Below are positions 1 to 64,000 of a stretch of 64,000 bases of DNA, in pieces. The notes below the pieces were generated by a model, which worked only from the letters and a program-made list of their open reading frames with translations, made no database searches and had not been told where the DNA came from. Numbering within the stretch: position 1 is the first letter of the stretch; each line of letters starts with the position of its first letter. A program made the translations under genes and the position numbers. Source of the stretch: Puia sp. (lineage in GTDB: Bacteria > Bacteroidota > Bacteroidia > Chitinophagales > Chitinophagaceae); the NCBI GenBank assembly GCA_031292515.1, contig JARLGZ010000269.1, positions 310,001 through 374,000 of the forward strand. Reading direction: 5' to 3'.

Positions 1-1701
1 TTTATGGGTCACTTTGAGGGTATAGGCCTGGCCGGGTATGGCATTTTTTATAACGATCTTCTCTACGTTGTTCAGCGTGTCATCGCCGGTAGTCGCGGCA
101 CTCCCGGGGTTTGTCCGGTCGAGGGTATAAGGTTTCCAGGTGTTTGCCTCCTGCGTGATGCGCAGATCGAGATCGTTCACCAGCATCTTGGTGGGATTGT
201 TCAGCAGGTTGGTGGTGACGGGGGTTCCGGCCGGATCCGTCCAGCTGATGGTCGCTATCAGGTCGCCTTTTCCCGAAGCCACAACGGGAAGCGTAAATAT
301 GCTGTCGGCGGTGGTATTGGTCAGGAGGTTCTCATAGATGAGCTGGTCGCTGTTCCTGGACGTGATGACGGCGGCGGCTTTTTGCATATTGATCAGCCCC
401 CATCCATAGATATAGTCGGGACCGTCCGCGATCCCGGCTTCATCAGCGGTGTGGATGATGATCCCCTTGAGCGTTGCGGATCGCATCAGGGAGTCGTTGT
501 GCAACTGCGTGTAATATTGTTGCAACAGGAACAGGGAGCCCGAGGCGGCGGGAGTGGCCATCGAAGTCCCGCTGTAAGTATCATAGGCGCTGTCGGAGGT
601 GCCGATACAGGACAATACGTTTACCCCGTCCGTTACCACATCCGGCTTGATACGACCGTCATCGGTAGGTCCCCAGCTGCTGAAATCCGCGATGCTGACA
701 TCGTTTACGCTGGAATAACCGCCGGGGATGGGGTTTACGGCCCCGAGAGTCAGGATGTTTTTTGAGCAGCCATTGGTGGAGATGATATCATACCCGTCGT
801 TGCTGCTGATCCCCGCGGGTCTGGCGCCGGCATCGGACATAATATTGTTTTGGTTATAACGCCAGTAGTCGGTTCCTACAGCGGGCCCGTTCTCCGTGCG
901 GTTGTTACCGGCCGCTTTTACGATCAGGTAGTTGGGTGCATTATAGGCGATGGAATCCCAGGCCTGCGCATCAGACGAATAATAGCCGAATTTGTAATCG
1001 GCCGTATCCCCGTAGTTACCCCAGAATTCCCAGCGGTTTGGGCTTACATCGGTATTGTAGTTCCATCCGGCGGTATAGCCATAGGAGTGATTCGAAATCA
1101 CCAGGTCGGAAGCGGCGCCCATCATCTCCGAATTATCATTGTTATAGTCGTAGGCATGAAGCTGGAGGGCGCCATAGGACATGCCCTTGGCCAGCGGGTT
1201 GACGCCGCTGGCGATCATCGTACCGGCCACATGGGTGGAGTGATCGCTGATCGAAGTGGCGCCATCCTCCTGCACAACCCTGCCCGTCAGCTCATGGTGG
1301 GTCGGCCGCGGTTTGGCCTCATCCCAGATAGCGATTTTCCCTTTCAGAAATGCAGAAGACCCATTCAGGTTCAGCCCGGTGCTCCCCCCGGGCCAAAGCA
1401 GGTTGGTGTGTATGGTTGCGGCGGAAATGATATTGTCGTCGACGGAAAGATAGAGCGGATTGCCTTTACCATCTATCCCATGCAGTGTGGCGACCCGACC
1501 ATGCCGGTTTTTGATCGTCAGGGGCCAGCCTTTCTGAGCGGCGAGGGACAAAAGCAGTTTCTGAGTCGTTTTTTCATTTTGGGCAGTCAGGCGGCTGGCT
1601 TGTTCGAGGATCGATCGGTTGGTTGTGGTCTGGGCCACGGCAGTTATCGAGAGGTTCAGTAAGAGCAGCAGTGTAATGGGTACAATCCAGTTCTTTTGCA
1701 T
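1..1701 (-). CDS. Secreted subtilisin-like serine protease (S8 family), 3' end cut by window edge
   Basis: Translating the minus strand from the ATG at 1701 gives one open frame of 567 codons that runs off the left edge. It begins with a signal peptide (hydrophobic LLLLL core, cleavage near AVA-Q, residue ~23). The subtilase catalytic triad is visible: Asp127 in IAIWDE, His157 in DHSTHVAGT and Ser380 in SGTSMATPAASG, with an oxyanion-type Asn in KAAGNN. After the catalytic domain comes a beta-rich region (from ~430) containing LVNDLDLRI, as in proprotein-convertase-like P domains of Bacteroidota subtilases. It should be exported and degrade proteins outside the cytoplasm. The missing C-terminus may carry a T9SS sorting domain (inference). 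It is transcribed divergently from mfd. Confidence 0.93.
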   Translation of the reverse strand, partial: MQKNWIVPITLLLLLNLSITAVAQTTTNRSILEQASRLTAQNEKTTQKLLLSLAAQKGWPLTIKNRHGRVATLHGIDGKGNPLYLSVDDNIISAATIHTNLLWPGGSTGLNLNGSSAFLKGKIAIWDEAKPRPTHHELTGRVVQEDGATSISDHSTHVAGTMIASGVNPLAKGMSYGALQLHAYDYNNDNSEMMGAASDLVISNHSYGYTAGWNYNTDVSPNRWEFWGNYGDTADYKFGYYSSDAQAWDSIAYNAPNYLIVKAAGNNRTENGPAVGTDYWRYNQNNIMSDAGARPAGISSNDGYDIISTNGCSKNILTLGAVNPIPGGYSSVNDVSIADFSSWGPTDDGRIKPDVVTDGVNVLSCIGTSDSAYDTYSGTSMATPAASGSLFLLQQYYTQLHNDSLMRSATLKGIIIHTADEAGIADGPDYIYGWGLINMQKAAAVITSRNSDQLIYENLLTNTTADSIFTLPVVASGKGDLIATISWTDPAGTPVTTNLLNNPTKMLVNDLDLRITQEANTWKPYTLDRTNPGSAATTGDDTLNNVEKIVIKNAIPGQAYTLKVTHK

Positions 1702-1900
1702 AGTCATAATTTATATAACGCCGGCCCGGTTAATTTCTTGCGGCAGACCCGATCATCGGGCAGATTGCCCCGGTCAATACGACAAAACCGGCCGGCTATC
1801 ACTTCGTTCCTGATAATTCTGAAGAAAAGTACGTCTTTTAAGAAAAGCCAGTTGCTTTACCCCGAGAAATCTCTTCCGGGTATCTTTCTGCAAATCGCAG

Positions 1901-1908
1901 TATCTTTG
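1901..1908 (+). promoter_or_regulatory. Candidate -7 promoter box for mfd
   Basis: TATCTTTG matches the Bacteroidota -7 consensus TAnnTTTG and ends 8 bases before the mfd ATG, implying a 5' leader of only a few bases. No clear -33 TTTG lies at the usual distance, so the call rests on the -7 box alone. Confidence 0.4.
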
Positions 1909-1916
1909 CTACCTCG

Positions 1917-4900
1917 ATGAATAGTGAGGTCTTATCAGGTTTGTTTTCGAACTCACCCCGTCTTTTTCAACTGGCGGACAGGCTCACCCTGTCCCAACCC
2001 CAGAAAATTTATTGCAGAGGTCTGCAGGGTGGCGCTTCTTCTTTCCTGATCGGCGCTGTTTTTCAGCACACGATCACCAGTCAGCTGAACCACCTGGTTG
2101 TCTGCGAGGATGCGGAAATGGCAGCCTACCTTCATAACTCGGTCGAAAACCTCACGGGAGGACTGGATATCTTCTATTTTCCGTCTTCATTTAAGAATAA
2201 AAAGAACTACAGGCTGCTGAACAGCAGCCACGTCATGCTTCGGACCGAAGCGTTGACAAAATGGAGTGCGGGGGGCAACAAGAAGATCCTCTTTACCTAT
2301 CCCGAAGCGCTCTTCGAAAAGGTAGTTCTCCCCGAGACCCTTTCGGGCAATATAATATATATAAAAGCGGGCGATACCCTCGATGTGAACGGGACCATGC
2401 AGAAATTCGTGGATTATGGGTTTGAGCGGACCGACTTCGTCTATGAACCCGGGCAGTTCGCCTTGCGGGGAGGCATCCTGGATATTTACTCTTTTGGCAA
2501 CGAGAAACCCTATCGGGTGGAGTTGTTCGGAAATGACGTCGATTCTATCCGGATCTTCGACCCGGAAACACAGCTTAGCGAGCGCAGGCTGCTGCAGGTA
2601 AGCATCATCCCCAATGTTGACAACCGCTTTGACAGCGGCAGGAAAGTCTCCCTGCTCGACTTTATCCCGGAAAATACCGTGATCTGGATGCACGACTGGG
2701 ACTTTACAAATCAACGGCTGCAAAACCTGGAAGAAGAACTGGATCTCTATCTGGAGGGAGCCGGCCCCCTGGTACCCATCCCCTCCGACGCGGCATCTGC
2801 CCTGTCCGGAAAGCCTTCCTCAAAAACAGGCTCCCGGGACAACGGCGATGACGACGAACGCCTGGAAAAGTCGGTGGTCAGCCGGGATGAATTTACAACG
2901 GCCGCGTCCCTTGAAGCATCCCTGAAAAATCGTCACCTTATCGAATTCGGCCCCCGCCTGACGATCGACACCCTTACCCCCCTTAAACCATCTGGCCCTG
3001 GTCCCACGTCTTCACCCGTATCAGACTCACTCACTACTCACCACTCACTACTCACCACTGACTTCTCACTGCTCACTATCGAGTTCCACACCCGGGCGCA
3101 GCCCGCCTTCAACCGGCAGTTCGACCTGCTGATCAGGGACCTGAAAGAGAAGGCAGCCAAAAAATACGAAATCTACATATTCGCCGAGAACCCCCGCCAG
3201 CTGGAACGGCTGTATACCATCTTCGAAGACCTGAAAGCGGAGATCCAATTCACACCCGTGCCCATTTCGATTCACGAGGGTTTTATCGACGAAGATCGGA
3301 AGTGGGTTTGTTATACGGATCATCAGCTATTCCAGCGCTATCATAAATACCGGGTGAAACAGGCCTACAATAAGAATAAGGCCATCACACTCCGTACGCT
3401 CCGGGAGCTGCAGCCGGGAGACTATGTCACCCATATCGATCACGGCGTGGGCGTCTACAGCGGTTTGCAAAAGATCGAGGCGAACGGGCGAATCCAGGAA
3501 GCGGTGCGTATCATCTACAAGGATAGCGATATCCTGTATGTCAATATCAACTCCCTTCATAAGATATCCAAACATACCGGCAAGGAAGGTACGGTTCCCC
3601 GGGTCAACAAACTCGGCAGCGATGCCTGGCAGAAACTGAAGGAGAAGACAAAGACAAAGGTGAAGGAGGTCGCCTTTGACCTCATAAAATTGTACGCGGA
3701 ACGAAAGGCACGCCAGGGATTCGCCCACACCCCCGATAATTATATGCAGACAGAGCTGGAAGCCTCTTTCATCTATGAGGATACTCCGGACCAGAGCCGC
3801 GCGACAGCCGACGTAAAGAAAGACATGGAATCGGCTTCTCCTATGGACCGGCTGGTCTGCGGCGACGTAGGCTTCGGAAAGACGGAAGTGGCCATCCGCT
3901 CGGCATTTAAGACCTGCCTGGATGGTAAACAGGCTGCCGTCCTCGTGCCCACTACGATCCTGGCCTTCCAGCACTACAAAACGTTTAAGGACCGGCTAAA
4001 GGATTTTCCCGTGACCGTAGACTATGTGAATCGCTTTAAATCCACGAAAGAGAAAAAAGATACCCTCAAAAGACTGGAAGAAGGCAAGATCGATATCATC
4101 ATCGGCACCCATGCCATTCTCGGCAAGGACGTGAAGTTCAAAGACCTCGGCCTGCTTGTCATCGACGAAGAGCAGAAGTTTGGCGTGGGGCACAAGGAAA
4201 AGATCAAGACCCTCCGGACAAATGTCGACTGCCTGACCCTGACGGCCACCCCGATTCCCCGAACCCTTCAATTCAGCCTGATGGGCGCCAGGGATCTGAG
4301 TATCATCAATACGCCCCCACCTAACCGCCAGCCCATACAAACCGAACTTCATGGCTATAACGAGGACTTTATCCGCGATGCCATCTACTTCGAGACAGAA
4401 AGGGGCGGACAGGTATTCTTTATATACAACCGTGTCCAGGGACTATCTGAAATGACGGCCACCATCCGCGGACTTTGTCCGGACCTGAGCATCGGCCTGG
4501 CGCACGGACAGATGGAAGGCCACGAGCTCGAGGAACGCATCCTGGATTTTATCGAAAAGAAATACGATGTCCTGGTCTGCACAAATATCGTGGAGAGTGG
4601 CGTGGACATCCCCAATGTGAACACGATCATCGTCAACAACGCCCATCATTTCGGGCTGAGCGACCTGCATCAGCTGAGAGGACGCGCGGGCCGGAGCAAC
4701 AAAAAAGCATTTTGTTACCTGTTGGCGCCATCTTTGGCAACGCTTCCCCCCGATTCCCGCAAGCGGCTCCAGACCCTGGAACAGCACAGCGACCTCGGCA
4801 GCGGCTTCCAGATCGCCATGCGCGACCTCGACATACGCGGAGCCGGTAATATGCTCGGAGGCGAGCAAAGCGGGTTTATGGCGGAAATCGGCTTCGATAT

Positions 4901-5456
4901 GTACCAGAAGATCCTCGAAGAAGCCATCCGCGAGTTGAAAAGGAGCGAGTTCAAGGAACTCTTTAAAGAAGAGATCGCGAAGCAGGAAGATTACGTGCAG
5001 GATTGTACGATTGACACCGACCTTGAGATCCTGATCCCGGATGATTATGTCGACAGTATCACCGAAAGGCTGAATTTATACACCCGTCTGGACAATTGCG
5101 AAACGGAAGAACAACTGCTGGAATTCCACGCGGAGCTGACCGACCGTTTTGGCCCGGTGCCTTCCCGGGTGGAAGACCTCTTCGACACCGTCCGTATTCG
5201 TAAACTGGCCGTGGCACTGGGTTTCGAAAAGATCATACTGAAGGACGAGACCGTGAGATGCTATTTCATCAATCGTCCCGATTCCCCTTATTTCGAGTCG
5301 GATACCTTCCGCGATATCCTGGAATTTATCCAGAAACAGACCAATAAGGCCAAGCTGAAACAGGCAGGCAAGCTCTTCCTCCTCGTAATCGATGATGTCC
5401 GCTCCATGAACGACCTGCTCGGGTTCCTCCAGCGGATGGACAAATTCGTGAAATAG
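1917..5456 (+). CDS. mfd: Transcription-repair coupling factor Mfd
   Basis: An ATP-dependent translocase that removes RNA polymerase stalled at DNA lesions and recruits UvrA. The order of domains fits Mfd: UvrB-like N-terminal module (FALRGGILDIY near residue 180); RNA polymerase-interacting CarD-like domain (about 495-560, GDYVTHIDHGVGVY); RecG-like helicase with Walker A GDVGFGKTE (~650), DEEQ box (~748) and TATPIPRTLQFSLMG; and the TRCF C-terminal domain (~1030-1140). The length of 1179 aa is normal for the family. Odd feature: residues ~285-390 are a low-complexity insert, part of which is a translated intergenic 7-bp repeat (3026-3078). The stop codon is followed at once by another array of that repeat. 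Confidence 0.97.
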   Translation: MNSEVLSGLFSNSPRLFQLADRLTLSQPQKIYCRGLQGGASSFLIGAVFQHTITSQLNHLVVCEDAEMAAYLHNSVENLTGGLDIFYFPSSFKNKKNYRLLNSSHVMLRTEALTKWSAGGNKKILFTYPEALFEKVVLPETLSGNIIYIKAGDTLDVNGTMQKFVDYGFERTDFVYEPGQFALRGGILDIYSFGNEKPYRVELFGNDVDSIRIFDPETQLSERRLLQVSIIPNVDNRFDSGRKVSLLDFIPENTVIWMHDWDFTNQRLQNLEEELDLYLEGAGPLVPIPSDAASALSGKPSSKTGSRDNGDDDERLEKSVVSRDEFTTAASLEASLKNRHLIEFGPRLTIDTLTPLKPSGPGPTSSPVSDSLTTHHSLLTTDFSLLTIEFHTRAQPAFNRQFDLLIRDLKEKAAKKYEIYIFAENPRQLERLYTIFEDLKAEIQFTPVPISIHEGFIDEDRKWVCYTDHQLFQRYHKYRVKQAYNKNKAITLRTLRELQPGDYVTHIDHGVGVYSGLQKIEANGRIQEAVRIIYKDSDILYVNINSLHKISKHTGKEGTVPRVNKLGSDAWQKLKEKTKTKVKEVAFDLIKLYAERKARQGFAHTPDNYMQTELEASFIYEDTPDQSRATADVKKDMESASPMDRLVCGDVGFGKTEVAIRSAFKTCLDGKQAAVLVPTTILAFQHYKTFKDRLKDFPVTVDYVNRFKSTKEKKDTLKRLEEGKIDIIIGTHAILGKDVKFKDLGLLVIDEEQKFGVGHKEKIKTLRTNVDCLTLTATPIPRTLQFSLMGARDLSIINTPPPNRQPIQTELHGYNEDFIRDAIYFETERGGQVFFIYNRVQGLSEMTATIRGLCPDLSIGLAHGQMEGHELEERILDFIEKKYDVLVCTNIVESGVDIPNVNTIIVNNAHHFGLSDLHQLRGRAGRSNKKAFCYLLAPSLATLPPDSRKRLQTLEQHSDLGSGFQIAMRDLDIRGAGNMLGGEQSGFMAEIGFDMYQKILEEAIRELKRSEFKELFKEEIAKQEDYVQDCTIDTDLEILIPDDYVDSITERLNLYTRLDNCETEEQLLEFHAELTDRFGPVPSRVEDLFDTVRIRKLAVALGFEKIILKDETVRCYFINRPDSPYFESDTFRDILEFIQKQTNKAKLKQAGKLFLLVIDDVRSMNDLLGFLQRMDKFVK
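3026..3078 (+). repeat. 7-bp repeat array translated inside mfd
   Basis: About seven degenerate copies of ACTCACT/ACTCACC/ACTGACT, the same unit seen between genes at 5.5, 14.8, 21.3 and 35 kb. Because 7 is not a multiple of 3, the peptide repeats every 7 residues (LTTHHSL, LTTDFSL). It lies in the linker between the UvrB-like module and the RNA polymerase-interacting domain, where an insert can be tolerated. Confidence 0.85.
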
Positions 5457-5755
5457 TCAGTGGTGAGTGGTCGGTAGTCAGTAGCGAGTAGCGAGTAGTG
5501 AGTGGGATGAAGACGTTGCAATAGTCGGCAGCGGGTTGGATAAAGACGTTGAGAAATCAATAGTCAGTAGTCAATCGAGAGTGGGAAGAAGACGCTGCAA
5601 TAGTCAGTGGAATAAGGACGAAAAAACGAATAATCAGTAGTCAGTAGGGGGTGCGGGGGGATGAAGATCTTCAAAAACGGATAGTCGGCAACCACCCAAA
5701 CCTATAAAACGTCTGTCCAAAACTCACTACTCACTACTGACTACTCACTAGTTAC
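5457..5755. repeat. Inverted-arm intergenic element of the 7-bp repeat family
   Basis: The left arm (about 5457-5505) is a run of GTCAGTG/GTGAGTG/AGTAGTGAGT units. The right arm (about 5722-5752) is the same unit inverted (ACTCACTACTCACTACTGACT). Between them are irregular units containing GAAGACGTTGCAATAGTC-like text three times with drift. The element fills the whole gap between the convergent genes mfd and the GNAT gene. No convincing gene is seen inside it. Confidence 0.8.
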
Positions 5756-5784
5756 GCTCCCGGCCGCCATCACGCCGCCGGCCA

Positions 5785-6213
5785 TTATAACGCCTTCTCC
5801 ATAATATAATGCGGGATCGTCACCTCTTCAAACTCTCCTCCGCTGACTGTATATCCGAGTTTCGTATAGAAACCCAGCGCCGTCTTGCGGGCATGCATGA
5901 TCATCTTTTTATAGCCTCGGTCGCGGGCGAGGTTTTCAGAAAAGATCATCAGCGCCCTTCCAACGCCTTTGCCCTGCAGGCTATTGGCAACGGCCATCTG
6001 GCGCAGGCGGATGACATCGTTGTCCACGCGGGTAAGCAGGCAACAGCCAAGCAGCTTCTCGTCTTCAAAAGCGCCCATCAGCATGTCCTCTTTCTCTCTT
6101 TCCAATTCCCCGGGTTCCAACTTTAAGCCCAATGGTTTGCGCAGCAGTTCGTTTCGCAAATTCACCATTTGCAGATATTCATTCGTTCCGTGATCGATCA
6201 TCCTGAGGGCCAT
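5785..6213 (-). CDS. GNAT-family N-acetyltransferase
   Basis: A 142-aa acetyltransferase of the GCN5 fold. The acetyl-CoA binding loop is seen as LQGKGVGRALM (R/QxxGxG/A), preceded by the beta strand VIRLRQMAVA and followed by the KMIMHARKTALGFYTKLGY segment that closes GNAT domains. The substrate cannot be told from sequence. I chose the ATG at 6213 (MALRMIDHGT) because the fold begins there. The frame stays open upstream to 6357, but the extra 48 residues look like untranslated leader. It is a single gene, convergent with mfd. Confidence 0.88.
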   Translation of the reverse strand: MALRMIDHGTNEYLQMVNLRNELLRKPLGLKLEPGELEREKEDMLMGAFEDEKLLGCCLLTRVDNDVIRLRQMAVANSLQGKGVGRALMIFSENLARDRGYKKMIMHARKTALGFYTKLGYTVSGGEFEEVTIPHYIMEKAL

Positions 6214-6379
6214 ACCGTAGAATTTTGAGACGCTGGTCGTCGAAGTTATTTTAAATTTGCAAAATTTCGGGGTACAATCGTCTTCAAAAAATGAAAATCG
6301 GTTAAAAACAGGCCCGGATCCGGCAAACTCATCAAAAACAAGGACTAAACTATCCACATTGAAAATTAAAAATGGCTTG

Positions 6380-6412
6380 TTTGTTGTGTTTAGTTCAAAA
6401 ATTATATTTTTG
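6380..6412 (+). promoter_or_regulatory. Bacteroidota-type promoter for acpP
   Basis: TTTG (6380-6383), a 21-base spacer and TATTTTTG (6405-6412) fit the TTTG/TAnnTTTG pattern of the primary Bacteroidota sigma factor. The expected start is about 20 bases before the acpP ATG. Confidence 0.65.
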
Positions 6413-6438
6413 CAGCCGTATAACTAAACTTTACAACA

Positions 6439-6675
6439 ATGTCAGACATCAGTACAAGGGTAAAAAAGATCATAGTCGATAAATTAGGCGTCGAAGAAGC
6501 AGAAGTTACCAATGAGGCTTCTTTTACGAATGATCTGGGTGCCGACTCGCTTGACACCGTCGAGCTGATCATGGAATTTGAAAAGGAATTTAATATTTCT
6601 ATTCCGGATGAGCAGGCCGAGACCATTACTACCGTCGGTCAGGCTATTGCATACCTGGAAGAGCATGCTAAGTAA
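6439..6675 (+). CDS. acpP: Acyl carrier protein
   Basis: A 78-aa acidic protein with the phosphopantetheine attachment motif DSL (Ser37 in [19 protein letters not shown]). It carries growing fatty acyl chains in the cytoplasm for type II fatty acid synthesis. Length and sequence are canonical. The gene follows a good promoter and is the first of acpP-fabF-rnc, a gene order common in many bacteria. Confidence 0.98.
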
Positions 6676-6709
6676 TTGAATAGCTGTTCTCTGCAATAAA
6701 TTCGCGTCG

Positions 6710-6747
6710 ATCCGCCTTTTTTAAGCAACCCTGCTTGGAAGGCGGAT
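6710..6747 (+). terminator. Long hairpin between acpP and fabF
   Basis: ATCCGCCTT (6710-6718) pairs with AAGGCGGAT (6739-6747), and an inner AAGCA/TGCTT stem gives a compact two-tier hairpin. No clear T-run follows, so it may be a partial terminator or a 3'-end stabiliser that lets acpP be expressed above fabF (inference). Confidence 0.55.
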
Positions 6748-6778
6748 TTATCCTTAAACAATTTTCCGGGCCAGCCTT

Positions 6779-8032
6779 ATGCAATTGAAAAGAGTTGTCG
6801 TAACAGGAATCGGTGCCTTAACACCCATTGGTAATAATTTAGGTGATTTTTGGAACGGACTCCTGAACGGCGTTTCCGGCGCGGATTTTATAACCCTGTT
6901 CGATGCCACAAAATTCAAGACCCGCTTTGCCTGTGAACTGAAGAATTTCGACCCCCTTCAACACCTGGATCGCAAGGAAGCCCGGAAAATCGACCGGTTT
7001 ACCCAGATTGCGCTAGTTGCCAGCGACGAAGCCGTCGCGGATGCCGGGATTAGCAGGGAAACGATCGATGTGGACAGGGCAGGCGTGGTATTCGCCAGTG
7101 GTATCGGCGGTCTGATCTCTTTCCAGGAAGAAGTGATGAATTTTGCCCAGGGTGATGGCACTCCCCGTTTCAACCCTTTCTTTATTCCCAAGATGATCCT
7201 GGATATTGCGGCGGGTCATATCTCCATGCGACATGGACTGCGGGGGCCCAATTTTGCAGTGGTGAGCGCCTGCGCGTCTTCCACCAATGCGATCATGGAA
7301 GCCTTCAACCTGATCCGTCTCGGAATGGCCGATATCATCCTCACCGGGGGCTCGGAAGCTGTCGTAAGCGAAGCCGGTGTAGGCGGCTTCAACGCGATGA
7401 AGGCCCTGAGCGAACGCAATGAGGATCCCAAAACGGCCAGCCGTCCCTATGATAAAGACCGGGATGGCTTCGTGATGGGCGAAGGAGCGGGGGCGCTGAT
7501 CCTGGAGGAGTTGGAACATGCCAGGGCCAGGGGTGCCAGGATTTATTGCGAGATCGCGGGTTGCGGTGCGACGGCAGATGCCCATCATATCACGGCTCCC
7601 CACCCGGAAGGACTGGGCGCAAAGAATGTTATGATAGCCGCCTTGCGCGACGCCGGTATGCAGCCCGCGGATATCGACTATATCAACACCCACGGGACAT
7701 CCACCCCCCTGGGAGATCTTGCGGAAGTCAAGGCGATCATCGATGTCTTCGGCGAACACGCATTCAGGGTGAATATCAGCTCCACCAAGTCCATGACCGG
7801 GCATTGCCTGGGAGCGGCCGGTGTGGTCGAGGCGATAGCCTGCGTAATGAGCGTGGTCAACGACAAAATTCCGCCTACTATCAACCATTTCACCGACGAT
7901 CCGGAACTGGACCCCCGCCTGAACTTTACCTTTCAACATCCCCAGCAGAGATCCGTCCAGGCTGCACTGAGCAATACTTTTGGCTTCGGCGGCCATAATG
8001 CCTGTGTCATCGTGAAGAAATACGAAGCATAG
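6779..8032 (+). CDS. fabF: Beta-ketoacyl-ACP synthase II
   Basis: Condenses malonyl-ACP with acyl-ACP in fatty acid elongation. At 417 aa it has the standard thiolase-fold length. The catalytic triad is visible: Cys165 in VSACASSTNAI, His305 in NTHGTSTPLGD and His342 in SMTGHCLGAAG. The closing glycine-rich SNTFGFGGHNA loop is also present. It lies about 100 bp after acpP on the same strand. The start at ATG 6779 (MQLKRVVVTGIG) is the usual FabF N-terminus. Confidence 0.97.
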   Translation: MQLKRVVVTGIGALTPIGNNLGDFWNGLLNGVSGADFITLFDATKFKTRFACELKNFDPLQHLDRKEARKIDRFTQIALVASDEAVADAGISRETIDVDRAGVVFASGIGGLISFQEEVMNFAQGDGTPRFNPFFIPKMILDIAAGHISMRHGLRGPNFAVVSACASSTNAIMEAFNLIRLGMADIILTGGSEAVVSEAGVGGFNAMKALSERNEDPKTASRPYDKDRDGFVMGEGAGALILEELEHARARGARIYCEIAGCGATADAHHITAPHPEGLGAKNVMIAALRDAGMQPADIDYINTHGTSTPLGDLAEVKAIIDVFGEHAFRVNISSTKSMTGHCLGAAGVVEAIACVMSVVNDKIPPTINHFTDDPELDPRLNFTFQHPQQRSVQAALSNTFGFGGHNACVIVKKYEA

Positions 8033-8176
8033 TTAGTCTAAAGCATAGTTGGTCCAAGAGTAAATAACCCGGGAAACGGCAAGTATAAATAAGCCGGGAA
8101 CCGGAATAATTAGCCTGGAAAGAAGGAAGTGCGTGTAATTTTTTTTAAATAGGTCAAAAAATTGTAGCTTGTCGGT

Positions 8177-8911
8177 GTGGGAATCCTGGAACGTATCATA
8201 AAGAGCGATACATCGGTCAATTCGTTCAAAAAACAAGTGCGTAACGTGCTGGGGTTTTCCCCGGGCAAGTCTGTCTTATACAAGACAGCGCTCACGCATC
8301 GCTCCGTAAAAGACGGAGCCGATGAGAACAACGAAAGGCTCGAATATCTCGGCGATGCCATCCTGAGCGCCATCATCGCCGATTTCCTGTTTAAGAAATA
8401 CCCCTACAAGGATGAAGGCTTTCTCACCGAGATGAGAAGCAAGATGGTGAACCGCAATCAGTTGAACGATATCGCCATTAAGATGGGGCTCAAAAAGATC
8501 AGCTATTTTAATAAGTTCGACAGCTCCCTGAAAATGAGCCAGATCTTCGGAAATACCCTGGAAGCCATCGTCGGCGCCATCTATCTCGACAAGGGTTTTG
8601 ACAAGACCCGGACCTGGGTGATGGAGCGGATCATCCAACCCTATTTATTCATGGACGACCTGGAAAACCTCGAGATCAATCATAAGAATAAGCTCTACGG
8701 CTGGGCGAACAAAAAAGGCAAGAACCTCGAATTCGAGACCCTGGATGAGAAGATAGAAAGCGGCCGCCGCCTCTTCACCGTCGGCGCCGTCGTCGACGGG
8801 GAGCTGATCGCCCAGGGAAAAGCCTATAACAAAAAGGACGCCAGCCAGATCGCCGCCCAACTCGCCCTCGACAAACTGGGGCTTGGGAAGGTTGAGGCAG
8901 AAGAGGAATAG
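8177..8911 (+). CDS. rnc: Ribonuclease III
   Basis: A double-strand-specific endoribonuclease for rRNA and mRNA processing. The family signature NERLEYLGDAIL is near residue 55, and the second acidic cluster (LEAIVGAIYLDKG) is near 132. A dsRNA-binding domain follows (about 170-240, with KDASQIAAQLALDKLG at the end). The length of 244 aa is typical. The first plausible start is the GTG at 8177 (MGILERIIKS). It follows fabF on the same strand with a 144-bp gap that holds no other gene. Confidence 0.95.
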   Translation: MGILERIIKSDTSVNSFKKQVRNVLGFSPGKSVLYKTALTHRSVKDGADENNERLEYLGDAILSAIIADFLFKKYPYKDEGFLTEMRSKMVNRNQLNDIAIKMGLKKISYFNKFDSSLKMSQIFGNTLEAIVGAIYLDKGFDKTRTWVMERIIQPYLFMDDLENLEINHKNKLYGWANKKGKNLEFETLDEKIESGRRLFTVGAVVDGELIAQGKAYNKKDASQIAAQLALDKLGLGKVEAEEE

Positions 8912-9218
8912 CCCCCGTTAACAAGTTATCCACATTTTATTTCGAAAACTTTCTTTTTTGCCGATTTTTTTTCTACTTTTACTTCCCAATCCATCCTCAC
9001 TCCTCTGAATTTCTCAAATGTTGATCCATCGATCCCCTTTTAAGCTGACAATTGTTTAATTGATTTTTCTCCTGTTGCAGGATACGCAATCATAGTCAAT
9101 ACCCCTGTTGACACATGCTGCGTCTCGCCTCCTTATCCGTCAATCCTTCGAAAGCTCCCCGGTCCATTGACTATGGTTTAACCGTAAACCACATTCAATT
9201 CATTACAAATCGTTGATT
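8912..9218. other. 307-bp intergenic region, AT-rich, no gene seen
   Basis: This is the leader region of the secreted-protein gene at 9219. It contains T-rich tracts, a TACTTTTA box that weakly resembles a -7 element (around 8975), and one perfect DnaA-box-like TTATCCACA at 8926-8934. No further boxes or origin-like structure are seen. No small gene or clear hairpin terminator for rnc is visible. Confidence 0.5.
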
Positions 9219-10490
9219 ATGAACAAGCTTTACTCTGTCATCCTCAAATCATCTCTTTTCATCCTTTTAATCGGCTTTGCCGGCGCCCTGAGGGCACAAA
9301 TAACCCAATCGAACCTCAATCTCACGATAAATTCCACCAGGAATTGGTCGTCGAACTTCGCACCTGGCAATGTTGTTACCACCTGCAATGCCTGTAATGT
9401 CACTGTCGCGAGTGGCGCGACCCTGACCTTCGATGTCAGCGTGAATTTCGGTTCCAATAACCCTAGTTCAGGGGGTGGTTCAACAATTGACGTTACCGGC
9501 AGCAGCAAGCTGATAATTGGTTCTGCCACCGGAACGACCAGTGTGCTGGTTTCTTTGACGAACTCCCAGATCATCGTCGGTGACCCGAGCCTTTCGACGA
9601 CAAATATTGCGTCCGGTAACGCAAGCCTCTTTGTTGGTTCCGGGGCTACGCTGGCTCTCAATGACAATATTTCGACCGTGAGGCTGGCTAACCAGAATAA
9701 TACCATTTCTGCCGGGGCTGGCGGAAATAGTTTTACTTCGAATGCCGGTGCAGGACAGATTTTATATACACCAGGCTCTTTATCATTCTTTTCGGGCAAC
9801 GCCAATTACAATACTACCAACGGGAACATAGGTGGTGTTTACTCCACGCCTCCACCAAAAGTTACGGGCCCGGCAGTATCTCAGGTGGCTACAAAAGCAG
9901 GTATAACGCTTGTTTCCTTTGGAAGTGCCCCTATCATTCTCCCGATCACCCTGGTCGATTTCGCGGCCAGCCTGAACAGCAATGGGGGTGTGAACCTGAC
10001 ATGGGCAACCGAGCAGGAAGAGAACTCCAGCTACTTTGCCGTTCAGCGCAGCGTCAATGGCGGTGCCTGGACGACTATCGGAAAAGTGGCCGCCCGGGGC
10101 AACTCATCCCTGCAGACCAACTATTCCTTTACCGATGCCAGCCCGGTAAGCGGAACGGATTCTTATAGACTATTGGAGACCGACCTGGACGGCGCTATCA
10201 CCTATAGCACAGTAAAGGTGGTTCGCACGACCAGCCAGTCCACCGGGTTTAGCATATTCCCCAACCCCGTCAGCGACCAGCTGAACGTGTCGCTGAGTTC
10301 ATCTGTCAACGATGCGACGATCCGCCTGGTCGATCTGAACGGAAGGGTCCTGGTGGAACAGAAGGTCGCAAACGCCGGCGGCACCATTGTCACCCTCCCC
10401 GTCCAGAGCTTTGTCAGAGGGACCTATGTTCTCGTGGTCCGGACGGCGGAAGGTTCCCAGTTCACCGGCAAAGTTCTCATCACGCACTAA
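9219..10490 (+). CDS. Secreted protein with T9SS C-terminal sorting domain
   Basis: A 423-aa export protein. The signal peptide is residues 1-27 (LFILLIGFAGALRAQ). Residues ~30-220 are Ser/Thr/Gly/Asn-rich strand repeats, suggesting a beta-helix-like passenger. Residues ~250-330 (LVDFAASLNSNGGVNLTWAT) look like the fibronectin-like module common before sorting domains. The last ~80 residues are a type A T9SS domain (FSIFPNPVSDQLNVS to GTYVLVVRTAEG...KVLITH). It is presumably exported by the type IX system and attached to, or released from, the surface. I chose the ATG at 9219 over the TTG two codons upstream. Enzymatic function is unknown. Confidence 0.85.
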   Translation: MNKLYSVILKSSLFILLIGFAGALRAQITQSNLNLTINSTRNWSSNFAPGNVVTTCNACNVTVASGATLTFDVSVNFGSNNPSSGGGSTIDVTGSSKLIIGSATGTTSVLVSLTNSQIIVGDPSLSTTNIASGNASLFVGSGATLALNDNISTVRLANQNNTISAGAGGNSFTSNAGAGQILYTPGSLSFFSGNANYNTTNGNIGGVYSTPPPKVTGPAVSQVATKAGITLVSFGSAPIILPITLVDFAASLNSNGGVNLTWATEQEENSSYFAVQRSVNGGAWTTIGKVAARGNSSLQTNYSFTDASPVSGTDSYRLLETDLDGAITYSTVKVVRTTSQSTGFSIFPNPVSDQLNVSLSSSVNDATIRLVDLNGRVLVEQKVANAGGTIVTLPVQSFVRGTYVLVVRTAEGSQFTGKVLITH

Positions 10491-10555
10491 GCAGTAAGCA
10501 GGCGGGAATTCAGATCTTAGAGCCATAAGAATTGTTTAAGCGTCTATATCTATTT

Positions 10556-10588
10556 AAGGGCTGTCTCCGGAGGAGACAGCCCTTTTTT
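10556..10588 (+). terminator. Rho-independent terminator
   Basis: A perfect 13-bp stem (AAGGGCTGTCTCC / GGAGACAGCCCTT) with a 3-base loop, followed by a T-run. It ends the 9219-10490 transcript and is nearly symmetric, so it could also work on the other strand. Confidence 0.92.
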
Positions 10589-10679
10589 ATTGTATTTAGT
10601 AAAAACATCCCCGCCACATAAAATAAAAAGTCCTGATTCGTAGTTATGTATCCGAAATCCGATCATCCAATTTGTTCCT

Positions 10680-11870
10680 ATGAGGCCGTTCAAAATCCTA
10701 GCCCTGGTGGAAGGCTTATGCCTGTACTGTATAGCATGTATGACAGCGTTCATACCCGCCTCGGCAAATGCCCAATGCACGACCGCAACCTCAATGAGTA
10801 TCAGCCATGATACTATCTTTACCGGCACGGGAAACGACTATTTTAACCCCCTCATCCGTCAGTTCGACCCCTCTTTGGGCGATCTCTCAGCAGTGGTCGT
10901 CAAATCCGCGGTTTCCCTAAAATATGGTTTCCAGGTCGAGAATGTCGGAACAGCCTCCAAGACCCCTACCATCGGTGTCGTTCGCAACGACTACATTATC
11001 AATAGCGCTCTCCCGAATGGCTATGCCTTTAGCACCCTCCAGAAAAACTATGGGCCTTATTCCCTGGCAGCCTCCAACGGTGTCCCGAATTCAGGCCCTG
11101 ACTACGCTGTCCAGGCACCCTTTAGCTTTATGAGCAATAATACCGTGGTGAACGACTCGATCACCGCCGGGGTAGCCCCCTTCCTGGGCACCGGGATTAT
11201 GAGTTACGACTACTACCCGACCACTTATTCCATCGTCCCCTCCGGTCTGACCTATACCTTTACCGCAAACGATACCATCCATTTTTCGGTGAAGTATTAT
11301 TACTGTTCGGCGACCGTCCTTGCCACCGGGATCACCGATTTTACCGCCACCCTGAGCGGGAATACGGTCGTGCAACTGGCCTGGACGACCTCCGATGAAA
11401 TAAAAGGAGGCACCTATATGATCGAAAAAAGTGCCGATGGCCTGCATTTTACCGATATCGCCTCCCTGCCGACGGCCCCCGGGGCAGGAGACAGCCACTA
11501 CGGATACCCCTATGGAGTGGGGACACAATCGGGCATGATCTATTTTCGCCTGAAGATCCTCGGATCCGACGGCAGCATCAAATACTCCGGGGTCCGTTCC
11601 GTCGACCTGGGCAACGGAACCTCCGGGGGTCTCTATCTGTATCCCAACCCTTCCAGCGAATTCATAAACGTCGTCTTCAACCAATCCGGCGGCAACTGGC
11701 AGGTGGATATCCTGGGCGTCAATGGGAATCTCATCCAAAGGAACTACTCCCTGAACACCACAACCGCGCATATCGATTTTCAACGCTCCCTTGCCGCGGG
11801 TGTCTATTTCATCCGGGTGACCAACCAGCAGACACACGCCTCCCGTATCGCCTCCTTCATTGCAAAATGA
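10680..11870 (+). CDS. Secreted protein with T9SS C-terminal sorting domain
   Basis: A 396-aa protein with an N-terminal signal sequence (cleavage near ASANA-Q, residue ~31). The body (~35-220) is rich in Thr/Asn/Tyr with no motif I recognise. A fibronectin-like module with FTATLSGNTVVQLAWTTSDE (~225-310) is shared with its two neighbours. A type A T9SS sorting domain closes the protein (LYLYPNPSSEFINVVF to GVYFIRVTNQQ). It belongs to a run of three same-strand secreted proteins with the same modular C-terminus. The function of the N-terminal half is unknown. Confidence 0.83.
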   Translation: MRPFKILALVEGLCLYCIACMTAFIPASANAQCTTATSMSISHDTIFTGTGNDYFNPLIRQFDPSLGDLSAVVVKSAVSLKYGFQVENVGTASKTPTIGVVRNDYIINSALPNGYAFSTLQKNYGPYSLAASNGVPNSGPDYAVQAPFSFMSNNTVVNDSITAGVAPFLGTGIMSYDYYPTTYSIVPSGLTYTFTANDTIHFSVKYYYCSATVLATGITDFTATLSGNTVVQLAWTTSDEIKGGTYMIEKSADGLHFTDIASLPTAPGAGDSHYGYPYGVGTQSGMIYFRLKILGSDGSIKYSGVRSVDLGNGTSGGLYLYPNPSSEFINVVFNQSGGNWQVDILGVNGNLIQRNYSLNTTTAHIDFQRSLAAGVYFIRVTNQQTHASRIASFIAK

Positions 11871-11919
11871 GACCCGGATTCATCGACAGCCGAATAGCGT
11901 GATAGCAGGATGATACGTT

Positions 11920-11952
11920 TTTGACCCAAGTGGAGGGATTTTGCTACTTTTA
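11920..11952 (+). promoter_or_regulatory. Bacteroidota-type promoter, near-leaderless
   Basis: TTTG (11920-11923), a 21-base spacer and TACTTTTA (11945-11952, one mismatch to TAnnTTTG). The ATG at 11957 follows only 4 bases later, so the mRNA probably has almost no leader. Confidence 0.55.
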
Positions 11953-11956
11953 TTTC

Positions 11957-12661
11957 ATGAACCCTTTCCGGATCCGGCCGTTTGCACTGCCATTACTGAC
12001 GAGCCTGCTTGCCTTCACAAGACCCGTTCCTTCCATCTACGGACGGCCGGCCATCGGTTTTTACGATGCCTCAACCCGGTATGGCTGCGCAGCTCAATGC
12101 CGCCCACCCGCGCAAAACGCTTTTTCGACAACCGATATCGCCGGTCTGACGGTGACCCGCATGCCCGATCACGCCGTGATCGTCTCCTGGACGACCGAAA
12201 AAGAAGGGAAGGGTGACTACTACGAAATCGAAAGAAGCCCCGACGGCAAAGACTGGACGATAGTGGCGGTAGCACTGGCAGGGACCGGCATAGAAAACAA
12301 CTCTTACGAATACATCGACAAAGGCGCTGTCGCCGTCGCACTCTACTACCGGATCCGGCAGCGGGATGGGGATGGCAAGTATTCGGTCAGCGCCGTCGCA
12401 ACGGTGGAGGGAGAGGCGCGGGCCGCCGCCAGCATCTTCTTCGCCGACAAAAATATCAGCATCCGTCTCTACGGTAATGTGAAGGACGCCCTGGAGATCA
12501 GCATCCTGGATCAGACAGGGCATCTCCTCGGACAAAAAAAAATCGTTGATACAGGGGCCATTATCCGCTTCAGCCTCTCCGAACTTACCCCGGGCCGTTA
12601 TACCCTGAACATCGCCGACGGCATCGGCTTGATAGGAACGAAAAAGCTGGTGATCCGCTAA
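11957..12661 (+). CDS. Small secreted protein with fibronectin-like module and T9SS-like C-terminus
   Basis: A 234-aa protein. The N-terminus (RPFALPLLTSLLAFTRPVPS) is a likely signal peptide. Residues ~65-140 form the module ITGLTVTRM...AVIVSWTTEKEGKGDYYEIERSPDGKDW, the same fibronectin-type architecture found in the two genes before it. The last ~70 residues (ISIRLYGNVKDALEISILDQTGHLL to GRYTLNIADG...KLVIR) resemble a T9SS type A domain but lack the usual YPNP opening. It is essentially a neighbour-type protein without the large N-terminal passenger. Function is unknown. Confidence 0.72.
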   Translation: MNPFRIRPFALPLLTSLLAFTRPVPSIYGRPAIGFYDASTRYGCAAQCRPPAQNAFSTTDIAGLTVTRMPDHAVIVSWTTEKEGKGDYYEIERSPDGKDWTIVAVALAGTGIENNSYEYIDKGAVAVALYYRIRQRDGDGKYSVSAVATVEGEARAAASIFFADKNISIRLYGNVKDALEISILDQTGHLLGQKKIVDTGAIIRFSLSELTPGRYTLNIADGIGLIGTKKLVIR

Positions 12662-12668
12662 CTCTTTC

Positions 12669-13925
12669 TTACATTCTGACAAACTCTACCCGGCGGTTAT
12701 TGGCCTTTCCCTCGGGACTTGTATTGTCGGCTACCGGTTTGGTATCGCCAAAACCTTTGGTCCTTAGCCTTCCGGCGTCTACACCCATGGCGGTCAATTG
12801 CGCTTTTACGGCATCCGCGCGTTGCTGGGAGAGCTGGAGATTGTGTGTGGCATTACCCGTATTGTCCGTGTGCCCGTCGATCTCGAATTTGAGATCGGGA
12901 TTATCTTTTAAGACCTCAACAATCATGTTCAGGGTTCCCATGCTTTCGGGTTTGATAACCACTTTATCGACATCGAAGTTGATACCGTGCGTAACGATCT
13001 TTGCATCGGTAAACTTTTTGCCGATCATGTTCATATTCCCTCCCGCGGCGATCCGGAAATTCCTGAATACGATGGGATGTTCCTGGGAACCAATTCCTCC
13101 CACCTCCAATTGTGCTACTTTGCAATCGCCGCAATCAGGTACCACCAACACGCGGTATTGATCTTCGTAACATTTGATCTGGTTGCCTTTTTTTATCATG
13201 GCGGCATGATGCCATCTTCCTTCATAGTGGTCGGTGTTGCCGGGATAAGAACCGCTGAAGTCCTTGGGGAAATACCCGGTACCGACCTCCTTCCCAAAGC
13301 TGATATTCCTCGATTGATTGTCGGCCGTCGAAAAAAGGATTGTAGGGCTGTAGCCGTTATTGGCAAAGAAGTCGAATTCGATAGTGAAATCACCGGGCAG
13401 ATAATTGGTCGGGGTCTTCATCCGGGGCCCGACCCTCACATAGTTCCCTTCAGTCAGACAAAAGGCCTCGACACCCGTAACCTTGTTGAGGATTCCCTGC
13501 CCCCTTTCCAGTGTCCAGTGCGCCGGGAACTCACCATCGGCATCGTCGGTGAAATTGTCCTCAAAAATGACAGGGTCTCCGGGGACGAAATCATAGTTGG
13601 CATAGGTTGTCAGGCTTGCCGGACCTGCATCGGCGGCAGCGGCATTCATACCCGTTGCGGAAGACCCGGTCGTCGAAGCGGCTGGCTGTTGGGCAGCCGC
13701 CGGTTTCTTCTTTTTAAAAAGTCCCTTGATGGCGTTTTCCGTTTTATTCAACCCATTTTCCACACCACTGGAAACATCATTATTGGCATGATTGGTCGCA
13801 CCCTGCTGGGCCACCTGGCCGGGGTCGGTCACCTGCGCATGCAAGATCGGGGCCGGTATAAAAAGGAGAAGACCCGGAAGTAAACCCATGACGATTTTCT
13901 TTGGATGCAGATAGATCTTTTTCAT
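12669..13925 (-). CDS. OmpA-family outer-membrane / peptidoglycan-binding protein
   Basis: A 418-aa protein with a signal peptide (VMGLLPGLLLFIPAPILHAQ). A short Asn/Ala-rich region contains GLFKKKKPAA. Residues ~110-295 look like a laminin-G/concanavalin-type domain (VIFEDNFTDDADGEFPAHW, GDFTIEFDFFANNG, YEGRWHHAAMIKKGNQIKCYEDQYR). The C-terminal OmpA domain (~305-418) has GINFDVDKVVIKPES, IDGHTDNTGNATHNLQLSQQRA and NNRRVEF, which contain the Asp and Arg that bind meso-diaminopimelate in peptidoglycan. It likely anchors the envelope. A 31-bp sequence 100 bp upstream is shared with the upstream region of the NarL-type regulator at 14746. Confidence 0.93.
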   Translation of the reverse strand: MKKIYLHPKKIVMGLLPGLLLFIPAPILHAQVTDPGQVAQQGATNHANNDVSSGVENGLNKTENAIKGLFKKKKPAAAQQPAASTTGSSATGMNAAAADAGPASLTTYANYDFVPGDPVIFEDNFTDDADGEFPAHWTLERGQGILNKVTGVEAFCLTEGNYVRVGPRMKTPTNYLPGDFTIEFDFFANNGYSPTILFSTADNQSRNISFGKEVGTGYFPKDFSGSYPGNTDHYEGRWHHAAMIKKGNQIKCYEDQYRVLVVPDCGDCKVAQLEVGGIGSQEHPIVFRNFRIAAGGNMNMIGKKFTDAKIVTHGINFDVDKVVIKPESMGTLNMIVEVLKDNPDLKFEIDGHTDNTGNATHNLQLSQQRADAVKAQLTAMGVDAGRLRTKGFGDTKPVADNTSPEGKANNRRVEFVRM

Positions 13926-14024
13926 TGGACTATATTTTATAAAGATTGATTAAGCAGGGATCAGCAGGAACCTATCGTTGCCCGGACGGGCGTCCCTGCA
14001 AAGAGAGAAAAAAATAGAAGACCG

Positions 14025-14055
14025 GTCAATCGGATGAATATATGATTTTGTCATC
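14025..14055. promoter_or_regulatory. Copy 1 of a 31-bp repeat upstream of the OmpA-family gene
   Basis: This sequence is identical at 30 of 31 bases to 14777-14807 and contains a GATGA...TCATC dyad. It lies 100 bp upstream of the OmpA-family start and downstream of the regulator stop. It is a candidate regulator-binding site (inference). Confidence 0.55.
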
Positions 14056-14119
14056 TCAATTCAGCCGAACCCAATCTAACATGCCACTGACATCTCCCCC
14101 GCTCATTATTCGCTGCCTG

Positions 14120-14746
14120 CTACTGTTTTCGAAGGATCTTCGCCACCGCGCCGGCCTTCGAATTGACATGAAGCTTCTGGTAGATATTGCAGATATGCGT
14201 GCGGATCGTGCTGATGCTCACACAGTACTTGTCGGCGATCTTCTTATAGCTCAGGCCGTCGACCAGGGAGTACAGGATCTCGTTTTCCCGGACGGTCAGC
14301 TGGTAATCGACCGGGGTGGGCAGGGAAGCAGGCTGAAAAGAGAGGATGACTTTACGGGCGATGCTGGCGCTCATGGGAGCGCCGCCATAATAGAGGTCTT
14401 TGATGGCTTGTACGATCTCCTCGGGAGGGGTCTTTTTAAGAAGGTAGCCCGATGCGCCCGAACGGATAGCGTCGAAAATTTTGTCGTCGTCATCGAAGAC
14501 CGTAAACATCATGACCTGGACGCCGGGAAAGTTCATTTTGACGGTCCTTACCCCTTCGATGCCGGAGATATTCGGGAGCCCGATATCCATCAGGATAATA
14601 TCGGGGAGGGCCTTGCCTATTTCACTGACGACATTCATCAGGTTGTTCAGCGACGCAACGCACCGGATTCCCTCCGTTTTATTGAAGAGATTTTCCAGGC
14701 TGTTTCTCAACGGCTGATTATCCTCTATGATAGCTACCTTGATCAT
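14120..14746 (-). CDS. NarL/LuxR-type response regulator
   Basis: A 208-aa DNA-binding response regulator. The receiver domain (1-120) has acidic residues at EDN (8-10), phospho-acceptor Asp54 in ILMDIGLP and Lys in LLKKTPP. The C-terminal LuxR-type helix-turn-helix (~147-208) has LTVRENEILYSLVDGLSYKKIADKYCVSISTIRTHICNIYQKL. It is the natural partner of the histidine kinase upstream on the same strand (14864-16810). A 31-bp sequence 30 bp before its start recurs upstream of the next gene (OmpA family), suggesting autoregulation and a linked target (inference). Confidence 0.95.
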   Translation of the reverse strand: MIKVAIIEDNQPLRNSLENLFNKTEGIRCVASLNNLMNVVSEIGKALPDIILMDIGLPNISGIEGVRTVKMNFPGVQVMMFTVFDDDDKIFDAIRSGASGYLLKKTPPEEIVQAIKDLYYGGAPMSASIARKVILSFQPASLPTPVDYQLTVRENEILYSLVDGLSYKKIADKYCVSISTIRTHICNIYQKLHVNSKAGAVAKILRKQ

Positions 14747-14776
14747 TTCTTAAAATTGCCTGTAATTTGAGCCCCC

Positions 14777-14807
14777 GTCAATCGGATGAATATATGATTT
14801 TATCATC
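14777..14807. promoter_or_regulatory. Copy 2 of the 31-bp repeat upstream of the regulator gene
   Basis: One-mismatch copy of 14025-14055, beginning 30 bp before the regulator ATG at 14746 in the kinase-regulator gap. Confidence 0.55.
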
Positions 14808-14813
14808 CCTGGC

Positions 14814-14873
14814 TCTACTCACCGCTCACCGCTCACCACTCACCACTGACTACTCACCACTGACTACTCACTC
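14814..14873. repeat. 7-bp repeat array overlapping the kinase stop codon
   Basis: Tandem ACTCACC/ACTGACT/ACTCACC units on the plus strand. The array runs into the 3' end of the kinase gene, and its GAGAGTGAGTAG (minus strand) supplies that gene's last codons and TAG stop. Confidence 0.8.
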
Positions 14874-16810
14874 TCGACGGTTACCCGTAATATGATCTCC
14901 GTTCCCTGGCCGCGCCCGGAACGGATGACCAGCTCCGCCTGCATCAACGCCGCCCTGTTCTTCATACTCAGCAACCCGTTTCCCGAAAAAGACAGATCCG
15001 TGTCGAACCCCTGACCATTGTCCCAAACCGACAAGGTCAGCACCTGTTGATGACAGCCGACCCGGATGCCTGCTTCCGTCGCTTCTGAATATTTTATCAG
15101 GTTATTGATGGCCTCTTTCAGGATCAGGTAGATATGCTGTCTGAAATCCATCGGCAGTCTGACCTGGTCGAGTGGGTCCTCTATGATGATCTTATACTCG
15201 ATACCCCTCGCTTCGAACAGCGTCGTCGCAAAATGCCGGACACGCATCAGCAGGTTTTCCAGGGTGTCGTTCCGGGGGTTGATGCTCCATACAATATCGT
15301 CCATTTTTTCCATAAGACTAATGGAACTCGCCTTTATTTCACTCATCGCGCCGAGCGTCTGGTCCGTATCTTTTTCCCGGAGGGCCAGTCCGCTCAGGAT
15401 CGAGATCGAGCTGAGCGTAGATCCGATATCATCATGCAAGTCACGGGCAATCTTATTGCGGATATGCTGCATATTCGATTGCAGGATCTCGTTGGCTTTT
15501 AATTGCTCGATCAGGTTCTCCTGGCTTCTTATTTTCTCTTTCTCCGCGGCATGGCTCTTGTAACTCAGACCGGCAGTGAAACACACGATTTCCAGCACGA
15601 TACCCACCTGCGAAAAAATCAGTACGTTGGGAATACCCAGGTCCAGGTGACGCACAATTTCCAGGTAGCTGAATACAAGCCCCAGGATATGCCCTGTGGC
15701 CACAAATAGGCTTCCGCTGATCACATAATAAAGAAGAGGCTGCCCGCGCCGGAACATGTAAATAATGAGACCCGTCGTGATGAGGAAGACAAAACCCAGG
15801 ATGATCGTATACAACAAGGTCTGCAGGCCCCGGTTGAATGTGATCAGGATCAGCCCCAGATCGAAAAGCAGGTAGACGAGCAGAAAATACTCAAGACCGC
15901 GGATCCACTTGTTTACCCGGGGATAGTTTACCGGCATATCCAAAAAACTCCGGATAAACCGGAAATATAAAAAATAGGGAAGGATCAGCATCGTCTTTCC
16001 CAGATAGATCCGCAGCAGGGGATAGTGGGAAAAAAGAAGAGGGACCCCATAAAAGGATTCCTGCTTACTCAAAAAATAAAGAGAGATCACCCCCAGGTAA
16101 AAAAAATAATAGAGATATTCCTTTCTCCGGATGATCATCCATTGAAAAATGACGTACAGGAGCTGACAGATCAGGAAACCCTGGAATAACAGGGGGAATA
16201 TCGACGATTGATGACTGTTCCGGGCATCCGCTATAAAGGCGTCGTTCACCGCCTGCGGATCATAGATCCGGATGCCGGAGAAATCATATTCGTCGGTTCG
16301 CTGCCGGATCTTTACAAAGAGCTCCCCTGCCTGGTGCGCTCCGAGGCGGAGCGGCAGAACACCCATCTGTTTTTGAACATAGGAGCTGCCGGGATTGTCG
16401 GGGCGTAGATTGCCACCCCGCACCTCCTGCACGACTCCGTCAGCGGATACAAAAAAAAGATCTATATAGTTCAGGTTGCCCGCGTCCAACGAAAGATCCA
16501 GTGGACTGTCATCGGTATTTTCCAGGCCACATTTCAGCCAGAAGTCCGCAGACCGGGGGGCGTCGGCGATCTGCCGGGCCACCTGCTCATACGAGGCTCC
16601 AAAAACAAGATCCCGGATATTCGACAACTCCAGGGAACGGGAAGAGTCCACCAGGCCACTGATCGGCCGGGTGATACGGAGGGCCCGGCCAAACCCGTTG
16701 ATCGCAAGTGGCGGGTTTTCCGTTCCGCCTTCAGCCTGCAGGCAGCAGGAAGACAGGAGAAAAGACACGGAGAGGATCATGAATAGATATGCTGTCAGCC
16801 GCTTACGCAT
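14864..16810 (-). CDS. 7TMR-DISM sensor histidine kinase (HisKA_3)
   Basis: A 648-aa membrane sensor. The signal region is 1-25. A periplasmic DISM-type beta-domain (~40-185, ADFWLKCGLENTDDSPLDLSLD) is followed by seven membrane helices (~205-415), then a short coiled coil. The dimerisation/phosphoacceptor helix has His459 in KIARDLHDDIGSTLSSIS. A GHKL ATPase domain carries an N-box (KEAINNLIKYSEA), DNGQGFD and GNGLLSMKNRA. Family members sense carbohydrate-like or envelope ligands. Its ATG lies one base after the stop of the methylmalonyl-CoA epimerase gene, so the two are translationally coupled. The NarL-type regulator follows. The stop codon is provided by an intergenic repeat. Confidence 0.95.
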   Translation of the reverse strand: MRKRLTAYLFMILSVSFLLSSCCLQAEGGTENPPLAINGFGRALRITRPISGLVDSSRSLELSNIRDLVFGASYEQVARQIADAPRSADFWLKCGLENTDDSPLDLSLDAGNLNYIDLFFVSADGVVQEVRGGNLRPDNPGSSYVQKQMGVLPLRLGAHQAGELFVKIRQRTDEYDFSGIRIYDPQAVNDAFIADARNSHQSSIFPLLFQGFLICQLLYVIFQWMIIRRKEYLYYFFYLGVISLYFLSKQESFYGVPLLFSHYPLLRIYLGKTMLILPYFLYFRFIRSFLDMPVNYPRVNKWIRGLEYFLLVYLLFDLGLILITFNRGLQTLLYTIILGFVFLITTGLIIYMFRRGQPLLYYVISGSLFVATGHILGLVFSYLEIVRHLDLGIPNVLIFSQVGIVLEIVCFTAGLSYKSHAAEKEKIRSQENLIEQLKANEILQSNMQHIRNKIARDLHDDIGSTLSSISILSGLALREKDTDQTLGAMSEIKASSISLMEKMDDIVWSINPRNDTLENLLMRVRHFATTLFEARGIEYKIIIEDPLDQVRLPMDFRQHIYLILKEAINNLIKYSEATEAGIRVGCHQQVLTLSVWDNGQGFDTDLSFSGNGLLSMKNRAALMQAELVIRSGRGQGTEIILRVTVESE

Positions 16811-16811
16811 G

Positions 16812-17216
16812 CTATGACTCTTTTCTTTCCATGCACAATTCCACCAGGATGCCGCCCGTATCCCGGGGATGGAGAAAACAGACCCATTTATTATCGGCTC
16901 CCGGCCGGGGACTGCTGGACAGAAGAGCGAATCCTTCGGCCGACAGCCTGGACATCTCCGCCTCTATATCCCCGACTTCGAAGGCGATATGATGGATGCC
17001 TTCCCCCCGCTTCTCCAGGAATCTGGCGATGACTCCCCCGGGATCGGCGCTTTCCAGCAACTCGATCTTCGTCTCTCCCTGGCGGAAAAAAGCCGTATTC
17101 ACCTGCTCGGAGACCACTGATTCGGTCTTGTAGCAGGGGCTGCCAAGCAACTTCTCATACAGCCTTATCGAAGCGGCCAGGTTGTTGACCGCAATTCCTA
17201 TATGCTCTACTTTCAT
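16812..17216 (-). CDS. mce: Methylmalonyl-CoA epimerase
   Basis: A 134-aa VOC-fold metalloenzyme that interconverts (R)- and (S)-methylmalonyl-CoA in propionate metabolism. The family pattern is clear: MKVEHIGIAVNNL at the start, LLESADPGGVIARFLEKRGEGIHHIAFEV in the middle and HPRDTGGILVELC at the end, giving metal-ligand His, Gln/Glu and Glu positions. I chose ATG 17216 because the conserved MKVEHIGIAV begins there. An in-frame ATG one codon upstream is possible, and the longer open frame is leader. A standalone B12-binding mutase subunit at 41850 points to the same pathway. Confidence 0.95.
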   Translation of the reverse strand: MKVEHIGIAVNNLAASIRLYEKLLGSPCYKTESVVSEQVNTAFFRQGETKIELLESADPGGVIARFLEKRGEGIHHIAFEVGDIEAEMSRLSAEGFALLSSSPRPGADNKWVCFLHPRDTGGILVELCMERKES

Positions 17217-17357
17217 CATGACAATGAATGTAAGTAAAATGACGGGTTCCGGCAAGGAGCAGACACCGATAAACGGCGCCCCACCGCAAATGACGCTTTT
17301 GCGGTACTTTTGCAATACGGCTTCGGCCGCAAAAAAATGCCATCATAAAGGCTAGGT

Positions 17358-18554
17358 ATGCTGAAATTTCCCATTTACCTCGACCATAATGCGACGACAC
17401 CCTGTGATCCCCGGGTGTTGGAGGCGATGCTTCCCTACTTCACGGAGAAATTCGGGAACGCAGCCAGTCGCACCCATTTTTTCGGGTGGGAAGCCGCTGA
17501 AGCGGTGACCATCGCCCGTGAACAAGTGGCCGCCTTGATCGGGGCCGAACCCGCCGAGATCGTCTTTACTTCCGGTTCCACAGAGGGTGACAACCTGGCC
17601 ATCAAAGGAGTATTCGACCGATATGCCACAAAAGGAAATCATATCATTACCGTCTGCACGGAGCACAATGCCGTCCTGGACACCTGCAGACATATTGAGA
17701 AAGAGGGAGGCGAGGTGGACTGGCTGCCCGTCAATTCACAAGGATTGATCAGCCCGGATGAATTGGAATCCGCTATAAAACCTTCTACGGTGTTGATTTC
17801 TATTATGTTAGCTAATAATGAAATTGGAGTCATACAACCCGTTCAGGAGATCAGCCGCATCGCACGGGCCCGGGAAGTGCTGTTTTTTACCGATGCGACC
17901 CAGGCCATTGGCAAGATCCCGGTCAACGTACAGGATGACGGGATCGACCTCATGGCATTTTCGGCGCACAAGATCTATGGTCCCAAAGGCATCGGAGCCC
18001 TCTACGTCCGGCGGAAGAACCCGCGGGTGAAATTGACCGCACAGATAGACGGCGGCGGGCACGAACGGGGCATGCGTAGCGGGACGCTCAACGTCCCGGC
18101 GATCGTCGGATTTGGCAAGGCCTGCGAAATTGCGATGCTGGAAATGGAGACCGAAAGCAAACGGATCGCCGGCCTGCGGGATCGGCTGGAGGGAGCGCTT
18201 ATCCGTCTGGAAGAGACCTATGTGAACGGGAGCCGCAAACACCGGCTGCCGAATACCTCGAATCTCTCTTTTAAATATGTGGAGTCGGAAAGTCTGTTGA
18301 TGGGCGTCAGCCGCGAACTGGCCCTTTCTTCCGGATCCGCCTGCACATCCGCCTCGATGGAGCCCAGCCATGTGCTGAAAGCCCTGGGTCTTCCGGATGA
18401 CCTGGCATATAGCTCACTCCGGTTCGGGCTCGGCCGGACGACTACAGAAGAGGAGGTCGATCATGCCATCTCGCTCGTCGCAAAGACGGTTGCCCGTCTG
18501 CGTGAAGAGAATCCCCTATGGGAACAATTTAAACAGGGAACCGTGCCGAACTGA
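17358..18554 (+). CDS. Cysteine desulfurase (NifS/IscS type)
   Basis: A PLP enzyme that takes sulfur from cysteine for Fe-S clusters or tRNA thiolation. At 398 aa it has YLDHNATTPCDPRV at the N-terminus, the PLP lysine Lys205 in SAHKIYGPKG, and the sulfur-carrying Cys329 in SSGSACTSASMEPSHVL. The sequence is group I (IscS-like). No iscU or iscA lies beside it, so the role could be Fe-S assembly or tRNA modification. A perfect TAnnTTTG box (TACTTTTG, 17305-17312) lies upstream, and a hairpin terminator follows. Confidence 0.95.
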   Translation: MLKFPIYLDHNATTPCDPRVLEAMLPYFTEKFGNAASRTHFFGWEAAEAVTIAREQVAALIGAEPAEIVFTSGSTEGDNLAIKGVFDRYATKGNHIITVCTEHNAVLDTCRHIEKEGGEVDWLPVNSQGLISPDELESAIKPSTVLISIMLANNEIGVIQPVQEISRIARAREVLFFTDATQAIGKIPVNVQDDGIDLMAFSAHKIYGPKGIGALYVRRKNPRVKLTAQIDGGGHERGMRSGTLNVPAIVGFGKACEIAMLEMETESKRIAGLRDRLEGALIRLEETYVNGSRKHRLPNTSNLSFKYVESESLLMGVSRELALSSGSACTSASMEPSHVLKALGLPDDLAYSSLRFGLGRTTTEEEVDHAISLVAKTVARLREENPLWEQFKQGTVPN

Positions 18555-18603
18555 CATTACCTCTTTCCTTATCGCCTCTTTCCTTCCGTTGGAAATAAAA
18601 AAA

Positions 18604-18626
18604 TCCGCCTCAGGGGGCGGACTTTT
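18604..18626 (+). terminator. Rho-independent terminator after the cysteine desulfurase gene
   Basis: TCCGCC (18604-18609) pairs with GGCGGA (18616-18621), followed by a short T-run and preceded by an A-run. Confidence 0.8.
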
Positions 18627-18831
18627 CATGCAGTTGGTTTCGGCTAAATATTTTTTTATACCCGGCCACAATATTTTTATAGGAAGGTTGCTGTGTTTGG
18701 AGAGGCGAATATAGGAAAATGATTCGTTAAAAAAAATTTTTGTCCGTTCTTATAATTTAACTTTTTTCAAAACCATCGTTTTGTTATACTATGTGGTAAG
18801 GGAAACCAATATATCACCTATTTTCGTACTT

Positions 18832-19554
18832 ATGTGGGCCGTTTGCAAAAAAGAACTCAGGCAATTTTTCAGCAGTTTAACCGGTTATATAGCGATTATT
18901 GTTTTCCTGTTGATCAACGGGTTATTGCTGTTTGTTTTCCCGGATACGGATATACTCATTTTCGGATATGCCACCCTGCAGAAATTTTTTGAACTGGCGC
19001 CCTGGATCCTGCTGCTGCTCATCCCGGCCATCACCATGCGCAGTCTTTCCGACGAATTCCGCGCGGGGACCTTTGAACTGCTGCAGACACGCCCCCTGCG
19101 CAAATGGGAGATCACGGGGGGCAAATACCTGGCTAGCCTGATCGTAGTGTCGATCGCTGTCCTGCCCACCCTGATCTATTTTTTTTCCATCCAGCAGCTC
19201 TCCGCACAGGGCGGGATCGACAAGGGAGGGACGCTGGGCTCTTATATCGGCCTCTTACTGCTGGCATCCGTATTTATAGCCATCGGGATCTGCTGCAGCA
19301 GCTTCACAAACAATGCCGTCGTGGCATTTATTTCCGCCGCCTTCTTTTGCTTCCTGGTCTATAGCGGATTCGGCGCCGTCAGTCACATACCGGCTTTTTC
19401 CGGCGGACCTGATTATTATATCGACATGCTGGGGATCGACTTCCACTACCGGAGTGTAAGCCGCGGAGTCATCGATAGCAGGGATCTGATCTATTTCGGA
19501 TCCCTGGTCTTTTTCTTTTTATTTTTAACGAACCGGAACTTAGCGAAAAGGTAA
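18832..19554 (+). CDS. gldF: Gliding-motility ABC transporter permease GldF
   Basis: A 240-aa integral membrane protein with six hydrophobic spans. It opens with MWAVCKKELRQFFSSLTGYI and has the ABC-2 permease segment SLSDEFRAGTFELLQTRPLRKWEITGGKYLA. The match to GldF is supported by the gldG gene starting 6 bp after its stop. GldF and GldG form an ABC-type complex with the GldA ATPase, linked to gliding and surface-protein function in Bacteroidota. gldA is not in this window. I chose ATG 18832, since upstream in-frame codons are not conserved-looking. Confidence 0.93.
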   Translation: MWAVCKKELRQFFSSLTGYIAIIVFLLINGLLLFVFPDTDILIFGYATLQKFFELAPWILLLLIPAITMRSLSDEFRAGTFELLQTRPLRKWEITGGKYLASLIVVSIAVLPTLIYFFSIQQLSAQGGIDKGGTLGSYIGLLLLASVFIAIGICCSSFTNNAVVAFISAAFFCFLVYSGFGAVSHIPAFSGGPDYYIDMLGIDFHYRSVSRGVIDSRDLIYFGSLVFFFLFLTNRNLAKR

Positions 19555-19560
19555 ACGCCG

Positions 19561-21270
19561 ATGATATTCTCTTCAAAATACGGATGGGTGCTCCTGCTGG
19601 TTTTTTTAACAGCCCTTAACGGCATCGCCTCTTTGGTTCACTGCAGGATCGATCTCACGGCAGAGAAAAGATACACGCTCAGTGAAGCCACAAAAAAATT
19701 GCTATCGGGCCTCGATGGGGATATTACGATCGATTTTTTCCTGCAGGGCAATCTGAATGCCGGGGTAAAGAAATTATCGAACAATACCATCGAACTTTTG
19801 CAGGAGTTCCGGGACTATAGTCACGGCAGGGTCCGTTTCCGGACTTTCGATCCCCTTTCCGAACTGGCCGACACGGCGCAGTCGGGCTTTCTCGATTCTC
19901 TCCGCAGGATGGGCATCGAACCCAACACGCAGGTGGTCCAGACAAAAAAAGGCGATGAACAAAGCCAGCGCATCATCATACCCGGCGCCATCGTAAAATA
20001 CGAGGACCGCATCTTCCCCGTCGACCTGCTGAAAGGAGTGCAAAGAGGCCAGGAGGGACAGTCCCCTGAACAGTTGTACACCAACGCAGAGACCCTCCTG
20101 GAATACAAGTTTGCCAACGCCATCGAAAAAATCACCCGTAAAACAAAGCCGGCCGTCGGCTATGTGATGGGCAATGGCGAACCGCTGGATTTCTCCGTCT
20201 ATAACCTGATACAGGGTCTTCGCACCGAATATCGTTTCGGCGTCGTCCGGTTGGATAGCCTGCCCTTTATACCCTCCGACTACAACGCGCTCATCATCGT
20301 AAAGCCCACCGAAAAATTTACCGATGCCGAAAAGCTGAAACTCGACCAGTACCTGATGCATGGCGGTAACCTCGTCTGGATGGTGGATGCCCTGCATGCC
20401 GAATTAGACGACAGCCTGATGATCAATAATGAGACAGTGGCCTACGACCGCGGCCTGAATCTCGAAGACCTGTTCTTCAGATACGGAGTCCGCATAAACC
20501 CGGACCTGGTCCTCGACATGCAATCGGCCAGTATCAATTTTGTCACGGGCATGCAAGGAGACAAGCCACAGATGAGCATGCTTACCTGGCCCTATTATCC
20601 TTTGCTGAACGGCAGCCTGACCCATCCGATTTCCAAAAACCTGGATCCTGTCTACGCCAAATTCGCCAATTCCATCGATACAGTGAAATCACCCGGTATC
20701 GAAAAGACCATCCTGCTGCAGAGTTCGAAGAACGGACGGATCGTCGGAACGCCGGCGCTCATCACCCTGGAAAGCCTGAAGACCGCCAACGACGCTTCCC
20801 TCTTTACCAGGCCGGATATCCCGGTGGCCGTGCTCCTGGAAGGACATTTCACATCCCTGTATACCGGCCGCCTTTCCTCGGCAATGGCCGACACGCTGAC
20901 AAATGTCTACCATCGGCCCTTTCTCGCGACCGACAGCGTGCGGTCCAGGGTGCTCGTCTGCGCGGATGCCGATATCGTAATGAACGACGTGGCCCGCCAG
21001 GGACCACTGCCTATGGGCTTCAACAAGGATATTAGTTACCGGTTTGCGAACCAGGACTTTATCGATAACAGCCTGGACTATATCCTGAATCCCTCGGGCA
21101 TCCTCGAGACACGCGCAAAAGATTTTACCCTCAGACTGCTCGATCCGAAAAAAGTAGAACAGGATCACTCATTCTGGCAGTTTGTCAATATTGTGCTGCC
21201 GATCGGACTCGTCATTCTGCTGGGCTTCCTTTTCCAGTGGCTGCGTAAGCGGAAATATAGTGGTGAGTAG
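19561..21270 (+). CDS. gldG: Gliding-motility protein GldG
   Basis: A 569-aa membrane-anchored protein: one N-terminal helix (VLLLVFLTALNGIASLV), a large extracytoplasmic domain of the ABC-type_uncharacterised family (DLTAEKRYTLSEATKKLLSGL, VGYVMGNGEP, LVWMVDALHAELDD) and a C-terminal helix (VNIVLPIGLVILLGFLF). Length and order match GldG. It partners GldF, 6 bp upstream. The last three residues and the TAG stop (SGE-stop) are written by the 7-bp repeat TAGTGGTGAGTAG, so the native C-terminus may have been altered by that element. Confidence 0.93.
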   Translation: MIFSSKYGWVLLLVFLTALNGIASLVHCRIDLTAEKRYTLSEATKKLLSGLDGDITIDFFLQGNLNAGVKKLSNNTIELLQEFRDYSHGRVRFRTFDPLSELADTAQSGFLDSLRRMGIEPNTQVVQTKKGDEQSQRIIIPGAIVKYEDRIFPVDLLKGVQRGQEGQSPEQLYTNAETLLEYKFANAIEKITRKTKPAVGYVMGNGEPLDFSVYNLIQGLRTEYRFGVVRLDSLPFIPSDYNALIIVKPTEKFTDAEKLKLDQYLMHGGNLVWMVDALHAELDDSLMINNETVAYDRGLNLEDLFFRYGVRINPDLVLDMQSASINFVTGMQGDKPQMSMLTWPYYPLLNGSLTHPISKNLDPVYAKFANSIDTVKSPGIEKTILLQSSKNGRIVGTPALITLESLKTANDASLFTRPDIPVAVLLEGHFTSLYTGRLSSAMADTLTNVYHRPFLATDSVRSRVLVCADADIVMNDVARQGPLPMGFNKDISYRFANQDFIDNSLDYILNPSGILETRAKDFTLRLLDPKKVEQDHSFWQFVNIVLPIGLVILLGFLFQWLRKRKYSGE

Positions 21271-21454
21271 TGAGTAGTCAGTGGTGAGTATTGAATAGAC
21301 GTCTCTAAAGCTCGAATCTGGCGAAAGACGTAAGCCCTTGATCACTCGCTATTTGTCTTGAAAACTTTAACAACGCCACTCACTACTCACTACTGACTCC
21401 TCACTATATTTGTATGGATAAGCCACTCACCACTCATTACTGACCACTCACAAT
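21264..21454. repeat. Inverted-arm element of the 7-bp repeat family
   Basis: The left arm (21264-21291, TAGTGGTGAGTAGTGAGTAGTCAGT) overlaps the gldG stop. Two right arms in the opposite orientation (about 21380-21407 and 21427-21452) lead into the terC start. The core between the arms includes GACGTCTC and AAAGACGTAAG. This is the same architecture as 5457-5755 with a different core. Confidence 0.82.
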
Positions 21455-22639
21455 ATGAACCACTCCCAACTGGCATATTTGATCTTTGGCATTGTCCTGT
21501 TGCTGGCCATTACCTTTGACCTGGGGTTGGTGAGCCGGAAGGGGCAGACGATTACGATCAGAAAGGCCCTCTTCCAAACGGCATTCTGGGTGGTGCTTGC
21601 CCTCGGGTTTTTTGTCTTCCTATGGTACGGGAACGGACAGAAGACCGCTCTCGAATATCTTAGCGCTTACCTGATGGAGTGGAGCCTCAGCATCGATAAT
21701 ATTTTTGTATTTATCCTCATTTTCTCTTTTTTTAAAGTCAGGGAGAAAGACTATGGCCGCGTATTGCTGATCGGGATACTCATCGCCATCCTCCTGCGCA
21801 TCCTCTTCATATCCCTGGGCATCGCGCTGATAGCCCGGTTCCATTGGTTGTTGTATGTATTCGGAGGGATCCTGATCTACACCGGGATCAGCATGTTTCG
21901 CGCAAAGAAAAACGAGGAAGGGAGTCTGGCGGATAACCCCGTCTACAAGCTCCTGCGGCGCGTACTCCCCCTGACCCTGGAAGAGGGGGGCGGCCGGTTC
22001 AGCCTGGTCAGGGATGGCAAAAAAGTATACACCTCCCTCTTCGTCGTGGTGATCCTGCTCGCTACCACGGACGTCGTGTTCGCACTCGACTCCATACCGG
22101 CGGTATTCGGCATCACACAGGTCAGCCTGGTCGTTTATACTTCCAATATATTTGCGGTATTAGGCCTGCGCTCGCTTTTCTTCCTGCTGCGCGGAGCAGT
22201 GGATAAATTCAGCCACCTGCAACAAGGTATCGCCGTCGTCCTGGTCTTTATCGGGTTAAAGATGCTTGCCGAAATAGCAGGAATCTATCTCTCCGTATTC
22301 GTATCGTTGGGAATGATACTGCTTTGCATCTCGGTAGCCATCGCCTATTCACTGTATAGCAACCGGCGGATTGTGCGGGAGACGAAGCGACCCGGTCCGA
22401 CCCAAAACATCATGGAAAACGGATCCGCTGAAACCGGACCTTCTGAAACCGGACCTTCAGAAATCGGATCCCCCGGAAAAAATCTTTCAGAAAACAGTTT
22501 ATCGGATGGCAGCCTGCCGGGAAGCGGTCTTCCGGGAACTGATCTTCCGGGAACTGATCTTTCAGGAATCGATCTTCCGGGAACCGCCCCTTCAAAAAAT
22601 GATCCTTCAAAAAATGACGCCCCCAAAAACGGGGCCTGA
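21455..22639 (+). CDS. TerC/Alx-family membrane protein with repetitive C-terminal tail
   Basis: A 394-aa protein. Residues 1-~310 form a TerC family domain of about nine membrane helices, with the acidic membrane motifs EWSLSIDNIFVF and LLATTDVVFALDSIPAVFG that are characteristic of TerC/Alx metal (Mn2+) exporters. Residues ~323-394 are a cytoplasm- or periplasm-facing tail of 5-residue units (SLPGS, GLPGT, DLPGT, DLSGI, SKNDP) encoded by a degenerate 15-bp tandem repeat. Related family members end soon after the last helix, so the tail looks like an expansion specific to this lineage. It probably protects against metal stress. Confidence 0.9.
   Translation: MNHSQLAYLIFGIVLLLAITFDLGLVSRKGQTITIRKALFQTAFWVVLALGFFVFLWYGNGQKTALEYLSAYLMEWSLSIDNIFVFILIFSFFKVREKDYGRVLLIGILIAILLRILFISLGIALIARFHWLLYVFGGILIYTGISMFRAKKNEEGSLADNPVYKLLRRVLPLTLEEGGGRFSLVRDGKKVYTSLFVVVILLATTDVVFALDSIPAVFGITQVSLVVYTSNIFAVLGLRSLFFLLRGAVDKFSHLQQGIAVVLVFIGLKMLAEIAGIYLSVFVSLGMILLCISVAIAYSLYSNRRIVRETKRPGPTQNIMENGSAETGPSETGPSEIGSPGKNLSENSLSDGSLPGSGLPGTDLPGTDLSGIDLPGTAPSKNDPSKNDAPKNGA
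22421..22635 (+). repeat. In-frame degenerate 15-bp tandem repeat in terC tail
   Basis: About 14 units of the type GATCTTCCGGGAACT / GGACCTTCTGAAACC. The repeat is in frame, giving pentapeptide units. The reverse strand is also open over this stretch, an artefact of the repeat. Confidence 0.85.
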
Positions 22640-22668
22640 ATACATCCCTCAATGATAAAAACCACACC

Positions 22669-25197
22669 GTGAAGTATTCGATAAAACAAATCTGCCAGAT
22701 TGTGGAAGGCCGGTTCCTGCAGTTCCAAAGGAATGATACGATCGGGTCTCTTCTTACGGATAGCCGGCGGCTGATCTTTCCGGATACGACCCTATTCTTT
22801 GCCCTGAAGGGACCGAGAAGGGGCGGTCTTCTTTTCCTGGATGATTTATATAAGAGGGGTTGCCGTAATTTCATCATCTACCAGGAGATACCCCTGGGCC
22901 GGTATTCCGATGCCAATATCATCGCGGTGCCCGACGCGCTGACCGCTTTACAGCAACTGACCGCCTACCACCGCTCGCAATTTGATATACCGGTGATTGG
23001 CATTACCGGGAGCAACGGGAAGACCATCGTGAAGGAATGGCTCAACCAACTGCTGGAAGACGAATACTCCATCGTTCGCAGCCCAAAAAGTTATAACTCC
23101 CAGACAGGAGTTCCCCTCAGCGTATGGCAGATGAACGGATCCCATGAACTGGCCATTTTTGAAGCCGGCATTTCCCTCCCCGGGGAAATGCGCCGGCTGG
23201 AACAAATCATAAGACCGGGTATCGGGATTTTTACAAATATCGGGGAAGCCCATAGTGAAGGTTTTTCGGATATCCGGGAAAAGACCCTGGAAAAACTGGA
23301 GCTCTTCGATCGTGCCAATGTCCTTATCTACGGCAGCGATGCCGGTGAACCGGCAGCTACGCTAAAAGACTGGGCAGTCTCCCTCGGGAACCGGCGAACG
23401 GAACGGGGCGATATCCCGCTACGGCTTTTTTCATGGGGTCACAGCGAGCAGGCAACCCTTCTTATTCGCTCTACAAAAAAGCAGGACCGGATGACCACCC
23501 TCACGGCAGGCTACCGTCGAAAGGACTCGTCCGACCGGCTGGACTTCTTTTTCACCGTGCCTTTTACCGACGATGCATCGATAGAAAATGGCATTATCTG
23601 TGTCTGTGTCCTGTTGTACCTGGAACATACTGTCGAAATGATTCAGCACAAGGTCCTGGGCCTTTTGCCGATTGCGATGAGGCTCGAATTGAAGAGCGGC
23701 ATCAACCACTGCTCCATCATCAACGACAGCTATAGCGCAGACCTGAATTCCCTGAAGATAGCACTTGATTTCCTGGCTCAGCAGCAACAGCACGCCAGTC
23801 GTACGGTGATCCTGTCGGATATCCTGCAAAGCGGAAGAAGCGGTGCCGACCTCTATCGGGAAATAGCCGGGGTCCTGCAACAAAAGAAGATTCAACGCCT
23901 GATCGGCATCGGCGAGCAGATCGGGGCGCACCGGGAACTGTTCGAACAGGCAGGAATACCCCGGCTGGTCTTCTTTTCTTCGGTACAGGAATTTAAGACA
24001 GACTTTCTTCAGCTGCATTTTAATAACGAGACGATCCTGCTGAAAGGCGCACGCATCTTCGAATTCGAAGAGATCGATCGCCTGCTGTCGGAACAGGTGC
24101 ATCAGACCGTTCTGGAGATAGACCTCAATGCGATGGCCGGCAATCTGAAACAATACCAGCAATTGCTGCGCCCCTCCACAAAGATGATGGCGATGGTAAA
24201 AGCCTTTGCTTACGGCAGCGGCAGCTTCGAAATTGCCAACCTGCTGCAGTTCCTGCGGGTAGATTATCTTGCGGTGGCCTACACCGATGAAGGTGTCGTA
24301 TTGCGGAAGGCCGGGATCACCATGCCCATCATGGTCATGAATGCCGAAGACAATACCCTCGACGCGTTGACACAATACCACCTGGAACCCGTCATCTATT
24401 CTTTTCGACTTTTGCACCTCTTTGAAAGACACCTGAAGAAAGAAGGTCTTTCGCAGTTTCCCGTGCATATAGAACTGGAAACCGGTATGAACCGCCTCGG
24501 GTTCCCGCCGGAAGAAACAGAGAGGCTGGCCGTAGCCCTGCAAAACCCGTCCTTCAAAGTGCAGTCCGTATTCAGCCACCTCGCGGCCAGCGAGGAGGCG
24601 CAGCACGATGATTTCACGACACGGCAGGCGGCAGCTTATCTGCAGGCGGCGGCACTTATACGTGGATCGTTGCCCTATTCTATTCTTCAGCATATCGCAA
24701 ATTCGGCCGCGATCATACGTCATCCGGAACTGCAACTGGACATGGTAAGACTGGGAATCGGCCTATATGGCATCGACAGCGCCGACACCCATACCCTGGA
24801 TCTGCAAGAGGTATCCGCATTGAAATCGACCATCGCACAGATCAAGCACCTGCACTCCGGCGATACGGTCAGCTACAATCGCAAGGGAGTGGCCGGTCCG
24901 GGAACAATCATAGCGACAGTGCGTATCGGATATGCGGACGGCTATCCGAGAAGCCTGGGCAACGGCATCGGAAAAATGTGGGTCAAGGGTCACCTGGCCC
25001 CGATCATAGGCAGCATTTGCATGGATATGACCATGATCGATATCACCGGTATCCCCGACGTGCAGGAAGGAGATGAGGTGGTCGTATTCGGCCGGGAATT
25101 ATCCGTAAGGCTGCTGGCTCATTGGGCCGGCACCATTCCTTACGAGATCCTTACAGGGGTCTCGCAACGGGTAAAAAGGGTGTATTTTGAGCAATAA
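22669..25197 (+). CDS. Bifunctional MurF (tripeptide:D-Ala-D-Ala ligase) / alanine racemase
   Basis: An 842-aa fusion typical of Bacteroidota. The N-terminal half is MurF: ATP loop GITGSNGKT (112-119), ligase glutamate region IFEAGISLPGEM, and INDSYSADLNSLKIAL. The C-terminal half (from ~480, VLEIDLNAMAGNLKQY) is an Alr-type racemase with PLP lysine Lys511 in AMVKAFAYGSG and catalytic Tyr736 in VSYNRKGVAG. Together the enzyme makes D-Ala and adds D-Ala-D-Ala to the peptidoglycan precursor in the cytoplasm. The start is the GTG at 22669 (MKYSIKQICQIVEGR); a nearby upstream ATG is in another frame. Confidence 0.97.
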   Translation: MKYSIKQICQIVEGRFLQFQRNDTIGSLLTDSRRLIFPDTTLFFALKGPRRGGLLFLDDLYKRGCRNFIIYQEIPLGRYSDANIIAVPDALTALQQLTAYHRSQFDIPVIGITGSNGKTIVKEWLNQLLEDEYSIVRSPKSYNSQTGVPLSVWQMNGSHELAIFEAGISLPGEMRRLEQIIRPGIGIFTNIGEAHSEGFSDIREKTLEKLELFDRANVLIYGSDAGEPAATLKDWAVSLGNRRTERGDIPLRLFSWGHSEQATLLIRSTKKQDRMTTLTAGYRRKDSSDRLDFFFTVPFTDDASIENGIICVCVLLYLEHTVEMIQHKVLGLLPIAMRLELKSGINHCSIINDSYSADLNSLKIALDFLAQQQQHASRTVILSDILQSGRSGADLYREIAGVLQQKKIQRLIGIGEQIGAHRELFEQAGIPRLVFFSSVQEFKTDFLQLHFNNETILLKGARIFEFEEIDRLLSEQVHQTVLEIDLNAMAGNLKQYQQLLRPSTKMMAMVKAFAYGSGSFEIANLLQFLRVDYLAVAYTDEGVVLRKAGITMPIMVMNAEDNTLDALTQYHLEPVIYSFRLLHLFERHLKKEGLSQFPVHIELETGMNRLGFPPEETERLAVALQNPSFKVQSVFSHLAASEEAQHDDFTTRQAAAYLQAAALIRGSLPYSILQHIANSAAIIRHPELQLDMVRLGIGLYGIDSADTHTLDLQEVSALKSTIAQIKHLHSGDTVSYNRKGVAGPGTIIATVRIGYADGYPRSLGNGIGKMWVKGHLAPIIGSICMDMTMIDITGIPDVQEGDEVVVFGRELSVRLLAHWAGTIPYEILTGVSQRVKRVYFEQ

Positions 25198-25202
25198 TTA
25201 AT

Positions 25203-25210
25203 TATATTTG
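25203..25210 (+). promoter_or_regulatory. Candidate -7 promoter box for lspA
   Basis: TATATTTG is a perfect TAnnTTTG box 19 bases before the lspA GTG. It overlaps the end of the previous operon's transcript region, and a matching -33 TTTG at the usual spacing is lacking. Confidence 0.45.
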
Positions 25211-25229
25211 GCGCACTAACACACAACCA

Positions 25230-25940
25230 GTGAAGGCAAGAACTGTTTTTTTGATCGTATTACTCATCATCGTGGCGGATCAGTCGTTAAAGGTCTGGGT
25301 GAAAACGCACATGCCCCTTAGCCATCCGCAGGAGATCTATCGAACACCGGTTTCTCCTTATGATAACGGGATCAGACTATTGGGTGAGAAGGGCCAGATC
25401 TATTTTGTCGAAAACGAAGGCATGGCCTGGGGTTGGAAATTTGGCGGAGCACTGGGTAAAATGGCGTTGACGCTCTTCAGACTGATAGCCGTGGTCTTCG
25501 GCATCTATTATATCCGGAGTATTATTCAGAAAAAATATCATAAAGGGTTTATCATCTGTGCAGGCCTCATCTTCGCCGGCGCGCTGGGAAACCTCATCGA
25601 CAGCATGTTCTATGGGCTGATCTTTGAAGAGAGCACCTATGACCATGTCGCAAAACTGTTCCCTTTGAAAGGCTATACCGGTTTTCTGCACGGCCGGGTG
25701 GTCGACATGCTTTATTTCCCGCTGATAAAATCACACTACCCCCATTGGTTCCCCCTCGTTGGCGGCGAAGATTTCGAATTCTTCAGCCCGGTTTTCAATA
25801 TCGCCGATGCGTCTATTTCAGTAGGAGTGATTGCCATCCTCCTTTTCCAGAAGAGATTTTTCAAAAAAGACACCGAAGAGCACCAACCCTCCGAAACCAA
25901 CACGGCTGCGAACGCCAGCAATTTTGTGCAGGTTCCCTAA
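25230..25940 (+). CDS. lspA: Lipoprotein signal peptidase (signal peptidase II)
   Basis: An inner-membrane aspartyl protease that removes signal peptides from lipoproteins. At 236 aa it is longer than the usual ~160, as in other Bacteroidota, because of loops and a hydrophilic C-terminal tail. Visible motifs are VADQSLKVWVK near the start, ENEGMAWG, GALGNLIDSMFYG, and the catalytic aspartates in GRVVDMLYFP and FNIADASISVG. Four membrane helices are evident. The start is GTG 25230 (MKARTVFLIVLLIIVADQ). Confidence 0.95.
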   Translation: MKARTVFLIVLLIIVADQSLKVWVKTHMPLSHPQEIYRTPVSPYDNGIRLLGEKGQIYFVENEGMAWGWKFGGALGKMALTLFRLIAVVFGIYYIRSIIQKKYHKGFIICAGLIFAGALGNLIDSMFYGLIFEESTYDHVAKLFPLKGYTGFLHGRVVDMLYFPLIKSHYPHWFPLVGGEDFEFFSPVFNIADASISVGVIAILLFQKRFFKKDTEEHQPSETNTAANASNFVQVP

Positions 25941-26460
25941 TGCTCTCCGATCGGTTTCGTCAGGGTCCTTGTATGTCAATGTATAAGTTGATTACGGATC
26001 GCCGGTTAGCCATGTCGCGTCGGGGTCGGGCACTGTATCCGTCCCAGAGATAACAGGGTCTTTGGGCAGCTTGCCTTTGCCGGGTGTCAGCCCCGTAAAT
26101 CGACATGCGTCGGGGACGGCTAAGCTGACCCTCCTGCGACATCGCATCCGGCGCAAGCTTCGCGAACGATCAAGACTTTATCAAGCGGGAGAGCCCGCTG
26201 GGATAGCCGGTAAAGCGCAGACAGCCACCTGGGAGTGATGCACCTGCGAATAGAACCCCTGATAACCGTCTACGTATCATCCATGCGTGTGTTACGATGC
26301 GCCGGTGTGCGATGTCGTCGAGTGCGCCTTAGCTCGGCCCCACTCATCCCGCATAACAAGGAATAGCCTGGCAAGGGAAAATCACAATATCCGGAAGTAC
26401 AAGCTGGCCGGGATACAGCGCCGGGACGATATGGCTATACCGGCGCGGCTTCGGCAATTC
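25941..26460. other. 520-bp GC-rich intergenic region, possibly a structured RNA or decayed element
   Basis: This stretch is more GC-rich than the other gaps and has no recognisable long gene. It holds small hairpins (GCGGG-AGAG-CCCGC at 26185-26198 and a CGCAG...CTGCG closing stem around 26215-26250) and a near-repeat GCGTCGGGG(T/A)CGG around 26018 and 26108. A 51-codon minus-strand frame (25992-26147) ends in a Pro/Asp/Thr/Gly-rich peptide (DTVPDPDATWLTGDP) that I do not recognise. It matches neither the RNase P, tmRNA nor SRP core sequences I know. Confidence 0.4.
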
Positions 26461-29211
26461 TTAATTACTGCCCTTCACCACCTTCTTCGTAATCATCTTC
26501 CCCGCATACTGCGCCTGCAACGCATAGGTCCCGTTCGACAACCCCGTCAACCCATAAAGACTGATCGGGTTCAGACCCTGGCTAACAGCGGCGGTCTCCT
26601 GCCTGATCACCCGGCCGTACATGTCCACCAGCGTAAACAGGGCGACACCATTGCCTTCCGCGGGCGCTATGAGCTCGAATGACAAATGGTCGGAAAAGGG
26701 ATTGAGCAGGGATTTGATGTCATAGCCAAGATCGGTAGTGCTCAGCAGGATCGTGTTGCTGTAAGTATGATAGTTGTTGCTGGTGATATTGATCCGGTAA
26801 TAAGCCGGCCCATTTAACGGGGTGGGGTCGTTGAAATGATAGGCAGCACCGGTCTCAGACGAGGTGCCGCTCACCGTTCCGATCGCGGTAAAATTTGTCT
26901 GGTCACTGCTTCGCTCCACGATATAGCTGACACCTTCGACTTCATTGGTGCTGACCCATTGCAAGGCCGCATAGCCATTGTCAAGCCGTCCGGTAAAAGA
27001 ACGAATGTTTGTCGGAAGCGCGATCATGCAATTGACCCCGTTGATGATCTTCGGTGTCAACGTGATAAAAGAACAGTTGGCATTCGACAGGTTATCGACA
27101 GAGCTTGCAATAATGATCCTGTATTTTATAATTGTATTGCCGGTGGCTTGGGGGATACGGAAATAGCGGGTAACGAGATACTCATACTGACCGCTGGTTG
27201 AATTATAAACAGGAGTGCCTACGCCACTGGGAGGATTGCCCAGGGTGTCATTGCCCGGAGAAGTCCAGGTCGATCCCCCATCCGTACTTTGTTGCAGCAT
27301 CCATTGGGTGTAGTTATTAAAAAAGGAGACGACCTTAAAACGCACGGTATCGTCCGATCCCTGGCAAAGCGTGTCGGGCTTGTTCGGCGTAAGCACCATA
27401 TTCGGCGAACAGGTAGCCACGCCGATATCATCGATCGCCCAGTCATTACCACCGCCACCGGGGGCGTCGTTCCGGATATTGATGACCATCGAGGTCTGAT
27501 TGGGTCCCGTCAGATAGGTGAACCCCTTCTGAACCCATTGGCCTGTATACAGGATATTACCCGTGGTATAATAGTCATACCCGTTTATATTAAAAGTCAG
27601 GTTGGGATGCACGCCGGATGAATCTCCTGTGGCCGTGGGGATATACCCGCTCGAAGTCGCACCGACCCCGTTCGAGTCGCAACCGCATTTCGAACAGATA
27701 TTCCGGAACCAGGCTGTATATTGATAATAAGTATTGGGACAAAGATTGGAGACCGTATCGAGGTAAGCCGTATCGGTTTTATAGTTCGCATTGATCACTA
27801 CCATATACCCGCCCGAAGCTCCGGCATTGTCGTCGGTGGCAGGGTTGCCGAGCAGGGGATTGGCGGCGCCGGTGTGGTCGCCGATGATATCCCAAACGCT
27901 GAATATCCTGTGAGAGGGATTTAAAGAGTTATCAGGATAGGCATAGGCATTGCTGGTGGAGTAGCCCGTGGCGGTAGTGGTACCTCCGCTCGTATTATTT
28001 GAGACCCCGTAGTGATCGTCATTCGGCATGCCCGCCGTACTGCTGAAAGTGGCGTAAGTATAGTTGCCGGGCACCTTGCTGGAAGCGACCCTGTCCTTCG
28101 CGTTGCCGGATCCGAATGTTCCGCCATATTCGGAAATAAGCGCATTATTGCCGGCAGTGTTGGAGCAGATGCCATAATTGTAATAGACGGCCAGCGGATC
28201 GGATGGAAAAACGATCTGGGTGGCCGGGCCGCCGGTACTATACTTATTGTACTGGAACGTGCCGTTCCCGATATCGATGATTGTGCCGTAGGCATTGGAA
28301 GCATTTACCAGCACCCGGTACGAGGCGACGATGATACAGGTTCCCCCGTAAAAGGAAGGTTTGTTGGTGTTGGCGACATTGCCGCCGGTCGTTGCCGTGG
28401 CGCCGTTCCCGAAATTGATGGTCACCGCCGTTCCCGACAGCGTTCCTCCGTCTCCGTCCGAAGCGTCCGTCAGCTGCTTGTAGATCTTTCCTTCATTGGT
28501 TAATATCCGGATCGTTCCCGGCAGGTAGGTAGTATTCGCCGGGATATTATCGGTAAAGGAACAGGCATAGGCAGTATTGGCCTTCACGACAAAAGTGGCC
28601 CGGATTTCCAGGGTGTCCCCGGGCTGAACCGTACCGCCACTGTTCCCCTTGCTGATATTCAGGTAACTTTTTCCGTAATCGATCGTAGGCGATGCCTGGT
28701 CGGTAATACAGATATTGAAGCCCCAGGTGTTGCCGGTACTCGACGAGGCGGCATTGCTATATATCCTGATATAGTATACGGTTCCTATCGTCAGCCCGGA
28801 CCCGCCGACAGCGCTGAGGGTGTTCAGGCTGTTTCCGCTGACGCAGGCCAGCGAAGTAAAGCTGCCGCAGGTTCCCGAAAATAGTTGCATTCTTACACCC
28901 GCCTGTGTAAAATTCAAACCGACGCCGGTCAAACTGATCGTCGGAAAAGGGCTGTTGGCTGTAAACGAATACCATACATCCGGGGAGGAGGCGTTTCCGC
29001 AATTCGTAGCAATCCCGGTACTGGCGGTCGCGCCCTTTAATGTTCCGGGGATCGTTGAACAGGTGGCCGCGGAAGTCACGACCGTGGCATTCGCGCAGAG
29101 GTCATTGGCCGGAGCCTGGGCGGACGATTTGCCATATAGGAAGAAAAGAGTGTATAACAGTAAGCCCAACGTCTTGCAACGACACGCAATTACGGGTATA
29201 ATTGTCTTCAT
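26461..29211 (-). CDS. Large secreted multi-domain protein with T9SS sorting domain
   Basis: A 916-aa protein. The signal peptide ends near SSAQ (residue ~32). It is followed by an APANDLCANATVV domain (to ~170) of the jelly-roll/PPC-like kind common in Bacteroidota surface proteins. A middle region (~175-345) looks like a DUF11-type adhesin repeat (GDTLEIRATFVVKANTAYACSFTDNIPANTTYLPG). A carbohydrate-binding-like jelly roll follows (~380-600, ending GGGGNDWAIDDIGVATC). Then come an Ig-like segment, a fibronectin-like module and a type A sorting domain (LNPFSDHLSFEL to GTYALQAQYAGK...KVVKG). It is probably a surface adhesin. No catalytic motif is seen. Confidence 0.85.
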   Translation of the reverse strand: MKTIIPVIACRCKTLGLLLYTLFFLYGKSSAQAPANDLCANATVVTSAATCSTIPGTLKGATASTGIATNCGNASSPDVWYSFTANSPFPTISLTGVGLNFTQAGVRMQLFSGTCGSFTSLACVSGNSLNTLSAVGGSGLTIGTVYYIRIYSNAASSSTGNTWGFNICITDQASPTIDYGKSYLNISKGNSGGTVQPGDTLEIRATFVVKANTAYACSFTDNIPANTTYLPGTIRILTNEGKIYKQLTDASDGDGGTLSGTAVTINFGNGATATTGGNVANTNKPSFYGGTCIIVASYRVLVNASNAYGTIIDIGNGTFQYNKYSTGGPATQIVFPSDPLAVYYNYGICSNTAGNNALISEYGGTFGSGNAKDRVASSKVPGNYTYATFSSTAGMPNDDHYGVSNNTSGGTTTATGYSTSNAYAYPDNSLNPSHRIFSVWDIIGDHTGAANPLLGNPATDDNAGASGGYMVVINANYKTDTAYLDTVSNLCPNTYYQYTAWFRNICSKCGCDSNGVGATSSGYIPTATGDSSGVHPNLTFNINGYDYYTTGNILYTGQWVQKGFTYLTGPNQTSMVINIRNDAPGGGGNDWAIDDIGVATCSPNMVLTPNKPDTLCQGSDDTVRFKVVSFFNNYTQWMLQQSTDGGSTWTSPGNDTLGNPPSGVGTPVYNSTSGQYEYLVTRYFRIPQATGNTIIKYRIIIASSVDNLSNANCSFITLTPKIINGVNCMIALPTNIRSFTGRLDNGYAALQWVSTNEVEGVSYIVERSSDQTNFTAIGTVSGTSSETGAAYHFNDPTPLNGPAYYRINITSNNYHTYSNTILLSTTDLGYDIKSLLNPFSDHLSFELIAPAEGNGVALFTLVDMYGRVIRQETAAVSQGLNPISLYGLTGLSNGTYALQAQYAGKMITKKVVKGSN

Positions 29212-29490
29212 ACGTACTGGATTATAGGGTTCTCACAGGTCTGGATCAGTCGATTGCAGATACGTTCTTCTACTGAAATCGGATTCCTCCGCTTGGATAA
29301 AAACAGGTTCCTCCGCAATTAATATTATCTGCAATCTTTGGTATAAAGTTACATACTATATCATTCAATCGCAATCGTATTAATACGATCCGAAAATGGG
29401 GCTTTACGCCTTTTTGACAGGAATTTTTGCTGTTTTTTGTGCGCCGGGAGGGTATTACTTTACAGGCGGCTTTCTAATATCCATACACCT

Positions 29491-31230
29491 ATGAAGAAAC
29501 CTTTCCTGCCCTGCCTGGGTCTGATCCTGTGCGGCTGTTTTGCAGCAAAGGCCCAGCAGACGTTTACCGAAAACGGCGAGACCTTCAAACTCGACACCCT
29601 GTATCCCGATCCCACCACAGGCGCGACGGCTATGAACACCCCCTGGGAGGTGCTGTATGGCCCGGATGATTCGCTATGGGTCACCGAGGCCCACAATTAC
29701 AGGATATGGAAAATACACCCGGGAAATAAAGGGAGCCGTATGATCCTCGACCTCAACGGAAAGAAAGACTTCACAAACCCGCCCGCCTGGCCCCAGGGAG
29801 GACTGATGGGGCTCGCGATCCATCCCGGGTTCTACACCGGGAAACCCTGGATTTACATCGCCTATGTCTACCACCTGGTGGGCTGCAACGCCGGGGCCGC
29901 CCCCTGCAGCTACAACACGAAGATCGTTCGCTACAGCTACAACGCGGCCAATGGCTCCTTGTCCTATATGGACGATGTGATCAGCGGTTTGAACGGCAGC
30001 AATGACCATAACTCGGGCCGCCTGCGGATCGATCCGCTGGTAGAATCCGATGGCAAATACCATCTCTATTACACGATCGGCGATATGGGCGCGGGGAATC
30101 TGGCCAATGTCAACCGTCAAAACAATGCGCAGGATACGACGATCCTGGAAGGCAAGGTCTTGCGGCTGAACACCGAACCTGACGCTGCACAAACAGGCGG
30201 TGCGGAGTGGATTCCGGATGACAATCCTTTCCCCGCAGGGGGCGCTGCCACCAATAAGTCGGCTATCTATTCCTACGGGCACCGGAATCCCCAGGGCCTG
30301 GTCTTCGGCTCCGTGGACGGAGGCGCCTCCTATCATCTCTACAGCAGCGAACACGGCGACCAGTCAGACGATGAAGTGAACATCATCTGGCCGCACACGA
30401 ATTATGGCTGGCCTAAGGTAGCCGGTCTTTGCGATGACAATTATACCTCCACCACGAACGATTCGATGTACCTCGCAGGGAAGTCCGTCATCAATGAGAC
30501 ATCTTTTTGCGCCACGCATGACGTCCAGGAACCCATCTTCTCGTTCTACAACTGGAGCCGTCATGACAATAAGGTCTCGGGAGCCCTGGGCAATATGTCC
30601 TGGCCGACGATCGCGCCCGCGAGTATCGCCTTCTACGACCAGGGAGGCATCCCGAACTGGAGATATTCCCTGCTGATCCCTTCCCTGAAAAATGGACTGT
30701 TCCGGCTGAAATTGAAAGCCGATGGCCTGTCCGTCGATAGCAGCGCCGCCGCCGATACCATCCACTACCTGGCCGGATACCGTCTCCGGAACATAACGAT
30801 CGCCCCTACGGGAGACACCTTGTTCGTGGCCGTGGACAATTCCTGCTGTACCCTCGGCAACCCGGGCATCATCGGCAACTCGGTGGCCTCGCCCGGACAG
30901 GGATATATCCTGCGCCTGGTCTACCTGACCGTGCTTGCGCTGAAAGGCAATCCACCACCCGAAGGACCCTCTCCCGGAGATAAGCCATCAGGAGTGAAAG
31001 TGTATCCCAACCCTGCCAGCAAATATCTTCGGGTCGATTGCAGCGGGGAGGTCCGCAATCCCCTCCTCGTCCGTCTCTACGATATGACCAGCCGCCTCGT
31101 TTTCGAAGAACAAAGCGCCGGCGACAGCTTTACCCTGGACATCCATACGCTCAAAACGGGCATTTATATTTTTAAGCTGTATGACCACGGTGCGCAGCTG
31201 ATTACAACCGAAAAGATCGTCGTCTTTTAA
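29491..31230 (+). CDS. Secreted glucose/sorbosone-type (PQQ) dehydrogenase with T9SS sorting domain
   Basis: A 579-aa protein. The signal peptide (LGLILCGCFAAKAQ) is followed by a six-bladed soluble aldose dehydrogenase domain (~40-490). Family marks are PWEVLYGPDDSLWVTE, the catalytic-His segment NGSNDHNSGRLRIDP, and YGHRNPQGLVF followed by SSEHGDQSDDEVNII. Relatives bind PQQ and Ca2+ and oxidise aldose sugars outside the cytoplasm. The C-terminus (VKVYPNPASKYLRVD to GIYIFKLYDHG...EKIVVF) is a T9SS domain. I chose ATG 29491 because the signal peptide begins there. The exact substrate is unknown. Confidence 0.9.
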   Translation: MKKPFLPCLGLILCGCFAAKAQQTFTENGETFKLDTLYPDPTTGATAMNTPWEVLYGPDDSLWVTEAHNYRIWKIHPGNKGSRMILDLNGKKDFTNPPAWPQGGLMGLAIHPGFYTGKPWIYIAYVYHLVGCNAGAAPCSYNTKIVRYSYNAANGSLSYMDDVISGLNGSNDHNSGRLRIDPLVESDGKYHLYYTIGDMGAGNLANVNRQNNAQDTTILEGKVLRLNTEPDAAQTGGAEWIPDDNPFPAGGAATNKSAIYSYGHRNPQGLVFGSVDGGASYHLYSSEHGDQSDDEVNIIWPHTNYGWPKVAGLCDDNYTSTTNDSMYLAGKSVINETSFCATHDVQEPIFSFYNWSRHDNKVSGALGNMSWPTIAPASIAFYDQGGIPNWRYSLLIPSLKNGLFRLKLKADGLSVDSSAAADTIHYLAGYRLRNITIAPTGDTLFVAVDNSCCTLGNPGIIGNSVASPGQGYILRLVYLTVLALKGNPPPEGPSPGDKPSGVKVYPNPASKYLRVDCSGEVRNPLLVRLYDMTSRLVFEEQSAGDSFTLDIHTLKTGIYIFKLYDHGAQLITTEKIVVF

Positions 31231-31412
31231 CCTTTTTTGTCATCCGGTTTGCAGACGATTATGGAATAGGTGTAAAGCCTTAGCATTGCGAATCCGCCTG
31301 CAATATTCCGGGATTATATTTTCGGGGCGGTCGGATAAATCCGCGTCTTGTAAGTATCTTCAAAGCATAATCGGCGTTGTGGGAATCTCTGTAGGGAAGT
31401 TTCACCGGGTTA

Positions 31413-33011
31413 ATGTTTTGCATGCAGGAAATCATCGGTTTTTTTGGTAAATTATTTGACAGCGCCGACTGGCCGCCCCGCTGGCATTGCGGTAAATGGA
31501 CCGGTCTGGCCGGCTGGTTATACATCATCAGCGACCTCTTGATCTGGGCAGCCTATTTTGCGATCCCTCTCCTGTTGCTCCGCTTCATCATTCAACGGCT
31601 GAGACAGCGGCGATCCGCAAAGTTGATTTTTTTATTCGCAGCTTTTATATTGGCCTGCGGCTCGACCCATTTCCTGGACGCAATGGCCTTCTGGATACCG
31701 ATGTATCGGCTTTCCGCGCTCCTGCGTGCCGTCACCGCCGTCGTCAGCTGGCTCACCGTTTTCAGCCTGATCAGGGTGTTGCCCTATGCCTCCTCCCTAA
31801 AAGATCCGCGACTGCTCGAGGCCGAGATCGAAATGCGGAAAAAAGCCGAAACCGAGTTGCAACAAAAAAATGAACAGGTGGAGGAAAGCAGGCAGACCTT
31901 CAAAAATGCATTCGAGTATTCATCCATCGGCATTGCGCTGGTAAGTCCCGAAGGCCGGTGGCTCGATGTGAACCATGCGGTTTGCAATATGTTCGGCTAT
32001 ACGAAGGAAGAGCTGTCACACCTTAGCTTCCAGGATATCACCCATCCCGATGACCTGGCCATGGACCTCGATCAGGTGGCCCGTCTTCTCCGCGGCGAAT
32101 TGGAGACCTACCGGATGGAGAAAAGATATTATGCGAAAGACGGCGCGATCGTGTGGGCCCTGTTGTCGGTTTCGCTGGTATGGAAAGATGAAAAGCCCTC
32201 TTTTTTTATTTCCCAGATCGTGGATATTACAGCCAACAGGCGGTTGCAGGAAGAAGTGGAAAAGAAAAACATCGAACTCCGCCAAGCCAATGAAGACCTG
32301 CAGATTCATATTGCGAGGATCAGCGAATTCAACAGGATCGTCGGGCATAACCTGCGTGGGCCCGCCTCCTCCCTCATAAACCTGGCGGATTACCTGGACA
32401 AAAGCGATAATGAAACAGACAGGAATTTCCTGCTGTCACGGGTGAAAGGCACTGCCGGCATGATTATCCATACCCTCAACGACCTCAAGGAATTCCTGGA
32501 GATACAATTGAACCAGGAACAGCATTTCGGCCCGGTGGGGTTCAAAGAGACCCTCAACAACGCCATGCGGATGTTGGATGAACAGATCCTTGAGGCCGAT
32601 CCGCTTATCAATGTCTCGTTCGATATCGGCGAAGTCGGGATGCCCAGGGCTTACCTCGAAAGCATATTCTACAACCTGCTCAGCAACGCGATAAAATACC
32701 GGGATCGCGCAAGACCCCTGGTGATCGACATCAAATCTGCCTGGCAGGCCGGATCCGCCGACGAACCCGCTGGTTACATCCTATTGACGATAAAAGACAA
32801 TGGCATTGGAATTGACATGAATAAATTCGGCAAAGAAGTATTTAAATACAAAACGATGTTTCACAAGGGTTACGAGAGCAGCGGCGTGGGGCTTTTTTTG
32901 ACACGGACCCAGATAGAAGCCTGCAACGGCAGGATCGAAATGGAGAGCGAGGCGGGACGGGGAACTACCCTGCGCATTTTTTTTAAAAAGGATAATACAG
33001 GGACGGTATGA
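31413..33011 (+). CDS. Ethylene-receptor-like sensor histidine kinase (EBD-PAS-HK)
   Basis: A 532-aa membrane sensor kinase. Residues 20-125 are three membrane helices that match the ethylene-binding domain of plant ETR1. Asp41, Tyr48, Ile51, Pro52 (ISDLLIWAAYFAIP), Ile79, Cys82 and His86 (FILACGSTHFLDAMAFW) correspond to ETR1 Asp25, Tyr32, Ile35, Pro36, Ile62, Cys65 and His69. In ETR1, Cys65 and His69 bind the Cu(I) that holds ethylene. A coiled coil (~130-165), one PAS domain (~165-285), a phosphoacceptor helix (His312 in VGHNLRGPASSLINL) and an ATPase domain (NLLSNAIKYRD, DNGIGID, GVGLFL) follow. A receiver gene lies 34 bp downstream. An alternative ATG is at 31422. The domain is clear; ethylene as ligand is inference. 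Confidence 0.92.
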   Translation: MFCMQEIIGFFGKLFDSADWPPRWHCGKWTGLAGWLYIISDLLIWAAYFAIPLLLLRFIIQRLRQRRSAKLIFLFAAFILACGSTHFLDAMAFWIPMYRLSALLRAVTAVVSWLTVFSLIRVLPYASSLKDPRLLEAEIEMRKKAETELQQKNEQVEESRQTFKNAFEYSSIGIALVSPEGRWLDVNHAVCNMFGYTKEELSHLSFQDITHPDDLAMDLDQVARLLRGELETYRMEKRYYAKDGAIVWALLSVSLVWKDEKPSFFISQIVDITANRRLQEEVEKKNIELRQANEDLQIHIARISEFNRIVGHNLRGPASSLINLADYLDKSDNETDRNFLLSRVKGTAGMIIHTLNDLKEFLEIQLNQEQHFGPVGFKETLNNAMRMLDEQILEADPLINVSFDIGEVGMPRAYLESIFYNLLSNAIKYRDRARPLVIDIKSAWQAGSADEPAGYILLTIKDNGIGIDMNKFGKEVFKYKTMFHKGYESSGVGLFLTRTQIEACNGRIEMESEAGRGTTLRIFFKKDNTGTV

Positions 33012-33045
33012 GGGATAACACAGGAAGAAAAAAAGATAAAAAAAT

Positions 33046-33459
33046 ATGAACCAACAACTTCAGACTGCGGGAATCATTGACGACGATGAGATCTATCAAC
33101 TGGTAATGAAGAGGACGATCGAACAATCAGGACTGGTAAAGTCCGTTCTCCAGTTTTATGACGGGGAAGAAGCCATCTATTTTTTTAAGGAAAAACAGAC
33201 GTCCACGGGGATGCTGCCCGAAATGATCCTCCTGGACCTCAATATGCCGTATATGAATGGATGGCAGTTCCTGGATGAATTTCTGAAGATCGAATTTGAA
33301 AAAGATTATAAACTGAGCATCTTTATCGTCACCTCTTCCTCGACCACCGAGGAGATAGACCGGGCAAAGGACTATAGCATTGTCTCGGGGTATCACATAA
33401 AACCCATCTCGAAAGACACTTTTGCGGAAATGGTGAAGACGGTCATGAGGGCCGCTTAA
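33046..33459 (+). CDS. Single-domain response regulator, partner of the ethylene-receptor-like kinase
   Basis: A 137-aa CheY-like receiver with no output domain. It has an acidic pocket IDDDE (11-15), phospho-acceptor Asp64 in ILLDLNMPYMNGW, Thr/Ser in IVTSSS and Lys in HIKPIS. It starts 34 bp after the kinase stop and is clearly co-transcribed with it. With no DNA-binding domain it must act by protein contact or pass phosphate on to another protein. The next gene (fumC) is convergent, and the stop codons are only ~10 bp apart. Confidence 0.94.
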   Translation: MNQQLQTAGIIDDDEIYQLVMKRTIEQSGLVKSVLQFYDGEEAIYFFKEKQTSTGMLPEMILLDLNMPYMNGWQFLDEFLKIEFEKDYKLSIFIVTSSSTTEEIDRAKDYSIVSGYHIKPISKDTFAEMVKTVMRAA

Positions 33460-33469
33460 AACAGGGTTT

Positions 33470-34870
33470 CTATTGGATTTTTCCCACCATGTCCTCGGGT
33501 TTTACCCACTCATCGAACTGTTCGGGGGTGACATATCCGAGCCTGACCGCCATTTCTTTCAGGGTAGTCCCTTCCTTATGGGCTTTCTGGGCGATCTCGG
33601 CGGCTTTATAGTATCCGATCCTGGTATTGAGGGCCGTTACCAGCATCAGGGAATTGTTCACATGCTGTCTGATATTGGCTTCGATGGGCTCGATCCCGCT
33701 GGCGCAACGCTCGGCAAAACTGACACAGCCGTCACCGATCAGTCGCGCACTGTGGAGGAAATTATAGATCATGACGGGTTTGAACACATTCAGCTCGAAA
33801 TGACCGGTCGCCCCGCCTATATTAATGGCTACGTCATTCCCCAACACCTGAGCGGCGATCATCGTAAGCGCCTCACACTGGGTAGGATTCACCTTTCCGG
33901 GCATGATGGAAGAACCGGGCTCGTTATCGGGGATATGGATCTCTCCGATACCGGCACGGGGACCGGAAGATAACATCCGGATATCATTGGCGATCTTCAT
34001 CAGGCTTACCGCCACCGTTTTCAGGGCGCCATGCGCTTCTACGATCGCATCATGCGCAGCCAGCGCTTCGAATTTATTCTCTGCCGTTACAAAGGGCAGG
34101 CCGGTCAGCCTGGCGATCCACCTGGCCACATTCTCGGGATACATCGGCGGGGTATTGATACCCGTACCTACCGCCGTACCGCCCAGGGCCAGCTCAGACA
34201 AATGTGCAAGCGTATTTTTGATGGCTTTCAATCCATGGTTCAACTGAGCGATATACCCGCTGAACTCCTGCCCCAGGGTCAGGGGAGTGGCATCCATGAA
34301 ATGCGTACGTCCGATCTTCACCACATTCATGAATTTCCTGCTTTTCTCCGCCAGCGTGTCCCGGAGTAACTCGATACCCGGGATCGTCGTTTCGAGCAAT
34401 ATCTTATAGGCGGCAATATGCATTGCCGTAGGGAAAGTATCATTGGAAGATTGGGACTTGTTCACATCGTCGTTCGGGTGCAGGACCTTTTCCTTGTCCG
34501 TTAACTTACCCCCGGAGAGGACATGCCCACGATAGGCGACGACTTCATTGACATTCATATTGCTCTGGGTACCACTGCCCGTCTGCCACACCACCAGGGG
34601 GAACCACTGGTCCAGCGATCCTGTCAGGATCTCGTCACATACTTTTCCGATCAGGTCGGACTTTTCTTTGGGTAATACCCCCGCTTCCAGGTTGGTCAGG
34701 GCCGCCGCCTTTTTCAGGTACGCAAATGCCTTGATGATCTCTTTCGGCATCCGGTTGATATCCTGCGCGATCTTGAAATTCTCTATGCTGCGCTGTGTCT
34801 GTGCTCCGTAATAGGCATCAGCAGGCACGCTGACTTCGCCCATCGTATCTTTCTCTATTCTGTATTCCAT
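33470..34870 (-). CDS. fumC: Class II fumarate hydratase
   Basis: Interconverts fumarate and malate in the TCA cycle. The 466 aa protein, starting at [28 protein letters not shown], is the usual FumC length. The superfamily signature [13 protein letters not shown] is near residue 318, and the substrate-site motifs [14 protein letters not shown] and [19 protein letters not shown] are present. I chose ATG 34870; the frame remains open 49 codons further upstream, but that stretch is the intergenic 7-bp repeat element and not protein. Confidence 0.96.
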
Positions 34871-34907
34871 ATAATCCCGATTTTGCGGCGTAAAGGTAGG
34901 GAATATT

Positions 34908-35216
34908 TTAGTGAGTGATGAGTAGTCAGTAGTGAGTCTGTCGTTGCCGGTTCTGATTACCCCGGAGCGTGCAGCCTGTTTTGAATAACGGGTGGACGGT
35001 AGTGAGTGGAGCGTCACCAGGCGTAATCAGTAGTGAGTACTGAGTAGAGCGTAATCAACGCCCGGTGACCATTGGAGGGACCGGGGCAGGAGGTGACGAG
35101 TTGTCTGGCGGGCAGGTTCCCGGCGACGGCGAGATGGGTAGCGCCGCCCGCAAACACATATAAATTATTAATCCTATTAAAAGCTACTCACCACTCACCA
35201 CTCACTACTCACTATG
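34908..35216. repeat. Inverted-arm element of the 7-bp repeat family
   Basis: The left arm (34910-34937, AGTGAGTGATGAGTAGTCAG) and further GTGAGT runs near 35000 and 35025-35045 face an inverted right arm (35186-35215, CTACTCACCACTCACCACTC). The GC-rich core has no gene. It fills the divergent gap between fumC and the M16 protease gene. The remaining 35217-35302 is AT-rich and should hold the M16 promoter. Confidence 0.8.
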
Positions 35217-35302
35217 CCCGATTGCCATTTCGTATATGTTTTTTAAAAAACCGGGGCCTTTTATCGTAAAAAACACTTACTTTATCGGCTTATTTTTAAA
35301 CC

Positions 35303-38248
35303 ATGAATAGAATTATTTTTTTTGGATGGCTTTGCGGAGTGCTGACGACCGGGGTGGTGAACGGACAGGACAGACCCGGGAAATATGCCTGGAAACAGAC
35401 CTCCTCGGCGGGATATACCTATCGGTATGTAACCAACGACCCCATGCAGACCCGCTTCTATACCCTTGAGAACGGATTGACCGTCATCCTGACCAGGAAT
35501 CGCAAAGAACCCCGCATCGCGGTCCGCTTCGCGGTGAGGGCCGGCAGCAATACCGATCCGGATAACCATACCGGCCTGGCGCATTACCTGGAACACCTCT
35601 TGTTCAAAGGAACCGACCGTTACGGCTCCCTCGACTGGTCGAGAGAAAAACCCTATCTGGACAGCATCGACGGACTATATGAGAAATATAATTCTACACG
35701 CGACGAGGTAAAACGCCGGGAAATCTATAAAGAGATCGACCGCGTCTCCGGCCAGGCATCCAAATACGCCATCGCCAATGAATACGACAAACTGATGACC
35801 GATATCGGTTCCCAGGGTACCAACGCGCATACCTGGGTGGAAGAGACGATCTATGAAGAAGACATTCCGGAAGGCGCCATCGATAAATTCCTGGCGGTGG
35901 AATCCGAACGCTTTCGCAGCCCCGTCTTCCGCCTTTTTCATACGGAGCTGGAAGCAGTCTATGAAGAAAAGAACCGGGGATTGGATGACGATGGCACCAA
36001 AATGAGCGAAGCCATGCACCGGTATCTTTTCCCGACGCATAACTATGGGCAACACACGACGATCGGTACCATCGCGCATTTGAAGAACCCTTCCCTGAAA
36101 GCGATCCGCAACTATTATAATGCGTACTATGTCCCTAATAACATGGCCCTGATCATGTCCGGTGATATCGATGCCGACACGCTGATCGGAAAGATCGACC
36201 GGGCGTTCTCGTATATGAAATCCAGGCAGGTAAACCCGTACAATCCGGCCCCGGAAAAGCCGATCCTGGCCCCCATAACGAAGACCATCTACGGCCCGAG
36301 CGCCGAAAATATGCGAATCTGTTTCCGTACCCCCGCCGCCAGTACACACGACGCACTGGTGCTCGACCTGATCGCCGCCATCCTGTCGAACGGGAAAGCC
36401 GGTCTCATGGACCTGGATCTTAACCAGCAACAGAAGCTGCAGGCATCCCAGGCCTTTCTGCAGCAATACAAGGACTATGGCATCTTTGGCCTGGTCGGGA
36501 CACCCAAACCGGGACAGACCCTTGAACAGGTCAGCGGTCTGCTGATGCAGGAGATCGCAAAATTGAAAAAAGGGGATTTCGACGATGCCCTGATCCGGGC
36601 CATCATAGCGAATGCGAAGCTCGCCATGCTGGATGGATTGCAAAGCAATTCGGCCCGGCTGGACGATCTGCAGGATGAATTCATCAAAAGCCATTGCGAA
36701 AGATGGGACAAAAACGTCTCCTCGCTCGATGACCAGGCGGCCCTGACAAAAAAAGAGATCATGGCCGTTGCCACGAAATATTTAGGGAACGACTATCTGT
36801 TGCTGTATAAGCGCAAGGGAATTGACAAAAACATCGTGAAAGTCGAAAAACCACCGATCACCCCGATAGAAACCAATACAGGAAAGCAGTCCGATTTTCT
36901 AAAGACGGTTGAGGCGATGCCGGTTTCGGACGTGAAGCCGCAGTGGCTCGATTTCAACACCGGGATCACCCGCGCAAGCCTGGGCATCGCCGATGTCCTG
37001 TATGTACAAAATACCGAAAACGAATTGTTCAGGTTGTATTACCGCTTGAACATCGGAAGCTGGAACAATCGGTTCCTTCCACTTGCCGCTCAATACCTGC
37101 AGTTCCTGAGCACGGATAAATACTCCGCGGCCGGGATCAGCAAGGCCTTCTATAACCTGGCCTGTAATTTTTCGATTACGACCGGCACCGATAACACGAC
37201 GGTCAGTATCAACGGCCTGCAGGAGAATTTCGGCAAGGCGGCCGCCCTGTTCGAAGAGGTCCTGAAAAATTGCAAGCCCGATGAGGCTGCACTGGCCGCA
37301 CTGAAAGAGAGATTGCTGAAGTCGAGGGCCAACGCCAAACTGAATAAGACCTCCATCCTGCAGGGCCTGCTGTCGTATGCCCGGTACGGCGAAAAAAATC
37401 CTTTCAACACGACCCTGAGCAATGACGATATCAGGGACCTGAAGGCGACGGACCTCGTCGCTATCCTTCACGGCCTGCTAACCTATAAACATACCGTTAT
37501 TTACTACGGTCCGCTTCCCGTCACAACGCTGGTCTCCTCGCTTTCGGGTGTCCATGTTTTGCCCGCCGCCTTTACGCCTGATCCGCCCGCGGCGAGCTTC
37601 CGGTTTACTACGGAGAATGCGAACAAATTCCTGTTTGCAGACTACGATATGGTACAAAGCGAAATCTGCTGGATCCGGAACACCACCCCTTACGATGTGA
37701 CCAGGGAACCCCTGATCGACGTATTCAATAATTATTTCGGAGGCGGCATGAGCTCCATTGTCTTCCAGACCATCCGTGAATCGAAGGCCCTGGCCTATGC
37801 TACTTTTGCCGGCTATCGCACCCCCGAAAGGAAAACCGATCTCTACTATATGCTGGCCTATATCGGTTGCCAGGCCGACAAGATGAGCGACGCCCTGAAA
37901 GCTATGAATGCATTGCTCGACACGCTGCCTCTCTCCGACAAAGGCCTCGACCGGGCGAAGACCAGCCTGAAGAAAGACATGGAGACGGAACGCATCACCC
38001 AGGACGGGATCATTTTTTCCTGGCTGGAGGCGCAGAAAAAAGGCCTCGGCTACGACCAGCGAAAGGAAGAATACGAGGCGCTGGATACAATCACCCTGGC
38101 GGACATAAAAGATTTTCATGACACCCAGCTGGCGGACAAAGCCTATACCTATTGCGTGGTGGCCTCGGAGAAGAAGATCAGTTTGGAGGAGTTGAGAAAA
38201 GCAGGGGAAGTGAAGAAGCTGAGCCTCGAAGAAATATTCGGTTATTGA
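35303..38248 (+). CDS. M16 family zinc metallopeptidase (insulinase-like)
   Basis: A 981-aa exported peptidase with a signal peptide (IIFFGWLCGVLTTGVVNG). The active N-terminal M16 domain has the inverted zinc motif HYLEH (His94, Glu97, His98) in GLAHYLEHLLFKGT and the downstream third ligand Glu in ELEAVYEEKNRGLDD. A non-catalytic second domain pair follows (FNNYFGGGMSSIVFQTIRESKALAYATFAGY near 810). The length and two-half layout match periplasmic pitrilysin-like M16 proteins of Bacteroidota. It likely degrades peptides in the periplasm. It is transcribed alone from a gap full of repeats. Confidence 0.94.
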   Translation: MNRIIFFGWLCGVLTTGVVNGQDRPGKYAWKQTSSAGYTYRYVTNDPMQTRFYTLENGLTVILTRNRKEPRIAVRFAVRAGSNTDPDNHTGLAHYLEHLLFKGTDRYGSLDWSREKPYLDSIDGLYEKYNSTRDEVKRREIYKEIDRVSGQASKYAIANEYDKLMTDIGSQGTNAHTWVEETIYEEDIPEGAIDKFLAVESERFRSPVFRLFHTELEAVYEEKNRGLDDDGTKMSEAMHRYLFPTHNYGQHTTIGTIAHLKNPSLKAIRNYYNAYYVPNNMALIMSGDIDADTLIGKIDRAFSYMKSRQVNPYNPAPEKPILAPITKTIYGPSAENMRICFRTPAASTHDALVLDLIAAILSNGKAGLMDLDLNQQQKLQASQAFLQQYKDYGIFGLVGTPKPGQTLEQVSGLLMQEIAKLKKGDFDDALIRAIIANAKLAMLDGLQSNSARLDDLQDEFIKSHCERWDKNVSSLDDQAALTKKEIMAVATKYLGNDYLLLYKRKGIDKNIVKVEKPPITPIETNTGKQSDFLKTVEAMPVSDVKPQWLDFNTGITRASLGIADVLYVQNTENELFRLYYRLNIGSWNNRFLPLAAQYLQFLSTDKYSAAGISKAFYNLACNFSITTGTDNTTVSINGLQENFGKAAALFEEVLKNCKPDEAALAALKERLLKSRANAKLNKTSILQGLLSYARYGEKNPFNTTLSNDDIRDLKATDLVAILHGLLTYKHTVIYYGPLPVTTLVSSLSGVHVLPAAFTPDPPAASFRFTTENANKFLFADYDMVQSEICWIRNTTPYDVTREPLIDVFNNYFGGGMSSIVFQTIRESKALAYATFAGYRTPERKTDLYYMLAYIGCQADKMSDALKAMNALLDTLPLSDKGLDRAKTSLKKDMETERITQDGIIFSWLEAQKKGLGYDQRKEEYEALDTITLADIKDFHDTQLADKAYTYCVVASEKKISLEELRKAGEVKKLSLEEIFGY

Positions 38249-38485
38249 TACCCTTCCGGGTGGGTCGACGACGCGTCCTGAAAAGACTCATCTGTATAGT
38301 TTTTGCCGGACGAGTCACGGACGCGCCAAATCGAAACACCAGCCGTATCGAAAACGGACAATCCGCTGAAACAGGCTTTTCTTAAACGGCTGATTTAGAG
38401 CTGCATAGCGGTCTGGCATTTTTTTGGTCTACGGAAAGGAGAAGCGCTGTAACCTTTTCTCCCGGAAGACGTCAAAAAAACCGCT

Positions 38486-40888
38486 ATGCTGAAAAATTAT
38501 ATAAAGATCGCCTGGCGCAACCTGCTCAAGGACCGCCAGTTTACGCTGCTCAACCTCGTCGGCCTCTCCACGGGCCTCGCCTGCGTGCTTTTAATCTTCC
38601 TATGGGTGAATGACGAACTTCAGGTCGACCGCTTCCATGCCAATGACGGCCGGCTCTACCAGGTGATGGTCAACCAGAAAAATGCCGACGGTGTCCGGAC
38701 GATCGAAGCGACCAGCGCCATGCTCGCCAGGACCCTGAAAGCCGAAATGCCGGAAGTGGAATACGCCGCGGGTTCGCTCGACAAAGGCTGGTTTGGGGCG
38801 ATCACCTTATCCGCAGCGACGGACTCCCTGCAGCAGCGACAGACCGGTTTGCAGGACAATAGCGTCAATGCGCTCGGTCATTTCGCCGACAAGGATTTTT
38901 TCAATGTCTTCTCCTACCCGCTTCTCCAGGGAAACAAAGACCAGGTATTGACGGACAAAAACTCCATCGTCATCTCGGAAAGCCTCGCCAGGAGGCTCTT
39001 TCATACCACCGCCAACGTGGTGGGGAAGACCCTGCAGTGGCAGCATGATTCCGCAGTTACCGTCTCGGGCGTCTTCGAAGACGTACCGGTTCATTCCTCC
39101 GACCAATTTGACTTCATCGTACCCATGGACAAATTCCTCGGCCAGTTCCCCTATCAGAAGAATTGGGGTCATAGCAGCGATCCGGCAACCTATGTAGTCC
39201 TGAAACCAGGCGCCTCCGTCGCGGCCTTCGACGGTAAGATCGCCGGGTTTATGAAGACGAAATTCCCGGAATCGAACGAGACGCTTTTCACCCGGCTCTA
39301 TGGAAACGGCTACCTGTATGGAAAATACGACAATGGCCGGCTTGCGGGGGGGCGGATAGAATATGTCCGGTTGTTTTCCATCATCGCCGTTTTTATACTG
39401 GTCATCGCCTGTATCAACTTCATGAACCTGGCCACCGCGAAAGCGTCGCGACGCATGAAAGAAGTCGGCATCCAGAAGGTGGTGGGAGCCACCCGCGGAG
39501 ACCTGATCCTTCAATACCTGGGGGAATCGATGTTGATGAGCTGCCTCGCGCTGCTCCTTACCATCGGCTTGATCATGTTGGTATTGCCGGCTTTCAATAA
39601 CCTTACGGGGAAACAACTGTCCATTCATGTCGGCATCGGGTTGATTGCGACGAGTCTGGGGATCACGGCATTGACCGGCGTACTCGCCGGCAGCTACCCG
39701 GCCTTATATATCTCCGGTTTCAGACCAGTAGCCATCCTGAAAGGACGTCTCAAAAATTCGGTCGGTGAACGCTGGGTTAGGAGAGGGTTAGTGGTATTTC
39801 AATTCACGCTGTCCGCGGCTTTTATAATTGCAGTAATGGTAGTATACCGGCAGGTTGAATATATACAGACAAAAAACCTGGGCTATAACAAGGACAATAT
39901 CCTCAACTTCGATATGACCGGAAGTTCCGCCGATAATACAAAGACCTTTCTGGCCGAGTTGAGAAATCTTCCCGGCGTTATAAACGCCACCAGCCTGGAC
40001 CACTCCGATCTCTATGATTACGGTGGCTCGTTTCCCTATATCGAAGGCAAACCGCCAAAAGACATGATCGAGATCCATAATATCGGGGTCAACTACGGCA
40101 TGATAGAGACCATGGGCATGCAGCTTGCGGAAGGGCGCTCCTTCTCTAAAAACCTGAGTTCCGATAGCGCGGAAGTCATTCTCAACCAGGCCGCCGTCGA
40201 TGCCTATGGTATTAAGGATCCTATCGGGAAAAAGGCCGAGATCTTTTACGGCGACGGCCCCAGAAAAATCGTCGGCGTAGTAAAGGACTTCCATTTTCAA
40301 TCCCTGCACGAAGCGGTAAAACCCTTTGCCATCCGGCTGGTGACAAATTATACAAGAGGGGTGTTGGTAAAGATCCACGCGGGAACCGAGAAACAGACCA
40401 TCGACCATATACAGGCGCTGTACGCAAAGTTCCATCCCGGGTTCCCCTTCGACTACAAATTCTTCGATGAGGCCTTCCAGGCGCAATACGTGGCCGAGCG
40501 CAGAGTGGCGATCCTGTCCCGCTGGTTCGGTGGCCTGGCCATCCTCATCTCCTGTCTCGGTTTATTTGGCCTGGCGGCCTTTACCGCGGAAAAAAGGTTC
40601 AAGGAGATCGGTATCCGGAAAGTCCTCGGCGCGACAGTGAGCGGTATCGCCGTGATGCTGACCACCGACTTCCTCAAATTAGTCGGGCTCGCTATTTTGA
40701 TTGCCTTTCCCTTAGCCTGGTGGGCGACCAACCAGTGGCTGGCCGGGTTCGCCTATCGTATTCGCACAGGACCCGATCTTTTCCTGCTGGCCGGCGCCTC
40801 GACCCTGCTGATCACGGTATTGACCATCAGTTTCCAGGCCATCAAAGCCGCCGTCACCAACCCGGTAAAAAGCCTTCGCGCGGACTAG
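38486..40888 (+). CDS. ABC transporter permease of the MacB/FtsX family
   Basis: An 800-aa membrane protein with the Bacteroidota two-unit layout. The N-terminus MLKNYIKIAWRNLLKDRQFTLLNLVGLSTGLA is helix 1, followed by a large periplasmic MacB-PCD domain (~50-280). A FtsX block follows (~285-425, NFMNLATAKASRRMKEVGIQKVVGATR), then a second periplasmic domain, and a final FtsX block (AFTAEKRFKEIGIRKVLGATV to NPVKSLRAD). No ATPase gene adjoins it. Family members export peptides or act in envelope stress. It is a distant paralogue of the gene at 47227-49662. Confidence 0.93.
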   Translation: MLKNYIKIAWRNLLKDRQFTLLNLVGLSTGLACVLLIFLWVNDELQVDRFHANDGRLYQVMVNQKNADGVRTIEATSAMLARTLKAEMPEVEYAAGSLDKGWFGAITLSAATDSLQQRQTGLQDNSVNALGHFADKDFFNVFSYPLLQGNKDQVLTDKNSIVISESLARRLFHTTANVVGKTLQWQHDSAVTVSGVFEDVPVHSSDQFDFIVPMDKFLGQFPYQKNWGHSSDPATYVVLKPGASVAAFDGKIAGFMKTKFPESNETLFTRLYGNGYLYGKYDNGRLAGGRIEYVRLFSIIAVFILVIACINFMNLATAKASRRMKEVGIQKVVGATRGDLILQYLGESMLMSCLALLLTIGLIMLVLPAFNNLTGKQLSIHVGIGLIATSLGITALTGVLAGSYPALYISGFRPVAILKGRLKNSVGERWVRRGLVVFQFTLSAAFIIAVMVVYRQVEYIQTKNLGYNKDNILNFDMTGSSADNTKTFLAELRNLPGVINATSLDHSDLYDYGGSFPYIEGKPPKDMIEIHNIGVNYGMIETMGMQLAEGRSFSKNLSSDSAEVILNQAAVDAYGIKDPIGKKAEIFYGDGPRKIVGVVKDFHFQSLHEAVKPFAIRLVTNYTRGVLVKIHAGTEKQTIDHIQALYAKFHPGFPFDYKFFDEAFQAQYVAERRVAILSRWFGGLAILISCLGLFGLAAFTAEKRFKEIGIRKVLGATVSGIAVMLTTDFLKLVGLAILIAFPLAWWATNQWLAGFAYRIRTGPDLFLLAGASTLLITVLTISFQAIKAAVTNPVKSLRAD

Positions 40889-40905
40889 CCGCCCGGCGTC
40901 TCTTT

Positions 40906-41775
40906 TTATACTCCCCTGAACTTCGCTTTTCGCTTTTCCAGGAAGGCGCTGGCTCCCTCTTTCATGTCCTCGCTCGCAAAACATTCGCCAAAGGCTTCCT
41001 GTTCACGGACAAACCCATTCGTATACCCTTTTCCGGTAGCCGCGTCCGCTTCGTCATCGCCGGCATCACTACCCCCGAAAGGATCGGCCTCCCATTCCTT
41101 TGAGCCATACGCGACCCCGTCGCCGGCGGCTATATTGACGCATTCGATGATCCGGGCGATGGCCAGTGGCGCTTTTTCATTGATGATCGAGAGCAGTTCG
41201 CGCGTCTTCACCAGGAGCTGGTCCGGCTCCGTGATATAGTTCACGAGACCCATGACATGCGCCTCGGTCGCATCGATCATCCGGGCGGAGAGCATGACCT
41301 CCAGGGCCCGCCCCTTGCCGATCAGTTGGGTAAGCCTTTGCGTGCCGCCATAACCGGGGAGCAGACCCAGGTTGACCTCCGGCTGGCCGAACCGGGCATT
41401 TGGCGTACATAACCGGAAATGACAGGCCATCGCCAGCTCACAGCCCCCGCCCAGCGCAAAACCGTTGACGGCCGCCACGATCGGTTTGGGAGAAGAGGCG
41501 ATCCGGAAAAAGACATCCTGGCCCTTCGCCGCCAGGGCCTGCCCTTCTTTTGCGCTAAGGCCCCCGAACTCGGAAATGTCGGCGCCCGCCACAAAGGCTT
41601 TCGGACCGGCGCCGGTGAGGATGGCGCTCCTGACCTCCGCATTGTCATAGATTTCGCCGACGACTTCAGCCAGCTCGGAGATCACGGTTTTGTTGAGGGC
41701 ATTGAGTTTATCGGGGCGGTTGATCGTCACGGTCAGGATATGATCGGTAAGATCGGTGTGCAGTGTCTGATACAT
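40906..41775 (-). CDS. Enoyl-CoA hydratase/isomerase family protein with low-complexity insert
   Basis: A 289-aa crotonase-fold enzyme that hydrates 2-enoyl-CoA in fatty acid or amino acid breakdown. It has the oxyanion-hole segments GAGPKAFVAGADISEF and NGFALGGGCELAMAC, and both catalytic-type glutamates (in GGGCELAMAC and GQPEVNLGLLPGYGGTQRL). Odd: between VAYG and EAFGECFASEDMKEG, where relatives have only a few residues, lies an acidic Gly/Ala/Asp-rich insert of about 30 residues (DPFGGSDAGDDEADAATGKG). The start at 41775 (MYQTLHTDL) is preferred; the longer frame reaching 41877 overlaps the B12-binding gene. It is last in the gltX operon. Confidence 0.93.
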   Translation of the reverse strand: MYQTLHTDLTDHILTVTINRPDKLNALNKTVISELAEVVGEIYDNAEVRSAILTGAGPKAFVAGADISEFGGLSAKEGQALAAKGQDVFFRIASSPKPIVAAVNGFALGGGCELAMACHFRLCTPNARFGQPEVNLGLLPGYGGTQRLTQLIGKGRALEVMLSARMIDATEAHVMGLVNYITEPDQLLVKTRELLSIINEKAPLAIARIIECVNIAAGDGVAYGSKEWEADPFGGSDAGDDEADAATGKGYTNGFVREQEAFGECFASEDMKEGASAFLEKRKAKFRGV

Positions 41776-41849
41776 AACAAGGTATTTAGATGAGAAAGAA
41801 AAATCTGCGGCTCGACGACCGGAGCCCCTTTGCAGGGATCGGACGCCTG

Positions 41850-42257
41850 CTAGAACTCCCGGTGCGTAAGGACCCACTCCGTGATATATTCCTTGATCGA
41901 GGCGGTAGGCGTCCCCGGTGGGAATAGCCGGCCTGAGCCCATGCGACTCAGTTCCTCCATATCATCCTCGGGAATGATGCCTCCACCCGTCAACAGGACA
42001 TCATCCATCCCTTTTTCCTTCATCAGCCGGATGATCTTCGGGAACACGGTCAGGTGGGCTCCGCTCAGGATGCTGATGCCGATGGCGTCCACGTCCTCCT
42101 GGAGAGCCGTGTTGACGACCATCTCAGGCGTCTGGCGGAGACCCGTATAGATCACTTCCATACCCGCATCGCGTAAAGCCGAAGCGATGATCTTGGCGCC
42201 ACGGTCATGACCATCCAGCCCTACTTTGGCCACCAACACTCTGATGGGTCTTTTCAT
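41850..42257 (-). CDS. Standalone B12-binding subunit of methylmalonyl-CoA mutase family
   Basis: A 135-aa protein equal to the C-terminal cobalamin domain of acyl-CoA mutases. The DxHxxG motif is seen in [14 protein letters not shown] (His contacts cobalt), followed by GISILSGAH and [11 protein letters not shown], which line the nucleotide tail pocket. It needs a separate catalytic large subunit, which is not in the window. It lies 21 bp downstream of gltX and 74 bp before the enoyl-CoA hydratase gene, suggesting an operon. Together with mce (17 kb) it points to a propionate or short-chain acyl-CoA pathway. Confidence 0.94.
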
Positions 42258-42278
42258 GTGTCAAGCTTTCCGATAAAA

Positions 42279-43907
42279 TTAATTAAAAACCCCCAGCCCG
42301 TGACGGATTCTCCGGATCGTCTCGGCCTGACCGAGCAGGGTGGCGATCTCGAAGACGCCGGGACCGAATTTCCCGCCTACCAGCATGACCCGGAAAGGCA
42401 GAAGCACATCTCCCGGCTTGATTTGGTCTGCGGCGGCGATTTCCTTGAATTCCTTTTCGAGCGTTTCTGCTTCCCAGGAATGCAGGAGCTCCATTTGCAG
42501 GACCAGCTGGGCAAAGAATCGCTTCTTGCCTTCATTCCATTTCGGCAGGACAGAAGCCGTATCCAGCGTCGCCGGAGCCTTGAAAAAGAAAGACGACTGC
42601 GGGACAAAATCAGTGAGCAGCGTACAGCGCTCCCTGACCAGTTCCAGCACTTTTTCAAAATGGAGATCGCCGTGGGCATTTCCCGCATCAGCGCCTGCAT
42701 CGGCGCCGGTCCCACCAACTGTCTCGCCGCCTGGTTTACCCTGTTTGTCATGCGGCGGCAGGCCTTCCGCCAAAATCCCCTGTTGTTGGAACAGCTCTTT
42801 TACCAGCCCTTTATATTTCGAAACGGGCTCCTTCCTGATCCATTCATGATTGAACCACCTGGCTTTTTCGAAATCGAATTTCGCCCCGTTCTTGTGTACA
42901 CGCTCCAGCGAGAAGGCCCCGACCAGCTCGTCGAGCGTGAAAACTTCCCTGCCGCTGCCATCGTTCCACCCCAGCATCGCCAGCATATTTACAAAGGCTT
43001 CGGGCAGGAAACCCATCTCCCGGAATCCTTTTGTCAACTCGTTTGTCTTCGGATCGCTCCAGTTCATCGCAAAGACGGGAAAACCCAGGCGGTCTCCATC
43101 GCGTTTGCTCAGCTTGCCATTTCCATCCGGCTTCAGAATCAGGGGCAGATGCGCCCAACGCGGCATATTCTCTTCCCCGAACAGCCATCTCCAGAGCAGC
43201 AGGTGGACGGGGGCGCTGGGGAGCCATTCTTCGCCGCGGAAGGCATGCGTGATCTTCATGAGGAAATCGTCGACTACGACAGCCAGGTGATAGGTAGGCA
43301 TGCCATCGGCTTTTAGCAGGACTTTGTCGTCGATTTGCGAAGTGTTGAAATGCACGTCTCCGCGGATCAGATCCGTAAAACCGATTGTTTCGTCCGGGTC
43401 TACCTTGATACGTATGACGTAGGGTGTTCCCGCATCGAGCAGCTGCCGGGTCTCTTCGGCCGGCAGGGCCAGGGAGTTTTTCATGCTTCCGCGCAGCCGG
43501 TGGTCGTACTGTGGGGAGGGATTCTCCGGCGTCTTATAAGCAGCCCGCATCTGCTCCAGTTCGGTGGGTGTATCGAATGCATAATAGGCATGCCCCTTTT
43601 GGATCAACGCTTCTGCATGGCGTTGGTAGAAGCCCAAGGCCTTTCTTTCGCTTTGACGATAAGGCCCGTAAAGACCCGGCTTTTGGGGCCCCTCATCCGG
43701 CTCCAACCCGCACCACTGCAGGCATTGGAGAATATATTCTTCCGCGCCGGGGACAAACCTGCTCTGGTCGGTGTCTTCGATACGCAGGACGAAATCCCCG
43801 CCCAGGCTGCGGGCAAACAGATAATTATACAGCACCGTCCGCACCCCGCCCAGGTGCAAACCGCCTGTCGGACTGGGTGCAAATCTTACTCTTACCTTTT
43901 GATTCAT
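42279..43907 (-). CDS. gltX: Glutamyl-tRNA synthetase
   Basis: A class I aminoacyl-tRNA synthetase charging tRNA-Glu. At 542 aa, the HIGH-type motif is HLGG in APSPTGGLHLGGVRT and the KMSKS-type motif is KLSKR in GKLSKRDGDRLGFPV. Odd: between SKYKGLVKELFQQQGILAEG and HFEKVLELV there is a Gly/Ala/Asp-rich insert of ~25 residues (PGGETVGGTGADAGADAG). I chose ATG 43907 (MNQKVRVRFAPSPTGG). An in-frame TTG three codons earlier is less likely. It is first in the operon with the B12-binding and enoyl-CoA hydratase genes. Confidence 0.96.
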   Translation of the reverse strand: MNQKVRVRFAPSPTGGLHLGGVRTVLYNYLFARSLGGDFVLRIEDTDQSRFVPGAEEYILQCLQWCGLEPDEGPQKPGLYGPYRQSERKALGFYQRHAEALIQKGHAYYAFDTPTELEQMRAAYKTPENPSPQYDHRLRGSMKNSLALPAEETRQLLDAGTPYVIRIKVDPDETIGFTDLIRGDVHFNTSQIDDKVLLKADGMPTYHLAVVVDDFLMKITHAFRGEEWLPSAPVHLLLWRWLFGEENMPRWAHLPLILKPDGNGKLSKRDGDRLGFPVFAMNWSDPKTNELTKGFREMGFLPEAFVNMLAMLGWNDGSGREVFTLDELVGAFSLERVHKNGAKFDFEKARWFNHEWIRKEPVSKYKGLVKELFQQQGILAEGLPPHDKQGKPGGETVGGTGADAGADAGNAHGDLHFEKVLELVRERCTLLTDFVPQSSFFFKAPATLDTASVLPKWNEGKKRFFAQLVLQMELLHSWEAETLEKEFKEIAAADQIKPGDVLLPFRVMLVGGKFGPGVFEIATLLGQAETIRRIRHGLGVFN

Positions 43908-44072
43908 AGCGGGCAAAGATACACTCTTCTGCCGTACATGCCGCCCGGCGCCGTCGCCGGTTGGCGGGTAGCCTGTTCTGTCGCCCCTCGGAGCCCATTG
44001 TACGGGAATAGTTGTTATCTTAGAGCCGGTTGCACTACCTTTTCTCTCTAAACCAAACTAAACACACCCTTG

Positions 44073-45017
44073 GTGAAATATCTTTTCACGATAGCCTTGC
44101 TTTTCAATATAGGGGCCCTGTCGGCGCAGTTAACTTATGAGACCCTCTTCGTAGACTATGACAGCGCCGTACAATACAAAAATCTCAGGATCATACCCGT
44201 CCGGGCAAAAGCCAACGGCGGTGGCGGTGCCGGCAGAAACCTGCTGGAAGGTGTTCCCGACGTCATATCCCTGAACGAAGCTCTGTCGCAGGGATTGGCG
44301 ACCGTCAGCGAACGCGGAACCGCCTCCACGGAGAACGTACATTGGCTGCGTATACACAACAACTCAGAGAAATCCATCCTGTTTTCCTCCGGTGAGATTG
44401 TCGCCGGCGGCAGACAGGACCGGATGATGACACGGGACACGATCCTCGTGCCGAACCACCGAGACCAGTATGTCCCCGTCATGTGCGTAGAGGAAGGCCG
44501 CTGGAGCGAAAAGGAAAAAAAACTCTCCTATGGCAATTTTGCCAATTCCCACCTGAGAAAAGTGCTGGACAGCACACATAATCAGGTCCTGATCTGGAAG
44601 GAGATCGACAGGGAACTGGAGGAAGGCGCCTTTAAGAACAACTCGCTCGCGTACCTGGCCCGCAACCTGGATAAAAAGCATATCCTGATCTCGGACGAAT
44701 ATTTCCGGTTTTTCAGGGACCGGTTTAAAAATATAGATACCACGCTCCTGGGTTTTGTATGCATATCGGGGGACCGGGTGATCGGCACGGATATCTATGC
44801 AGGCAGGAATCTCTTCTACGAACAATTGGAACCATTACTGCGCGGTTATGTCGATGAATCCATCGTATATGGGTCAACGCCCGCGCTCCCCCAAAAGGAT
44901 ATCCGCCAATATATGGACAAGGAACTGACAGACGAGAAAACCCAGGATGAGTTTGTAAAAAAGAACGGCAAGATCTTCCGGCAGTTCGGGAAAGTCATAC
45001 ACATAAACACATTCTAG
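44073..45017 (+). CDS. Exported ARPP-1-domain (DUF6569-like) protein
   Basis: A 314-aa protein with a signal peptide (MKYLFTIALLFNIGALSA-Q). The body resembles the ARPP-1 family: SLNEALSQGLATVSERG, then VHWLRIHNNSEKSILFSSGEIVAGGRQDRMMTRDTILVP, then PVMCVEEGRW. Family members are uncharacterised and occur beside ADP-ribosylation-related or phosphatase genes; no such partner is adjacent here. I chose the GTG at 44073, since the preceding TTG is less favoured. The polysaccharide deacetylase gene follows after 21 bp, so the two are likely co-transcribed. Function is unknown. Confidence 0.75.
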   Translation: MKYLFTIALLFNIGALSAQLTYETLFVDYDSAVQYKNLRIIPVRAKANGGGGAGRNLLEGVPDVISLNEALSQGLATVSERGTASTENVHWLRIHNNSEKSILFSSGEIVAGGRQDRMMTRDTILVPNHRDQYVPVMCVEEGRWSEKEKKLSYGNFANSHLRKVLDSTHNQVLIWKEIDRELEEGAFKNNSLAYLARNLDKKHILISDEYFRFFRDRFKNIDTTLLGFVCISGDRVIGTDIYAGRNLFYEQLEPLLRGYVDESIVYGSTPALPQKDIRQYMDKELTDEKTQDEFVKKNGKIFRQFGKVIHINTF

Positions 45018-45038
45018 TTTTTTTACGACTTTTGCAAT

Positions 45039-45674
45039 ATGTTCTATCCCATAAGGACGCCCTGGTTGTTAAAAAAGCTGTATCCGGCCTATACCTGGAA
45101 TATACCTTCCCAGGACCGGGTCGACCGGGTCCTCTACCTGAGCTTCGATGACGGTCCGCACCCGGACGCGACACCTTTCGCACTCGACACCCTGAAGACA
45201 TTTGGGGCGAAGGCTACTTTCTTTTGTATCGGGAAAAATGTAGACGATCACCCGGAACTCTATAAAAGACTGTTGGATGAAGGGCATAGGGTCGGCAATC
45301 ATACGCAGGATCATCTCAACGGATGGAAGACCCCTGCCGGACAATACCTCGAAAATATCCGGACGGCAGCGGGTGTCATCGACTCCGATCTCTTCAGACC
45401 GCCTTATGGAAGGATCACCCGTTCGGAAGCCGCGGCGCTGACCGCTCTGCCTGTTCCCTATAAGATTATCATGTGGGATATATTGAGTGGTGATTTTGAT
45501 ACGCGGATCACGGGAGCAAGGTGCGTATCACATGTGATCGGAAAAGCCCGTACGGGATCCATCATCGTTTTTCATGATAGCAAAAAAGCATTTCAGCGGA
45601 TGAGCGTGGCTTTGCCTGAAATATTGCATCATTTTTGTAGCCTCGGCTACCGGTTCGCAACGATACCCATTTAA
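45039..45674 (+). CDS. Polysaccharide deacetylase (NodB-like, CE4)
   Basis: A 211-aa metal-dependent deacetylase of peptidoglycan or other N-acetylated sugars. The CE4 motifs appear in order: LSFDDGPHP (catalytic base Asp and metal Asp), GNHTQDH (two metal-binding His), RPPYGR, WDILSGDF and FHD. No signal peptide is obvious, but the short N-terminus has a hydrophobic-aromatic start (PIRTPWLLKKLYPAYTW) as in relatives without one. It follows the ARPP-1-like gene by 21 bp and ends at a strong terminator. The start codon follows a GACTTTTG box by 4 bases. Confidence 0.93.
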   Translation: MFYPIRTPWLLKKLYPAYTWNIPSQDRVDRVLYLSFDDGPHPDATPFALDTLKTFGAKATFFCIGKNVDDHPELYKRLLDEGHRVGNHTQDHLNGWKTPAGQYLENIRTAAGVIDSDLFRPPYGRITRSEAAALTALPVPYKIIMWDILSGDFDTRITGARCVSHVIGKARTGSIIVFHDSKKAFQRMSVALPEILHHFCSLGYRFATIPI

Positions 45675-45729
45675 GGGCCGAAAAGGGTTTTCAGCGGCTT
45701 TTTTGTGGAATTTCGTCTACAAATAAATT

Positions 45730-45759
45730 GGGCCTGGGTAGACACCCTGGCCCGTTTTT
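45730..45759 (+). terminator. Rho-independent terminator after the deacetylase gene
   Basis: GGGCC-T-GGGT, loop AGAC, ACCC-T-GGCCC, followed by a run of five T (45755-45759). This is a strong interrupted-stem hairpin. Confidence 0.88.
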
Positions 45760-46137
45760 AATCCGTACCCTATGAAAACTGGTTTAAAGGTAAAACAATT
45801 TTTCATTTATCCAAAGTAATTTCCTTGATACATAAGGATTCCGTAAGGATCGCAGAATCGATACAACCATTGCCGGAAGCCGGACTAGGGGTGTATGGGT
45901 AGACAGCGTCGTCGAAAACGATCGGATACCCGAATAATGTTAGAACATAGTTTTGCGGAATACCTGTTTTATTGATATTTAAAGAAGAACGATGGAAAGA
46001 AGAGGTAGACAGGAAAGGGTAGAAAGGAAGAAGAAGGGGTAGAGGAAGAAGAAAATCGGGGAAGAAAGTAAGAGGCGATAGCATTGAAAACAAATGCTGT
46101 AATCAGACAGCGATCGGATATAAAATCACAGACTATA
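45760..46137. other. Intergenic region with a ~95-base polypurine tract
   Basis: From about 45980 to 46077 the plus strand is almost all purine (GAAAGAAGAGGTAGACAGGA and similar) with isolated pyrimidines. A 96-codon minus-strand frame (45803-46093) crosses it. The frame's last ~55 residues (from TGIPQNYVLTLFGYPIVFDD) look protein-like and could be the remnant of a lost gene, but its first third is only the polypyrimidine strand. I do not call a gene here. Confidence 0.45.
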
Positions 46138-46914
46138 ATGATAGACGGGATGTTAATCGACACACATTGTCACTTGTATAGCAAGGAGTTTGCGGGGGAG
46201 TGGGAAGCCCTGATGGCCCGGGCCGAAGAGGCGGGCGTTCAGCGCTTCTATATGCCGGCCATAGACAGCAGTACCCATGAGGAGATGCTGGCCGTCGAAA
46301 GACAGTTTCCCGGGAAATGCCTGGCCATGATGGGATTGCATCCCTGTTCGGTAAAGGCTGACTACGAATCCGAGTTGTCGGCGGTGGAAGACTGGCTCGG
46401 CAGACGGTCCTTTGCGGCGGTAGGGGAGATCGGCCTCGATTTCTACTGGGACAGAACCTTTGAAAGCCAGCAGGTAACCGCTTTTCACCGGCAGATCGGC
46501 TGGGCGCTCGACTATAAGCTGCCGGTCGTGATCCATTCCCGTGAGGCGATGCAGGAATGCATAGAAGGGATCCGAAAATATCAAAATGGGAGCTTAAAAG
46601 GAATATTTCATTGTTTTTCAGGAACTTATGAATCCGCCCGTGCCATCATCGATCTGGGCTTCTATCTGGGGATCGGGGGTGTCCTGACCTATAAAAAATC
46701 CGGTCTGGCGGAAGTCCTGGCGCAGCTGCCCCTGGAATCGCTGGTGCTTGAGACCGATGCGCCCTATCTTCCCCCTGTTCCCTATCGTGGGAAGCGGAAT
46801 GAAAGCAGCTATCTGCCCCTGGTAGCGGCCCGGCTGGCCGAAGTAAAAGGCGTCAGCCTCCTGGACCTGGCCCGGATCACGACCGCCAACGCACAAAAAG
46901 TATTTTCGGTCTAA
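46138..46914 (+). CDS. TatD-family metal-dependent hydrolase (DNase-like)
   Basis: A 258-aa TIM-barrel hydrolase. The metal-binding motifs are IDTHCHLY at the N-terminus, GEIGLDFYW (Glu), VIHSREA (His), FHCFSG (His) and ETDAPYLPPVPYRGKRNES (Asp). Family members have 3'-5' exonuclease or D-aminoacyl-tRNA deacylase activity. I chose ATG 46138 (MIDGMLIDTHCH); ATG 46150 is an alternative, and the frame extends upstream into the purine tract. tRNA-Ser follows 28 bp after the stop. Confidence 0.93.
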   Translation: MIDGMLIDTHCHLYSKEFAGEWEALMARAEEAGVQRFYMPAIDSSTHEEMLAVERQFPGKCLAMMGLHPCSVKADYESELSAVEDWLGRRSFAAVGEIGLDFYWDRTFESQQVTAFHRQIGWALDYKLPVVIHSREAMQECIEGIRKYQNGSLKGIFHCFSGTYESARAIIDLGFYLGIGGVLTYKKSGLAEVLAQLPLESLVLETDAPYLPPVPYRGKRNESSYLPLVAARLAEVKGVSLLDLARITTANAQKVFSV

Positions 46915-46924
46915 AAATAAATTG

Positions 46925-46932
46925 TATTTTTG
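46925..46932 (+). promoter_or_regulatory. Candidate -7 promoter box for tRNA-Ser
   Basis: TATTTTTG is a perfect TAnnTTTG box ending 10 bases before the tRNA. A TTTTC upstream is a weak -33 match. Confidence 0.5.
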
Positions 46933-46942
46933 CGGCCCTTCC

Positions 46943-47029
46943 GGAGAGTTGTCCGAGTGGTTGAAGGAGCACGCCTGGAAAGTGTGTATACTCGAAAGGG
47001 TATCAAGAGTTCGAATCTCTTACTCTCCG
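46943..47029 (+). tRNA. tRNA-Ser (anticodon GGA)
   Basis: An 87-nt class II tRNA. The acceptor stem GGAGAGT pairs with ACTCTCC (47022-47028). The anticodon stem CACGC/GTGTG encloses loop CTGGAAA with anticodon GGA at 46977-46979, reading UCC (and UCU by wobble). A long variable arm (ATACTC...GGGTAT) and the T-arm AGAGTTCGAATCTCT are present, as expected for serine. CCA is not encoded. Confidence 0.97.
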
Positions 47030-47030
47030 C

Positions 47031-47152
47031 AGATGAATCAGTTGCCCCGCATAGCGGGGCATTTTTTATGCACCGGCGCGAAGCGAGCTTGCTCGTCTGA
47101 GCGAACGGGCATAAAAAATGACAGGCACGAAGTGCCGGCAACTGATTCATCT
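47031..47152. repeat. Cloverleaf-like palindromic element / bidirectional terminator next to tRNA-Ser
   Basis: The outer arms AGATGAATCAGTTGCC (47031-47046) and its exact complement (47137-47152) enclose three stems: CCCCGC-ATA-GCGGGG (47045-47059), CATTTTTTATG/CATAAAAAATG (47060-47070 with 47110-47120), and GGCAC-GAA-GTGCC (47124-47136). In each direction a GC-rich hairpin is followed by T6, so it should terminate tRNA-Ser on the plus strand and the permease transcript on the minus strand. Confidence 0.85.
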
Positions 47153-47186
47153 GGCTTCCCCCCCAACGGAGATCGCCGGAGCGCAG

Positions 47187-47225
47187 CGCAGGCAATCTCT
47201 TTGAGATTTCCGCAGGCAATCTCTT
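47187..47225. repeat. Short direct repeat CGCAGGCAATCTCTT (two copies)
   Basis: Exact 15-bp copies at 47187-47201 and 47211-47225 (period 24), next to the 3' end of the permease gene. The gene's last codons (AGT GAG TAG) resemble the 7-bp repeat unit. Confidence 0.7.
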
Positions 47226-47226
47226 C

Positions 47227-49662
47227 CTACTCACTACGAAGGCTTTTCACCGGGTTTGCCATCGCCGCTTTTATCGACTGAACGCTGATGGTAGCGAAAG
47301 CGATGATCAAAGCGATAACACTTGCAGCCGCCAATATCCACCAGCTAAGGTCGATCCGTGAGGCAAAAGTCTCCAGCCACTTGTTCATTGTATAAATGGC
47401 AACCGGCATAGCCACCGCCGAAGCGATCAGCACCAGCAGCAAAAAATCCTTCGATAATGCTGTCACGATTTGCGGTATGCTGGCCCCCAATACCTTGCGT
47501 ACGCCGATTTCTTTAACGCGCTGCGTGATGTTAAAGGCTGACAAGCCGAACAAGCCCAGGCAGGCAATAAATATGGCGATGCAGGCGAAAATGGTGAAAA
47601 GGGCGCCTTGCTGCCGTTCGCTGCGGTAAAGCTGATCAAAACGCTGATCGAGGAATGAAAAGTCAAAGGGTACCGTCGGCAGATAATGTTGCCAGGCATC
47701 GCGAATAGAATGCAGGGACGATTGTATGTTATGTCCGCTTATCTTCACAGATAGCTTACCAGGCGACCGGAGCGTCAGGATCATGGGGACGATATCCTGA
47801 TGAAGCGATTCGAAGTGAAAGTCTTTCATGACACCGATTATACTGCCTGTCGTCCCCCCATAGTTTATTTGTTTATTCAGCGCTTTTTCAGGCGTTCCCC
47901 ATCCCAGGATTTTTACCGTAGTCTCGTTGACGATGTATTTATTGGAATCGGTCTTTATACCGGGGGAATAATTACGACCGGCGGCCATTTTGATCCCATA
48001 CGTGGGAATAAAGCCTTCATCGACGCCTATTTCTTTTAAGTTGACCTTCAGGGGTTGAAACGCCCCCCCTTCCAATACAGATCCACCCTGGTAATCCAGT
48101 AACCGGCCCGAAGGGATACGCGAAGAACGCCCGATGCTTTCAATATTGGGGTTTCTGAGCAAATCAGCCTTAAAAGCATTATACTGATTATCCAGGCTTC
48201 TGTCATATCCCATGGTTAAAACATGGTCTTTATCGATCCCGATATCCTTGGTCTGTATGTACTGTAATTGTTTAAATACGACCGTGGTGGCAATAATCAA
48301 AATGATTGAAACGGAGAACTGCAGCACGACCAGTACTTTCCGGAACGAGAAGGCGCTGGTTTGAACTTTAAACAAGCCCTTTAAAACCTTGACCGGGATA
48401 AACGAAGACATAAACAGTGCCGGGTAGATACCGCTGATCAGTCCCACCACAAAGGGCATCAAAAGAACGGGAAGGAACGCCTGCCCCGTTAAAAGGGTAT
48501 TGACGCTTAATTGGAGGCCCGACATCCTGTTAAGGGCCGGCAGCAAAAGCACGGTTAATCCAAAAGCAATCGCGAGCGACACATAAGTGATTATTACCGA
48601 TTCGCTTAAAAACTGGGCGATGATCTCTTTGCGCTGTGCCCCCACCACTTTGCGGATGCCGATTTCCTTTGCACGCAGCGCCGAGCGCGCCGTAGAAAGG
48701 TTCATGTAGTTTATGCAGGCGATAAGCAGGATAAACAATGCTATTGCCGAAAAAACATATACCCGGGTTGTATTTCCGTTTTCCTCGATCTCATCATCGA
48801 GATGCGAAGTCAGGTGAATATCGGTGAGCTTTTGAAGGGTAAGAGTGGTTGTATTGTGTGCTTTCTTATTGTCCTGGTCGCCAAGAACTGCGCAGTATTT
48901 ATCCAAAAAATCGGGGAGCTGCGATCTTACGTGTTCTACATTGTAGTTTTTCGGGAATAGCAGGTAGGTATAAAATGCGTTGCCGCCAAAGTCGGAGGCC
49001 AGCCCATTCTCGCCATAAACGGTCGAATCTTTCAGGGTGCTGAATGAAATCAGGATATCGGGGTGCATATGCGAGCTTGCCGGGAGCGGGTTAAAAATGC
49101 CGGTTATCTTATAAGCATGTTTCATACCGCCGAGGTTGTTGATACCAAGTGTGATCTCTTTATCGACAGGATCTTCACTGCCGAAATATTTTACAGCCAT
49201 CTCAGGCGTCAGCATAACGCTGTATGGCTCTGCCAGGTTCTCATGCACATCGCCTTTCAATCCGGGTACCATGAAAAAGTCAAAAAAATTCTGATCGGCA
49301 AAAAAAGTATTCTGCTCGTTGAACAACTTCTCCTTATACCCGACTGCAGTGGTGCCGACGGCCACCGTCCGCGTCATTTCCTTAATATCGGGAAAGGCCG
49401 CCATCAATCGCGGACCAAACGCCGGGGCGATCGCACTTAAATGCAGGCTTTCCACATTGGTAGCCGAATAAAATATACGCGTGACGCGATAAATATCATC
49501 TGCGTTTTTATCGTACCTATCATAGCTGCGCTCATTGACAACATAGGTAATAATAAGCAGGCAGCAGGTCAGCCCTACGGTTAACCCAAATATATTGATG
49601 AACGAAATAAACGGGTGCTTTTTGAGGTTACGAACGGCGCTCCTGAGGTAGTTTTTTATCAT
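47227..49662 (-). CDS. ABC transporter permease of the MacB/FtsX family
   Basis: An 811-aa membrane protein with the same layout as the gene at 38486. It begins MIKNYLRSAVRNLKKHPFISFINIFGLTVGLTCCLLI, followed by a periplasmic MacB-PCD domain. The first FtsX block is NYMNLSTARSALRAKEIGIRKVVGAQRKEI and the last is FNITQRVKEIGVRKVLGASI to NPVKSLRSE. By eye it is more AT-rich at third codon positions than its neighbours, which may indicate more recent acquisition. No ATPase gene is adjacent. The TAG stop lies in a fragment of the 7-bp repeat. Confidence 0.92.
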   Translation of the reverse strand: MIKNYLRSAVRNLKKHPFISFINIFGLTVGLTCCLLIITYVVNERSYDRYDKNADDIYRVTRIFYSATNVESLHLSAIAPAFGPRLMAAFPDIKEMTRTVAVGTTAVGYKEKLFNEQNTFFADQNFFDFFMVPGLKGDVHENLAEPYSVMLTPEMAVKYFGSEDPVDKEITLGINNLGGMKHAYKITGIFNPLPASSHMHPDILISFSTLKDSTVYGENGLASDFGGNAFYTYLLFPKNYNVEHVRSQLPDFLDKYCAVLGDQDNKKAHNTTTLTLQKLTDIHLTSHLDDEIEENGNTTRVYVFSAIALFILLIACINYMNLSTARSALRAKEIGIRKVVGAQRKEIIAQFLSESVIITYVSLAIAFGLTVLLLPALNRMSGLQLSVNTLLTGQAFLPVLLMPFVVGLISGIYPALFMSSFIPVKVLKGLFKVQTSAFSFRKVLVVLQFSVSIILIIATTVVFKQLQYIQTKDIGIDKDHVLTMGYDRSLDNQYNAFKADLLRNPNIESIGRSSRIPSGRLLDYQGGSVLEGGAFQPLKVNLKEIGVDEGFIPTYGIKMAAGRNYSPGIKTDSNKYIVNETTVKILGWGTPEKALNKQINYGGTTGSIIGVMKDFHFESLHQDIVPMILTLRSPGKLSVKISGHNIQSSLHSIRDAWQHYLPTVPFDFSFLDQRFDQLYRSERQQGALFTIFACIAIFIACLGLFGLSAFNITQRVKEIGVRKVLGASIPQIVTALSKDFLLLVLIASAVAMPVAIYTMNKWLETFASRIDLSWWILAAASVIALIIAFATISVQSIKAAMANPVKSLRSE

Positions 49663-49954
49663 AGCCAGGTATTTATCTTAATAAGACTAAAATACATACC
49701 AATTATCTAAAATATTTACAATCAATGGTTTGCATTTTGGGTATAAGTACAGGTGTTCGTGTGTGCAGCACCCGGTGTCCGGTTATGGTACAGTGAGTTA
49801 TTTTATATCTGGCCACTACCATAAAAACCGGGAGGATTATCGCTTCCGCTCAAAAAAATAATTAAATTGCCGCCCGGACCGGCAACACCCCCCATAGCCG
49901 GGTATCTATGATTGCTTTATCCGGGAACGATCATCATCTTATCATAGGTCCTGT

Positions 49955-51139
49955 ATGCAAACAACAAACAAGCAAAGCTTCCTGAAACACGCCCTCGCGG
50001 CGCTCGTGTTAACCGGGATCTCCGTATCCGCCTGCGCGCAGCAACAAAAAATGGAAGCCGAAATCCAGGGTATTATGAAGGACCTGGATGCGGCGGGACT
50101 GTCGGTGGCGGTCGTAAAAAACAATGCGATCATCTACACCCATTCCTTCGGATACCGGGACATCGAAAGCCATGCGCCGCTAAACGACAGCGATATCTTC
50201 CGGATCGCATCGATCTCCAAATCCTTCTCCGCGACTTCGGTCATGCAACTCATCGAAGCGGGCAAATGCTCGTTGAACGACGATTTCAGCAAGCTCGTGG
50301 GTTTTACGGTGAGGAATCCAAAATATCCGGACGCCGTGATCACCTTAAGAATGGTGATGTCGCATACTTCCAGTATAAACGATAGCCAGGGCTATTTTAG
50401 CTTCGACAGCATCAACCCGGCCAAAAGCCCCAACTTCGCGAAATGTTATAACGACTATGCTCCCGGGACGGGATACAGCTATTGTAACCTCAATTATAAT
50501 ATGGTCGGCGCCGTGATAGAAAGATTGTCCGGGGAACGTTTCGACCTCTATGTCCGCCACCATATCCTCGACCCGCTGGGTCTTTATGGCGGCTATTGCA
50601 TCGACTCATTGGATAAGACCTGCTTTGTCACCCTGTATGAATACGACTCCGCCTCCCGGAGGCTGACGCCGGATCCGATGGCCTACTTTCCGCGCAGGGA
50701 AGAGATAAAAAATTATGTCATGGGCTACAGCACACCCGCATTCTCGCCGACCGGCGGTATGAAGATCTCGGCTGCCGGCCTGGCAAAATACATGATGATG
50801 CACATGAACTATGGGAAATATGACGGGGTGAGGATCCTCTCAAGAAAGAGCGGGAAACGCATGCAGAAGAAGGTCTCGGACAATGAAGGCGGCTATGGCC
50901 TGGCGCTCCGGGCCTCTCATGACCTCATCCCGGGCAAGGCGATGATGGGACATACCGGCTCCGCCTATGGTCTCTCAAGCGCCATGTTCTTCCAGCCGAA
51001 AGAGAAATTCGGTATCGTGGTGATCACCAATGGCAGCAATCCCGCCTATCTCCCGGGAGACGTCGACATCAATGCCATATTGAGAAGGACGGTCAATTGT
51101 CTGTATGACAATCTGATCCGGACACCTCCGGCAAAATAG
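49955..51139 (+). CDS. Serine beta-lactamase-fold hydrolase, probable lipoprotein
   Basis: A 394-aa class C / DD-peptidase-like hydrolase. The signal peptide ends in a lipobox-like VSAC (Cys ~27), suggesting a lipoprotein. The active-site motifs are SISK (Ser-x-x-Lys, ~90, in FRIASISKSFSATSVMQLIE), YCN (Tyr-x-Asn, in GYSYCNLNYNMVG) and HTGSAYG near 335. Such proteins are often esterases or peptidases acting on D-amino-acid peptides; true beta-lactamase activity should not be assumed. It stands alone, with ~290 bp upstream holding no other gene. Confidence 0.92.
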   Translation: MQTTNKQSFLKHALAALVLTGISVSACAQQQKMEAEIQGIMKDLDAAGLSVAVVKNNAIIYTHSFGYRDIESHAPLNDSDIFRIASISKSFSATSVMQLIEAGKCSLNDDFSKLVGFTVRNPKYPDAVITLRMVMSHTSSINDSQGYFSFDSINPAKSPNFAKCYNDYAPGTGYSYCNLNYNMVGAVIERLSGERFDLYVRHHILDPLGLYGGYCIDSLDKTCFVTLYEYDSASRRLTPDPMAYFPRREEIKNYVMGYSTPAFSPTGGMKISAAGLAKYMMMHMNYGKYDGVRILSRKSGKRMQKKVSDNEGGYGLALRASHDLIPGKAMMGHTGSAYGLSSAMFFQPKEKFGIVVITNGSNPAYLPGDVDINAILRRTVNCLYDNLIRTPPAK

Positions 51140-51454
51140 TACAGAATATCCCGGTCTCCGTATTGTCCGGGCCGGGCATTCATCGGCTATACGTTGACGA
51201 TACCACTTGTTCCCGATAGCTGGCCGGTATCACTCCTTGCCGGTAACCTGGCCGCCGGCGGTTAATCTGTATTCGGGTAGTTTTACTAATGATCCGTTCA
51301 ATAAAAAAGAGTATATTTAATGTACGGGTCGAATTTGACCTCTCTTGTCGCGGTAAAAATCATATGCTCCCGCTGCAGTGTCCGTGTACGAAAACATCTC
51401 CTTCTCTGGTTAAGTGAATTTATCGATTTATTGATTAGTGGCAGAAGCCGCCGA
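51140..51454. other. ~315-bp region before the kinase remnant, no gene seen
   Basis: Contains GC-rich inverted pieces (CCGGGCCGGG, GGCCGGTATC...GCCGGTAACC) after the hydrolase stop that may act as a weak terminator. No T-run or complete gene is visible. Confidence 0.4.
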
Positions 51455-51694
51455 AGTAATATCGCCAAACACGCCAAAGCTGGCAAAGTCGAAGTTCGAT
51501 TGAACGCCGATCTGCGCCGGGTGACGATGGAGATTCACGACGATGGCGTCGGCTTCGATACCCGCCAACGGGGTAAAGGGATTGGCATCACCAATATTTA
51601 TAACAGGGTGGAATCCTACAATGGCCGTGTCGAAATTATTTCGGATCCGGGAAACGGATGCACCTCGTCCTTAACCCTGCCTTTGGCGGAATGA
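51455..51694 (+). pseudogene. Remnant of a histidine kinase ATPase domain
   Basis: About 80 codons encode only the end of a HisKA_3-type kinase: N-box remnant NIAKHAKAGKVEVRLN, G1 box HDDGVGFDTRQRGKGIGITNI and the C-terminal GRVEIISDPGNGCTSSLTLPL. There is no phosphoacceptor helix or sensor, and the open frame upstream (to 51320) has no kinase similarity. It cannot bind ATP as a complete domain. It is probably the 3' stump left by a deletion at the edge of the signalling island, convergent with the kinase at 51711. Confidence 0.8.
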
Positions 51695-51710
51695 AAGGTT
51701 GAGCCCATGC

Positions 51711-53114
51711 TCATATCGGAACGGAAATGGATATGCAGGTCCCTTTCCCGGGTTCGCTTTTTAATTCGTATTGCCCCTCCATCACGAATACCCGTTCCTT
51801 AATACCCAGCAGGCCAAAACTTTTTCGTTTTCCGGTGGTGTCCGTATCGATGCCCTTCCCGTCGTCTTTTATTTCGAGGAAGAGCCGGTCATTCGTTATC
51901 CGGAGGCTGCTGTGTATTTCATGCGCCTGGGCGTGGCGAACCGCGTTGGTCAGGGCTTCCTGGTAAATACGGAACAAACCGGTGGCGATCGCGGCGGGAG
52001 CATTGATTTCCTGCTGATCGGCGACAAAATTTATTTTTATACCGAACCTGCTTTCCGCTTCCTGGTTTTGCCATTTTAAGGCGGCCACGAGACCGAGATC
52101 GTCGAGTATGCTCGGTCGCAGATGGGCCGAGATCCTTCTCACCGAATTCACGGTCTCATCGATCAGGACGAGGATGTCGGTGAATTTTCCCTGGATAGTT
52201 TTGTCGTCCGTTTTTATCTGTTTGTTCAGGGCATATACATCCATCTTTAGGCCGGTGAGCTGCTGTCCCAATTCATCATGGATATCGCGTGCGATCTGTA
52301 TCCTTTCCTCTTCCCGGATATTTTGGAGATGGCAGGATAACGCATGCAGTTCCCGGTTGACCTGCTTTATTTCGTTTTCCGCTTTCAGCTTCTGCGTCAG
52401 ATCGTTGATCAGTTCCAATCGCGCAGGCTTGCCGTCATAGGCTATCCTGGCCGACAGGATCTCTGCATCGATAAAACTGCCGTCTTTTTTCATATGATTC
52501 AAGATTCCGGATTCCCTGGCAATCGCTGTTCCTTCCGGCCGTATCCTCGATAAGGGCATGCCTGCGAATTCATCGCGGGAATAGCCATAATGTTTTACGG
52601 CCGCATCGTTTACCGCCAGGAACAGGTTCGTTTGGTCGTCTATTACCCATGCGGGCAGTGGGTTCTCCTCGAACAGCAAACGGTATTTCTCCTCGCTTTT
52701 GACAAGGGCCGCCTCCGCATCGAGCTTCTCCCGTTTTATCTTTCTTTTTTCGAGGGCCCTGGTGATAGCGGAAGGAAGACGGGTGAGATTGTTTTTCAGG
52801 ACATAGTCATCCGCGCCCATATGGATGATATCGACGGCGAATTCTTCGGAGACGGTTCCGGTGACCAGGATGAAGACCGGGTCTGCACCCTCTTCCTGCA
52901 GGATCTTCAGCGCGTCGAACGAATTAAATTGCGGTAAGGAATTGTCGGCTAAAATGGCGTCGAAGGAGTCATTCTGAATCGCCGCCAAAAATTCCGGCTT
53001 ATCCGTTGCGATCGTTGCATCGAATACCAACCCCGACCGGTGGAGGAACTTCCGGATCAGTTCCAGGTCGGAAGGGTCGTCTTCAAGCAGTAACAGTTTT
53101 AAAGCTGTATTCAT
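51711..53114 (-). CDS. Receiver-PAS-histidine kinase (hybrid, HisKA_3 type)
   Basis: A 467-aa soluble protein. The N-terminal receiver domain (1-125) has phospho-acceptor Asp57 in ILADNSLPQFNS. A PAS domain (~140-245, KYRLLFEENPLPAWVIDD) is followed by a HisKA_3 helix with His279 in RIQIARDIHDELGQQLTGL and a GHKL ATPase (YQEALTNAVRHAQA, DDGKGID, SFGLLGIKER). With no membrane segment, it is likely switched by phosphorylation of its own receiver by the upstream kinase, and then signals to a NarL-type regulator such as 57778-58407 (inference). It lies 37 bp after the receiver gene at 53152 in the same operon. Confidence 0.94.
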   Translation of the reverse strand: MNTALKLLLLEDDPSDLELIRKFLHRSGLVFDATIATDKPEFLAAIQNDSFDAILADNSLPQFNSFDALKILQEEGADPVFILVTGTVSEEFAVDIIHMGADDYVLKNNLTRLPSAITRALEKRKIKREKLDAEAALVKSEEKYRLLFEENPLPAWVIDDQTNLFLAVNDAAVKHYGYSRDEFAGMPLSRIRPEGTAIARESGILNHMKKDGSFIDAEILSARIAYDGKPARLELINDLTQKLKAENEIKQVNRELHALSCHLQNIREEERIQIARDIHDELGQQLTGLKMDVYALNKQIKTDDKTIQGKFTDILVLIDETVNSVRRISAHLRPSILDDLGLVAALKWQNQEAESRFGIKINFVADQQEINAPAAIATGLFRIYQEALTNAVRHAQAHEIHSSLRITNDRLFLEIKDDGKGIDTDTTGKRKSFGLLGIKERVFVMEGQYELKSEPGKGTCISISVPI

Positions 53115-53151
53115 AACCAGGGTTTAATGGATGAACTTCCCTTTATTTCCC

Positions 53152-53604
53152 TTACTGACCGGTAAGTGGCGGTTTTTGGTTCTGGATCAACCAGTAGAGC
53201 CCCAATTCGCTGACCGCCTTGGCGAAGGATTCGAAATTGACCGGCTTCACAATATAGCTGTTTACGCCAAGCTTATAGCTTTCGACAACATCCCTTTCCT
53301 CCTTCGAAGAGGTGAGGACGACCACCGGGATCATTTTGGTTCGCTCGTCTCCTTTTATCCTCCTCAGGATTTCCAGACCGTCCACTTTGGGAAGTTTCAG
53401 ATCCAGCAGGATCAGCTTCGGATCGAAATGGGCGGATGTTTTACCCGGTGGATCCTTTGGGAAGATCAGATCGAGGGCCTCTGCGCCATCATCGAGATGC
53501 ATGAGCTTATTGGCAAGATTGTGTTTCTTAAGGCTTCGGATCGTCAGCTCGGCCTCATACGGGTTATCCTCTATCAGCAATATGTCTATTTCCTGTTGTT
53601 CCAT
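53152..53604 (-). CDS. Rcp1-like single-domain response regulator
   Basis: A 150-aa receiver of the type that partners phytochrome-like kinases (Rcp1 family). It has [20 protein letters not shown] at the N-terminus, phospho-acceptor Asp68 in [27 protein letters not shown] and [16 protein letters not shown]. No output domain is present. It starts 22 bp after the stop of the ethylene-receptor-like kinase, and the receiver-PAS-kinase gene follows. It is a probable phosphate shuttle between these two kinases. Confidence 0.95.
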
Positions 53605-53626
53605 GATGGGTAAGTTTGTTGAATGG

Positions 53627-55945
53627 TTAGTTTTTTATGGGGAGGCTGAAGGAGAACACGGATCCTTTGCCCGGTTCCGACTCGGCCCAAACCTTGCCGC
53701 CATGTTTTACGATGATCCTTTGAACCAAAGCAAGGCCCACACCGGTGCCTTCATATTCCGTTATTTTATGAAGACGCTGGAATACGCCGAATAGTTTGCC
53801 CGCATATTTCATATCGAATCCTACGCCATTGTCCTTTACCGAATAAACAATGCTCCTCCCGTTTTGGTAAGAGCCGATATGGATGGACGGCTTCTCCTGC
53901 TTGCCGGAATACTTCAGCGCATTCGAGATGAGATTCCCCCAGACCTGCAGGATCAGGTTCCTGTCACAACTGGCAGGCAATAGCGGGTCGGCGAGGATTT
54001 CCGCCTCTCTGCCTCTGTACAAGGCCAGCTGTTCGGTGATAGCCGATTTTACCAGCTCGTTCATATCCGCGCGGGTCGTGACAATTTCTTTTCTGCCCAA
54101 CTGCGACAGGTTGAGCAGGGCATCGATCAACTGCCCCATCCTCCTGGCATTGGCCGTAATGACACCGAGCGTACGTCTGCCTTCTTCATCCAGCTTATCG
54201 GAATAATCGGTTACCAGCATATCGGCAAAGCCATCGATGATGCGAAGGGGTGCGCGGAGATCATGCGATACCGAATAAGTGAAGGCCTCCAGCTCCTTAT
54301 TGATGATGGCCAGTTCCTCGGTTCGTTCGATGACCTTCTGCTCGAGGCCGACGTTCAATTCGCTGATGCGGCGTTGCGCATTTTTCAGCTCGGTGACATC
54401 TATCGAGACGCTCATGGCAGCATATACCTCATTATTCTCGTTTTTGAGCGGAACATACCTGGTGACCAGGTCATATCCGGTCCTGTTGCTTTCAACGGTG
54501 AAGGTTTCTTCGTGGAAGACGCGTATGAAATGGGGAAGCGCCTCCTCGTAGCGATCGGCCGGTAACACATCGGCCGCTTTTTGCCCCAGGAGTTTCTCTT
54601 TTTTGTAGCCTGTTTTTTCAATCATATCCCCTTCCACCAGGAGGTAGCGGTATTCGGGATCCATCAGGCATATCACAGACCCGGGAATACTGGACGCTAT
54701 GGTCCGGTAGAGATTTTCGTTTTGCCGGATCTTTAATTCCGCCTTTTTCTGTTCGGTGATATTGCGGGCTATTTTCGAAGCTCCGACGATCTTTCCGTCC
54801 GGATCCTTTATCGGGGCTACGTTGAGGGATATCTGCACCGCGCTGCCATCCTTCCTTAGTCGCTCCGTTTCATAGTGCTCCAGGTATTCCCCCCTGGTAG
54901 TCTTCCTGATGATCAGGTCTTCTTCATGCCATCGGTCGGGCGCGATCAGCATGGATATCTCCTTGCCCAATACTTCACCGGGTGGATAACCGAATAGTTT
55001 TTCGGCCCCCCGGTTCCAACTCGTGATTGTCCTTTCCAGGTCGATGCTGATAATGGCTTCGTCGGAGGAATTGATAATGGATGCCAGCCAGGCCTGCTGC
55101 TCCTCGGCTTTTTTGCGCTCCGTAATGTCGGCCCGGATGGCGACATACTGGCGGGGTTTTCCCTCCGGGCCCAGGAAGGGTACGATGGTCGTGTCAACCC
55201 AATAGGTCGACCCGTCCTTGGCCCTGTTCTTCAATTCCCCTTTCCAGATCTTTCCCCGGGCAATCGTCACCCAGAGATTCCGGATGAACTCCTTTGAATG
55301 ATACCCGGAGTTGATGATAAGATGGTCCTGGCCGATCAACTCTTCCCGGCTGTATTTTGAGATCCGGCAGAAATTGTCGTTCACATGCCTGATGATTCCT
55401 TTTTGATCGGTAATGGCGACAATGGAAGATTGATCCAGTGCATATTTATAGTCCGAAATTTCTGCCGTTCTTTCGTTGATCCTGCTATCGAGTTCGGCAT
55501 TCAGCCGCCTGAACTTCTCTTCCGCCTTTTGGCGTTGCCCTATCTCCGTCTCCAGGTCTTTAAGAGGCCTCAAAGATACGGCCAGCGGAAGATACTTGAC
55601 GATATAAAATACCGTCACCCAACTGATTACCCCGGTTATCAGCCGCATGAGGGCGTTTAAGCGATAGACGGGTATCCAGAAGGCGATGGCGTCTAAAAAA
55701 TGCGTAGCCCCGCAGGCTAATATAAAAGCGGCAAACAGGAAGTATAGCCGGATAAACCGGGCATCCTGTTTTCTTGAAATATATTTGATAATGACGACCG
55801 GGATGGCGAAATAGGCCGACCAGATCAGGAGATCGCTGAGGATATACAGCCATCCGTGGAATTCAGTCCATTTACCGCAATGCCATCGGGGCGGCCAGTC
55901 TGAACTGTCCAATAGTCGCGTAAAGAAATCGGCGAAGTCCTTCAT
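53627..55945 (-). CDS. Ethylene-receptor-like multi-PAS sensor histidine kinase
   Basis: A 772-aa kinase. The N-terminal membrane domain (15-125) holds all seven ETR1 ethylene-site positions: Asp38, Tyr45, Ile48, Pro49 ([14 protein letters not shown]), Ile75, Cys78 and His82 ([17 protein letters not shown]). The 26-residue gap from Pro49 to Ile75 equals that in ETR1. It shares the rare [10 protein letters not shown] entry with the kinase at 31413. Three PAS domains follow (~165-278, 285-400, 405-520), then a coiled coil, HisKA with His561 in [14 protein letters not shown], and an ATPase domain ([30 protein letters not shown]). The ligand is inferred. Operon order: receiver, this kinase, Rcp1-like receiver, receiver-PAS-kinase. 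Confidence 0.94.
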
Positions 55946-55964
55946 ATTTAACGTATGGCGATTC

Positions 55965-56342
55965 TCAGGTTATTATCTGCGCCACCAGTTCGGGGATCCG
56001 GGAAAAATCCTTTGTTTTATCCAGGAAGAACGCCGCTTCCAGTTCGGCGCATTTGCTCCTGTAAAATTCATCGGATGAATTGGTTAGCATGATGACATGG
56101 ATATCGGGCTGCTGGCTTTTCAAATCCTGAAGCAGTCTGATCCCCGACCCGTCAGGCAGGTTGATATCGAGGAATACGATGTCAGGGTTCGTTTCTTCGC
56201 ATGCCTCGAGCCCTGTTTTCACCGATCTGGCCTGCCCTAGCAGCTCTATATCGGATATCGTCGAGAGGAGATCGAGTAGCCTGGCCCCGACCGTTTCCGA
56301 ATCTTCAATGAGCAGGACCTTATGAGTCAAATTCTTAACCAT
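55965..56342 (-). CDS. Single-domain response regulator (mini-receiver, paralogue A)
   Basis: A 125-aa CheY-like protein with acidic pocket IEDSE, phospho-acceptor Asp59 in IVFLDINLPDGSGI, and the unusual tail IMLTNSSDEFYRSKCAELEAAFFLDKTKDF, shared with the receivers at 58576 and 59117. It is first in the four-gene kinase operon, ending 19 bp before the ethylene-receptor-like kinase. I chose ATG 56342: a perfect TAACTTTG -7 box (56346-56353, minus strand) ends 3 bases before it, so translation probably starts at the very 5' end of the mRNA. The longer open frame upstream is not expected to be translated. Confidence 0.92.
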   Translation of the reverse strand: MVKNLTHKVLLIEDSETVGARLLDLLSTISDIELLGQARSVKTGLEACEETNPDIVFLDINLPDGSGIRLLQDLKSQQPDIHVIMLTNSSDEFYRSKCAELEAAFFLDKTKDFSRIPELVAQIIT

Positions 56343-56345
56343 GTC

Positions 56346-56353
56346 CAAAGTTA
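56346..56353 (-). promoter_or_regulatory. -7 promoter box of the ethylene-receptor-like kinase operon
   Basis: On the minus strand, TAACTTTG (perfect TAnnTTTG) then GAC then ATG. The spacing places the transcription start at or next to the start codon (leaderless mRNA, inference). No matching -33 box is seen. Confidence 0.55.
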
Positions 56354-56435
56354 GCGGGTCCCGAATTCCGAATTTGTAGACATCCGTTTCGATCGGTTGT
56401 AGTAGAAAATAGGGCACGGGGAAAACCCCGCGCCT

Positions 56436-56696
56436 TTAGACCTCAAATCTCAGCTTTCGCGTCCCACTCATAAGATTCTCTGTTAAACGATCCTGCGAGT
56501 GAGCGGCCTCCTGGTTTTCACAGAAATCATTATCTTGTTTTTGCTCTTTTAGGAAATTATTAACCGGCTGGGATAGGTCCCTTTGATCCGGGCTCTCGTG
56601 CAACCCGGTGATCGGATCAAAAGGAGTATGAGCCATGGCCGAGAGAGTCATCATCACCTGGTCGGTGGAGTACGGGGCGGGGCCATGCTGGTTCAT
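56436..56696 (-). CDS. Hypothetical small protein
   Basis: An 86-aa frame, MNQHGPAPYSTDQVMMTLSAM to GTRKLRFEV, just upstream of the four-gene kinase operon. It is hydrophilic, rich in Gln, Asp and Asn, with no signal peptide, membrane helix or motif I recognise. The codon pattern is compatible with a gene, but nothing else supports it. The start could also be the TTG at 56702. Confidence 0.4.
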   Translation of the reverse strand: MNQHGPAPYSTDQVMMTLSAMAHTPFDPITGLHESPDQRDLSQPVNNFLKEQKQDNDFCENQEAAHSQDRLTENLMSGTRKLRFEV

Positions 56697-56936
56697 AGAC
56701 AAATATTTTAGCGATCAGGAACTGAAAATTCACTGTTTTGCTACTGCAGGATCCTTAATCGAAAAGAAGATTTGTGTTTAGTACGAAGACTAATAACGAG
56801 CCGGGTGAAAAGAGAGACCTTAGAAAGAATAGTATCGATTATATTGTCAATAAATATACCATTTAAAAATCGGTATATCAAATTAAATAAAAAAGCTAAC
56901 CATCTTTTGTAGATGGCTAGCTTGTACGGGCGGGTC

Positions 56937-57345
56937 ATATTGGCAATTTCACAGGGTCGGAAAAACGGGCCCGGACGGATTGGTTTTCATAGGACGGATC
57001 TTGTTGGTTCAGGACATTGGACAAACTGGTTTTCAAAGGTTAGGATCAGGCTTCAGGACATTGGACGAATAGGTTTCAGGGATCAGGACCTGAGTTCGGT
57101 TTTGGACGCGGCCAACAGAATCAGGATTCAGGGTTTTTTAGGATGACGGATTTTAATACTGCTTTCGGTTTCGGGATACAGATCTTCAGGGTACGGTTTT
57201 TCGGGTTTCGGTTTTTCGGATTGGATTCAGGGTTTTTAGGATGACGGATTTTAATATTGCTTTGGTTTCAGGATACGGATCATTAGGTTTCGGGACATGG
57301 ATCTTTCGGTTTCGGGTTTCGGACTTTTTCGCCTGGGATATTGAA
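56937..57345. repeat. Degenerate repeat field (GGTTTCGG / GGATTCAGG units) with a 55-bp direct repeat
   Basis: This ~400-bp stretch is made of drifting short units such as GGTTTCGGG, GGATTCAGG, GGATCAGG and GGACATTGGAC. It includes a longer direct repeat, 57124-57179 and 57223-57276 (about 55 bp, ~100-bp period, starting GGATTCAGGG and ending GGATAC). It lies between the divergent halves of the signalling island. No gene is visible in 56703-57777; the rest (57346-57733) is AT-rich leader sequence. Confidence 0.75.
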
Positions 57346-57733
57346 TGCTGCCTTAACAGTACAAAGATGCGACGGAGAAGGCCCCCGAAAAATAGTAGAT
57401 CGTATAGACCTTGGATAGAGACAAGTCTCATTGGGCTGTAGAATATACTCTACGTAAGAAGCCGCCTCCGGTATTTCGAGACAGTCCGTAGAGGGGGGCC
57501 TAAGGGTTTACCCGGAGTCGGTATTTATGAAAACTACCTGAAAACTCTTAGGATAATCGGTAAATATGGCTTAAATTCATCATATTATAGGCGTCCGAAC
57601 CTTCACGATGCCCTATATTCGTATAAATCAACAGGTTAAGATTCTGGTTTGTTTCGCTGTTTGCAATACCCGATAATATGCGAAAGAATCAACACTCGAC
57701 TGACCCACCGTATAGCAATGCTATTTTTTGTTT

Positions 57734-57750
57734 GTCACCGTTCCGGTGAC
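57734..57750 (+). promoter_or_regulatory. Hairpin in the leader of the NarL-type regulator gene
   Basis: GTCACCG-TTC-CGGTGAC, a perfect 7-bp stem 27 bases before the ATG at 57778, preceded by TAGC-AAT-GCTA plus T6. It may be a weak terminator/attenuator or an operator dyad. Confidence 0.45.
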
Positions 57751-57777
57751 TGAATCTTAACATTAACTCCATAATAC

Positions 57778-58407
57778 ATGCGCCGATTTCTGATAGCCGA
57801 CGATCATTCCGTAGTACGGAAGGGCTTAAAACAAATCTTGTTCGAAGCATTTCCATCCGCAGCCATTGAAGAAGTGACCAATGCGGAAGACCTTTTTAAA
57901 AGAGTGACCCTGGAAGAATGGGATGCCGTGATCTCGGATATCTCCATGCCCGGCCGGAGCGGCTTGGAAATATTGCAGCAGGTCAGGCTGGATCATCCCA
58001 AACTGCCTTTCCTCATCCTCAGCGTCCACTCCGAAGACCAATACGCCATCAGGGTGTTAAAAGCAGGCGCGTCCGGGTACCTGAACAAGGAATCCGCGCC
58101 GGAGGAACTGGTCAAGGCGATCAACCAGCTCTTGCTCGGCAAGAAATATATCACCCCGTCCATTGCCGAAAAACTGGCGACTACCCTTGACCGGGATGCG
58201 GCAAAAATGCCGCACGAGTACCTTTCGGACCGGGAGTTTGAAGTGTTTAAGCAACTGGCTGCCGGGAAGGCGGTGTCCGAAATTGCGGAGAGGATCTTTC
58301 TGAGTGTTACCACCATCAGCACCTACCGGTCCCGCATCATGACCAAAATGAATTTGAAGACCAACGCCGACCTGACCCTGTACGCCATCGAACATAAGCT
58401 CCTGTAA
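57778..58407 (+). CDS. NarL/LuxR-type response regulator
   Basis: A 209-aa DNA-binding regulator. The receiver domain has IADDH, phospho-acceptor Asp54 in AVISDISMPGRSGLE, and the Lys-type LNKESAPEEL. The LuxR helix-turn-helix (~145-209) has LSDREFEVFKQLAAGKAVSEIAERIFLSVTTISTYRSRIMTKM. It is the only DNA-binding output in the 51-61 kb island, and so the likely end point for the HisKA_3 kinases at 51711 and 59533 (inference). A hairpin sits in its leader. Confidence 0.95.
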   Translation: MRRFLIADDHSVVRKGLKQILFEAFPSAAIEEVTNAEDLFKRVTLEEWDAVISDISMPGRSGLEILQQVRLDHPKLPFLILSVHSEDQYAIRVLKAGASGYLNKESAPEELVKAINQLLLGKKYITPSIAEKLATTLDRDAAKMPHEYLSDREFEVFKQLAAGKAVSEIAERIFLSVTTISTYRSRIMTKMNLKTNADLTLYAIEHKLL

Positions 58408-58561
58408 CGAACGGGCGTAAATGCCGATGACTGAAAACGGCCCGTTTAAAACGTCCATTTGCAGAACCCGTACTACCTGTAGAACCCATACTACACCCCC
58501 TCTTGCATAACTTCTACAACGGGATTATTCTGCTTCTACAGACCGGGCGGCTGTTTCCATG

Positions 58562-58569
58562 TATTTTTG
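58562..58569 (+). promoter_or_regulatory. Candidate -7 promoter box, near-leaderless receiver gene
   Basis: TATTTTTG is a perfect TAnnTTTG box ending 6 bases before the ATG at 58576. Confidence 0.5.
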
Positions 58570-58575
58570 TTTGCA

Positions 58576-58953
58576 ATGGATAGGACTTTTCCCGGAAAAT
58601 CGATACTCATCATAGATGATTCTTCCCTGATCAGGAAGCGCCTTCGGATTATGCTGAAATCAATAGATGGCATCCGCTCCATCAATGCGGCCGGCGACTA
58701 TTCCTCGGCTATGCATCTCCTCAGCGATCCGTCGCCGGATATCGTCCTGCTCGACATCAACCTCCCCGGCGGAAGCGGCATCGACATTTTGAGGGACATC
58801 AGGAGCCGTTATCCCCGGATCATCGTGATCATGCTCACCAACCAGTCCGACGACGATTACCGGGCCGCTTGTAAAAACCTGGGGGCTCGCTATTTCATCG
58901 ACAAGTCGAAAGAATTCGAACAGGTCCCCGCCATTATCGCCTCTCTTTCTTAA
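58576..58953 (+). CDS. Single-domain response regulator (mini-receiver, paralogue B)
   Basis: A 125-aa receiver with IIDDSS pocket, phospho-acceptor Asp60 in IVLLDINLPGGSGI and the tail IMLTNQSDDDYRAACKNLGARYFIDKSKEFEQVP. That tail is clearly related to those of paralogues A (55965-56342) and C (59117-59488). It has no output domain. I chose ATG 58576 over the in-frame TTG at 58567 because the promoter-like box overlaps the latter. It likely has its own promoter within the plus-strand half of the island. Confidence 0.93.
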   Translation: MDRTFPGKSILIIDDSSLIRKRLRIMLKSIDGIRSINAAGDYSSAMHLLSDPSPDIVLLDINLPGGSGIDILRDIRSRYPRIIVIMLTNQSDDDYRAACKNLGARYFIDKSKEFEQVPAIIASLS

Positions 58954-59116
58954 ACCGCCTCTCTCTTAAGCGGTCTTCTCTTTTTAACAGGCGGGGGACC
59001 CGGTGTAGTAGCATGTCTACAAGGCTTTGACCATATTCAGGACAGGAATTACAGCAGATCCTCTATTTTTTACAGGTCTTCTTTTGCATTACTTTGCTGT
59101 ATCAAAAACCAGGATC

Positions 59117-59488
59117 ATGAAAAAAGAAAAAAGAACCGTTCTCATCGTCGACGATTCACTCCTCATCGTGGAAAGAATGATACCCATATTGGAAGAGATC
59201 GAGAATATCTCGTTTGTCGTACAGGCCGGCAGCTTTCGGGAAGGCCTGGAAGTGCTGGACACGCTAAATCCGGATATGGTCTTGCTGGATATTAATTTGC
59301 CCGACAGGAGCGGTATCGAACTGTTGCGTATCATCCGGGAAAAACATACGGAAATCATCGTACTCATGATATCCAATCAGGCGGATGATTATTACAGGGA
59401 AATATGCAGGTCGTTGGGAGCCCGGCACTTCCTCGACAAGTCGAAGGACATCGATTTTATCCCCGAAGTATTATCCGCCGCCTGCTGA
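59117..59488 (+). CDS. Single-domain response regulator (mini-receiver, paralogue C)
   Basis: A 123-aa receiver with IVDDS pocket, phospho-acceptor Asp58 in MVLLDINLPDRSGIE and the shared tail LMISNQADDYYREICRSLGARHFLDKSKDI. It starts at ATG 59117 (MKKEKRTVLIVDDS). The PAS-kinase at 59533 follows 44 bp downstream and is likely co-transcribed, making them a kinase-receiver pair. No output domain is present. Confidence 0.93.
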   Translation: MKKEKRTVLIVDDSLLIVERMIPILEEIENISFVVQAGSFREGLEVLDTLNPDMVLLDINLPDRSGIELLRIIREKHTEIIVLMISNQADDYYREICRSLGARHFLDKSKDIDFIPEVLSAAC

Positions 59489-59532
59489 TAAAAAGCTCTG
59501 AAAACAACGGTCTGAAAACAACTCCAAATCTT

Positions 59533-61416
59533 ATGACTACAAATGGTATCGATATCTGCGAATGGGTAGGCGCCTTAAAGGACCACAAGCCCTATTACAT
59601 GGCTATCACGGATTTTCACGGGAATCTGTCTTTCACCAACTCACATTTTTATAACAATTTCCAGTCGGCTAAGGCGTCCCGGACAGGATTTTTCGATCTT
59701 GTCCATGAGAATGACCGGCAGCATCTGGATGAAACCCTTACGAATTGCTCGATGTCCGAGGAAGCTGTTACCACCGAATTGAGGCTCAAAAACGGCAGCT
59801 TCCGGTGGATAAAATGGAAGATATCCCGTGTAAGAAAACCGGAGATCATGTCCGAAAAATTTTTGTGTCTTGGATATGAGATGACTCCGGAGGAACAGCA
59901 AAAAAAGAATATGGAAATTTTTGAACGGAATTACCAGGGCCGCAATGCCCTGTTCCATTCCTTCATGGATCATACGCCGTATTTTACCTGGATAGTCGAC
60001 GAAGACGAGAACCTCGTCTTTGCCAATAGCGTTTTGCTGAAATATTTCCAGGTCGACGAGACGGCTTTTGGCCAAAAACTCCAGGAGATCATTCCCGGGC
60101 CGATTGCCGGTATGATCCGGGAAAAACATATCCACGCCCTCAAATGCGGCCGGCAGGATCAAAGCATCGTAAAATCGATCATGGCCGATGGGAAAGAACA
60201 TGTATACCAGGTCATCGTCTTCCCCGTTCGGGGCGCCGGACCGGGCACACTCGTCGGAGGCGAGGCATTGGACATCACCGATTCATACCAGGCCGGACAA
60301 CAGGAGAAGAGAGTGAGCGAACGCCTGCTGTATATCAATAAAGCCACCTCCGAAGCCATATGGGACTGGAACATCCGGAACGGCCAGATCTACTTCAACC
60401 AGGCTTTACATGCGCTCGTCGGCACCGATCTTGGACAGGTATTCGATCTTGACTGGTATTACCGCTGCGTTCACCCGGATGACAAGGAAAAGACCGAACA
60501 GGTGCTCAGGACGGTATTGGACAGGGGAGAGCAGTCCTGGGAGGCGGAATATCGCTTCCTTTGCCCTGACGGCCAATACAAGATGATGCACAGCCGGGGT
60601 TTTGTCATCTACGAAAATGGGGAAGCCGTCCGGATGATAGGATCCTTGCAGGATGTGTCGGAGATCAGAAAACTGGAAACACAGTTGGTGAAACAAAAGT
60701 TGACACAGCAGAAAGGGATCGCCGAAGCGATCATAAAGGCCCAGGAAGACGAACGTACCCGGATCGGTCATGAATTGCACGACAATATAAACCAGATCCT
60801 GGCTTCCGGCCAGTTGTACCTGAATGCGTTGAATAGCGATATCGATGATTTCCAGGAGATAAAAGATAAAACCATGGAGATCCTGAACCTCGCCATCGAA
60901 GAGATCCGGACCCTCTCGAGGACGATGGTCACCCCTGATCTGAAAAAAGGAGGCCTGGTGGCCAGTATCGATGGGCTCGCCGATGATCTTCGTTTTGGCG
61001 ATCTTTTCGAAGTGAGCTTCACGCATAGCCGTACCTGCGACATAGAGGAAATGAGCCAGGGCAAAAAGATCGCCCTCTTCCGCATTGCCCAGGAACAGGT
61101 CCGGAATATCGTCAAATACAGCGAGGCGCAAAAAGTCGGAATAGCCCTGGATATCGACAACGACAGGGTGCGACTGGAGATCAGCGACGACGGCAAAGGT
61201 TTCGACGCCCGGCATACCCGTCAGGGTCTGGGCTTGTCGAATATCCATGAGCGAACCCTCCTTTACAACGGTAAAATGGTACTGGCCACCGCGCCCGGGA
61301 AAGGCTGTTCCATCATCGTCAATATCCCGCTGGAAGGCCGGGAAATATTCCTGTCGAATATCCGCGTATCCCGCCCCGAAAATCCCGCCGAAAGAGAACC
61401 CGGGGAGCAACGATGA
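59533..61416 (+). CDS. Soluble multi-PAS histidine kinase (HisKA_3)
   Basis: A 627-aa cytoplasmic sensor kinase without membrane helices. PAS-like domains lie at ~20-120, ~135-255 and ~265-380 (the last with DWNIRNGQIYFNQALHALVGTDL and VHPDDKEKTEQVL, a PAS_3 fold). The phosphoacceptor helix has His416 in EDERTRIGHELHDNINQILASGQLYL, and the GHKL ATPase has AQEQVRNIVKYSEA, DDGKGFDA and GLGLSNIHERT. HisKA_3 kinases normally signal to NarL-type regulators; the one at 57778 is the nearest. ATG 59533 is chosen because the upstream frame overlaps the receiver gene. Confidence 0.94.
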   Translation: MTTNGIDICEWVGALKDHKPYYMAITDFHGNLSFTNSHFYNNFQSAKASRTGFFDLVHENDRQHLDETLTNCSMSEEAVTTELRLKNGSFRWIKWKISRVRKPEIMSEKFLCLGYEMTPEEQQKKNMEIFERNYQGRNALFHSFMDHTPYFTWIVDEDENLVFANSVLLKYFQVDETAFGQKLQEIIPGPIAGMIREKHIHALKCGRQDQSIVKSIMADGKEHVYQVIVFPVRGAGPGTLVGGEALDITDSYQAGQQEKRVSERLLYINKATSEAIWDWNIRNGQIYFNQALHALVGTDLGQVFDLDWYYRCVHPDDKEKTEQVLRTVLDRGEQSWEAEYRFLCPDGQYKMMHSRGFVIYENGEAVRMIGSLQDVSEIRKLETQLVKQKLTQQKGIAEAIIKAQEDERTRIGHELHDNINQILASGQLYLNALNSDIDDFQEIKDKTMEILNLAIEEIRTLSRTMVTPDLKKGGLVASIDGLADDLRFGDLFEVSFTHSRTCDIEEMSQGKKIALFRIAQEQVRNIVKYSEAQKVGIALDIDNDRVRLEISDDGKGFDARHTRQGLGLSNIHERTLLYNGKMVLATAPGKGCSIIVNIPLEGREIFLSNIRVSRPENPAEREPGEQR

Positions 61417-61518
61417 TCCGGCACACTGATCCTCCTGCGGGATAATCACCAAAGAGCAGATCGGGCGGCTGGTCTATAAACATACCGGCCACCACCTCCG
61501 GCAATTTAAGGAGTAGAA

Positions 61519-63198
61519 TTAATGGGTAGAACGGGGCGCCTGTTCATTCACCAGGACCTTCCCCCGATCGATGGCCTTTTGGAACGTATCGGTGACATTG
61601 GCTTTGCCGATGACAAACAGCAGTCTCGACTTTTTCAATTCCTCCAGGATCTGTTCGCTATGAACTTCCGATAATATCAGTTTCGTACCCTTTTGTTTCG
61701 ATTCCTTGCAGACCTCCGCAAGAGTCCTGATGCCCGTGGCATCGATAATGGGCACCTTCCTCATCCGGACAATCAGCACCCGGGGAGGCTTTTCGATAAA
61801 CCGCATGGCATCTTTGAATTTATAGGCCGCGCCAAAGAACAGGGGACCAGTGATCTCAAAGACCTCGATATTGCGGGGAATGACGAAACTATCCAGAGAC
61901 TCCCTGTCGTCCCCGTTGTTCCCGCTTTCGGGCTCTCCCATCAAAACGCTCACATTGCTGAACCTGATCATGTTCCGCATGAACAAAAAGACCGCCAGTA
62001 CCATCCCGACCTCTATGGCCACCGTAAGGTCGATAAATACCGTCAGCAGGAAGGTCGTCAGCAGGATGGCCGTGTCGCTTCCCGGCCCCTTCAGTATGGA
62101 TTGGAAATGCCTCCACTCGCTCATATTATAAGCGACTACCGCCAGGATACCCGCCAGCGTCGCCATCGGAATCAGCGCGGCCCATTTGCCAAAAAACAGC
62201 AATATCAACAGGAGTGTGACCGCATGAATCATCCCGGCCACAGGCGTGCGGCCTCCGTTCTTCACATTGGTGGCGGTGCGGGCGATGGCCCCCGTGGCCG
62301 GGATGCCACCGAAGACCGAAGAAAACAGGTTGGCCACCCCCTGCGCGACCAGCTCCATATTTGACTTGTGATTGCCACCGATCATTCCATCCGAAACGAC
62401 GGCGGATAACAGGGATTCGATTCCGCCGAGCAGCGCAATGGTGAAAGCGGGCCGGATTAAATTTCGCAGGGTTGCGGCATCTAAATGGGGAATGACGGGT
62501 TTGGGCAACGAAGAGGAGATCGCACCGAACCTGCTGCCGATGGTCTCGACGGGCAAATGCAATAGCTGCATGGCGGCGGTGGTGGCGATGATCGCTATCA
62601 GCGAGCCGGGTATCTTGCGCGTGACTTTCGGCCATAGAAGAACGATGGCGACGGTAGCGCTGCCGATGAGGACCGTATAGAGGTTTAAGGTGTGGAAATA
62701 TTGGATATAGACCCTCCATTTGGCGAGGAAATCCGCCGGGACGACCCCTGTTTTCAATCCCAGGAAGTCCTTCACCTGGGAAGACAGGATGATCAGCGCA
62801 ATCCCGCTGGTGAACCCGATGATCAAAGGGTGCGGGATGAATTTTATTACCGAACCCAGCCGGGCAAAGCCCATGATGATCAGTATAATGCCCGCCATAA
62901 ACGTGGCGATGACCAGGCCGTCTATGCCGTGCGCCTGCACGATGCCGTAGACGATTACGATAAAAGCCCCGGTAGGCCCCCCGATCTGCACCCGGCTACC
63001 GCCCAGCAGCGAGATGATAAAACCCGCAATGATAGCCGTATAAAGACCCTTTTCCGGCGACACGCCCGATGCAATGGCAAAGGCGATGGCCAGCGGCAGG
63101 GCGACAAGACCCACGATCAGCCCGGCCATCAGGTCCTTCAGGAACTGCTGCCGGGTATAGCCCCGTAAAGTATCAAGTATTTTGGGTCTGAACATCAT
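61519..63198 (-). CDS. SulP-family anion transporter with STAS domain
   Basis: A 559-aa inner-membrane transporter. About 12-14 membrane spans (residues ~20-425) carry the family sequences [35 protein letters not shown] and [11 protein letters not shown] cytoplasmic STAS domain (~440-550) has [18 protein letters not shown] and DATGIRTL. Bacterial SulP proteins carry sulfate, bicarbonate or dicarboxylates; the substrate here is not determined. The start could be either of two adjacent ATGs (63198 or 63195). It lies ~30 bp after the DUF983 gene on the same strand. Confidence 0.94.
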
Positions 63199-63227
63199 AT
63201 AGCCTGGGTCCGGACATCGTATCCGGG

Positions 63228-63692
63228 TTAACGGACTGCGGCGACTTCATCGTCCTGCCGCCAGTCCTTATTATATTTTACAAAGAAGGACAGCCATACC
63301 GCTCTTGACAACCGTATAAAATAGGGCTGCAGAACGAGCATCAAAACTCCGTTGACGCCCAGCCACCAAAAGACCCGGTTGTCATGGGTGGACAATCCAA
63401 GCACCACCCACCAGGCGACAAGGGTGGAAACGGAAAAAGCAATCGTCAGCGAATAGCTTACATAGGCCGTGCCATAGTAAAACCCCGGTTCTATTTCCGT
63501 ATCCTGTCCGCAAACCGGGCAGGTCCCGTACATATTAAACAGCGCCTTCAGGTGATAGGGGTTTTTATCCTTGAATAGATCCCCCTCCCTGCAACGTGGG
63601 CACTTTTGACGCAGCACGGCCCCCAGATAACCAGGCTCTTTTCTTTTTTTCCGGCTATCTGTTTTGATTTCATTTTCCGGAGCTTTACTCAT
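63228..63692 (-). CDS. DUF983 family membrane protein
   Basis: A 154-aa protein with two zinc-ribbon-like Cys pairs, [10 protein letters not shown] and CPVCGQDTE, a conserved [18 protein letters not shown] segment, and two hydrophobic helices ([12 protein letters not shown] and [18 protein letters not shown]). This is the pattern of DUF983, found next to many different genes in Bacteroidota. Function is unknown. It is probably co-transcribed with the SulP gene downstream. Confidence 0.9.
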
Positions 63693-63738
63693 AATGGTTT
63701 AGATGATATTTTTAGGATACATTATGTTTTAGGATGCA

Positions 63739-64000
63739 TTATATTTTTACCCAGCATTTTAAGAGATCGTTCATATCCGAATAAACGACCTGGAAATCGG
63801 GCGGTACTTCACTTTCCAGGCTGCACAACGTGCAAAGCCGCGTGCCTTTCGGTTTTTGCTGCAGTTGTCTGAACAAATAGCGGTTGTAGTAATTGTAAAG
63901 TTCTCCCGAATAATCGATACTGTCATCGATCTTGTCGGTGCCATCCAGGTTCTCGTAAAAAGCATTGTAGAAATAGAAATGATCGTATTTTTTTAAATCG
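63739..64000 (-). CDS. C-terminal part of an unknown protein, 5' end cut by window edge
   Basis: The minus-strand frame ending at the TAA at 63739-63741 is open to the right edge (86 codons visible). The sequence reads as protein: DLKKYDHFYFYNAFYENL, then YNYYNRYLFRQLQQKPKGTRLCTLCSLESEVPPDFQVVYSD and LKCWVKI at the end. It is rich in Tyr/Phe and has a CTLC Cys pair. I do not recognise the family. It precedes the DUF983 and SulP genes on the same strand. Confidence 0.75.
   Translation of the reverse strand, partial: DLKKYDHFYFYNAFYENLDGTDKIDDSIDYSGELYNYYNRYLFRQLQQKPKGTRLCTLCSLESEVPPDFQVVYSDMNDLLKCWVKI

Follow-up and report, generated by a model that had tools for sequence, protein, structure and literature searches.

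Does a bacterium of the Bacteroidota carry a receptor for the plant hormone ethylene? The question is raised by a two-gene locus of a Puia species, found in a contig stretch of 64,000 nucleotides (JARLGZ010000269.1, positions 310,001 to 374,000), the whole of which is referred to here as the window. The initial annotation had described the locus as an ethylene-receptor-like histidine kinase with a linked receiver, and this description has stood. Because the ETR1_N domain is matched in Pfam, the residues of the ethylene site are conserved, the layout is that of the receptor AzoEtr1 and the two genes are inherited together, the pair is read as an ethylene-receptor-type kinase and its receiver. 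As judged from its sequence, the membership of the kinase in the ethylene-receptor kind is well supported. The kinase adds a member to a known family; the more surprising part lies in offshoots of that family which lack a full site.

The kinase gene and its seven-residue site

Both reading frames called at the outset, 31413-33011 (532 aa) and 33046-33459 (137 aa), are present on the forward strand (Table 1). Since the relatives open with M-x-x-x-x-x-FF, the kinase probably starts at the ATG at 31422 rather than at 31413, and residue numbers then drop by three. When the profile comparison suggested in the initial annotation was carried out, PF25487 (ETR1_N) matched at 99.5 bits against a curated cut-off of 27 (E = 1.3e-28), and no other membrane family exceeded its own Pfam cut-off in the kinase. 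The PAS domain, kinase core and receiver gene said to follow the membrane domain were likewise recovered, with Pfam matches to PAS and HATPase_c and then to Response_reg in the second frame. The Pfam HisKA model did not reach E <= 1 in the window kinase, whose core nevertheless gives alignments to solved kinases (8f71, E = 3.1e-16). Among the 25 NCBIfam families listed for the kinase, only a generic PAS box passes its cut-off and none describes the protein as a whole.

Table 1. Positions of the features discussed, in the window unless a locus is named.
Feature	Position	Strand	Basis or remark
Sensor histidine kinase, ethylene-receptor type (EBD-PAS-HK)	31422..33011	+	529 aa; alternative start ATG 31413 gives 532 aa
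N-terminal segment with ten-residue motif (Trp17-Trp26, Cys23; 31422 numbering)	31461..31493	+	Precedes membrane helix 1; alignments, short helix 19-22 in model
ETR1_N domain (PF25487)	31512..31796	+	Pfam; three predicted membrane helices
Asp41 (ETR1 Asp25)	31533..31535	+	ETR1 alignment
Cys82 (ETR1 Cys65, copper ligand in ETR1)	31656..31658	+	ETR1 alignment
His86 (ETR1 His69, copper ligand in ETR1)	31668..31670	+	ETR1 alignment
PAS domain (PF13426)	31929..32234	+	Pfam
His312, phospho-acceptor of the H-box (GHNLRGP)	32346..32348	+	Alignment with solved kinases
HATPase_c domain	32655..32990	+	Pfam
Receiver-only response regulator, presumed partner	33046..33459	+	137 aa; Pfam Response_reg alone; Asp64 likely acceptor, read from sequence
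Receiver-PAS-HisKA_3-HATPase_c protein, cluster of second kinase	51711..53114	-	
Receiver-only regulator directly downstream of second kinase	53152..53604	-	
Second ethylene-receptor-type kinase	53627..55945	-	772 aa; site complete in all seven positions; EBD, three or more PAS stretches, HisKA and HATPase_c
Receiver-only frame directly upstream of second kinase	55965..56417	-	
Example of a protein without the copper His	L087:6001-7044		
feoB of the same locus	L087:3743-5857		

The seven residues named in the initial annotation, Asp41, Tyr48, Ile51, Pro52, Ile79, Cys82 and His86 (Asp38, Tyr45, Ile48, Pro49, Ile76, Cys79 and His83 when counted from 31422), do share columns in a multiple alignment with Asp25, Tyr32, Ile35, Pro36, Ile62, Cys65 and His69 of ETR1, and the single extra loop residue is found between Pro and Ile, as had been stated. 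Against the first 133 residues of what we take to be the ETR1 sequence, BLASTP gave 35% identity over 105 columns (E = 3e-12, for a comparison of two sequences). When residues 31-130 were shuffled 200,000 times, the seven-residue pattern never arose. In a set of 106 distinct bacterial domains there is no change at Tyr45, Pro49, Ile76 or Cys79; Asp38 is kept in 103 and His83 and Ile48 in 95 each, with all seven unchanged in 81. Their mean conservation is 0.966 versus 0.623 for the other 91 columns, a value matched once when seven columns were drawn at random 100,000 times, part of it by construction, the rows having been picked by homology and anchored on P and C/S/A-G. Left out of the 106 were L016 (no anchor), L106 (in-frame stop), seven duplicates and the weak loci L004-L008. 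In two Bacteroidota proteins whose frames are long, some 1567 aa (L105 and L107), the ETR1_N domain has Asn for Asp25 and no outer Cys.

In the motif that precedes the first membrane helix, Cys stands at the position of Cys23 in 92 of the 106 bacterial domains and Trp26 is kept in 104. The same Cys is present in seven more domains, encoded on plasmids of cyanobacteria and proteobacteria, all of which have P-H-G-x-C or a similar form. The N-terminal Cys4/Cys6 bridge of ETR1 is distinct from this bacterial motif. AlphaFold2, given 38 rows (mean pLDDT 83.3, pTM 0.57), places helices at 2-9, 19-22, 29-59, 66-88, 95-125 and 129-164, which is predicted to represent three membrane helices (29-59, 66-88 and 95-125) followed by a coiled-coil linker. 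Cys79 and His83 fall one turn apart in predicted helix 66-88, the second membrane helix; in ETR1, the equivalent Cys65 and His69 are copper ligands and Asp25 is in occasional contact (available part of PMC6586836). If the N-terminus is outside, as is usual for the family, both the site and Cys23 would face outward. A Foldseek search of the PDB returned 58 matches, none of them at E <= 0.001. Structure thus lends the assignment no support of its own, and the outcome is uninformative because the searches brought up no solved ethylene-binding domain.

The adjacent receiver and known ethylene receptors

The receiver gene begins 34 bases behind the kinase, and the two are co-inherited. In three genomes of the same genus the pair recurs in the order kinase then receiver, with kinase/receiver identities to the window pair of 72/77% (L022), 62/69% (L023) and 58/66% (L055), while the nearest other receiver found in the own genome is only 29% identical to that of the window. 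A mobile-element origin was considered for the closest relative and is unsupported, as fumC trails the pair in L022 (79% identity) just as it does in the window; no fumC was found in about 4.5 kb at the L023 and L055 pairs. Kinase-receiver pairing is common and not universal: a receiver-only frame on the same strand within 400 bases was found at 31 of the 92 EBD loci whose downstream sequence extends for 500 bases or more, a count that includes near-identical rows and misses true cases such as AzoEtr1's own regulator, owing to the start codon chosen.

AzoEtr1 of Azospirillum brasilense is a 525-aa EBD-PAS-HK protein with a 135-aa receiver-only regulator directly downstream and with saturable ethylene binding (available part of PMC11819568). 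Both frames were confirmed in the locus that we examined, and the AzoEtr1/AzoRR-Etr1 system resembles the window pair in its EBD-PAS-HK protein of about 525 aa, its seven residues and its adjacent receiver-only regulator. The two domains are 33.8% identical over 139 columns. AzoEtr1 differs in having the P-H-G-x-C-x-x-W form of the N-terminal motif, a place in a separate tree group and a kinase of a different sequence type. The AzoEtr1 genes also overlap, whereas those of the window are spaced.

Arabidopsis ETR1 has a GAF domain, a kinase and a fused receiver, and signals mainly through CTR1. It shares with the window protein the three-helix domain and the seven residues (PMC6586836, in the part available), and its signalling has been called kinase-independent (in the accessible portion of PMC11819568). 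In Synechocystis, SynEtr1 with Slr1213 and Slr1214 is similar to the window system in that a histidine kinase with an ethylene-binding domain signals to a nearby regulator, but SynEtr1 carries in addition a light domain of phytochrome-like type and works with regulators that are transcription factors (available part of PMC6508509). For the Bacteroidota themselves, a limited literature search, which included the available part of PMC10452086 and had key reviews outside its scope, found neither a paper on ethylene receptors nor binding data.

Distribution and offshoots without a full site

ETR1_N was present in 9 of the 58 related genomes searched and in 21 of 395 across the phylum, the own genome included in both counts, and it is patchy within the genus, where 5 of 32 other genomes have it. 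A scan of named contigs yielded 139 encoding relatives, the best 80 of which are nearly all Bacteroidota, with Chitinophagaceae, Mucilaginibacter and Dyadobacter among them; its patterns, the N-terminal motif and the start of helix 1, favour rows with the motif and are neutral on the state of the Cys/His site. In a quick tree of 114 rows, 89 Bacteroidota rows fall on one branch (SH-aLRT 100), made up of rows with a motif of the W-x-x-R-W-x-C-G type and rows lacking the copper His. Outside it stand AzoEtr1, ETR1, the rows from cyanobacteria and other Bacteroidota, whose motif is of the P-H-G-x-C type. As the program warned of few columns and long branches, the main split alone was used, and by it the window domain lies outside the AzoEtr1 branch (L020) and within that of the 89 rows. 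At several loci, L024, L025, L026 and L041 among them, the ethylene-receptor-type kinase exceeds the window protein in length, at 900-1432 aa.

Two offshoots have departed from the full site. One is L016, which belongs to another genome of the genus (G007) and encodes a kinase 53% and a receiver 65% identical to the window pair (L016:1294-2880, receiver from 2877). The kinase domains are intact, helix 1 is replaced by unalignable sequence and CG-x-T-H has become C-V-A-T-W, so that the pair is kept with its site lost or eroded. The other offshoot consists of 12 loci (L076, L077, L079, L081, L083, L084, L086, L087, L089, L090, L096 and L101) in which the copper His is Tyr (10 loci) or Phe (2), and of which 10 have also lost the outer Cys. 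Their proteins, of 347-353 aa, have the order ETR1_N-PAS-phosphoacceptor and end after the phospho-acceptor helix; a pattern search found ATPase motifs in none of the 12, and Pfam HATPase_c was absent in both of the proteins scanned, those of L087 and L081.

All 12 have feoB upstream on the same strand, 104-488 bases away, compared with none of 91 other complete loci, 62 of which have at least 2.7 kb upstream and could have shown it. Frames that we take, from their sequence, to be cysteine desulfurase-like stand near 9 of the 12, and presumably scaffold-like ones near 7. Since the tree counts a single change of the copper His, the feoB-linked clade is one event with conserved neighbours and not twelve, and a correlation between the N-terminal Cys and the copper His, with one loss on the tree, carries no statistical weight. 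That these proteins are decoys for a normal receptor of the same genome is not supported, as each of the nine genomes searched holds a single ETR1_N protein. The domains of L090 (labelled Azovibrio) and L096 (labelled Bacteroides) are nearly identical, and these labels of metagenome-assembled genomes are probably wrong.

In view of the two offshoots, not every ETR1_N protein should be read as an ethylene receptor. The window protein, however, carries all the recognition features of ethylene receptors and shares no loss with either offshoot. It is possible, if rather unlikely, that the Bacteroidota branch represents a distinct ethylene-receptor domain which recruits the outer Cys (next to a His in most rows) into the copper site and which has been re-used at least once. 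By this account the feoB-linked protein of the Chitinophagales would have lost the copper His, mostly the outer Cys, and the kinase ATPase, and would now serve iron uptake, so that ETR1_N would be a general metal-site membrane module with ethylene sensing as one of its uses.

Proposed signalling, its alternatives and further kinases of the genome

The likely function of the window system is the sensing of ethylene, or of ethylene on copper, and the passing of the signal to the neighbouring receiver. Three-helix domains, paired as a dimer, would hold Cu(I) through Cys79 and His83 close to the outer side of the inner membrane, with Asp38 assisting. Ethylene would bind the copper, and the bundle would pass the change through the coiled coil and the PAS domain to the kinase core. 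Binding would probably lower autophosphorylation of His312, a sign that comes by analogy only from the proposals for plants, Synechocystis and Azospirillum; for AzoEtr1 it has been proposed that ethylene lowers kinase output as in the other two (available part of PMC11819568). Phosphate would then pass from the kinase to Asp64 of the receiver, which, being without an output domain, may act by protein contact or as a relay. Gas-hormone sensing is thus an inference, because the branch stands apart from the characterised receptors and two offshoots keep the domain or its kinase without a full site.

The domain could instead hold Cu(I) while what it responds to physiologically is copper as such or some other small molecule (a different alkene, CO or NO), ethylene being incidental. 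The conserved set does look like a metal site, Cys23 in the W-H-C-G motif lies outside the membrane where plants have no such residue, and the domain has an offshoot linked to iron transport. Yet the equivalents of Ile35, Pro36 and Ile62, which are needed for ethylene binding and are not metal ligands, are kept, and no copper gene was found among the ten neighbouring window proteins scanned, which leaves this alternative unlikely. Two Cu-ATPase genes (> 570 bits) are present in the genome, but copper export is ordinary here since the same search was positive in 14 of 14 control genomes. ACC deaminase had no match in the genome, an absence that says little either way.

That the membrane domain is mainly an anchor or dimeriser, with PAS as the real sensor and the site kept by recent common descent, is quite improbable: even among divergent rows the seven residues are far more strongly conserved than the remaining columns, and none of the genome's three paralogues has lost any of them, although G007 does retain its PAS-kinase-receiver pair despite an eroded site. 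That the resemblance is due to chance, or that the domain comes from an unrelated membrane family, is hardly credible; the lack of a significant Foldseek match among solved structures could be cited for this view, but it is refuted by the Pfam match, and the shuffles tell against it as well.

Should ethylene be bound, a large phylum of soil and freshwater would join the organisms able to hear the plant hormone, and would offer a clean two-gene system with three paralogues to compare in one genome. The losses that have arisen naturally, within the genus and in the feoB-linked clade, provide ready-made negative controls for the function of the site. The outer Cys, nearly universal in the bacterial domains, is an added part of the copper chemistry that lends itself to testing.

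The three paralogues are the only ETR1_N proteins of the genome over the cut-off, and all have the N-terminal Cys. The third, of 531 aa, lies at the edge of another contig, and a receiver frame stands beside each kinase (window 33046-33459, window 53152-53604 and contig C231 2049-2444). The second kinase is surrounded by a dense signalling cluster (window 51711-61416), which includes receivers, a LuxR-type regulator and the receiver-PAS-HisKA_3 protein, among others. Parts of the cluster recur in L029, a locus of Foetidibacter luteolus.
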